A stretch of 34,795 nt of DNA from IMG/VR virus record IMGVR_UViG_3300004770_000054, positions 1 to 34,795 of that record; one strand, 5' to 3'. A program made the position numbers and the translations under genes. The notes below the pieces were generated by a model. It was not told the origin of the DNA. It did no database searches and worked only from the letters and a program-made list of their open reading frames with translations. Source of the stretch: a virus. Positions 1-34,795 of this stretch are shown here, in pieces. Position 1 is the stretch's first letter, and every line of letters begins with the position of its first letter.

Positions 1-1150
1 CATTAAATTCTTTTAATGCCGGGCTATAACCTGTGCCAGTTGCTGTTGTTTTCCACCAAATACTTCCGCTTGGACGTGGCTGTGAATCTGTTGATGTCCA
101 ACCACCGCTTGGTTGTTGAGCATAATTACCGTAGAAGAATGTTGGACTCCAATATGTGCCACCCATAGTTGAGCCAAATGCTGACCAACTACCAGTACCA
201 TCGGCTAATAATACACCACCGTTTGGCGTTGCAGCTGGGTAACCAGATGTATTAGCGGCGCTAGTTGCAAACAATGCCAAGTAACCGTTGATGTTACGTG
301 CAGAAACTCCCTTACCAGTCATGATTGTGTTAATATTTGAAACTAAATTATCAAGTGTTGCTGGATTTGCTGTTGATGTAACAGATTGACCATTGATGTA
401 CAATGTTTGACCTGTTAGTAACGAACCTACACCAGAAACTGTTGCTGTAACAACAGGCAATGCAGTTTGCCATTCCGGGGAACCAACTTGCACCCATGTA
501 TTACTCAATGCAGATTTATACCATAAACGAATTGCATTTGTAGTTGCACCAGCTTGGTCAACAAACACCAATGCATAAGTATTCACTTGCCCAACGCTTG
601 GGTTAGGTTGTGGTACGTTTGCTGTACCGTTGTATGTGATATTTGTTACTTGAGTTTGATCAGTAATCAATGTTGGATTAACATGGCTAAATGTTCCAGT
701 TACCGCGTTGAATACATAGATACCAAATTCTGTATTTCCAAGGTCTAACCAAAATGTGCCATCAGCTACGTTACCGGCTGGACGAACGTGAGTGCCTTGC
801 AATTGATTTAGGTCAATATCTGCACGAATAGCATATAACTGATTACCTAGGCCTAATGCTGAGTAAGCAGCCAATAAGCCGTATTCGTTTAGTTCGCTAC
901 CGTTAAGTGGTGTACCGGCAGAACTTAATTGGAAAGTTGGTGTGCCCATAGCTGTTACTAGGTCACGTTGGCTTGTAAATGATTGTAGTTTACCAGCCGC
1001 TGCTTTACTTGTACCAGTAGCCGCTGCGTTGTTGTAGGTTTTATCTTGTGCTGTAGCTAATACTACTAGTGGTACAGAACCTACGTTGCTTGCAACATAC
1101 TGACTTTGATCGTTTACGGAGATTTGAACTCCTGGGGATACTAGTGCCAT
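1..1150 (-). CDS. 18: Tail sheath protein, T4 gp18-like (partial, N-terminal part)
   Basis: Contractile tail sheath subunit that polymerises around the tail tube and shortens to drive DNA injection. The reading frame is open from an ATG at 1148-1150 to the window edge (383 codons, C terminus missing). The start MALVSPGVQISVND and the following SNVGSVPLVVLATAQDKTYN are the hallmark beginning of sheath proteins in marine T4-like phages. Further on come a long beta-rich region and the stretch STDSQPRPSGSIWWK near the cut end. A Shine-Dalgarno sequence AAAGGA lies 10 bases before the ATG, and a late promoter ATAAATA lies at 1183-1189. In T4 the sheath gene is followed by the tube gene 19, which would lie beyond the left edge. 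Family assignment is by recognition of the N terminus, without a search. Confidence 0.9.
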   Translation of the reverse strand, partial: MALVSPGVQISVNDQSQYVASNVGSVPLVVLATAQDKTYNNAAATGTSKAAAGKLQSFTSQRDLVTAMGTPTFQLSSAGTPLNGSELNEYGLLAAYSALGLGNQLYAIRADIDLNQLQGTHVRPAGNVADGTFWLDLGNTEFGIYVFNAVTGTFSHVNPTLITDQTQVTNITYNGTANVPQPNPSVGQVNTYALVFVDQAGATTNAIRLWYKSALSNTWVQVGSPEWQTALPVVTATVSGVGSLLTGQTLYINGQSVTSTANPATLDNLVSNINTIMTGKGVSARNINGYLALFATSAANTSGYPAATPNGGVLLADGTGSWSAFGSTMGGTYWSPTFFYGNYAQQPSGGWTSTDSQPRPSGSIWWKTTATGTGYSPALKEFN

Positions 1151-1182
1151 GGTTTATATTCCTTTAAAATACATGTTATAGT

Positions 1183-1189
1183 TATTTAT
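1183..1189 (-). promoter_or_regulatory. T4-type late promoter for tail sheath gene
   Basis: The minus strand reads AATAAATAACTATAAC, with ATAAATA 33 bases upstream of the sheath ATG. It matches the motif found before most structural genes in this window. Confidence 0.7.
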
Positions 1190-1253
1190 TATAAAGGTGT
1201 AAAATGGTGGCGGTTGTAGGTGCCTTTGGGAAGGTTATGCTGGTAAATATAGT

Positions 1254-1604
1254 ATGTTAAACAGAGATCTATGCCCTAATTGCGGTAATAACCCGGTTGC
1301 CGTGAACTATATACGCGATGGTGTTCATCATTATCGTAATAGTTGTGCTGCTTGTATTAGGAAAGGTCGTAAACGTCGCCCGGAGCCACCGGCATGGGTT
1401 AAGAGTGGTTACAAGAAAAAACCCGCTTGTGAAAAGTGCGGGTTTAAGTTTAAGCTCATGGAGCAAAGTAATGTATTTTATGTTGATGGTAATTTAAAAA
1501 ATCACAATTCGTTTAACTTAAAAACTGTATGCTTAAATTGTCAACAAGAAATTTATAAATCCAAGTCGCCGTGGAAGCCGGCTCCTATAATACCAGATTT
1601 TTGA
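1254..1604 (+). CDS. Small zinc-ribbon protein with degenerate HNH-like motif
   Basis: A 116-residue basic protein with four CxxC pairs (C7/C10, C31/C34, C59/C62, C93/C96), so probably two zinc sites. Residues 75-96 (FYVDGNLKNHNSFNLKTVC followed by LNC) have the layout of an HNH nuclease core, DGN then N..NL..LC..C. The usual His before DGN is Phe-Tyr here, so nuclease activity is doubtful. Similar small proteins sit near the sheath/terminase genes of T4-like cyanophages as far as I recall; their function is unknown. It is the only + strand gene in its neighbourhood, and its 3' end overlaps the 3' end of the convergent dNMP kinase gene by 20 bases. A weak -10-like TAAAAT lies at 1200-1205 without a good -35. 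No clear Shine-Dalgarno precedes the ATG. Confidence 0.65.
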   Translation: MLNRDLCPNCGNNPVAVNYIRDGVHHYRNSCAACIRKGRKRRPEPPAWVKSGYKKKPACEKCGFKFKLMEQSNVFYVDGNLKNHNSFNLKTVCLNCQQEIYKSKSPWKPAPIIPDF

Positions 1605-2208
1605 TGTTTGTATATAGCTCTTCAATAGTACCATTATTGTCTATTTCGTAATCAAACTTAGTACCTACCCAAGCTGTTTCACTAATATGCACTCCAAGTC
1701 CTTGAAGGATTTCACTTGATGCGTTCGGCTGTGGTGGGTTATTATTTGCGGCTAATGCTACACCATACCAGCTAGGCAATTCGCCACGCTTAACCCAGAC
1801 AATTTTGCCGCCAGCGTTGCGGATACTTTGTATTTCGTTGGGGAAACGTACATCGCTAATAACAGTATTGTCACTACGACGGCTTAATCGTGCTTCCAAT
1901 GCAGCAATCCAGATATCGTCATGGAATGCTCGGCGGCATACTTCTGTGCCCCAATATTGTAACACCCAACGTGGGGTAAGATTAGGCATATTAAGTCTAT
2001 TAGCCCACCAAGAGTCTACTTGTTCTCGCCAAGCACGGGCTTCAGGAGTACGACCTTCTAGTAGTTCGCGGTCCCAACCAAACACAGCTGCCACCGCATC
2101 TTTAAGTGTACCAGCAAAACTGTCTCGACGATAGCCGTGGAATCCAACTAAGTAGTCAGCAATAGTATCTTTACCCGAACCAATAAACCCGCATACCCCA
2201 ATGATCAT
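1585..2208 (-). CDS. 1: Deoxynucleoside monophosphate kinase, T4 gp1-like
   Basis: Phosphorylates deoxynucleoside monophosphates to diphosphates for phage DNA synthesis in the cytoplasm. The 207-residue protein opens with a P-loop, GFIGSGKDT at residues 7-15 (lysine 13 binds phosphate), followed by FAGTLKDAV (31-39), the FA..LK segment seen in phage dNMP kinases. It also has DVRFPNEI at 119-126, a conserved family signature. T4 gp1 is 241 residues, so this is slightly short but appears complete. The ATG at 2206-2208 directly abuts the T-run of an intrinsic terminator, and its best Shine-Dalgarno (GAGG) lies inside that hairpin's 3' side. A sigma70-like promoter starts just beyond the hairpin's 5' arm. 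It lies between virion genes but is probably expressed early. Its 3' end overlaps the + strand zinc-ribbon gene. Confidence 0.9.
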   Translation of the reverse strand: MIIGVCGFIGSGKDTIADYLVGFHGYRRDSFAGTLKDAVAAVFGWDRELLEGRTPEARAWREQVDSWWANRLNMPNLTPRWVLQYWGTEVCRRAFHDDIWIAALEARLSRRSDNTVISDVRFPNEIQSIRNAGGKIVWVKRGELPSWYGVALAANNNPPQPNASSEILQGLGVHISETAWVGTKFDYEIDNNGTIEELYTNIKNLVL

Positions 2209-2234
2209 AAAAAAGCCCTCAGTTAATAAGGGCT
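2209..2234 (-). terminator. Intrinsic terminator that also contains the dNMP kinase ribosome site
   Basis: The minus strand reads AGCCCT, a 9-base loop TATTAACTG, AGGGCT, then five T directly before the ATG at 2208. The stem is six base pairs. It follows the stop of the 2265-2681 gene and would end the gp13 operon. The GAGG ribosome site of the next gene spans the last loop base and the 3' arm, so the folded hairpin would hide it. Confidence 0.7.
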
Positions 2235-2263
2235 ATTTTTACATATTAATTAAAAAAAGTCAA
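2235..2263 (-). promoter_or_regulatory. Sigma70-like early promoter for dNMP kinase
   Basis: The -35 TTGACT (2258-2263) is followed by a 17-base spacer ending in TGT (extended -10 element) and the -10 AAAAAT (2235-2240). The -10 is only 4/6, but the extended TG compensates. The expected start near 2228 would produce an mRNA that lacks the 5' arm of the hairpin at 2209-2234. Confidence 0.45.
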
Positions 2264-2264
2264 A

Positions 2265-2681
2265 TTATTTTTTAACTGTAGCAATGACAATGCGGGTAAT
2301 TGCGCCAGGGTTTCGGGCAGGGCTCACTCGATTTACATCCTTGACTTCAGTCGATCCACGCGGAGTTAATTGTGTTCCAGAAACTCCAAACGCTTTTTCT
2401 GCCTGTGCAATAATAGCTTCATCTGCGTCGCTATAGGCTACTGTAACTAATGCTTGTCCGTTTGGGCCCTCTTTAGCAGGTTCGTGTTCGTACTTGCCGT
2501 CTGGCGCGCCAGCACCACCTAGAAAGTGTGCGGCAAAGCGCCAAGGTGCATAAGGACTAGAGTTATCTAAATTATGATGACTTTTCATCCCAGGCGTAGC
2601 TGTTTGATGGCTATCCGGAATTCCGTCGTTGTTTGCATCAATATCCGACTTAGCTTCAGTAATAATTTCTGTAATTTTCAT
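2265..2681 (-). CDS. Putative capsid-targeted internal head protein, paralogue B
   Basis: A 138-residue protein of unrecognised function. It starts MKITEIITE followed by AKSD. This resembles the short N-terminal capsid-targeting sequences of T4 internal head proteins, which the gp21 protease removes after (L/I)-x-E; here the site would be I-T-E|A after residue 9. The rest contains PYAPWRFAAHFLGGAGAPDG, then AYSDADEAIIAQAEKAFG and a tail with GSTEVKDVNRVSP. It aligns along its length with the upstream gene (2678-3046): AY..(x)I.A.A...G, then S.E.K..N..SP and G.I. The two are therefore tandem duplicates. Its ATG overlaps the previous stop (ATGA), indicating translational coupling. It is the last gene of the gp13 operon, before the terminator at 2209-2234. 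The gene is secure; the targeting role is inference. Confidence 0.75.
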   Translation of the reverse strand: MKITEIITEAKSDIDANNDGIPDSHQTATPGMKSHHNLDNSSPYAPWRFAAHFLGGAGAPDGKYEHEPAKEGPNGQALVTVAYSDADEAIIAQAEKAFGVSGTQLTPRGSTEVKDVNRVSPARNPGAITRIVIATVKK

Positions 2682-3046
2682 AATTTTCTTTGTATAGGTC
2701 CGCGAGCTTTTACTGGACTAGTACTATTTATTGACTTGGGCTCGTGACTGTCGCTGTCACTAATTTCTTCCATTGTGTGTCCCATTTCTGCGGCCATTGC
2801 GCGAATCATTTCTAGTTCTTTAGGATGATAGGCCATCATAAACATGTTGTTTGCTAATGGACTTTCTTTGGACTTCATAGTACTATCACCACTTTGTCCA
2901 GCGATGTTAACACCTGCACGGTACATGTGGTAGTACTGATTAGTAATATCAGGAAACTTTACACCGCGAGTAAATGCCGATCGGTGATCGTCGTGTATGT
3001 CGCCATACTTTTTTAATTCTTCTGTGATAATTTCTGTAATTTTCAT
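2678..3046 (-). CDS. Putative capsid-targeted internal head protein, paralogue A
   Basis: A 122-residue protein. The start is the ATG at 3044-3046, which overlaps the gp13 stop (TAATG). A TTG further upstream would lie inside gp13 and is rejected. It begins MKITEIITE, identical to the next gene over nine residues and over the first 20 bases, then ELKKYGD. The pattern fits a T4-type capsid-targeting peptide with an (L/I)-x-E cleavage site. The body holds NQYYHMYRAGVNIAGQSGD, a hydrophobic/Met-rich helix NNMFMMAYHPKELEMIRAM, and an acidic SDSDSHEPK before NSTSPVK. It aligns with the 2265-2681 product. Coupling to gp13 implies late expression, as expected for a head or neck component. Function is unknown; an unrelated co-expressed virion accessory protein is the alternative. 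Confidence 0.75.
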   Translation of the reverse strand: MKITEIITEELKKYGDIHDDHRSAFTRGVKFPDITNQYYHMYRAGVNIAGQSGDSTMKSKESPLANNMFMMAYHPKELEMIRAMAAEMGHTMEEISDSDSHEPKSINSTSPVKARGPIQRKL

Positions 3047-4002
3047 TAGCCAGTTACCCAAGTTAACGGAACAGAACCATCAATATAATCTTTTAATTCC
3101 TGTTCCAATTTGGCCATTTCATCATTGGCTTCAGCTTTAAGTGCTGCACCGTTTAAGGTTGCACCACCCTGTGGGCCAGCAATTTGACTGAACTTTTCAC
3201 GAGCTTCACCAAGGATGCGTTTACAGAAGCTGTATGCGTATTCTTGTATCCAGGGAAATGCGTAAGTATCGTTGAATATCATTTGGTCAGGTTTGGTATT
3301 GTAAATCCATAACAACACTGACTCTTGTTGCTCTAGTGGAGGGTTTGCCCCCTGGAACGGCATTTTACGAACAATAGTAAGTTTCTTAGTTACAGGGTTA
3401 AATGTGTAATTCATGTAACCACCAAACATCTTCATTGCTAACTTTTGATAGTCGACAAACAATTCGTAGTTGGTTAAACCGCCAACACGACCTGCTACTA
3501 ACATATAAGTGTTTAAATAACCCGAGCTGAATGGCTCAAATTGACTGGCTGTTGTTCCTGTTACGCTACCAATACCGCGACGAAAAATAGCACGAACGTT
3601 TTGAATTTCTCTTGGTAATATATATTCTTGTGTTTCTGGTAGTAGCTGTAGGCTTGCATAGCTTTCTTCTACGCTGTTTTGTCCGCGCTGACGATATTTA
3701 ATCAGGGCCTGATTAATACCCATTTCGTAGTGTTCTTTGTCTAGCTCTACGTCAACAATACCATCACCTAAGCGCATACGTATATAATCAATAATACTTG
3801 TTCGCATGGAATCTGTAGTATTGCCATACTCCCAATTTGGATCTTGTACGCCAGGGAATGTTACTGTATCGCTACCATCGAAGGCAATGTGTGCAGCAGA
3901 TTGTGTACCTGTGGCGGGATTAAACAGGTTACGAGTAGTGATGTTATTTAGACTATCGTATCCGGTATCTGCAACTACGTTACCGTTAAAGGGTGTGGAC
4001 AT
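3046..4002 (-). CDS. 13: Neck protein, T4 gp13-like
   Basis: Head-completion/neck protein; with gp14 it closes the DNA-filled head so that the tail can join. It has 318 residues, against about 309 in T4. Two regions line up with T4 gp13 as I know it. The first is a helical stretch near residues 69-105 (IIDYIRMRLGDGIVDVELD, then AL..Y). The second is the C terminus, with GPQGGATLNGAALKAEANDE followed by LEQEL and an ending P.TWVTG, matching the GG.TI.G..L..EA..E pattern and terminal VG of gp13. A late promoter at 4024-4030 and a leader with CGGAG precede the ATG. It heads an operon with the two MKITEIITE genes. Its partners gp14 and gp15 are on the opposite strand nearly 3 kb away. Confidence 0.8.
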   Translation of the reverse strand: MSTPFNGNVVADTGYDSLNNITTRNLFNPATGTQSAAHIAFDGSDTVTFPGVQDPNWEYGNTTDSMRTSIIDYIRMRLGDGIVDVELDKEHYEMGINQALIKYRQRGQNSVEESYASLQLLPETQEYILPREIQNVRAIFRRGIGSVTGTTASQFEPFSSGYLNTYMLVAGRVGGLTNYELFVDYQKLAMKMFGGYMNYTFNPVTKKLTIVRKMPFQGANPPLEQQESVLLWIYNTKPDQMIFNDTYAFPWIQEYAYSFCKRILGEAREKFSQIAGPQGGATLNGAALKAEANDEMAKLEQELKDYIDGSVPLTWVTG

Positions 4003-4023
4003 TTATATTACTCCGTTATACAG

Positions 4024-4030
4024 TATTTAT
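4024..4030 (-). promoter_or_regulatory. T4-type late promoter for gp13 operon
   Basis: The minus strand reads ATAAATACTGTATAACGGAG, 22 bases upstream of the gp13 ATG. The sequence after the motif closely resembles the leader before the large fibre gene at 25939. Confidence 0.75.
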
Positions 4031-4053
4031 TACCGTACAACAGAGTAATGGTG

Positions 4054-5235
4054 TTATTGAGCTCGGAGCAGGATAGTTTCTGCGTTAATACGTCCGTTGA
4101 GTTTGGTTTCCGTAGCTTTAATATTGTCAATAAATTTACGCAACTCTACCTTAGTAGCTTTAGCAAACTCCTTGAGCTTTTCCTCAGGTTTACGGAGTGC
4201 TTTTGAGGTGGATTTGTGCTCATCAAAGCCGGTAATGCCGGTTCCTTTGACGTTTAAGGGACCTTTTAAACTGTCAGCTACATACTTGCCCAGCTTGCGT
4301 GTTTTAGTGTTATAAACCCACAGTTCCTGTGCGCCAATGATGTCCGCAGGATTAATACTAATCAAACGAAGTACTTTATCTTCTTTAGCATACTTGAGCT
4401 TAGAGACTACTTTTTCTTTGCTCACTGACTTAGGCGCACGTACTTTCTTAGTAGCTTTTTTAACTCCACGATATTGGATAATGTCGTTTAGTATTTGATC
4501 AATAAAGGCAAAGATGCGTTTAAAGTCTGCTGTTTTGTAATGGCTGTAGCCTTCTACTAACTGTTCATCTTGTTTTTCAAAAGCCGCTTTAAGCTCATCA
4601 AATCGAGCTTGATATACCGCTTCGTATTTTGTCAGCTGACTTTGTGGAACATTGTTAGCCACAAAATAATCGTAAGGCTTAAAGCTGTATTTAGGATCAC
4701 TAATAAATGCGTCGTAGTGCCCTTCCAGTTCGCCGATAGTGTCTGCTGTTTTTTCATTTAGTCTGTCCTGAATAGTTGGAACGTATGCTTTAGGTTTTTC
4801 TTCTACTACAACTTCTTCTACTTCGTCGGCTGTGCTGTTGATAGCACGAGCGATTGATTCTTTAATGTATTCAACTTGACGTCCACGGAATGGCATACCT
4901 TGACGATGTGCCATAACTAAACTACATGCTGTCATTTCAATTGCACGATCTGGGCTACGACTAAATGTTTTAACATCTACAGCCGTAAACCCGTGCTCAG
5001 GATTTTTCATCCATTCAATAACGTATTTTTTGCAATCCTTTTGATTGAAAAAGTAATTGTAGTAATAAAAACTACGACGCATGTGATTATCAAATGTAGC
5101 ATCATCAAACTTTTCAGCACGTTCGGTGTCCCACACTGGTTCTTCGCCTGTGTACTTTTCGTCGAGCATGGCACTTGTACGTGGTGCTGACTTTTTAGTT
5201 TTTGTTGCTTTACCATTAATCTTAATGTTCGCCAT
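4054..5235 (-). CDS. Conserved phage protein of unknown function
   Basis: A 393-residue soluble protein without signal peptide or membrane segments. The N terminus is basic (KATKTKKSAPRTS). Residues about 45-150 form a helical domain with aromatic clusters (RRSFYYYNYFFNQKDCKKYV) that I recall from hypothetical proteins of marine T4-like phages. An acidic linker EEVVVEEKPK follows, then a charged helical middle and a Lys-rich region (GVKKATKKVRAPKSVSKEK). The C-terminal part contains a small beta segment, ELWVYNTKTRKLGKYVAD. The gene starts 14 bases inside the exonuclease gene and has its own late promoter (5265-5271), which suggests a virion or assembly role. No catalytic motif is recognised. 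Confidence 0.8.
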   Translation of the reverse strand: MANIKINGKATKTKKSAPRTSAMLDEKYTGEEPVWDTERAEKFDDATFDNHMRRSFYYYNYFFNQKDCKKYVIEWMKNPEHGFTAVDVKTFSRSPDRAIEMTACSLVMAHRQGMPFRGRQVEYIKESIARAINSTADEVEEVVVEEKPKAYVPTIQDRLNEKTADTIGELEGHYDAFISDPKYSFKPYDYFVANNVPQSQLTKYEAVYQARFDELKAAFEKQDEQLVEGYSHYKTADFKRIFAFIDQILNDIIQYRGVKKATKKVRAPKSVSKEKVVSKLKYAKEDKVLRLISINPADIIGAQELWVYNTKTRKLGKYVADSLKGPLNVKGTGITGFDEHKSTSKALRKPEEKLKEFAKATKVELRKFIDNIKATETKLNGRINAETILLRAQ

Positions 5236-5722
5236 GTCTTTCTCTCACCAAAGGTTTATATGCATATTTATTGCCACGTGCATCATATAAAGCGTGATGC
5301 GGTTTATGACCAAAGGCGTCTGCCTCTGCCCAGTAATAATCTATTGCTTGCTGATCTAAGTCGCCCCAAATATTTCTAGTTGTTAAAAAGTCTGGTTGAT
5401 CTTCTTCGGGCAACATAGTAAGTATGTTCACCATCAAATCCCAATCTGTATTGTAATCAAAACAAATCACAGCACACTCTTGGCGATATGGTTCTAACCA
5501 TTCATTTAATGCTCTTGCTACTTCCCAGGTTGTACCTTCTACACGATTGGGGTGTTGTTTTAGTAATGGTCGAACTACTTCGTTAACAAAATCGCTACAG
5601 GCTTCTTGTCTGTAGTCTGTTAGTTCAGCATAGAACTCGCGCCCGTTTTCGTCGACTAGCCCGATTGCAATGCAGTCGCAATCAACAAAATCTGTGAACT
5701 CTGTATCCAGAAACAAAAGCAC
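5222..5722 (-). CDS. DEDDh 3'-5' exonuclease (Rv2179c-like exoribonuclease family)
   Basis: A 166-residue nuclease with the DEDDh catalytic set. Motif I is LDTEF (D6, E8). A probable motif II is CFDYNTDWDLM (D89/D93/D95). Motif III is HHALYDA (H143, D147), the H.AL.DA form of the family. The size and the LDTEFT start match small single-domain Rv2179c-like exoribonucleases, which trim RNA or single-stranded DNA 3' ends using two metal ions. Its role in this phage is unknown; RNA turnover or nucleotide salvage are guesses. It starts with GTG (5720-5722), overlapping the TAG stop of the endonuclease gene (TAGTG), with AAGGA 10 bases upstream. Its 3' end overlaps the next gene by 14 bases and carries that gene's late promoter inside the coding sequence. 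Confidence 0.82.
   Translation of the reverse strand: MLLFLDTEFTDFVDCDCIAIGLVDENGREFYAELTDYRQEACSDFVNEVVRPLLKQHPNRVEGTTWEVARALNEWLEPYRQECAVICFDYNTDWDLMVNILTMLPEEDQPDFLTTRNIWGDLDQQAIDYYWAEADAFGHKPHHALYDARGNKYAYKPLVRERHGEH
5265..5271 (-). promoter_or_regulatory. T4-type late promoter inside exonuclease gene, for 4054-5235
   Basis: The minus strand reads GCAATAAATATGCATATAAACC, with ATAAATA 29 bases before the ATG at 5235. It lies within codons near the C terminus of the exonuclease. Confidence 0.65.
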
Positions 5723-6501
5723 TATTTAATTTCCTTTAATAATTTTTTATAATTTGCTAAATCTTGTAAATCGTTTCCTGTTATCATTCTATATTTGTAT
5801 CCGTTTTCCCGACAATAAATTATTGCTTGCTGTTGTTTTTCAACATCTCGGGGCATCATTCTTCCTTTTACTTCTTCTATTATACTACCTTTTTCATTTT
5901 TAATCAAGAAGTCCGGTACATAATTATAATCAACCCCGTCAAATACATAAGGAATTCGAATTCCGTGATGTTTTGTCCACTCTATTACACTTGCATCGTT
6001 ATCCAATTCTATCATTCTTGCTAACTCTAAAATTGAATCGGCATAAAATTGTATGCCAGATTTAGTTGATACATAAAATGCTTTTCTTCCTCTATTGCAA
6101 CTTTTTATATTAAATTTTCCTTCGGCAATCAGATCTACTTTACTCCTAGACTGCAACGCTCTTGTTTCTGGGCTGTGTCGTTTTCCATACATAGGATTAT
6201 TTTTACCCGACAAAGTTTTACTTAAATTGTCCCGGAGGATTTTTATTTCTTCTTCGGACATATTTTTATGTGGGTTTTTACCATATGCAGGATTTCTATT
6301 TCCTTTTTTAACACAATTTTTACACAAGTCTAATCCGTTATGTGCATTACGCAATTTCTTTCTTTTCCAATTATCAACCGATGTTCCCCAAACTGCATCG
6401 CACTCGTCGCATTTTAACTGTACACGATACGGTAAAATGCCATCGTCGTCTATGTCTTTTACTTTTCCAGTATTACTAACTACTTGTCTGCTATATATCA
6501 T
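5722..6501 (-). CDS. Free-standing homing-type endonuclease (NUMOD3 + PD-(D/E)XK)
   Basis: A 259-residue protein with three recognisable parts. (1) A zinc finger, C31/C34 and C60/C63. (2) Two NUMOD3-type DNA-binding motifs, NPAYGK (70-75) and the better one NNPMYGKRHSPETR (101-114), typical of phage homing endonucleases. (3) A C-terminal nuclease core, VPDFLI with D197, then EEVKG with E210 and K212, preceded by a basic segment around EWTKHHGIRIPY. This is the D...ExK pattern of the PD-(D/E)XK superfamily. Such genes spread by cutting phage genomes that lack them. The gene is visibly richer in A+T than its neighbours, which fits recent transfer. It has a consensus sigma70 promoter (6559-6587) and a late promoter (6520-6526), and it overlaps the exonuclease start. 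Whether it is active is unknown. Confidence 0.8.
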   Translation of the reverse strand: MIYSRQVVSNTGKVKDIDDDGILPYRVQLKCDECDAVWGTSVDNWKRKKLRNAHNGLDLCKNCVKKGNRNPAYGKNPHKNMSEEEIKILRDNLSKTLSGKNNPMYGKRHSPETRALQSRSKVDLIAEGKFNIKSCNRGRKAFYVSTKSGIQFYADSILELARMIELDNDASVIEWTKHHGIRIPYVFDGVDYNYVPDFLIKNEKGSIIEEVKGRMMPRDVEKQQQAIIYCRENGYKYRMITGNDLQDLANYKKLLKEIK

Positions 6502-6519
6502 AATATGCTCCTATAGCAA

Positions 6520-6526
6520 TATTTAT
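6520..6526 (-). promoter_or_regulatory. T4-type late promoter for the homing-type endonuclease
   Basis: The minus strand reads CATAAATATTGCTATAGGAGC, with ATAAATA 19 bases before the ATG and GGAG as ribosome site. Confidence 0.65.
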
Positions 6527-6558
6527 GATTATCACTACATTTCAGTATCTAATAATAT

Positions 6559-6587
6559 ATTATAGCATTTTGGTATTATTTTGTCAA
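6559..6587 (-). promoter_or_regulatory. Consensus sigma70 promoter (early) for the endonuclease
   Basis: The minus strand has TTGACA (6582-6587), exactly 17 bases, then TATAAT (6559-6564), with TGC directly before the -10 (extended element). This is a full 12/12 match. The -35 overlaps the last codons of the 6576-6833 gene. Expected start near 6552, about 50 bases before the ATG. Confidence 0.85.
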
Positions 6588-6833
6588 TAATGCAAAAGTT
6601 AGGTACTGTTCAATTACTTCTAGGCGCTCTACTAGATCTTTTTCAAGTTCTTGAAACTTTATAGTAGTTCGATTGAGTTTTCGGCAAGTAATAAGCTCGT
6701 AGTCAAGTTCATTCCATTTACTACGAGCTACACGCCACATTTTTTGAAGATCTCTACGTTGAATGGGATCCAATTCTATTATTTGAAAAAACGCTGTATC
6801 TATACGGTGTTTTAAGGTAGAATTTGACTCCAT
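6576..6833 (-). CDS. Small helical protein of unknown function
   Basis: An 85-residue protein, highly charged and predicted mostly alpha-helical, with Glu/Leu-rich segments (QELEKDLVERLEVIEQYL) suggesting a short coiled coil. Similar small proteins occur in marine T4-like phages as I recall, without known function. A near-consensus sigma70 promoter ends only six bases before the ATG, so the mRNA would be leaderless or nearly so. No in-frame alternative start exists until the internal Met 47. Probably an early regulatory or accessory protein, but this rests on the promoter alone. Confidence 0.75.
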   Translation of the reverse strand: MESNSTLKHRIDTAFFQIIELDPIQRRDLQKMWRVARSKWNELDYELITCRKLNRTTIKFQELEKDLVERLEVIEQYLTFALLTK

Positions 6834-6839
6834 ACCATT

Positions 6840-6868
6840 ATTATACTATAAAACTCTTTATGGGTCAA
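6840..6868 (-). promoter_or_regulatory. Sigma70 promoter (early) for the 85-residue protein
   Basis: The minus strand has TTGACC (6863-6868), a 17-base spacer and TATAAT (6840-6845). Only six bases separate the -10 from the ATG at 6833. Confidence 0.75.
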
Positions 6869-6874
6869 CTAGCG

Positions 6875-6881
6875 ATAAATA
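6875..6881 (+). promoter_or_regulatory. T4-type late promoter for the gp14-gp15-Nudix operon
   Basis: The + strand reads ATAAATACTACATTAACAGG, then ATACAGT and ATG at 6902. It diverges from the early promoter at 6840-6868. The leader is nearly identical to the one before the fibre gene at 30902. Confidence 0.8.
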
Positions 6882-6901
6882 CTACATTAACAGGATACAG
6901 T

Positions 6902-8275
6902 ATGCCACGTTTAAGTCTTTGGAAAGATGGTGCTCACAGCAACGATTATAAGTTTATGGATAGACGCATATCCGAAATGTTTACCATCGGCGGTACTGGT
7001 ATTTTATTAAACAAATATCTAGGTCCAATTGCACAAGGCGCACAACTATCCACTAGTGCTAGTCAAACTACTGTAAACGATCCTCTTGTTTTCAGTAATA
7101 CATCGGGTGTTACTGTGGGCAATTTTGTGTTTGGCGCTGGGATTCCAGCAAACACTACTGTAACGTCGATGAATTCAACTACAGTATTTTTATCTAGTCC
7201 AACTACTACACCAATTGGGACTAATGTTACAGTTGGATTTAGTGCCGACGCAACTCAGCCCAGTTACGCCAACCAAAGCGAAAAGAACATTCAAGACTTA
7301 CTATGGTTAGAAAACCGCGATCGCAAATATGATCAAAATGTTTACAAAATGCGCGGTATCTATCAACGTGCTGACCAAGATTTTGATCTAAGTCAATTTG
7401 GCCTGTTCCTACAAACAGGAACTATCTTTATGGTGTTCCACTTACGCGACATGGTTGACATGATTGGTCGTAAGTTAATGGCCGGCGACGTATTAGAGTT
7501 GCAACACTTAAAAGATTATGATGCACTGGATGGCGACTTGCCAGCGGCACTTAAAAGATACTATGTGGTTGGCGATGCAAGTTTTGCCGCAGAAGGATTT
7601 AGTCCAACATGGTGGCCACACTTATGGCGTGTTAAACTTAATCCTCTAGTGGATAGTCAAGAGTACAAGGATATTCTTAATAACATTGCCGCAGGCGCAG
7701 GAACTACTACACCAGTTGGCCAAATTCTTTCAACATATAACCAATATTTAGATATCAATCAAAGCATAATTTCACAAGCAGAAGTTGATGTCCCATCATC
7801 GGGTTATGATACTAGCAAGTTTTATACTGTGCCATCGAGCGACGACGGTTCAACTCCGTTTACTGATTTTATTACCTCTGATAATAATACCATTTCTGCA
7901 GACAATACTACTAGTGCCGAATCTGTAACACCTACTAGTAAAATTGAAGGATACCTAACCGGAGACGGAACAGCGCCAAACAGAGTTGTTACCGGAATGG
8001 GAATATCTTTTCCAATTTTGGCTGCGCACGGAGAATACTTTTTGCGTACAGATTATTTGCCAAACCGACTATTTAGATATGATGGTCAACGTTGGGTTAA
8101 GATTGAGGATAATGTACGTACTAACTTAACACCAGGTGCAGGAAATAATCAGACACAACGCATGGGTTATGTAAATAACACTAACACATATACAGACAGC
8201 CAAGGTCGTGTACAAAACGAATTACAACCTCTAAGTCGTGCATTGACGCCTAGAGCAGATAATAATGAGAGTTAA
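6902..8275 (+). CDS. 14: Neck protein, T4 gp14-like
   Basis: Probable neck protein that acts with gp13 at the head portal. The start is set to the ATG at 6902, downstream of the late promoter and an AGGA ribosome site; the in-frame TTG at 6824 lies upstream of that promoter. The product has 457 residues, against about 256 in T4 gp14. The start MPRLSLWKDGAHSNDYKF and the block at 127-260 (ENRDRKYDQNVYKMRG, FGLFLQ, GDVLEL, then SPTWWPHLWRVKLNPLVDSQ) are typical of the gp14 equivalents in marine T4-like phages. The order F...V...GD.....Y.V..A....W.VK follows T4 gp14. Residues about 49-115 (VTVGNFVFGAGIPANTTV...VFLS...IGTNVTVGFS) form an inserted small beta domain of a type common in phage fibres. 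The C-terminal 190 residues are Ser/Thr/Asn-rich. Confidence 0.7.
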   Translation: MPRLSLWKDGAHSNDYKFMDRRISEMFTIGGTGILLNKYLGPIAQGAQLSTSASQTTVNDPLVFSNTSGVTVGNFVFGAGIPANTTVTSMNSTTVFLSSPTTTPIGTNVTVGFSADATQPSYANQSEKNIQDLLWLENRDRKYDQNVYKMRGIYQRADQDFDLSQFGLFLQTGTIFMVFHLRDMVDMIGRKLMAGDVLELQHLKDYDALDGDLPAALKRYYVVGDASFAAEGFSPTWWPHLWRVKLNPLVDSQEYKDILNNIAAGAGTTTPVGQILSTYNQYLDINQSIISQAEVDVPSSGYDTSKFYTVPSSDDGSTPFTDFITSDNNTISADNTTSAESVTPTSKIEGYLTGDGTAPNRVVTGMGISFPILAAHGEYFLRTDYLPNRLFRYDGQRWVKIEDNVRTNLTPGAGNNQTQRMGYVNNTNTYTDSQGRVQNELQPLSRALTPRADNNES

Positions 8276-8280
8276 TAAAA

Positions 8281-9684
8281 ATGGCTAATGTTGTTCAATT
8301 TAACTATGACGGACAAATGCGCCGATTCATTTTGCAATTTATTCGCATGGTGTCAAACTTCCAAGTTGAGTTTGGCAAGGACACCAATGGCAATCGCACA
8401 CTACAAACAGTTCCAGTCTATTATGGAGATCCTAGTCGTCAGGCCAGTACCATACTTAAAAATAACAGCGAAAATACACTATCGGCAGTCCCGGCAATGA
8501 GTGCTTATATCTCAACACTACGGTATGATCGTGATCGCTTACAAAATCCATATCACGAAAGTGATGTTAGAATTAGAGAACAAGTTTACGATCAAACAAC
8601 ACAACAATATCTAGGTACACAAGATGGCCAATATACTGTAAAACGCTTTATGCCAGCACCGTATACAATTGGTATGAAGTTAGATATATGGACCAGTAAT
8701 ACTGATCAAAAGCATCAGCTAATAGAACAATTAGTTCCGCTATTTAATCCTGGCTTTGAAATTCAAAGTACAGATAATTTTGTAGACTGGACTAGTTTAA
8801 GTGTAGCATTACTAACTAGTGTAAACTATACTAGTCGTAGTGTGCCAATGATGGGCGACGATACTAGCATCGATATTGCTACACTAGAGTTTGAAATTCC
8901 AATTTGGTTGACGTTACCTGCCAAGGTACAAAAAGGCGGAGTTGTACAACAAATTATTGCAAACATTTATGATGATAGTGGTAGCATCAATGGCGATATT
9001 ATTGATATCGCAGCTACTAGCCAGATTCGATACACACCGCTTGATTACTCTATTGTTTACTCTAGCAATCCAACTAGTTCTACAGGAACACTAACACTAT
9101 ATTCCAAAATAGCCACAGACGGATCAGGTACCACTACACCGTGGGCAAACTTGGTAAATTTATACGGTACATTAACCAATGGTATTAGTCAGGTGCGTTT
9201 AACATTTGATTATCCCGATGGGCCACACGAAATAGTTGGTGTTGTTGCTTATAGCCCAAACGATCCAACTACATTATTGTTTACCCCCGACTCTGCAACA
9301 TTGCCGGCAAATACATTAAACTCAGTAACAGCTATCATTGATCCGTACAACGTCAATGTTACCAATGTTAATAACAGCGGTTCTAGTTTATTAAGTCCAG
9401 CAACAGGTACTAGATATTTAATTTTAAATCCAATTGGTGCTGTAGGCAATCAAACAGGAGTTGCCTGGGCCGGTCCATCAGGAACAAATTTAATTGCCAA
9501 TGCTAACGACATCATTCAGTGGAATGGTAGTTACTGGACTGTGGCATTTGATAGTACAAGCACAAATCAAATTGAATATACTACAAATTTAACTACCGGA
9601 ATACAATACAGCTGGGATGGATCCATTTGGGCCAAAGCAGCCGATGGAGTTTACTTTGGTGGGTCTTGGAGTTTGGTACTATAA
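8281..9684 (+). CDS. 15: Tail completion / sheath stabiliser protein, T4 gp15-like
   Basis: Caps the head-proximal end of the finished tail and provides the surface that binds the neck. The product has 467 residues; T4 gp15 has 272. Residues 1-215 follow the T4 gp15 plan: RRFILQFIRMVSNFQVEFG near the N terminus, VPVYYGDPSRQ at 44-54, the signature MPAPYTIGMKLDIWTSNTDQ at 124-143 (T4: NPSPIKMIYELSIFTRYEDD), QLVPLFNPGFE at 150-160, and FEIPIWL at 204-210. Residues from about 230 are a marine-type extension of beta-rich modules, ending in a QWNGSYW...YSWDGSIW repeat and SWSLVL. It starts six bases after the gp14 stop and ends with TAATG overlapping the Nudix gene. Confidence 0.8.
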   Translation: MANVVQFNYDGQMRRFILQFIRMVSNFQVEFGKDTNGNRTLQTVPVYYGDPSRQASTILKNNSENTLSAVPAMSAYISTLRYDRDRLQNPYHESDVRIREQVYDQTTQQYLGTQDGQYTVKRFMPAPYTIGMKLDIWTSNTDQKHQLIEQLVPLFNPGFEIQSTDNFVDWTSLSVALLTSVNYTSRSVPMMGDDTSIDIATLEFEIPIWLTLPAKVQKGGVVQQIIANIYDDSGSINGDIIDIAATSQIRYTPLDYSIVYSSNPTSSTGTLTLYSKIATDGSGTTTPWANLVNLYGTLTNGISQVRLTFDYPDGPHEIVGVVAYSPNDPTTLLFTPDSATLPANTLNSVTAIIDPYNVNVTNVNNSGSSLLSPATGTRYLILNPIGAVGNQTGVAWAGPSGTNLIANANDIIQWNGSYWTVAFDSTSTNQIEYTTNLTTGIQYSWDGSIWAKAADGVYFGGSWSLVL

Positions 9685-10112
9685 TGAGTGAGCATCTAGA
9701 AGGTTGCGGAGCATTAGTCTATGCTCGATCAACTAATCGATATCTATTTTTATTAAGAAACAAAAGTAGACATGCTGGGGCCTGGGGTATCGTTGGTGGA
9801 AAAATTGAGTCGGGCGAAACTGTTATACAAGGACTAGTTAGAGAAATACGAGAAGAAATTGGAGTAGACTATACTAAGAAAAAGTTTATTCCCTTAGAAA
9901 CATTTACCGCAGATAATCGCAAATTTGTTTACTATACATTTTTAGTCGATTGCGGAGAAGAGTTTGTACCAACATTAAATGACGAGCACCGCGGATATTG
10001 TTGGGTAGAATTAAATGATCATCCAAAGCCATTACATCCAGGACTATGGCGTAGTTTTAATTTTGATATAGTTAAAAAGAAAATTAAAACTTTAGAATCT
10101 ATATTAAATTAA
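9684..10112 (+). CDS. Nudix hydrolase
   Basis: Hydrolyses a nucleoside diphosphate linked to another group; the actual substrate (dNTP, ADP-ribose, dinucleotide or RNA cap) cannot be told from sequence. The 142-residue protein carries a perfect Nudix box at residues 39-61: G39, E45, then REIREEIGV (53-61), so every position of GX5EX7REUXEEXGU is satisfied. The start is the ATG at 9684, which overlaps the gp15 stop (TAATG); a TTG at 9627 would lie inside gp15. It is the last gene of the + strand late operon, an unusual place for a nucleotide-metabolism enzyme. Its TAA stop lies in the palindrome TTAA, which also supplies the stop of the convergent gene. Confidence 0.93.
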   Translation: MSEHLEGCGALVYARSTNRYLFLLRNKSRHAGAWGIVGGKIESGETVIQGLVREIREEIGVDYTKKKFIPLETFTADNRKFVYYTFLVDCGEEFVPTLNDEHRGYCWVELNDHPKPLHPGLWRSFNFDIVKKKIKTLESILN

Positions 10113-10852
10113 CCAATGTCAGCTTCAAGAACAAAATCACGGAAGCTAATCTGACGGAAGTTTGGCAAGCGTAAAAAATCATCACTGACTATATAGTTTG
10201 CAGTAGGCATAACACGTACAAATTCTACATCTGTATATGTGCCCATTACATGACCTAATGTCATTTGCCAAAATGCGTTGTCTTGTTGATGGATTGACTC
10301 CGGATATCCGTTAGTGTCTTTATAAACGTTATTAACTGATTCGAGTCCTGTATAGTATCCGTCGTAACCCATTAAAAATATTTTTTTATGTCCATCAAAG
10401 CAGGCCATGTATGCTGCAAGAGCGCCAGCATCATACGAAACGTTTTGCGGAATTAAATAAAATTTACTCGGATAATCAAGTAGGTGTTCACCGTGAGCAT
10501 AAACAATATTATTATCACAATAACCAGAGTTGGCAATTTCTTCAATAATAGTATCGCCAACAGCTACTAAAAAGTCTGGAGTAAAATCTCTGTATAGAGC
10601 ATTACAGCCATAACTTTGTAAACGGTTAGCACCAAATAATCCGCCTTTATGTTCGGCAATATGTCTAAGATCAAATCCCAAACGACTTTCTCCATTGCCT
10701 ATAGCAATTGCCTGCGTTGTAGTATAGGTATTAAACACGCTGTTTGGAACATGTTCTGTTTCTGGTTTCCATTCACCGCCTTCATAAGTAAGACTGGTAA
10801 TAACTTCTTCACCTGGATAACTAGAACGATAGATCTTTTTTAATATTTGCAT
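10109..10852 (-). CDS. Rossmann-like protein resembling GT42 sialyltransferase/DUF115 fold
   Basis: A 247-residue protein of uncertain role. Residues 49-61 (IAIGNGESRLGFD) give the G-N-G-x-S...D loop, CNALYRDF (83-90) follows, then PDFLVAVGD (92-100). Residues 140-166 (YDAGALAAYMA, HKKIFLMGYDGYY) match the late motif SG...A...G.KEI.L.G.D.Y. This order of motifs is shared by the CstII-type sialyltransferases (GT42) and DUF115/MptE-like proteins, which bind a nucleotide. It sits at the end of the fibre operon (TAATG overlap with 10852-13251), so fibre or host-surface glycan modification is a reasonable guess only. No transmembrane segment is seen. Some T4-like marine phages carry similar hypothetical proteins as I recall. 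Confidence 0.55.
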   Translation of the reverse strand: MQILKKIYRSSYPGEEVITSLTYEGGEWKPETEHVPNSVFNTYTTTQAIAIGNGESRLGFDLRHIAEHKGGLFGANRLQSYGCNALYRDFTPDFLVAVGDTIIEEIANSGYCDNNIVYAHGEHLLDYPSKFYLIPQNVSYDAGALAAYMACFDGHKKIFLMGYDGYYTGLESVNNVYKDTNGYPESIHQQDNAFWQMTLGHVMGTYTDVEFVRVMPTANYIVSDDFLRLPNFRQISFRDFVLEADIG

Positions 10853-13251
10853 TAGAATCTTCCTACGACTACTTCAATAGTCTCAATTGTATTTGTTGTT
10901 ATAGATTCAAGCGCCTTACCAATTATACAACCAGGAAGGTATTTGCTATTATCAATTGCTTGTGCTACACCGGCTGTTATACTTGTTACCAGTACTTGAC
11001 CTTTTGTTACAGGACCTTGAACTTGACAAGGTACGCGACCTGTCATTGCCACAGCTACTCCAGATGCAGAACTATTCATTAAGTATGCTGGGTCTGTAGA
11101 AACTACACCAGCAACACGAGTATCGTGATCTTGCGTAGTCACTGTTACTTCTTCCGTTCCGCCAAATACTACTACTGTTCCAGGAGGATACGTTGCGTCG
11201 GCTGAATATTTTTCTGCTAAGTCGGCGTATTGTGCATGGCTAGCTGTACCATAAAATGTTCCCCACCAAGCCGTACTTGAACCTACGTTGTACGAAACGT
11301 TAGCACTTGGAAGAACTGAGCCTGTGACTGTTACAGTACTACCAACACTTAGAGTTGAACTTAAAGTAGTAGCACCCGTTACACCAAGTGTTGAACTGAA
11401 TGAGCCTGTTGTATGCGATGCAGCTCCTCCACTGATACCACCAGTTGATGTAATTAAACCAGTTACACCTAAGGTAGAACTTAAAGTAGCAGCACCAGTT
11501 ACACCCAATGTTGTACTAAATGTACCGCTTGTAGCTGATAAACTAGATATTGTTGTTGCACCCGTTACACCAAGTGTTGTGCTAAATGAGCCAGATGTAG
11601 AACTTAAACCACCGTTGTGTGTTGTAGCACCTGTAAAGGTTGATGTTGATGAAACAGCCAATGTACTCGATAATGTAGTTGCGCCAGTTACGCCCAGGGT
11701 AGAACTAAATGTACCCGCGGCGGCACTTAACGTACCAGTTAGTGTTGGGCTAGCACTCAATACCATACTACCTGTACCAGTTACAGAGTTACTTAATGCA
11801 ACACCACCATATGTTAATGCACTAGATAAGGTTGTAGCACCCGTAACTGCCAATGTACTTGATAATGTAGTTGCGCCAGTTACACTAAGTGTTGAACTTA
11901 ATGTTGCTGCTCCTGTAATTGTACCTGCACCAGCTACGTTTAGTAAGCCGCCAATGTATGTTGCACCAGATACGCCCATGCCACCAACTACAGTTAACGC
12001 ACCAGTTGATGTACTAGAACTTGCGGTTCCTGAGTTGGCTGTTAAATTACCAGCAACGACTTCTGTGCCGGTTACAATTTCTGTTGTGGTGTTGATATAA
12101 GTTAGTGTGCCAGCAACGCTCATGTTGCCACCAATATATAATGCTCCAGAGATACCAACGCCGCCTTGTACTACTAGCGCACCAGTTGTTGTACTTGTAC
12201 TAGCCGTACCACTTACAGCAACAATGTTGCCACCAGCAAATAATGCGCCGGCAATACCAGCACCACCTTTAACTTGTAATGCACCAGTAGTTGAACTTAC
12301 TGATGTAGTTGTTGGAAGAACCGTAACGTTACTAGTGCTTGCCCACATTGACTGTGTACTTGTTCCAGAGTCGCCTGCGTATACTCGAATAACGTCATCA
12401 CCTGCGCCAGCAAATGCTTCTGCGGTAATGTATGCTTTCTTATCAACTGACGTAACACCACCCAGGCTTGACCAAGCATTACCTGCGCCATAACCTTCAA
12501 ATTGGCTAGTGGTTGTATTGTAACGAACCATACCAACTTGTGCCGTACTAATAACACTTGCATTGCCGCCCGGGCGCTGATATGTATTACCAGATGGCAA
12601 TGGTACAAATTGTATGTCTGAGTTTAGAGTGGTGATTCCGTTTAGTACACCGGCGCTGTTGCCGCCTAGTGATACTGTTGTATTACCGTAAGTAACCTGA
12701 CCAGCTGCCCAACTTGGTGCATAGCCAGCACCTTGTGATTGTAAGAACGTTCCTTTGGCGCCAGCTGTAATAAATGTTGTTAAGTTAACGTCTGACTGAA
12801 TCATTAACTGACCAGCCGATCCGCCTAAGATGTTTTGAGCTGTTGTTGCTGTACCTGCTGTACCAACTGTTAATGTACTTGCGCTAACCCAACTCGGGGC
12901 TCCGGTACCACCAGAAGTTAAAATTTGTCCCGATGTGCCGGGTAAACTTAATCCCATACCACTTGCGGTAGAATACGGAACGGCACCCGCAGCCGCGGTT
13001 AATGCACTGCCTGTACCACCATAACCCAATGGTACAGCACCGCCATTCCAGACTGAGCCTGTACTGAACGTTTTGTTTAATACTGTTTGTGTAGCACCAG
13101 TAGTTAATACGGTTGCGCCACCACCGGCTGTAGTACCATCGTGTAGACGTAGAGTCTTGTTATCAGTATCGTAGGTAATCTCGCCAATAGCACCTGTAAA
13201 AGCGTTATTTTGCGTTGCGGTTCCTCGTCTAAACTGTACTTGTGATGACAT
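10852..13251 (-). CDS. Tail fibre protein with Mtd-like N terminus and conserved C-terminal domain
   Basis: A 799-residue trimeric-fibre-type protein. Residues 1-43 (SSQVQFRRGTATQNNAFTG, GEITYDTDNKTLRLHDGTTAGG) closely resemble the N-terminal domain of the Bordetella phage major tropism determinant, a virion-attachment domain. The middle has three copies of the T-T-G-A-L-V-V..GG.GI.G module and about ten VTGATTLSSTL-type repeats, suggesting a long beta-structured shaft. The C-terminal 150 residues begin NVSYNVGSSTAWWGTFYG, then AQYADLAEKY, PPGTVVVFGG, GRVPCQVQGPV and end EVVVGRF. The same domain ends the 19748-21511 product. It may be a trimerisation or autoprocessing domain (peptidase G2-like), unproven. 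A late promoter lies at 13270-13276. No chaperone gene is adjacent. Confidence 0.82.
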   Translation of the reverse strand: MSSQVQFRRGTATQNNAFTGAIGEITYDTDNKTLRLHDGTTAGGGATVLTTGATQTVLNKTFSTGSVWNGGAVPLGYGGTGSALTAAAGAVPYSTASGMGLSLPGTSGQILTSGGTGAPSWVSASTLTVGTAGTATTAQNILGGSAGQLMIQSDVNLTTFITAGAKGTFLQSQGAGYAPSWAAGQVTYGNTTVSLGGNSAGVLNGITTLNSDIQFVPLPSGNTYQRPGGNASVISTAQVGMVRYNTTTSQFEGYGAGNAWSSLGGVTSVDKKAYITAEAFAGAGDDVIRVYAGDSGTSTQSMWASTSNVTVLPTTTSVSSTTGALQVKGGAGIAGALFAGGNIVAVSGTASTSTTTGALVVQGGVGISGALYIGGNMSVAGTLTYINTTTEIVTGTEVVAGNLTANSGTASSSTSTGALTVVGGMGVSGATYIGGLLNVAGAGTITGAATLSSTLSVTGATTLSSTLAVTGATTLSSALTYGGVALSNSVTGTGSMVLSASPTLTGTLSAAAGTFSSTLGVTGATTLSSTLAVSSTSTFTGATTHNGGLSSTSGSFSTTLGVTGATTISSLSATSGTFSTTLGVTGAATLSSTLGVTGLITSTGGISGGAASHTTGSFSSTLGVTGATTLSSTLSVGSTVTVTGSVLPSANVSYNVGSSTAWWGTFYGTASHAQYADLAEKYSADATYPPGTVVVFGGTEEVTVTTQDHDTRVAGVVSTDPAYLMNSSASGVAVAMTGRVPCQVQGPVTKGQVLVTSITAGVAQAIDNSKYLPGCIIGKALESITTNTIETIEVVVGRF

Positions 13252-13269
13252 ATTATTCTCTCTATTCTA

Positions 13270-13276
13270 TATTTAT
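13270..13276 (-). promoter_or_regulatory. T4-type late promoter for 10852-13251
   Basis: The minus strand reads TAATAAATATAGAATAGAGAG. The motif overlaps by one base the TAA stop of the 968-residue gene and lies 19 bases before the ATG at 13251. Confidence 0.65.
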
Positions 13277-16182
13277 TACGCTTGCGCTTCTGTCCAGAAC
13301 AGGTTAATAATTGGATTAGCCGCTGTTGTTGAACTATTATTTTTAATGATTACTGCCAGAACGTCGGGACCATCTGGGAAGTTACTATAACCGCCAATGG
13401 CTCCGTTACCGATTTCTTTTAAGTTGCTCAAGTCAATCGACGCAAAACCTCCCGGTTGTCCCAGAGTACCAAAAATCTGTTCTCCCGGTTGTGCTGCTGT
13501 TGTTGTGCTGGTCGATATCTGTGCAAAACTTGGCTGTGATCCTAGGCCTACTGTGTTGACGTTAGTCCAGGTTAGTGTACTAGCATCAATGTTACTAGGG
13601 TTCAAAATACCTTGAATCTGTACTGATTGGTCTGACTGAATCTGCAACGAGGTTAGCAATAACTGAGCGCGGTTAATCAAGTCTCTATCACCAAACGTGC
13701 CAGCAATTGAGTTACTTACACTAGGCGCTAAACGTAAGAAGAACGCTGTTACTGTATTACCGGCTGGTAGATTTGTAACTGGGGCCTGGTAGTTAAAGTA
13801 GTAACCGCGGTCTGAATCAAACTTACCATCCATAATATAACTGGAACCCCAGTGGTTAACAACCGGGCTAGTAGTACAGCTTACCAATGTTACAGCATTA
13901 AATCCATTGCCTACATAGTGTGCGGCTGAGGCACCTGCTGTAAATGTTTTTGTAGTTCCACCAATGAAATATGTTAGACCAGCACTACGAGTGCAATTTA
14001 ATAATGTGTTGCTGGTTAAACTAGTTGCTGTATAGGCAATAAGTTCATTGTCAATATAGACTGTGCCACCGGTATTTGGGAATCGGCTTACGTCGTTTAC
14101 ACTAATAGTAGTATCACCAACAGCAACGTTGGCTGCTAGTCGATCAATAACACTTTGATTAATAGCTTGATAACGTGCAACCATGTTACCAGAACGCATA
14201 TACGCATTATCATTAATGTTGTTCATTGGCATACGATGTACAAGTATCATATTACCATCACCACCGCGGCACATAAAGTCAATAAAGCCAGCACCATACC
14301 ATGACCAACTGATACCCATCATCTGCATCTTGTTAATGTTTAGATTGTATCCACTAATACCTGTGCCGTCGATACGGTCAATGTTAAATTGTTTTTGTGG
14401 AATACGATAGTCAATGGTCAATGACATTTTGATTAAACTAGATGCATTGACTCCGCGATATGGCGGATTTACTGTCATTGAAGTATCACTAGCAATAGCA
14501 TTGATCTTATATGTTTGTCCACGAATGATTACGTTGTCACCAACTTTTAACTGTTGTGTGAAACGTGTACTTGTACCTGTAACTACTTGACTACCAGGAG
14601 TAACACTAACGAAGCCGGATGTTTGGAAAGTACTTGCACGTTTTACTACGGCAAGTTCTTGTCCATCAAATTCCCAGAACAGGCCATTCTGTTCGTCAAA
14701 CGTTCCGCAACGTGTAGTGGCACCGTGCCATCGTGTAACAGTAACACGTGGTAAGTTTGTAAGTACTGCCGTTGCACTACCTAATATATTAGTGGCTAAA
14801 ACGGTAAATGTATTTTCGTTTACTACTGTAGCAACACCGTATGTTCCGTTGTAGCCGGTTGTAGTAACTCCAGCAATAACCACAGTGGCACCAGCTTGTA
14901 GACCGTGGTCAACTTCAGTAATAACTGTGATAGTAGAACCAACAGCGGTTGCAGATGCAGATATTTGGTCTAAGTTAAGAACTGGGTTAAACAATACACC
15001 AGACGTCCATAGGATGCCTTTACCAGATTGGTAACGCATATACTTTTTAGTTTGACGACTAATACTTGCACCATGTGACGCATTAAATGTACCTAAGTTA
15101 ACACCACCGTCAAACGGTCTATGCTGTACATACGCATCCGAACGAACGTGGATGTTTGCAGAAATTGCCGAGTTAGCGACTGCTCCACCTACCTGTGCTG
15201 TAAATGTAAACTGGGTTGGACTTAGAACTGATTCTGCGTAAAAGTTACCGCCAACATAAGAGTGATTAGTACCTGCGGAGTTTACTGTACTAATTAAAGG
15301 TGTTCCCGGAATCATACCGTGATTGGCACTACAAGTAACTGTAATTTTACTTGGACTGTTACCGTCACTATAAATTGTTGATACTGGAATTAATGATCCG
15401 GCATAAAAACCGCCCTTACGCACGTAAGAACTTCCTTGGTAAACACTTAATCCGTTTGTGCCAACAATGCCTTTAGCATAGTAGGTAAATGTATTTGTTG
15501 TTACTGTTTGTACTACAAACGAACCTTCAGCACGTGCATAGTTACTAGCGTTAGCAAGACCAAACATAATAATTGGGCTACCAGCGGTTAATCCGTGTGC
15601 TTGACTACAGGTAACTGTCATAATACTGGGATTGCCGCCATCGGAGGTAATATTTGTCATGAACAAATCAAGACCTGGCTTTTCAAAGATAGCTGGCAAG
15701 TTTCTAATATCGGAATAGTTTAGCCACTTAGTGGGTTGTAGTCCATATTCAAAGTCGGCGTCAATTAATGACTGTGGTTCAGCAACACGCTGACGTTCGA
15801 TTGCGTCTACACCAAATGCATAAGGACGAATAATGTTACCTTGTTGTTTTGGTGCGTCTGTATAGACAGCAATTTTATCAGTGCTTAGATAACTACTGGT
15901 ATCTGCAGCAAATGTGATTAAGGTCGTTCCTACTTGTTCCGATGTGGTTGTGGGCATAGTGTACCCGTAACCACTTGCCTGAGGAGCAAACGTAGTATCG
16001 CTAGGATAATAAACCGCGGTACCGTTCTTAGTTGGATCTCCAATGGCATACATATTAACTTGATTAGTTTTATTTGCAATAATCAAGATTTGTGTTAGGT
16101 CTACTTTACCAGGAATTAATATTGTACCTGCTCCAGGTAGTCCCGGTGTAAAAACATATTTTTCTATTAACTGACGTGCCAT
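13276..16182 (-). CDS. Large virion structural protein (baseplate/tail-associated, marine T4-like family)
   Basis: A 968-residue protein, not repetitive like its neighbours. N-terminal region (1-150) with MARQLIEKYVFTPG and FEYGLQPTKW at 144-153. It then has three related beta modules of about 50 residues, each opening like ITVTCSANHGMIPGTPL, at roughly 188, 280 and 415. A conserved central block follows (RPFDGGVNLGTF, RQTKKYMRYQSGKG, FWEFDGQELAVVKR, KMQMMGISWSWYGAGFIDF), then GDTTISVND..RFP...VYIDNELI and a C-terminal helix-rich part. I recognise this arrangement from large structural proteins of T4-like cyanophages, usually listed only as virion structural protein. A gp10-like baseplate role is possible but not shown. 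It starts nine bases after the 16192-16848 gene and must be co-transcribed with the fibres. Confidence 0.78.
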   Translation of the reverse strand: MARQLIEKYVFTPGLPGAGTILIPGKVDLTQILIIANKTNQVNMYAIGDPTKNGTAVYYPSDTTFAPQASGYGYTMPTTTSEQVGTTLITFAADTSSYLSTDKIAVYTDAPKQQGNIIRPYAFGVDAIERQRVAEPQSLIDADFEYGLQPTKWLNYSDIRNLPAIFEKPGLDLFMTNITSDGGNPSIMTVTCSQAHGLTAGSPIIMFGLANASNYARAEGSFVVQTVTTNTFTYYAKGIVGTNGLSVYQGSSYVRKGGFYAGSLIPVSTIYSDGNSPSKITVTCSANHGMIPGTPLISTVNSAGTNHSYVGGNFYAESVLSPTQFTFTAQVGGAVANSAISANIHVRSDAYVQHRPFDGGVNLGTFNASHGASISRQTKKYMRYQSGKGILWTSGVLFNPVLNLDQISASATAVGSTITVITEVDHGLQAGATVVIAGVTTTGYNGTYGVATVVNENTFTVLATNILGSATAVLTNLPRVTVTRWHGATTRCGTFDEQNGLFWEFDGQELAVVKRASTFQTSGFVSVTPGSQVVTGTSTRFTQQLKVGDNVIIRGQTYKINAIASDTSMTVNPPYRGVNASSLIKMSLTIDYRIPQKQFNIDRIDGTGISGYNLNINKMQMMGISWSWYGAGFIDFMCRGGDGNMILVHRMPMNNINDNAYMRSGNMVARYQAINQSVIDRLAANVAVGDTTISVNDVSRFPNTGGTVYIDNELIAYTATSLTSNTLLNCTRSAGLTYFIGGTTKTFTAGASAAHYVGNGFNAVTLVSCTTSPVVNHWGSSYIMDGKFDSDRGYYFNYQAPVTNLPAGNTVTAFFLRLAPSVSNSIAGTFGDRDLINRAQLLLTSLQIQSDQSVQIQGILNPSNIDASTLTWTNVNTVGLGSQPSFAQISTSTTTAAQPGEQIFGTLGQPGGFASIDLSNLKEIGNGAIGGYSNFPDGPDVLAVIIKNNSSTTAANPIINLFWTEAQA

Positions 16183-16191
16183 TGTTCTTCC

Positions 16192-16848
16192 TTAGAATCC
16201 AAAAATAATTGAGTAACCTAAATAATCTGATTTGATTGATTGGTCGATGTTGTTTAACGAAATAATACCTGTAAAGCTCATAACCCCTAGGTCATAAATT
16301 GTAGCGGCTATACTTGTAACTGTTCCCTCATCTTCAGTTACTGTAATATTGTTATCTGTTACAGAGCCCATATCGTACTGACTTGATGCGAATACTGCGG
16401 ATGCGACGGTAGCAGTTGACGAGGCATTGACCCATTGACTACCGTTGTATGTTAAAACTTGTTGTATCGCCGGACTAGTGATGTTAACGTCGCTTAGTGC
16501 CGATAATGCGCCAGTATTTTTTGTAACCCACTGCACACCTGCTGTACCAAACGATACCAAGACTTGTCCACTTTGTCCAATGTTGCCATTGACGTCGCGC
16601 AACGGGCCAGAAACAATTAAGTTTCCTCCCACCGTGAGGTTACCAACAATAGTAGCACTATTAGCTGTAAATACGTTTGCTGAGTATGATGTTCCGTTGG
16701 CTAAGAATGAGCCAATGGTGTTCTGAGATGTTAGATAGTAGAGTGCGCCATCAGTATAATTGATGGACAATTCGCCATACTGTAAATTGGCAGTTAACGG
16801 CGCTTTGCCAGCAACCGAACTGCGCTTTAATAAAATTGGTTGCGCCAT
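16192..16848 (-). CDS. Short fibre/virion structural protein
   Basis: A 218-residue protein. Residues 1-40 (MAQPILLKRSSVAGKAPLTA, GELSINYTDGALYY) form an attachment-type N terminus shared with the upstream 509-residue fibre (MANTILLKRSGTAGKVPVTA). A Gly/Asn/Val shaft follows (GNLTVGGNLIVSGPL), then SGQVLVSFGTAGVQWVTKN and ALSDVNITSP, a module typical of phage fibre proteins. The C-terminal 60 residues switch to a less repetitive domain (DNNITVTEDEGTVTSIAATI) ending DYLGYSIIFGF. It is probably a paralogue of the neighbouring fibre by N-terminal duplication. Role inferred from context. Confidence 0.75.
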   Translation of the reverse strand: MAQPILLKRSSVAGKAPLTANLQYGELSINYTDGALYYLTSQNTIGSFLANGTSYSANVFTANSATIVGNLTVGGNLIVSGPLRDVNGNIGQSGQVLVSFGTAGVQWVTKNTGALSALSDVNITSPAIQQVLTYNGSQWVNASSTATVASAVFASSQYDMGSVTDNNITVTEDEGTVTSIAATIYDLGVMSFTGIISLNNIDQSIKSDYLGYSIIFGF

Positions 16849-16874
16849 TCTCTACCTAATAAGGTTATACTATA

Positions 16875-16927
16875 ATTTAGTAAAAACTAAATCCGTCTGG
16901 AATAAAAATTCCATTTTTTAAATCTTA
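16875..16927 (-). other. In-frame extension after the fibre stop codon, with two hairpins
   Basis: After the TAA (16925-16927) of the 509-residue fibre the same frame runs 15 codons, DLKNGIFIPDGFSFY, to a second TAA (16877-16879). The stretch also holds two perfect inverted repeats: TGGAAT/ATTCCA with a 4-base loop (16898-16913) and a 7-bp stem with a 4-base loop (16875-16892). It could be a readthrough tail, a decayed C terminus or simply RNA structure. Confidence 0.35.
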
Positions 16928-18454
16928 GTAACTACCACCATCAATGGTAGCACTAGTACTCAATGCATCTGTAATACCGTACCCACTTAACGTAGTTGGT
17001 GTACCTGTAATACTTGACCAAGCCGGGGTAATCAACTGTGTAGTGACACCAGTTACCAAACCTTTACCGTTTACAGTAATATTTTGATTGTAAGTAGCAT
17101 TACCAAATGTACCTACGTTTGTGTTTACTGTGTTTAGTGTTAAGACCAATGCGTTATATGCACCGGTAACAGCAACGTCACCACCATTATTTGAATGTGA
17201 ACTTGATACTGTTAATACGCGATTGTTGTTGTCGTATAATGCTGTAGCATATAAAGCAACGTTGCTCGACCATGCTGTGTTTGTACTGTTATATGTTAAT
17301 GCCGCATATGGTGTTATCAAACCAGCACCGTTCGCGGCTGCACTTGTACCAGCGTTTGCGGCCGCTACATAGTATAAATCGTTTGTTGTTACACTAGTAG
17401 CATTAACAGTAGTTGTGTTACCTGCTAGGTATAAGTTACCTGTTACATACAAATTGTTAGCAACAATTTCGCCACCTGACTGCATAGTCAAGTTGCCGTT
17501 TAATGTCATTCCGGCAAATGTTGGAGTTGCTGTTGTTTGTACGCTTTGTGGTGTACTAATGTTTGCGTATGTTGCGCCGACGGCTACTGTTACACCGTTA
17601 GTACTTGCAAATGTTAATGCACTACCACCAGCTACGCTAGTTGTACCTGTTGTACCATTTAGTGTAAATGATGTTGAAATTGAACTAGATGTTAATGCAA
17701 CAACACGACCGTATGCGTCTGTTGTAACAACCGGAATACTTGTAGCACTACCAACGGTAGTTGCACCAGGGCCTGTTGCTGGTAAACTAATAGAACCAGA
17801 ATTAATTGTTAAGTTACCGGCGCCAGTGGATTGATATACTACACGTGAACCCGAATCGTAAACACCAACACCATAAATTGTACTTGAGCTTGCCAGGTTT
17901 CCAGTTAATGTTAAACCAGCAAATGTTGGAGCGGCTGTTGTGGCAACACTTTGACCAATGCTAACTGTAACTGCACCTGTTGCGCCCGATACACTAACAC
18001 CTGTACCAGCAACTGCACTTGTTACACCAGTGTTAGTAATAGTAACCGAGCCAGTGGCTCCAGATACGCTAATACCTGTGCCTGCTGTGGCACTAGTTAC
18101 TGCCACTGTGGATAATGCTACGTTACCGGCTGCTGTTATTAAACCTTTACCGTTTACAGTAAAGAAAGGAATCTGTGCTCCGCCGCCGAACTGTCCGGTA
18201 TTAGAGTTAACTGTAGATAATGTTACTGCTAAGTTACTATAGTTACCGCCTGCAGCTGGGTTTGTGCTTGTACCGGTTGCATCACCGGATAAAGTGATTG
18301 GATCGTTTTGTTTTAAGTCAACAATGGCACTACCAGTAGTTGTATATAAACGACCGTCGGTATAGTTTACACTCAATTCACCAAGTGATAAGTTTGCTGT
18401 TACTGGTACTTTACCAGCTGTACCCGATCGTTTTAGTAATATTGTATTTGCCAC
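16925..18454 (-). CDS. Tail fibre protein, 509 residues
   Basis: The start is GTG (18452-18454) with AAGGAT eight bases upstream; no ATG is suitably placed. The N terminus ANTILLKRSGTAGKVPVTAN matches the 16192-16848 product. The shaft contains pairs of internal duplications: TFAGLTLTGNL / TFAGMTLNGNL, TAGTGISVSGATGSVTITNT / VAGTGVSVSGATGAVTV, and FFTVNGKGLITAAGNV / NITVNGKGLVTGVTT. These are typical of phage fibre modules. It includes a knob-like segment NDLYYVAAANAGTSAAANGA, then ALTYNSTNTAWSSNVALY. It ends TIDGGSY, like the DGGSF ending of the next fibre. There is no Cys and few charged residues. It lies in an operon with 18467-19654 (12-base gap), driven by the late promoter at 19677-19683. 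Confidence 0.8.
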   Translation of the reverse strand: MANTILLKRSGTAGKVPVTANLSLGELSVNYTDGRLYTTTGSAIVDLKQNDPITLSGDATGTSTNPAAGGNYSNLAVTLSTVNSNTGQFGGGAQIPFFTVNGKGLITAAGNVALSTVAVTSATAGTGISVSGATGSVTITNTGVTSAVAGTGVSVSGATGAVTVSIGQSVATTAAPTFAGLTLTGNLASSSTIYGVGVYDSGSRVVYQSTGAGNLTINSGSISLPATGPGATTVGSATSIPVVTTDAYGRVVALTSSSISTSFTLNGTTGTTSVAGGSALTFASTNGVTVAVGATYANISTPQSVQTTATPTFAGMTLNGNLTMQSGGEIVANNLYVTGNLYLAGNTTTVNATSVTTNDLYYVAAANAGTSAAANGAGLITPYAALTYNSTNTAWSSNVALYATALYDNNNRVLTVSSSHSNNGGDVAVTGAYNALVLTLNTVNTNVGTFGNATYNQNITVNGKGLVTGVTTQLITPAWSSITGTPTTLSGYGITDALSTSATIDGGSY

Positions 18455-18466
18455 GTTTTGTTATCC

Positions 18467-19654
18467 TTAAAAACTGCCGCCATCCATGGTCTCTGCGCCA
18501 TTTATAATTTCTACCCAAGAACTCCAGGCACTTGAGCTATGTTTACTTCTGGTCCAATATACATCTCCACTTGCAGTAGAATTGTACGGTCTATAAAATT
18601 GAGCTATACTCACATTCCCTGTGTTTACAACTTCTAATTGACCTGTAAAATACTGCGAATTTATCGGAGTATTTGTAGTTCCGGACCAACTACTTCTATT
18701 TATCAAATATACCCCCATTGTAGTTAGCGTGTTCCAATCTAGTGTATCGCCGCCTCTATCTGTAAATATATTAGATGCACTAAAAGTTCCGCCAACAGTT
18801 AAGTTTCCACCAAGATTTAAGTTCCCGGATATACCTGCGCCGCCCGCTACTACCAAAGCACCCGTTGTTGTGCTTGAGCTTGCTGTTCCAGAATTAGCTA
18901 CTAAGTTACCGGCTACTACTTCGACCCCTTGCACTAGCTCTGTACTAGTTTCAACTACACTATTTGTAAATGTTACCGTACCCGCTACCGTTAAATTACC
19001 GCCTACCGTTAAATTACCGGTTACATTAGCATTGGCAAAAGTACTAGTATTAGAAGCCGTTACTGTATTAGCTGCTGTACCAATATTGGCTGCAGAAATT
19101 GCTCCATTAACACTGGTAATAGTAGTGATTGATCCTGCAGGACTAATAACAATACCGGTTGGGTTTGGGGTAGCGGTTGTGGGGATTGGTACGATTGCAA
19201 CCGCACCAGTTGTTACGTCTGTTGTAATTAATGCACCGCCCAAGTCAATGGTATTACCACTTAAGAATAATGTTTTAAATCGTTGTGTGGTTGTACCAAG
19301 ATCATAGGCAATATTGGCTGTAGGTACTAGGTTACCGGTGATAGCAATATTACCAGTGTCAGCCGATGATCTAATTCCGTATAAGGAAACGTTAGCTGTA
19401 GTTACGTTAGCATAACTTGTTGCTGAAATATTTGTGTCTGTTGCACCACTGTTGCTTGTAAATGCTGTTACAAAACTATTACTAGATTCGTTCCAATATA
19501 GTGCTACGTTGCTAACTAGTCCGTTAGCACGATTCATTATGAATCCAACATCAACGTTGGCTAATGTTGCGCCACCATGCAAAACCGTTATTGGGTCTTG
19601 AAACACTTCAACTGTAGTGTTTAGATTGTTAATTAAGGGACGAGTTAAAGCCAT
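18467..19654 (-). CDS. Tail fibre protein with pyocin-knob-like C terminus
   Basis: A 395-residue protein. The N-terminal part has GATLANVDVGFIMNRANG then VALYWNESSNSFV, the D-x-G-I-x-x-x-R...L.WNE module shared with other fibres here. NIAYDLGTTTQRFKTLFLSG then IDLGG follows. After GNLTVGGNLTVAGTVTF comes one T-T-G-A-L-V-V..GGAGISG repeat. The last 90 residues (LDWNTLTTMGVYLINRSSW, GQLEVVNTGNVSIAQFY, DVYWTRSKHSSSAWSSWVEI) match the pyocin knob pattern: LN.L...G.Y......G.LEV...........RT....W..W.E. Such knobs are receptor-contacting or shaft domains in fibres. The protein ends TMDGGSF. First gene after a terminator and late promoter. Confidence 0.82.
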   Translation of the reverse strand: MALTRPLINNLNTTVEVFQDPITVLHGGATLANVDVGFIMNRANGLVSNVALYWNESSNSFVTAFTSNSGATDTNISATSYANVTTANVSLYGIRSSADTGNIAITGNLVPTANIAYDLGTTTQRFKTLFLSGNTIDLGGALITTDVTTGAVAIVPIPTTATPNPTGIVISPAGSITTITSVNGAISAANIGTAANTVTASNTSTFANANVTGNLTVGGNLTVAGTVTFTNSVVETSTELVQGVEVVAGNLVANSGTASSSTTTGALVVAGGAGISGNLNLGGNLTVGGTFSASNIFTDRGGDTLDWNTLTTMGVYLINRSSWSGTTNTPINSQYFTGQLEVVNTGNVSIAQFYRPYNSTASGDVYWTRSKHSSSAWSSWVEIINGAETMDGGSF

Positions 19655-19676
19655 TTAAAATTCCGTATTGTTTGTG

Positions 19677-19683
19677 TATTTAT
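19677..19683 (-). promoter_or_regulatory. T4-type late promoter for the 18467-19654 fibre operon
   Basis: The minus strand reads CGATAAATACACAAACAATACGG, with ATAAATA 23 bases before the ATG at 19654 and directly after the terminator at 19704-19727. Confidence 0.7.
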
Positions 19684-19703
19684 CGCCGATTGCGGACAAA
19701 AGA

Positions 19704-19727
19704 AAAAGGACGCCTTGGCGTCCTTTT
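19704..19727 (-). terminator. Intrinsic terminator after fibre gene 19748-21511
   Basis: Minus strand stem AAAAGGACGC / GCGTCCTTTT (10 bp) with loop CAAG, followed by T-rich TCTTTT. A T-run on the other side makes it potentially bidirectional. Confidence 0.9.
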
Positions 19728-19747
19728 ATTCTGTTGATTAATACGAT

Positions 19748-21511
19748 TTAGAAACGGCCAACCACTACTTCAATTTGACCTTTTGCACCAGTAAAATCCG
19801 ACAATGCTTTACCAATTACCTGGCCAACGCCAGCGTTATTATTAGTTTTAGCAAAACCAAACCCTGCTGATACCATTAAATCACCTTTAGCAACAGGGCC
19901 AATTACGTTACACGGAACTCGTCCAGTTAGTGCTACTGCCACCACAGTCGCTCCAGATAAACCGCCATTCATTAATGTTGCTGGATTAGTAGATACTACG
20001 CCGGCTACCGCAGTTGTGTCTGGGGTAGCTATTGTAACTTCCTGTGCGCCGCCAAACATAACTACTGTACCAGGTGCATAGGCTTTGTCACCTTGATAGT
20101 TTTCTGCTAAGTCAGCGTATTGTGCGTGTATTGCCTGACCGTAGAATGTGTTAAACCAAGCGGTTGAGCTACCAACGTTATAAGTAACGTTGGCTGTTGG
20201 AACGATACTTGCGCCCATATTAACCTGACCGTTAAATGTAACTGCTGTACTTGTTGTAGCACCACGTCCTGTCACTGTAGCCAATGTACTTGTATCGTTT
20301 AAAGTGACACTGCCGGTAGGTCCAGTAATTGTACCACCACCACTTAAATCTGTACCAGCTGTAATAGTTACGCTTGTGATTACACGGTTACCGTTATCAT
20401 AAGAAGTACCGGCATACATAGCACCAGTAATACTTCCACCGCCCCACACTTGTAGTACACCAGTGTTAGCACCTGTAGCTGCTGTTGTATTAGCTAAAAT
20501 TATTGCACCCGATTTAACAGTACCATATACCGTTCCAGTAAATACGTTGGCTGTATCGTTACCATCTGCGTACCATTCTAAATAGCCGGTGTCAACCGCA
20601 CGACCCACAAACGCATGGCGATCACTACCAGAATAATAGTGGAATTTTAAACCAATATCACTGGTTGTAGTCACTGTTAGTGGTGTTAAATCGCTCGGAG
20701 TATTTAAGTTAATAACCGGATCGTTAACCGACAAGGTACTTGCACCAATACTTACACTCTGACCTGTTACAGATAAGTTACCACCAATTGTTACGTTTCC
20801 ATTGACTACCGCCTGGCCGCCGATATATAAATCACCACTTACACCTGTACCACCACGAACTACTAATGCGCCCGTTGATGAACTTGTACTTGCTGTTGTA
20901 GAAGCGGCTACTAAATTACCACCGTGTGTAGTTACACCAAGTATAGATGTTATGCCGCTAGCATTACCAATGTTTAATGTTGTTGCTGCACCAAATGCGT
21001 TAACTGTTGTTGCTGATTCGTTAAACACATAACCAGTTGTTTGGTTCGTAGTTAATGCTGAGTTAGTTGCGGTTAAGTTAACGTTACCTGCGTGTGTTGC
21101 GTTTGAACCAGTAAACACTGCACCACTGATACCAGCACCACCAATTACCACTAGCGCACCAGTTGATGTGCTCGAACTTGTTGCTCCAGAATTTGCTACT
21201 ACATTACCAACAACTACTTCGGCGCCGCCAATGTATTCGGTTGATATAAAAGTTGTGGTTCCTGTGACTCTTAGGTTACCGCCAATGTATGCATCACCAC
21301 TAATACCAGCGCCACCAACTACTACTAGAGCACCAGTTGTTGTGCTTGAGCTAGCTGTTCCTGATCCGGCTACAATGTTTGCTGAAAATGCTGTTGGTGT
21401 TGTACCCGTTGTAGATACGCTACCTGTTGTTGTAATACTGCCTGTTGCAGCATCAATTGTTAGTGGTCCTACTGTAAGACCATTGTGTACTACGAAATTA
21501 CTGTTTGCCAT
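19748..21511 (-). CDS. Tail fibre protein with conserved C-terminal domain, 587 residues
   Basis: The N terminus ANSNFVVHNGLTVGPLTIDA is followed by four T-T-G-A-L-V-V..GGAGISG-type modules. One VFNESATTVNAFGAATTLNI module matches the tandem repeats of the 1467-residue fibre. The segment TLSVNDPVINLNTPSD then SDIGLKFHYYSG, FVGRAVDTGYLEWYADGND is a knob module related to D.GI....R...L.W in its neighbours. The C-terminal 150 residues (NVTYNVGSSTAWFNTFYG, AQYADLAENY, APGTVVMFGG, GRVPCNVIGPVAKGD, EVVVGRF) are the same domain that ends the 10852-13251 product. Shine-Dalgarno AGGGAG precedes the ATG. Co-transcribed with the large fibre upstream (24-base gap) and followed by a strong terminator. Confidence 0.82.
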   Translation of the reverse strand: MANSNFVVHNGLTVGPLTIDAATGSITTTGSVSTTGTTPTAFSANIVAGSGTASSSTTTGALVVVGGAGISGDAYIGGNLRVTGTTTFISTEYIGGAEVVVGNVVANSGATSSSTSTGALVVIGGAGISGAVFTGSNATHAGNVNLTATNSALTTNQTTGYVFNESATTVNAFGAATTLNIGNASGITSILGVTTHGGNLVAASTTASTSSSTGALVVRGGTGVSGDLYIGGQAVVNGNVTIGGNLSVTGQSVSIGASTLSVNDPVINLNTPSDLTPLTVTTTSDIGLKFHYYSGSDRHAFVGRAVDTGYLEWYADGNDTANVFTGTVYGTVKSGAIILANTTAATGANTGVLQVWGGGSITGAMYAGTSYDNGNRVITSVTITAGTDLSGGGTITGPTGSVTLNDTSTLATVTGRGATTSTAVTFNGQVNMGASIVPTANVTYNVGSSTAWFNTFYGQAIHAQYADLAENYQGDKAYAPGTVVMFGGAQEVTIATPDTTAVAGVVSTNPATLMNGGLSGATVVAVALTGRVPCNVIGPVAKGDLMVSAGFGFAKTNNNAGVGQVIGKALSDFTGAKGQIEVVVGRF

Positions 21512-21535
21512 AGTTCCATATCTCCCTGTTGGCTA

Positions 21536-24500
21536 TTATACTGCCTGATAATTCTTACGAATTCTGTAAATTTGGTTAGCGTTTGCTGGAGTACCGTATA
21601 GTGTTACGCTACTACCTGTTACGTTTGCCGTCCATGTTGTCATAGTGTTGCCACTTGTACTAGTTATACCATAAACTGTTCTGTATGTATTTGCACTTGT
21701 ACCGTCCGAAACAACTAGAATTTTAGCTATTTCACGAATGTTTGTACCTTGTATAGTTGAAGTAATAGTATATTCTGCTGAACTATATGTGTTAGCAAAG
21801 AAACTATCTATTTGACCCGGTGTACTAGCTGTAGCAAGTATGATATTAGCATTTTGGTTAACTTCAGCACCTTGTGGATTCCATAGTGTTGTTGGTTGTG
21901 TGCTACTTGTACCAGTGTAAACATAAGCTCCATTGTTATCAACAGCAAACTGTTGGTAACCGTTTGTACTTGCAATACCGTTGATAGTCTGTGTTGTAGT
22001 CAACACACGAATATCAATGATGTCAGTGCTTGCAGGTGGTTCTGTAAATGTTACTACGTTTCCTGTTACTGAGTAAGCCAATGTTGGGATCTGTAACACA
22101 CCGTTAATACTAACAATACTTGCCGATGCTGTTGTAGCATTTGCTATGGTGTATGAAAGTGTTGATCCATCACCGGTGAATTGTTTATCAGTGATAATAG
22201 TAAACGATGATGTAATACCTTGCCATGAGCTACCATTATAATATTCCGGACCATTTAAGTTTGTACTATATCGGAACATACCTGCAACGTCAGTACCGCC
22301 AACTGAGCTTGGACGTTGTGCATTTGAACCCACCGGGAACAGGATCGAATCTGACGAATTAATAACTAATTTTGCACCAACTATGGCATTAGAAACTGTT
22401 GCAGAGTTACCAATGATAACAGAATCGTATGTTGCATTTGGACGAGCCCAAATTAATGTCTGATCGTTTACACCTTTAACAAGGAAGTCTTGACCGGCTG
22501 TTCGAGTGCTGTTAATAGTTACAGCATTGGACAGGAATACGTTACCTGTTACTGTTGTGATTCCACCGACGTTTAAATTGCCACTTATACCGACACCGCC
22601 AACCGCAACAATAGCACCAGTTGTTGAACTTGTGCTTGTTGTTCCACTGGCTCCAACAATATTTCCTGTTGCTGTTAACACTCCAGTTGAGCCAATAGAC
22701 AACGTTTGAGTTGTTGCCGGGCCACCACTATAAAATATTAAGTTGTCGCTTGGGCCAACACTAATACGACCATTAGGGCTAACGTAGTCAACTACTACAC
22801 CATCGCTGTAATTGCCAAGGAATTGACCTGCTGTTAGTGCGCCCTGACCAGCAAATACAGAATTGCCAACGTATAAATTGCCTCCAATACCAGCACCGCC
22901 AACTACAACTAAAGCACCAGTTGTAGCTGAACTACTTACTGTGGTTGCAGCGGCTACCAAATTACCTCTAGACGTTGTTGTTAATAATACATCAAGTTTA
23001 TCATTTAAGAAAGCAGCGCCAGCAACACCCATACCTCCCTTAACTACCAATGCTCCAGTTTGGAAACTTGTACTTGGTGTTATTTGTTGTATAACTACGT
23101 TACCTGTTGAATCAACTGTTAAACCAGGAGCACCAGATGTAGAACCAGTTGGGATATAGTTTAGGTTAACTTTTGTTGCATTACTTGTATTAGTAAATGT
23201 TTCGGTTGCTGCTACTATCAAGCCAGCCGCATTATTTATTACTGGTTGTGCGTAAGCAGATGCTCCGTAACCTACACCAACAAATGCACCCAACACATCA
23301 TTGGTCTGTACAGCTGCCGGAGCAGAACTTGATCCACGTGCATGACGTCCTTTGAACGCCGAAGCCGATGTTCCAGCAAAGCTGTCAATAACAATCACAC
23401 CATTATTACTATCAGCACTTGAAATTTGGAATGTAGCATCCGAGGCAAAAGGTACAACACTATTTTGATTAATAACTAACGGAATATATGCAGAAGGTCC
23501 AACTGAGCTTGCACCAATTAACAAGTTACCTTGTAAGTTGTGTTGACTTGTAGAACTACCTACGTTTAAGTTACCAGCAATACCAACACCACCCAAGGAT
23601 ACAATAGAACCAGTTGTTGTGTTTGTACTTGTTGTTGTTGCGGCTGCTACTAAGTTACCAGAATGTTTTGTTATACCAGCAACAGTTGTTGTACCGCTTG
23701 AATTACCAATGTTTAATGTTGTTGCGGCACCAGCAAAGTTAAGTGTTGTTGCTACTGTGTTGTATAAGTTTTGTGTTGTTTGTGTACCGACTATTGTTGG
23801 GTTACCAATTGTAGCTGTGCCACTTGTAGCACCCAAGTTTAATGCGGTTGCAGCTGAACCAACATTCAATGTTGTAGCATTTTCGTTAAACAAATAACCA
23901 GTTGTTTGTGTAGTTGTTAATCCGCCACCATTATCAGCAATATTGCCTGCGACACCAAAACCACCGCCGACGTTCAGTGCGCCACTAATACCAGCACCAC
24001 CAGCTACTACTAATGCGCCTGTTGTTGTATTAGAACTTGCTGTTCCTGAGTTAGCTACTAAGTTACCAGCTACCACTTCAACACCAGTTACAATTTCTTG
24101 TGTTGTGTTAATGTATGTTAATGTGCCAGCAACACTCAGGTTACCACCAATGTATGTGTCGCCACTTACGCCGATACCACCTTTAACTACCAATGCACCT
24201 GTAGTTGTACTTGTACTTGCTGTACCAGACCCTGCTACAACGTTTCCGCCGGATTTAAGTACACCAGATAAATTTGTCACACCGCTTGCATTACCGATGT
24301 TCAATGTTGTTGCAGCACCAAATGCGTTTACTGTTGTTGCTACTGTGTTGTAAACGTTTTGTGTTGTTTGTGTGCCAACTAATGTTGGATTACCAATTGT
24401 GGCTGTTCCGCTTGTGGCGCCAATACCTAATGTTGTTGCAGCACCAAATGCGTTTACTGTTGTTGCTACTGTGTTGTAAACGTTTTGTGTTGTTTGTGTA

Positions 24501-25939
24501 CCAACTAATGTTGGATTTGCTAATGTGGCTGTGCCACTTGTAGCACCTAAGTTCAATGTGGTTGCAGATGAGCCAACATTCAATGTTGTTGCTGTTTCAT
24601 TAAACAAATAACCAGTTGTTTGTGTAGTTGTTAATCCACCACCTGCGGTATTGTTTATGTTACCGTTTATTGTTGCGGTTGACCCAGTGTACACAGCGCC
24701 GGCAATACCAACACCGCCCTGAACTACTAATGCGCCAGTTGTTGTATTTGTACTTGCTGTTGTTGCGGCTGCTACTATATTACCAGAAACGATTGCGGTA
24801 CTAGAAACTGCCAATGTAGATTGTAATGTTGCAGCCTGTGCTACGTTCAACACTCCACCAACGTATGCAGCACCAGAAATGCCGGCACCACCAGATACTA
24901 CTAGTGCGCCAGTTGTTGTATTAGAACTTGCTGTACCGCTTGCAGCAACAATGTTACCAGCGGCTGTTAATACGCCAGCGGAACTAATTTGTAATGTTTG
25001 TGTTGCTGCAGGACCGCCAGCATAAAATGTTAATGCATCACCGGAACCAACGCTGATACGACCGTTATTGTTTACATAATCAACTACTGTACCATCTGAG
25101 TAGCCACCGTTAAATGCACCAACAGCATATAAACCAAGACCGGCTTGCACTTGTCCACCAGCTGTTACGTTACCAGCTAAGCCAATACCGCCCAAGGATA
25201 CGATAGAACCAGTTGTTGTGCTTGTACTTGTTGTTGTAGCTGCGGCTACTAAGTTACCTGTATATTTAGTTACTCCACTAACACTCAACGATCCGCCAAT
25301 GTTAACATCACCACTAATGCCAGTGCCACCAACTACTACCAATGCACCAGTTGTTGTGTTTGTACTTGCTGTACCAGATGCAGCCACCAAGTTGGCTGTG
25401 TGTGTTGCTACTCCAGATGTTAATGTTGTAGAGCTAAATGTTGCAGCGCCGGTTACACCCAGTGTTGTACCAACGGTTAAGAAATTATTTATTGTACCGG
25501 ATACGGCTGTTAGGTTACCAATTTTAACGTTGGCATAACCTGAGTTGTTAATACTACCTGCTGTAGTACCTGTTTCTGTTGTGGCAATACCTTCAAAAGC
25601 CTGATCTGCTTCTTTCCAAACCCAGGCTGCGTTTACTGAACCATATCCAGGTAAACTTTGTAAATTGCGGTTTACTAAAATACCAACGTCATAACTAGGA
25701 GTTCCAGTATAACCGTTGTTGAACACAACAATCGGGTCGTTAATATATGTGTTAATAGAATTTAACTGTGTGTAACTATTTGCTACAGTTAAATTACCAA
25801 GAATTGTAATGTTACTATTAAATGTTACTGTTGCAGCAAGCAAATTACCTTGGATAGATCCCGGCGCAATTTTAGTAGCCGCATTAATTGTGCTATCTGT
25901 AATCTGATTGTTTTGTATTCTTGTTAAGTATGTGGTCAT
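21536..25939 (-). CDS. Giant tail fibre/virion protein with many repeat modules, 1467 residues
   Basis: Largest gene in the window. The start is the ATG at 25937-25939, which has GGAG eight bases upstream; a TTG two codons earlier is rejected. N terminus TTYLTRIQNNQITDSTINAA, then TYINDPIVVFNNGYTGTP and YDVGILVNRN (knob module). The shaft has ten copies of the module T-(S/T)-x-T-T-G-A-L-V-V-x-GG-x-GI-x-G. It also has several ATTLNVG.AATTLNIG..SGT modules, including a perfect-looking tandem of 42 residues. Two longer duplicated blocks carry VVDYVNNNGRISVGSGD / VVDYVSPNGRISVGPSD followed by FY.GGPA.TQTL. The C terminus has FRYSTNLNGPEYYNGSSWQG, VSINGVLQIPTLAYSVTGN, then a distinct last domain (TYSSAEYTITSTIQGTNIRE, ending IYRIRKNYQAV). 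Receptor binding or a long side fibre is inferred. Confidence 0.82.
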   Translation of the reverse strand: MTTYLTRIQNNQITDSTINAATKIAPGSIQGNLLAATVTFNSNITILGNLTVANSYTQLNSINTYINDPIVVFNNGYTGTPSYDVGILVNRNLQSLPGYGSVNAAWVWKEADQAFEGIATTETGTTAGSINNSGYANVKIGNLTAVSGTINNFLTVGTTLGVTGAATFSSTTLTSGVATHTANLVAASGTASTNTTTGALVVVGGTGISGDVNIGGSLSVSGVTKYTGNLVAAATTTSTSTTTGSIVSLGGIGLAGNVTAGGQVQAGLGLYAVGAFNGGYSDGTVVDYVNNNGRISVGSGDALTFYAGGPAATQTLQISSAGVLTAAGNIVAASGTASSNTTTGALVVSGGAGISGAAYVGGVLNVAQAATLQSTLAVSSTAIVSGNIVAAATTASTNTTTGALVVQGGVGIAGAVYTGSTATINGNINNTAGGGLTTTQTTGYLFNETATTLNVGSSATTLNLGATSGTATLANPTLVGTQTTQNVYNTVATTVNAFGAATTLGIGATSGTATIGNPTLVGTQTTQNVYNTVATTVNAFGAATTLNIGNASGVTNLSGVLKSGGNVVAGSGTASTSTTTGALVVKGGIGVSGDTYIGGNLSVAGTLTYINTTQEIVTGVEVVAGNLVANSGTASSNTTTGALVVAGGAGISGALNVGGGFGVAGNIADNGGGLTTTQTTGYLFNENATTLNVGSAATALNLGATSGTATIGNPTIVGTQTTQNLYNTVATTLNFAGAATTLNIGNSSGTTTVAGITKHSGNLVAAATTTSTNTTTGSIVSLGGVGIAGNLNVGSSTSQHNLQGNLLIGASSVGPSAYIPLVINQNSVVPFASDATFQISSADSNNGVIVIDSFAGTSASAFKGRHARGSSSAPAAVQTNDVLGAFVGVGYGASAYAQPVINNAAGLIVAATETFTNTSNATKVNLNYIPTGSTSGAPGLTVDSTGNVVIQQITPSTSFQTGALVVKGGMGVAGAAFLNDKLDVLLTTTSRGNLVAAATTVSSSATTGALVVVGGAGIGGNLYVGNSVFAGQGALTAGQFLGNYSDGVVVDYVSPNGRISVGPSDNLIFYSGGPATTQTLSIGSTGVLTATGNIVGASGTTSTSSTTGAIVAVGGVGISGNLNVGGITTVTGNVFLSNAVTINSTRTAGQDFLVKGVNDQTLIWARPNATYDSVIIGNSATVSNAIVGAKLVINSSDSILFPVGSNAQRPSSVGGTDVAGMFRYSTNLNGPEYYNGSSWQGITSSFTIITDKQFTGDGSTLSYTIANATTASASIVSINGVLQIPTLAYSVTGNVVTFTEPPASTDIIDIRVLTTTQTINGIASTNGYQQFAVDNNGAYVYTGTSSTQPTTLWNPQGAEVNQNANIILATASTPGQIDSFFANTYSSAEYTITSTIQGTNIREIAKILVVSDGTSANTYRTVYGITSTSGNTMTTWTANVTGSSVTLYGTPANANQIYRIRKNYQAV
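23715..23840 (-). repeat. Diverged copy of the 126-base fibre repeat
   Basis: Same unit as the tandem pair at 24303-24554 with scattered substitutions. It encodes VGTQTTQNLYNTVATTLN then FAGAATTLNIG within the giant fibre. Confidence 0.7.
24303..24554 (-). repeat. Tandem pair of 126-base repeats inside the giant fibre gene
   Basis: Unit 1 at 24303-24428 and unit 2 at 24429-24554. By my reading 88 of the first 89 bases are identical, the rest diverged. Each unit encodes 42 residues around TLVGTQTTQNVYNTVATT and VNAFGAATTL. The high DNA identity suggests recent duplication or gene conversion. Confidence 0.85.
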
Positions 25940-25961
25940 GCCCAAAGCTCCCGATATACAG

Positions 25962-25968
25962 TATTTAC
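25962..25968 (-). promoter_or_regulatory. Variant late promoter for the giant fibre gene
   Basis: The minus strand reads GTAAATACTGTATATCGGGAG, 23 bases before the ATG at 25939. The first base deviates from ATAAATA, but the following sequence matches the gp13 leader (ATAAATACTGTATAACGGAG). Confidence 0.6.
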
Positions 25969-26057
25969 CTTATATAGGAGAATATGGATTACACCGGTTA
26001 AAAACGAAGAGAATTGGTGTGGTGAGTTGTGCTAGACAGATTGAGGTACTACAAAAA

Positions 26058-26064
26058 TATTTAT
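26058..26064 (-). promoter_or_regulatory. T4-type late promoter, upstream copy before the giant fibre
   Basis: The minus strand reads GAATAAATATTTTTGTAG, with the motif just after the stop of the 26071-27573 gene, about 120 bases before the ATG. The 131-base gap 25940-26070 holds this motif and the variant promoter at 25962; I see no small gene in it. Confidence 0.5.
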
Positions 26065-26070
26065 TCTAAA

Positions 26071-27573
26071 TTAGAATACACCGCCGGTTAATGCTACTCT
26101 TTTCCAGGTATTTGCGGATGTGCAAACATAGATATAATTAGCGTCCCACGCCACTTGCCCGGCTGTTCCGGTGGATGTACTTGTTTTAGTAGTTAACGGT
26201 GAAGATAGTATGCCAGTTAATGTAATATTACCAGTTACACTAACATCGGTATTAAAAATATTGTCAACTGTAACCGAGGCTGCTAAGAAACGCACATCAA
26301 TCTGGTCAGTTACCAGGGGAGTTTCTGTAAAAGTAATTTGGTTGCCTGTTACATTGTACGCATAAACTGGTTGTTGAACAGTACCGTTAATACTTACCAG
26401 TACACCATTGGTTGTAGTTGATTGATTTAGTGTATAAGGTCCAGCGCCAATTGTTGCATTACCATAAAAGTTCTGCCCGGCAATATTTGTAATAACGTTT
26501 ACCCAGGTGGATCCGTTGTAGAACTCTACTGAGTTGTAGTCGCTGTTATATCGAATTTGTCCAGCTGTTGGTGAACTTGGGCGACCTACGTTGCCACCGG
26601 TCGGTAAGCCAATGGCGGTTGAGGAATTAAATGTTGTTACTGTGGTAGTATTTGGATAAATGTAATCTGTATAAACGTTGCCATTTATGTTGCTGGCCGT
26701 TACGTTGCCAGCTGTTATGTTACTGGTGGTACTGATATTGTTACTGCCAAAACTAGACAACAATGCAACTACGTTGCCGTTTGAATAGTTAGTAAACAAT
26801 ACAGGATTGCCGTTAGCCCAAAATAAGCCGCCAGTTAATATATTTCCGGTAGCAATATTACCCGTTACTGTTAGATTACCTAATGTACCAACTGTAGTAA
26901 TATAACTTTGTGTTGGTGTTAAAACAGTACCTATTACATTGCCAGAAATATTTCCGCTGAAAGTAACACCAGTATTGCCTGTAATAGTATTTCCATTAAT
27001 AGAAATATTAGCTACTTGTAAGTTAGCAAAGTTAGCAATACCTTTAGTGCCGGTATATCTAGCACCCACAACATAAACAACGTTGGCCACGTTAGCAACA
27101 GGAGTTGGTACGTTAGTATCAGCAAAGTTTACAATACCGGCTGAGTAGTCAAAGTACCAAGAGTCACTGTTACCAGAACCACCCACAGGCAAGTTAGTAA
27201 AATTCTGCGGACTGCCACGTCCCGGAGGACCAGCATATATTTGTAGCTGGTAGCCTGCACCAAATTGAGGACTAATCCAATCTGTTAAGTTTGTTGCCCA
27301 AGTTTCTTGCGATACGCCTTCGCTTAGAGCCACTGCTTGTACAGTAGAACTTAAACTATCTCTGTAAACTGTAACTACGCTTGAGTTACTTGTAGGTAGT
27401 GTAGTAACACTAGGAATATAATAGTCTTGTTGCCAGATAGTAGATCCAGGACTTAATTGTGGACTAGCATTGGCTTCGTTGGCCGGCGACTTTGCCGTAC
27501 TCGTGTCTGTTTTAGAAACCCCACTAAGTTTCTTATACAATATGTCGACTAATTGTGTTTGAGATATTGTCAT
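26071..27573 (-). CDS. Virion structural/fibre protein, 500 residues
   Basis: N-terminal 160 residues are non-repetitive (TISQTQLVDILYKKLSGVSK; GSTIWQQDYYIPSVTTLP; WISPQFGAGYQLQIYAGPPG), perhaps the virion anchor. A shaft of NITGNV / GNLTVTGNIATGN elements follows. Next come two modules shared with other fibres here: GRPSSPTAGQIRYNSDYNSV then EFYNGSTWVNV, and VSINGTVQQPVYAYNVTGNQ then TFTETPLVTDQIDVRFLAA. The C terminus is TSTGTAGQVAWDANYIYVCT then ANTWKRVAL, a common end module of phage structural proteins. Its ATG is one base after the stop of the upstream gene, with no good Shine-Dalgarno, so translation is probably coupled. Exact location in the virion unknown. Confidence 0.78.
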   Translation of the reverse strand: MTISQTQLVDILYKKLSGVSKTDTSTAKSPANEANASPQLSPGSTIWQQDYYIPSVTTLPTSNSSVVTVYRDSLSSTVQAVALSEGVSQETWATNLTDWISPQFGAGYQLQIYAGPPGRGSPQNFTNLPVGGSGNSDSWYFDYSAGIVNFADTNVPTPVANVANVVYVVGARYTGTKGIANFANLQVANISINGNTITGNTGVTFSGNISGNVIGTVLTPTQSYITTVGTLGNLTVTGNIATGNILTGGLFWANGNPVLFTNYSNGNVVALLSSFGSNNISTTSNITAGNVTASNINGNVYTDYIYPNTTTVTTFNSSTAIGLPTGGNVGRPSSPTAGQIRYNSDYNSVEFYNGSTWVNVITNIAGQNFYGNATIGAGPYTLNQSTTTNGVLVSINGTVQQPVYAYNVTGNQITFTETPLVTDQIDVRFLAASVTVDNIFNTDVSVTGNITLTGILSSPLTTKTSTSTGTAGQVAWDANYIYVCTSANTWKRVALTGGVF

Positions 27574-27574
27574 G

Positions 27575-29572
27575 TTAGTTAGTTGGGTTCGCTATACTTA
27601 ATGCTGTTAAACTTTGTCCGCTAGTTAATTTAACGCGAACATATATTTCATTACCAGTTGAGTTTGTGCTACTTGCTGTACCAAATGTACAGGTGTAACT
27701 ACCACCACTTACTAGACTATTTAATACTGCGGCTCCACCAGTTGAACATCCAGAAGATCCGTTGCCGCCGGTGCCTGTTCCCGGAACACCCGAACCAGCG
27801 TAAGCTGTTGCCATATTAATCCAACCATTAGTCGGTGCGGCTGTTGTGTCAATTGTGCTGCCAGGTAGTGCTACCCATAGTCCGGCGATTGTACCCGAAT
27901 AACTGATATTGAATTTACTTACAGCACTCTTAACAAACTTAAATGTAAAGTATTGACTTGTACTACGACCACTTAGATTAGGACCAACCGGTAGGAATCC
28001 TGTTGAGTAATTTGTTTGATCGTACAATATTTTTGCGCCAACGTTGGTAGCATCAGTTGTGTAGAACGGACCAGTCTGACTATTAAATGTGGCTTCGCTT
28101 CCTGTGTATGCTGGTGTATCTGCGGCAGTACCAGCGTCTGGATTGGCAATGCGATAAGCGGCACTACCGCCAGTGTAACTATTTGTAATACTAGTTTCTT
28201 CAATCTGTGTACCAGTACCGGTTTTGTAAAGGATATAAGTTGCTGGTGCGCTGAATGCCCATGCAGTTGAATTATATCCATTGTTTACAGTGATACTTGG
28301 ACCTTGTGTGCCAAGTAGATTGCCAAATCCACTAGCAATGTTAGAAGTAGTAGAGAAAGAAATCAGTGCTGTATTATTTCTGGTAATTGGAGTAGTAACT
28401 CCAGCAGTAGCATAACTTACTAAAGCAGGAGCCGCAAATGCACCGTTAGCACTACTAGCCGAAATCAAGTTAGTTGAGTTAGGATATGTATCTCCACTGA
28501 TGTTTCTTACGTTGCCGGTTAATGTAAATCCAGCACTTGTAGTAAACATAGGAATAGTACTTGAGTACTGAACTACGTTACTGCTCAGCACCATATTGGT
28601 TCCAGTAAATGCTGGCGCACTTGGGCTCGAACTATCATAATACCATGTGGCATTATTTGTACTTGTACCAGTAGAACTGTCGTAGATATTTACGCGATTC
28701 CAACCAGGTTGTATACCACCAGTGCCAACTGCGTAAGTAGAAAACACTGACCAAAATCCTGCTGTTACTGTTGATACCACTGCATGATAATCTTCTACGT
28801 TGTAAACATAAAGGTTACCGTTGGTAGTGTTTGAGTTAGTTCCATTTAATGTTATGTTACCATTTGGAACTCCATTGATATAGGCTGTTACTGTTCCGTT
28901 GTTACCCGGACCCACGTTAGTAACGGCTGTACCAATTGTGCTAAACGATGATGCTCTAAGTGTACTAACTAGTGTTCCGCCGGCAACACTTAGGTTCCCC
29001 CAACCAGAGTTGTCAGTTTGTGTAAAGTTACACATCAACCCACTGTTGGTAGTGCCTACAGAAATTGTAGTGTTGTTTGGAAAGTTTGGTGGACTTGGTG
29101 GTACTAGTTTACCTAGTACATAGTTTAAATCTGCAATGGCATCTGTTACTGCTGTAGTTGTAGTTAACGTAGTAGCATTACTAACCAATGCACCTTGTGT
29201 GTTTGCCCCAAGTGCAATGTAGTTGCCTGTGAATCCTTCTAATCCAGATAACGTATCTAGTGTACCAAATGATAAATTACCAGCGCCGTCAGTGTAAACA
29301 ATAGTATTAGGTGAGCCACCGGTGATTTGAACGTTGGCAATTGATCCAAGATTAATTTTGCCAGTGGTACTACTGATAGTATTGCCAAGAATTAATAAAT
29401 TACCAACGTGTGCGTTGCCGTTAACATCTAAAGTGTATTGTGGACTAGAGTTGTTAACACCAAGTCTGTAATTGTTTACATCAAAATAGGCTGTGGCGTC
29501 AACAGAGAGGTTGGTACCTTGGCGAACCAGATTCGCCTGTAACATTACTCCCGATATTTTACCAATTGCCAT
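27575..29572 (-). CDS. Virion structural/fibre protein, 665 residues
   Basis: N terminus MAIGKISGVMLQANLVRQGT then DTTAYFD-like DATAYFDVNNYRLGVNNSS, PQYTLDVNGNAHVGNLLILG, a segment widespread in phage fibres that link simulated-looking beta repeats. The central 400 residues are unlike the other fibres. They are Ser/Thr/Asn/Gly-rich but with few repeats, and include VEDYHAVVSTVTAGFWSVFS and a WNRVNIYDSSTGTSTNNATW motif. The C-terminal 180 residues (YFTFKFVKSAVSKFNISYSG, IAGLWVALPGSTIDTTAAP, GWINMATAYAG, GNEIYVRVKLTSGQSLTALS) form a compact domain, possibly a receptor-binding tip. It contains two Cys (SSGCSTGG and SYTCTFG), which are rare in this cluster. Shine-Dalgarno AGGAG. Part of the operon started at 30924. 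Confidence 0.78.
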   Translation of the reverse strand: MAIGKISGVMLQANLVRQGTNLSVDATAYFDVNNYRLGVNNSSPQYTLDVNGNAHVGNLLILGNTISSTTGKINLGSIANVQITGGSPNTIVYTDGAGNLSFGTLDTLSGLEGFTGNYIALGANTQGALVSNATTLTTTTAVTDAIADLNYVLGKLVPPSPPNFPNNTTISVGTTNSGLMCNFTQTDNSGWGNLSVAGGTLVSTLRASSFSTIGTAVTNVGPGNNGTVTAYINGVPNGNITLNGTNSNTTNGNLYVYNVEDYHAVVSTVTAGFWSVFSTYAVGTGGIQPGWNRVNIYDSSTGTSTNNATWYYDSSSPSAPAFTGTNMVLSSNVVQYSSTIPMFTTSAGFTLTGNVRNISGDTYPNSTNLISASSANGAFAAPALVSYATAGVTTPITRNNTALISFSTTSNIASGFGNLLGTQGPSITVNNGYNSTAWAFSAPATYILYKTGTGTQIEETSITNSYTGGSAAYRIANPDAGTAADTPAYTGSEATFNSQTGPFYTTDATNVGAKILYDQTNYSTGFLPVGPNLSGRSTSQYFTFKFVKSAVSKFNISYSGTIAGLWVALPGSTIDTTAAPTNGWINMATAYAGSGVPGTGTGGNGSSGCSTGGAAVLNSLVSGGSYTCTFGTASSTNSTGNEIYVRVKLTSGQSLTALSIANPTN

Positions 29573-29582
29573 GTGCTAGCTC

Positions 29583-30038
29583 CTAGGCTGGCACGTTGGT
29601 GCTGTTAAGATTATGAATTACCAAAATTTGTTGTCCGGCGTCGCCCGAAGTTGATGGTATGATATAAATTTGATTAGATGCCACACCAGCAGAAAAATTA
29701 TAGTTCACTAGAGGAATTTGTTGTACTCCGCCAACAAAAACTAATACACTATTTTCTTGTCCGGCAATATAACTATAACTCATCGGACCGTATTGACCAC
29801 TTGGATTAGATCCCGTACTACCTGTTGTAAATGTATCTGTTACAATGTTTACTGTACCAATTTTAGAAACTTGGCTCCACGCACCATTATAATAAAATTC
29901 AATGCGACTATTATTTTGATTAAATCTAATTAGTCCGTCTACCGGAGTGTCGCCATAGGAGCTACTAGGTACAATAGGCAACCTAGCGGCAAATTTATTG
30001 TTTTTAACAATATCTGGGTTTTTAAGAAATCGTGCCAT
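29583..30038 (-). CDS. Small virion structural protein, 151 residues
   Basis: Starts ARFLKNPDIVKNNKFAARLP. It then carries only the two terminal modules found in the large fibres: DGLIRFNQNNSRIEFYYNGA then WSQVSK, and VLVFVGGVQQIPLVNYNFSA then a hydrophobic end ILVIHNLN. It looks like a stand-alone version of the modules at the C-terminal side of the 26071-27573 and giant fibre proteins. It may be a short fibre or a fibre-associated subunit. The ATG lies two bases after the previous stop. Confidence 0.72.
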   Translation of the reverse strand: MARFLKNPDIVKNNKFAARLPIVPSSSYGDTPVDGLIRFNQNNSRIEFYYNGAWSQVSKIGTVNIVTDTFTTGSTGSNPSGQYGPMSYSYIAGQENSVLVFVGGVQQIPLVNYNFSAGVASNQIYIIPSTSGDAGQQILVIHNLNSTNVPA

Positions 30039-30040
30039 TA

Positions 30041-30349
30041 TTAAATTCCGATATAGCTTACGGTTGCTGTTACAGAAACGTTTGAACTACAGTTGGCCCA
30101 AATTGCATCGCCTGTAGCAAAAATAATTTTTTCTGTATCAACTACTAAAGTATTTTGTCCTGTTAGTGCTACGTTTGAATAAATGATTGTACTAGCATTG
30201 GCTTGTTTGCCATTGGGCACTAACCAAACGTTAGCGGTAGCATTGTTATTAGTGTAGTTACAAAAGTGCAGAACTGTTGTTGCACTATTGCCAGAACTAG
30301 TATAAATTGAACTAGCTACTGTTGTTACGTTTGCGTTTGTGATTGCCAT
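30041..30349 (-). CDS. Small virion structural protein, 102 residues
   Basis: Compact beta-rich protein (AITNANVTTVASSIYTSSGN, VLHFCNYTNNNATANVWLVP, IIYSNVALTGQNTLVVDTEK, IFATGDAIWANCSSNVSVTA). Small proteins of this type with T..Y.SSGN....L.FCN........V....P and a GD.I.....S..V.....Y end are frequent in marine phage fibre operons. Some are thought to sit at virion surfaces, but no function is known to me. Ten bases downstream of the 180-residue gene, with AGGAAGA before the ATG. Confidence 0.72.
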   Translation of the reverse strand: MAITNANVTTVASSIYTSSGNSATTVLHFCNYTNNNATANVWLVPNGKQANASTIIYSNVALTGQNTLVVDTEKIIFATGDAIWANCSSNVSVTATVSYIGI

Positions 30350-30359
30350 TTAAATCTTC

Positions 30360-30902
30360 CTATCCAAAAATAATACTAAATGCAACCGCGGCTGATTTAG
30401 TTGCAAGTTCTTGTTGTGTTGCATTTGAGTTGTCTACAAAAATTCCAGACTTACCGCTACTGACTGTACCGGTATAAAATGTTACAGTATTACCCGAATC
30501 ATAAATTGATTGATTTACAATATTTAGGTTGCCACCGAGCTGTGGTGATTTGTCACCGTATACGTTTGCTAGAGTATTTAAGGTATTTGCAATATTAGCA
30601 TACGTTGTACCGTTTGTAGTAATTTGCCAATTTTGTACTGTTTCGTTCCATGATAAACTGACATTAGGACTTGTACCACGGTCTACAATAATATTAGCGC
30701 CAAGAGGATTTGGTGTTGCTACACCATTGTTTAATGTAATAGTGTGATCTGTAATAGCACTATCTGTACTTACAATACTTTGGCTATTACCAGTAACCAC
30801 TAAATTTCCATTAATAACAACCTGTCCCGAATCGAGGTTAATTTGACCAGAGGGCAAAGTCTGTATTGTATAATTACCTATAATTCGTTTAGTAGTACTC
30901 AT
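30360..30902 (-). CDS. Short fibre protein, 180 residues
   Basis: First gene of the fibre operon. It begins STTKRIIGNYTIQTLPSGQI, then VVINGNLVVTGNSQSIVSTD, ITDHTITLNNG, GANIIVDRGTSPNVSLSWNE then VQNWQITTNGTTY. The last is the knob module (I.D..I.LN.G, IIVDRG...VSLSWNE...W) also present in the giant fibre, the 395- and the 587-residue fibres. A GDKSPQLGGNLNIVNQSI segment and a C-terminal SGIFVDNSNATQQELATKSA then FSIIFG follow; the end resembles SIIFGF of the 16192-16848 product. Late promoter at 30924-30930 and AGGA before the ATG. Confidence 0.75.
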   Translation of the reverse strand: MSTTKRIIGNYTIQTLPSGQINLDSGQVVINGNLVVTGNSQSIVSTDSAITDHTITLNNGVATPNPLGANIIVDRGTSPNVSLSWNETVQNWQITTNGTTYANIANTLNTLANVYGDKSPQLGGNLNIVNQSIYDSGNTVTFYTGTVSSGKSGIFVDNSNATQQELATKSAAVAFSIIFG

Positions 30903-30923
30903 GTCCGTATCCTGTTTATGTAG

Positions 30924-30930
30924 TATTTAT
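30924..30930 (-). promoter_or_regulatory. T4-type late promoter of the fibre operon
   Basis: The minus strand reads ATAAATACTACATAAACAGG, then ATACGGAC and ATG at 30902. Nearly identical to the gp14 promoter-leader at 6875-6901. Confidence 0.8.
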
Positions 30931-30958
30931 GCTTGGCAGATCTTTGCTCAAATCAAAC

Positions 30959-30980
30959 AAAAACCCGCCGAAGCGGGTTT
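30959..30980 (-). terminator. Intrinsic terminator after 31001-31684
   Basis: Minus strand stem AAACCCGC / GCGGGTTT with loop TTCG, followed by a run of T. Confidence 0.92.
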
Positions 30981-30985
30981 GTGTT

Positions 30986-31010
30986 AAATGCTTAAATAAT
31001 TTAAGCATTT
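30986..31010 (-). repeat. Near-perfect palindrome spanning a stop codon
   Basis: AAATGCTTAAAT, one central base, ATTTAAGCATTT: 12-base arms, about 11 usable base pairs. It covers the last codons and TAA stop of the 227-residue gene and lies just before the terminator at 30959-30980. Confidence 0.85.
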
Positions 31011-31684
31011 TGTACTTGAACAAATATTGCATCCGGTGTAGATAAACGATAACGGAACTTGTTAGGGTATCCAGAACCATCGTTACCAAAATCGTATACA
31101 AACTTGTTAGTAATACGGCTAGCGTATGTACTATCAGTTACAGTTACAGAGTTTTGTGCGCCCACGTTACCGGCTACAGCAACAGTTACGTTGCCTACAC
31201 CAGCGGCAGTTGCGTTGATTGCAGTGACTTGAACAACACTAGCATTACCAGTAAAGCCAATAATGTAGTCGCCTACACGTGGAGCAGAAACTGGACCGAC
31301 TACTGTTGATGTTGTATATGTTACATAAGCAGATGTTGCACCACCAGCTACGTTGGCGGCCGATACGTTTGCTGTAGTTAATGTACTTAGATTGATTAAA
31401 ATATTCATTTGACCAGCAGTCAGATTAGGACTGTTAGTTAATGTACATTTACCAGTTAAAGTACCATCGGTTACTTGAAACTTGTGTGCGCCTTTTTGTG
31501 CTAGGATTGAACCAGGCAATGAGCTGCCACCAGTAACATAAACTTGTGGTTGAATTTGATAACCAGCTTGACTTGTTAAACCGCCTGTGCCACCAAAGTG
31601 TGCGCCATCAACGATAGTTGGGCTAACATATTTGTCAACTGTTGTACCATTACTTGTTTTTGTGATTTTTAGTTTGTTTGCCAT
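31001..31684 (-). CDS. Probable abundant virion protein, 227 residues, function unknown
   Basis: Starts ANKLKITKTSNGTTVDKYVS, then AHFGGTGGLTSQAGYQI, VTGGSSLPGSILAQKGAHKF then VTDGTLTGKCTLTN. The C-terminal end is NKFVYDFGNDGSGYPNKFRY then RLSTPDAIFVQVQNA. The middle (85-175) is a Val/Ala/Thr-rich beta domain with APRVGDYIIGFTGNASVVQV. I recall similar unnamed proteins near the capsid genes of marine T4-like phages. A capsid decoration or other high-copy role is inferred from position behind the capsid gene, its own strong late promoter (31761-31767), an excellent Shine-Dalgarno (AAGGAG, seven bases from the ATG), a 5' leader with two hairpins, and a dedicated terminator. One Cys only. Confidence 0.78.
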   Translation of the reverse strand: MANKLKITKTSNGTTVDKYVSPTIVDGAHFGGTGGLTSQAGYQIQPQVYVTGGSSLPGSILAQKGAHKFQVTDGTLTGKCTLTNSPNLTAGQMNILINLSTLTTANVSAANVAGGATSAYVTYTTSTVVGPVSAPRVGDYIIGFTGNASVVQVTAINATAAGVGNVTVAVAGNVGAQNSVTVTDSTYASRITNKFVYDFGNDGSGYPNKFRYRLSTPDAIFVQVQNA

Positions 31685-31700
31685 TTTATTTCTCCTTAAT

Positions 31701-31733
31701 ATAGCGTTCTAGGCTATCCGGAGTGGTGCTCCG
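31701..31733 (-). promoter_or_regulatory. Two hairpins in the 5' leader of the 227-residue virion gene
   Basis: Inverted repeats CGGAG/CTCCG with a 5-base loop (31719-31733) and ATAGC/GCTAT with a 7-base loop (31701-31717) lie between the late promoter and the ribosome site. They may protect the mRNA 5' end. Confidence 0.5.
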
Positions 31734-31760
31734 AAAGTTACTCTTGCAAGTGAACATACA

Positions 31761-31767
31761 TATTTAT
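31761..31767 (-). promoter_or_regulatory. T4-type late promoter for 31001-31684
   Basis: The minus strand reads ACCATAAATATGTATG, immediately after the terminator at 31780-31802. The leader to the ATG is about 70 bases. Confidence 0.75.
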
Positions 31768-31779
31768 GGTACAGTCAAC

Positions 31780-31802
31780 AAAAAAGGACCCGAAGGTCCT
31801 TT
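31780..31802 (-). terminator. Intrinsic terminator after 31821-32006
   Basis: Minus strand stem AAAGGACC / GGTCCTTT with loop TTCG, then six T in total. Confidence 0.92.
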
Positions 31803-31820
31803 ATTTGCTTAATTTAACAA

Positions 31821-32006
31821 TTAATGAACTGCTTTACCAACTACCGGATTGGTAGTTACAATCTTTGGCTTCGGTGCTGTTTGTACAGGTTGTGTTGTTT
31901 TAGCTGAAGGAATAGCATTACGAACAGATGGTGCAGCAGGAACGGGTGCCGGAATAACTGTTTTAGGCTTTGTTGCTACCACTGGCGGCGGCGCTTTAGT
32001 TGTCAT
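31821..32006 (-). CDS. Small Pro/Ala/Lys-rich protein, 61 residues
   Basis: Disordered, basic protein (TTKAPPPVVATKPKTVIPAP; KTTQPVQTAPKPKIVTTNPV) with about a fifth proline and no aromatic residues. Such a composition resembles linkers or DNA/scaffold-associated peptides, but no family is recognised. AAGG sits about ten bases before the ATG, in the gap of 13 bases after the 71-residue gene. The pair forms one transcription unit between a late promoter (32264) and a terminator (31780). Coding status is supported by its placement and clean ribosome site rather than homology. Confidence 0.65.
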   Translation of the reverse strand: MTTKAPPPVVATKPKTVIPAPVPAAPSVRNAIPSAKTTQPVQTAPKPKIVTTNPVVGKAVH

Positions 32007-32019
32007 ATTATACCTTTAA

Positions 32020-32235
32020 TTAGCGAATGGTATGGATACCAACCGATGTACCAACTACAGCTTGTGTACCTGCTTTGTAAATAGTACCTTTTCCTGTTGC
32101 TGTTCCAACTACAGCAGAAACTGGTAATGCCGAATAACTACCAACAGCAGATACTACTGAATTTGTATTTAAACTGCCAGCAGTTTTTGTGCCAATTGCT
32201 ACTTGTGCGCCTTGTTTATAAATTGCGTATGCCAT
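32020..32235 (-). CDS. Small protein with duplicated YK-G motif, 71 residues
   Basis: Contains two copies of the same short motif, AIYKQGAQVAIGTKTAG (4-20) and TIYKAGTQAVVGTSVG (51-66), separated by a Ser/Ala/Val linker. It probably arose by an internal duplication and would form two similar beta hairpins. AAAGGA precedes the ATG, and the gene has a late promoter at 32264-32270. It stands directly behind the capsid gene, so a minor head protein is plausible; no family is recognised. Confidence 0.7.
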   Translation of the reverse strand: MAYAIYKQGAQVAIGTKTAGSLNTNSVVSAVGSYSALPVSAVVGTATGKGTIYKAGTQAVVGTSVGIHTIR

Positions 32236-32263
32236 TGCTTTAATCCTTTAAGAATGTTAATAA

Positions 32264-32270
32264 TATTTAT
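32264..32270 (-). promoter_or_regulatory. T4-type late promoter for 32020-32235
   Basis: The minus strand reads AACATAAATATTATTAAC, directly downstream of the capsid-gene terminator, 29 bases before the ATG at 32235. Confidence 0.72.
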
Positions 32271-32281
32271 GTTCAGCCAAC

Positions 32282-32305
32282 AAAAAAGCACCTTTCGGTG
32301 CTTTT
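32282..32305 (-). terminator. Intrinsic terminator of the major capsid gene
   Basis: Minus strand stem AAAAGCACC / GGTGCTTTT with GNRA loop GAAA, then a T-run of six. Confidence 0.92.
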
Positions 32306-32310
32306 CTGCC

Positions 32311-32361
32311 TTCCCATCCCTGGGAGTTTTAACTTTCGTTAAATCAAGTTCAGTCTTGATT
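32311..32361 (-). promoter_or_regulatory. Structured 3' UTR of the major capsid mRNA
   Basis: Between the capsid stop and the terminator lie three further inverted repeats: AATCAAG/CTTGATT (32342-32361, overlapping the stop codon), TTTAAC/GTTAAA around GAAA (32328-32343) and TCCCA/TGGGA (32311-32326). The first two share two bases and cannot both form fully. Confidence 0.55.
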
Positions 32362-33553
32362 ATTGGAAAGATAAGTTAGCTACAGCGATTTCACCAACAT
32401 AGTCACCAGCGTTACCTAGAGATGATGCTGTGTTTGTTAACTCAACATATCCATAACGTGTCATAAAACTTACTACTGGTTCAAATGTAGATGGATCTAG
32501 AACAACACCAGAGCTCATCAATGGGATATATGGGCAATAGAACGCAGCTGCATCAGCTTCGCTAGAACCCTTATAACCAACTAAAACAGCTTGGCTGTCG
32601 TTTGCATAACCGTCAACATAAATCTTCATTGCGCCGTTCAATGTACCAACAAACTTAGTGTTTGTAGGAGCTTCAAATGTACCTTCTGTTGTACGAGCGA
32701 ATGCAGAAGTTGTAGCACTTTGTAGTACTGTTAAAGCAGCTGGGGAAACAACAGCCCAGTTACCAGCACCACGACGTGTACGTTGAGCGATCAAGTTAGC
32801 TGTACGATTGATTAGAACAGCTAAAGCAGCGTGTTCGTCACCAACGAATGTAGCTGTACCAGATACAGCAGACTGATCAAATGTGTAATCAGTTGCAGCC
32901 AAGGCACGTAAAGAACCTAGGATCTCTTGGTCAATTTCAACTGTGATTTCTTGTGCTAAAGCAGCCATGATTTCAGCTTCAACATCCAAACCGTGCATAG
33001 ATTGTGCATCTTGCGCAGCTTCAAATGTCCAACGAGCTGATAACTTACGTGTTTTAGCTTCTACTACTTGTTTCAAGATTTGAACGTTGATACGGCTACC
33101 AGCAACACCTTCAAGTGTACTTGTAGAAGTAGCTTGACCTGTTGTAGCTGTACCGCCTGGAGCTACTGAAGAGTAAGCTACAGCGATCTTGAATGGGCTC
33201 AATGCCTCGTCACCAGCAGCTGCAGATGTAGCGTAGGCGCTAGAATCTGTTACGTTGTCAGCATAGCGAACACGTAATGTGTGGATTTGAGCAACTGGAC
33301 CAGTCATTGGCTGAACACCAACGATTTCGTTAGCGATAACTGTTGGCATTACACGACGGATAACTGGTAGAATTACACGGTTTAGTGTAGCTACGTTACC
33401 TGCTTGTGTAGAACCAGCTGTTGCGCTTTCAGCCAACATCTTGCGAGTGTTCTCAAGGATTACACCCATTGTTGTACGACGTGAACCGTTAAGTCCTTCT
33501 AACAGGGCTTCTTTGGTTTCGCCCCAACGGCTTTCTAATAATGCTTGTGTCAT
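32360..33553 (-). CDS. 23: Major capsid protein, T4 gp23-like
   Basis: Main shell protein of the head (HK97 fold), assembled around the scaffold into proheads and trimmed by the gp21-type protease. It has 397 residues, shorter than T4 gp23 (521) as in marine relatives. Residues about 58-90 carry the family core: LNRVILPVIRRVMPTVIANE then IVGVQPMTGPVAQIHTLRVR (T4: RRAIPNLIAFDICGVQPM.SPTGQVFALR). A cleavage site of the (L/I)-x-E type, KMLAE|SATAG, lies after residue 42; this would be a shorter propeptide than the 65 residues of T4. Also typical are RKLSARWTFEAAQDAQSMHG, AQEITVEIDQEIL, NWAVVSPAAL and YKGSSEADAAAFYCPYIP. AAAAGGAAA precedes the ATG, and the leader has only degenerate late-promoter sequences (TTAAATAA, CTAAATA at about 33566-33580). 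Confidence 0.97.
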   Translation of the reverse strand: MTQALLESRWGETKEALLEGLNGSRRTTMGVILENTRKMLAESATAGSTQAGNVATLNRVILPVIRRVMPTVIANEIVGVQPMTGPVAQIHTLRVRYADNVTDSSAYATSAAAGDEALSPFKIAVAYSSVAPGGTATTGQATSTSTLEGVAGSRINVQILKQVVEAKTRKLSARWTFEAAQDAQSMHGLDVEAEIMAALAQEITVEIDQEILGSLRALAATDYTFDQSAVSGTATFVGDEHAALAVLINRTANLIAQRTRRGAGNWAVVSPAALTVLQSATTSAFARTTEGTFEAPTNTKFVGTLNGAMKIYVDGYANDSQAVLVGYKGSSEADAAAFYCPYIPLMSSGVVLDPSTFEPVVSFMTRYGYVELTNTASSLGNAGDYVGEIAVANLSFQ

Positions 33554-33578
33554 GATATTTCCTTTTCCTATTTAGGGT

Positions 33579-34697
33579 TTATTTAAGCCCTGCTAAACGT
33601 TTCATTTCAAATACGTTAGACATTACATCTAATTTATCTGAAGATTCAACGGCAGTTTTAGCAGTTTTATCACCAGTTACTACTTGACGACTCTCTGCTA
33701 ACATAACTGATTTCTCAGCTACCGGTTTAACAGCAGAGTTGTTTAGTACAGCTGGTAGATACTTTTCGTATGCACTCTGAAGTTTATCAGTTTGCACACT
33801 TTCAAGAAGGTCACGCATAATTGCTGACTTTTCTTTGTTTAAAGGCTTCAACATGTCTGCAAGACGTTCCTTGCGCTCTGCTGATTCCTTGATAATACGA
33901 ACTTCACGTTCTTTTGATTCAACTAAAACATTTTTCTCTTCAATTTTCTGAACTGCTTCAGACAACTTCTGAGACAAGGACTCTACAGTACCTTGTAACT
34001 TAGCTACTTCTTTGTTCTCATTTAAATGAGTAACAGCGAATTCACTAGCAAATGCTTCAAATAGACGACGACCAAACATGTTCTCGCGAGCAATTTGGAT
34101 GTCTTCTTTTAGTTGAGTCAATTCTGACTCTAACGAAGTAGTTACGGCCTCTTTAACAGCAGCGGCAGATTGAGCTACGAATTTTTGTTGAAGTTCAGCT
34201 AATTTAGCTTTACCTTCTGCAACTAAACGAACCTTAGTTTCCACTACGGCACGCTTGTCTTGCTCGAACTCTTGGATTTCTTCTGCTAATGCGCGGATTG
34301 TAAATGCTTCTAGCTTGCTAATAGCTTGCTCGTAAACTTTACGATCGGCACGAAGTTCTTTAATTTCTTCTGCTAATTTAGCTGTCATGAAATTATTAAA
34401 CTTGCCTGCGCTTTCAACCATTGTGCGTTTAAATGCAACACGGTCTTCTGCTAATTGTTTCTTTTCGTCTGCAAACTCTTGTAGTTCAGCAGTGAGAGAC
34501 TCGGTAACCATTTTGTCTAGAGCTTCAACCATAACTTGCTTGTCATGCTGGTAACGTTGTGCGAATTCTTCACGTAGTTCTGCACGTACTTGTTCTTTGG
34601 CTTCGGTAATACGAGCTTCCCAAGCTTCAGAAATTGCTTCACGTGTGTCTTCGTTAATAATTCCGTTATCCAACAATGGTTTGATAGCATCTAACAT
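33579..34697 (-). CDS. 22: Prohead core scaffold protein, T4 gp22-like
   Basis: Main internal scaffold around which the capsid protein assembles, later cut to small peptides and lost from the head. The 372-residue protein is almost wholly alpha-helical and highly charged (Glu/Lys/Ala/Leu), with continuous coiled-coil character at 20-205 and 235-290. The conserved gp22 motif is clear: ARENMFGRRLFEAFASEFAV (203-222) followed by THLNEN. Many (L/I)-x-E tripeptides (LAE repeated several times) supply protease sites. The C terminus is KLDVMSNVFEMKRLAGLK. The gene precedes the capsid gene with 25 bases between, the same order as in T4, and AGGAG stands before the ATG. Confidence 0.95.
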   Translation of the reverse strand: MLDAIKPLLDNGIINEDTREAISEAWEARITEAKEQVRAELREEFAQRYQHDKQVMVEALDKMVTESLTAELQEFADEKKQLAEDRVAFKRTMVESAGKFNNFMTAKLAEEIKELRADRKVYEQAISKLEAFTIRALAEEIQEFEQDKRAVVETKVRLVAEGKAKLAELQQKFVAQSAAAVKEAVTTSLESELTQLKEDIQIARENMFGRRLFEAFASEFAVTHLNENKEVAKLQGTVESLSQKLSEAVQKIEEKNVLVESKEREVRIIKESAERKERLADMLKPLNKEKSAIMRDLLESVQTDKLQSAYEKYLPAVLNNSAVKPVAEKSVMLAESRQVVTGDKTAKTAVESSDKLDVMSNVFEMKRLAGLK

Positions 34698-34710
34698 CTG
34701 GATATATCTC

Positions 34711-34795
34711 CTATATTTTAAGTTCTTTGATGAATCCTGTTAGAGATTCCTTCAGGTACTTTTGTACTTTTCGATCTTGACTAGCTTCACTTGCT
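34711..34795 (-). CDS. C-terminal end of an upstream gene (partial)
   Basis: An open frame entering from the right edge ends with a TAG at 34711-34713. The visible 27 residues include QDRKVQKYLKESLTGFIKEL then KI. It is 13 bases before the scaffold ATG. By the T4 gene order (20, 67, 68, 21, 22, 23) it could be the prohead protease gp21 or a small core protein; the fragment is too short to decide. Confidence 0.65.
   Translation of the reverse strand, partial: ASEASQDRKVQKYLKESLTGFIKELKI

Follow-up and report, generated by a model that had tools for sequence, protein, structure and literature searches.

T4 packages and injects Alt, an ADP-ribosyltransferase with a short N-terminal propeptide. 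Among the T4 internal proteins, IPII and IPIII start with MKTYQEFIAE|A, and IPI has STITE|A. The prohead protease gp21 cuts after L/I-X-E, and in IPIII residues 4 and 7 are involved in targeting and residues 8 and 10 in processing (PMC9026906). One E. coli strain cannot be infected without IPIII, and IPI inhibits a restriction enzyme (PMC9391042). The internal proteins of T-even phages are diverse defense proteins in which the capsid-targeting sequence (CTS) is the only common part (PMC3012670). One suggestion is that T4-like phages may be able to package a variety of proteins by means of the CTS (PMC9026906), and the principle of CTS packaging is therefore already known. A literature search for capsid targeting in phages of marine or metagenomic origin found nothing specific.

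Here we describe two tandem genes, A and B, of an uncultivated giant T4-type phage. We propose, with a probability of about 0.78, that their shared start MKITEIITE is a cleavable T4-type capsid-targeting leader on cargo proteins of one family (the A/B family), which would be packaged and most likely ejected into the host. The window analyzed is a whole IMG/VR record of 34,795 nucleotides, a fragment of a T4-superfamily phage genome. Its major capsid protein gp23 (32360..33553, minus strand; PF07068, E 1e-98) is nearest, among cultured giant phages, to those of Vibrio phage 2.275.O (70 percent) and Sinorhizobium phage Phosso (68 percent), and compares at 67 percent with Pseudomonas phages such as PA5oct.

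Genes A and B and Their Neighborhood

The sequence-only reading had described two adjacent genes with the same start, translationally coupled to gp13, and this arrangement was confirmed. Gene B (3046-2678, minus strand) lies directly behind the gene for a gp13-like neck protein, a head-tail adaptor (3046..4002, minus strand; phrog_211, E 7e-31), whose stop codon is overlapped by the B start codon (GGCTAATGAAA). Likewise, the ATG of gene A (2681-2265, minus strand) overlaps the stop codon of B (AATTATGAAA). The first 20 bases of the two genes are identical (ATGAAAATTACAGAAATTAT), and both proteins begin with the nine residues MKITEIITE, encoded at 2655..2681 in A and at 3020..3046 in B. Coupled tandem copies are common in this family, because the loci collected contain 28 four-base and 21 one-base overlaps between neighboring members. 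The A protein has 138 amino acids, with a predicted mature form of 129 amino acids (13.5 kDa), and B has 122, with a predicted mature form of 113 amino acids (12.8 kDa). Both are near neutral (pI 6.2 for A and 7.3 for B), unlike many basic leader proteins, and neither contains internal cleavage sites of the usual type. With A and B left out of the family HMM, the B body, a diverged paralogue of the A body, still scored 86 bits, compared with 8.5 for the best of 2000 shuffles, and the homology of the bodies thus holds without the leader.

Searches of A and B against Pfam and PHROGs returned nothing of note, with one Pfam match to A falling below its cut-off, and the same was true of 92 family members compared with PHROGs. 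A tblastn search with seven members against the INPHARED phages gave one weak match at E = 2 and otherwise none; nothing in Pfam, in PHROGs or among 50,697 phage records matched the body family. The predicted structure of A (pLDDT 83, pTM 0.50) had no match in the PDB; among viral structures it matched one uncharacterised phage protein (E 8e-4). The predicted structure of B (pLDDT 82.5, pTM 0.64) gave weak matches only (best Z 3.3), several of them to small ferredoxin-like domains, with scores too low to claim such a fold.

The gene after A encodes a deoxynucleoside monophosphate kinase of the T4 gene 1 type (1585..2208, minus strand; phrog_139, E 2e-53; PF21448). In T4, ipI is found three genes away from gene 1, which encodes the same kinase (AF158101, 73591-75374), and the likeness to the arrangement at 1585-2681 of the window may be coincidence. 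Elsewhere in the window, a long series of tail-fiber-like ORFs of up to 1469 amino acids with common modules such as NSGTASSSTTTGALVVAGGAGISG occupies 10852-31684 on the minus strand, and an ORF at 9627-10112 on the plus strand has, by eye only, a NUDIX-like motif (GGKIESGETVIQGLVREIREEIG). The gene before gp23 is by its position a probable gp22 scaffold (33579..34697, minus strand; phrog_10922, function unknown there), and its product contains 15 hydrophobic-x-E sites followed by a small residue, ITE|A among them.

The Leader as a Portable Tag

A DNA pattern for MKI[TNK]EIITE gave at least 119 matches in IMG/VR; bacterial and archaeal genomes, 257 billion bases in all, gave only 4, all of them unrelated. 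Among the matches listed from IMG/VR, about half of the ORFs behind this pattern belong to the A/B family and the rest are unrelated. In total, 398 distinct leader ORFs were collected among the listed IMG/VR matches, comprising 220 of the A/B family and 178 that fall into 58 other body clusters; among the latter bodies are DUF6321, NUDIX and GNAT domains as well as one ADP-ribosyltransferase (PF03496). With a broader leader pattern, the first ATG matched in 12 of 856 ORFs of seven related genomes, as against 2 of 4155 internal methionines (P = 4e-8). A second leader, MRAxEFIxE, likewise precedes both A/B-family and unrelated bodies. The pI exceeds 8 for 58 percent of the mature leader proteins of the family and for 72 percent of the others, compared with 20 percent of the long ORFs of the related record G001.

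The variation of bodies behind a constant leader, which the sequence-only reading had offered as a check, is therefore observed on a large scale. The leader stands before unrelated bodies, and the family body occurs behind other leaders or in fusions with the same type of site; both findings exclude a leader conserved only as part of one folded domain. The view of the leader as a fixed tag was upheld, whereas that of A and B as two different payloads was not, since they are diverged copies of one family. The tag and its portability are established at the level of sequence. If the 20 bases shared by A and B reflected a feature of the DNA or RNA, for example a translation-start element spread by recombination, the peptide would have no function. 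We regard this as scarcely credible, since across the 398 leader ORFs the codons vary while the residues hold (GAA or GAG at positions 5 and 9, ATT, ATC or ATA at position 7), data that already contradict it, and since the second leader keeps the same pattern with a different sequence.

Four leader-tagged genes lie close together on the minus strand of one related locus (L162:6653-9449), one of them NUDIX and one weakly ADP-ribosyltransferase-like; this group is possibly a cargo cassette.

The Slot Behind gp13

In 44 of 49 gp13 contexts, the start of a leader ORF is no more than 60 bases from the gp13 stop codon, with A/B-family bodies in 30 and other bodies in 14; these loci were mostly fetched by leader or family and describe the contents of the slot rather than its frequency. 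The slot, the copy number and the body all vary between phages. The presence of leader genes directly behind gp13 in many genomes would also be expected if the leader were an uncleaved docking peptide for the neck or portal vertex and A and B were neck accessory proteins. We consider this very improbable, because leader genes occur in many other places, with seven scattered over the genome of G001, and because the leader ends in a protease-type boundary that matches the capsid maturation site.

A Protease-Type Boundary at Residue 9

Residues 1-9 of the leader are conserved among 138 representatives, with E5 and E9 each present in 97 percent. Entropy stays low through residue 9, apart from positions 4 and 8, which are free, and rises abruptly at residue 10. 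The earlier proposal that both proteins fit a gp21-type site holds fully for A, where the cut is predicted after residue 9 (ITE|A). In B the predicted ITE|E also fits, except that the residue after the site (P1') is unusual, being E in 8 of the 138 representatives. The corresponding site that had been noted in the capsid protein, LAE|S, is present at residues 40-42, with predicted maturation after residue 42. In a small leader protein of a relative, the junction MKITEIITE|TATAGSTSAGNIASV matches the LAE|SATAGSTQAGNVATL of the capsid protein. The same capsid-like junction is found behind MKAIEILSE in a 65-residue protein of Phosso and in a 498-residue protein of PA5oct that is annotated ESI-MS/MS.

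To avoid bias toward the leader, family members were also searched by the body alone, which gave 80 family ORFs, 53 of them with the canonical leader. When the 23 complete non-canonical ORFs were listed by hand, [ILVMF]xE preceded the body in 22 of them, compared with 10 on average and 17 at most in 2000 shuffles. Some of these sites are in the interior of a longer protein; the others come 8 to 26 residues after the start. Similarly, by inspection, all 31 distinct contexts of DUF6321-type domains, whether N-terminal or internal, have hydrophobic-x-E ahead of the domain start. A gp21-type prohead protease was found in 9 of 15 related records, and the window itself ends before the expected place of gp21. 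The protease-type boundary and the occurrence of gp21 in related genomes, like the tag, are read from sequence, and the earlier interpretation of the leader is on that footing well supported.

Two further groups of proteins were observed at such junctions. Small proteins in five related loci (L188, L195, L205, L338 and L346) and in Phosso (331487-331684) have, after the leader or site, a start similar to that of the mature capsid protein (SASAGATSSGSVASV), and they form a family of their own. In L216:11949-12950, and also in L230, L073 and L411, A/B-family bodies are fused behind other proteins and joined at VAE|A or LYE|A; one fusion partner resembles a nucleotidyltransferase by eye (GRWNPPHRGH). 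The sequences of these fusions suggest that they may be precursors cut apart in the head.

Cultured Relatives and Virion Data

Leader genes of PA5oct lie at 82921-83142 and 157529-157843, and those of Phosso at 331487-331684 (MKAIEILSE|S) and 339080-339478 (MRLSEIINE|S). In PA5oct, two proteins with the strict leader carry ESI-MS/MS notes in GenBank, the nearest that the evidence comes to a direct observation. The enrichment of the leader among MS-noted proteins was not significant (2 of 93 versus 1 of 352, P = 0.11), and with a looser pattern P was 0.03 over all genes and 0.13 within the late region. In Vibrio phage 2.275.O, the nearest cultured phage by capsid protein, no convincing leader gene was found; its single match to the leader pattern was not counted, since it starts 249 codons inside an open frame. 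A search for DUF6321 in three cultured relatives gave no match, and the positive control also gave none.

A protein in the gp67 position of PA5oct, behind the portal gene (MK797984.1, 82921-83142), has the leader MKINDIITE|G and is annotated ESI-MS/MS; its relatives in the records G005 and G003 start with MNILDLFE or MNITDLFE instead. This leader protein favors an explanation in which A and B are parts of the assembly core or scaffold like T4 gp67 and gp68, which would contribute to the shape of the head and then be degraded or kept as structure, with no role in the host. The same explanation would suit the location of A and B among head and neck genes, and gp67 and gp68 are likewise cut by gp21 (PMC5694885). 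We judge it unlikely, because A and B, unlike scaffold proteins, are without the usual internal cleavage sites, because slot, copy number and body differ between phages, and because enzymes bear the same tag.

Proposed Role of the Leader

Under the capsid-targeting interpretation, the leader would recruit the protein to the prohead core, and a gp21-type protease would then cut after E9. The freed body would stay beside the DNA inside the head and would most likely accompany it into the host. The phage group would thus place the same short tag on many unrelated proteins, and A and B would be tandem cargo copies behind gp13. Several observations speak against this interpretation: the glutamate after the site in B, the near-neutral pI of A and B, the non-significant enrichment of the leader among MS-noted PA5oct proteins, the end of the window before the expected place of gp21 and the result for Vibrio phage 2.275.O. 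We infer that A and B are packaged, cleaved and ejected and that their bodies act in the cell; for ejection into the host, the analogy with T4 makes this reasonable.

More tentatively, and with somewhat less than an even chance, the leader may belong to a general protein-delivery system of an uncultivated group of giant T4-type phages. Dozens of interchangeable effectors would be loaded by the nine-residue tag, some of them as fused precursors cut in the head. The A/B family would then represent an undescribed class of injected effectors, perhaps directed against host defense. If the proposal is correct, proteins delivered to the host can be recognized by one short motif at the gene start, and injected effectors could be listed from sequence in uncultivated giant phages. 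The capsid-targeting principle, worked out mainly in T4, would extend to a large phage group, and short tags would become available for loading proteins into large capsids.

Comparison with Known Systems

Like T4 IPI, IPII and IPIII, the proteins described here have a leader of about ten residues with an MK start, a glutamate and two hydrophobic residues, and (I/L)-x-E followed by a small residue. The processing residues 8 and 10 of IPIII (PMC9026906) correspond to I7 and E9 of MKITEIITE. In both systems a constant leader is joined to differing bodies, and the proteins are short and encoded near head or neck genes. Comparison with T4 IPI, IPII and IPIII gave no body homology (hhalign probabilities of 0.2, 9 and 2 percent, respectively); in the profile comparison with the family, IPIII aligns over the leader only and IPII weakly from the leader on. 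Unlike in T4, the leader is one residue shorter with its own consensus, the cargo is far more varied, fused precursors carry internal sites, and a slot behind gp13 holds cargo genes.

One leader ORF, at L357:6643-7242 in a related phage, is a member of PF03496, the Pfam family that also contains T4 Alt. Alt differs in that it starts with another leader, MELITELFDE, and A and B are not of its enzyme family. In the giant phages SPN3US and phiKZ, the prohead protease also cuts after a glutamate behind a short motif, and the SPN3US paralogues gp53 and gp54 share identical N-terminal 15 residues with the rest diverged (PMC5694885). The propeptides in those phages are mostly over 100 residues long (PMC5694885), whereas the leader here has 9, as in T4. 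What is new beyond the known CTS principle is its scale and form in another phage group.
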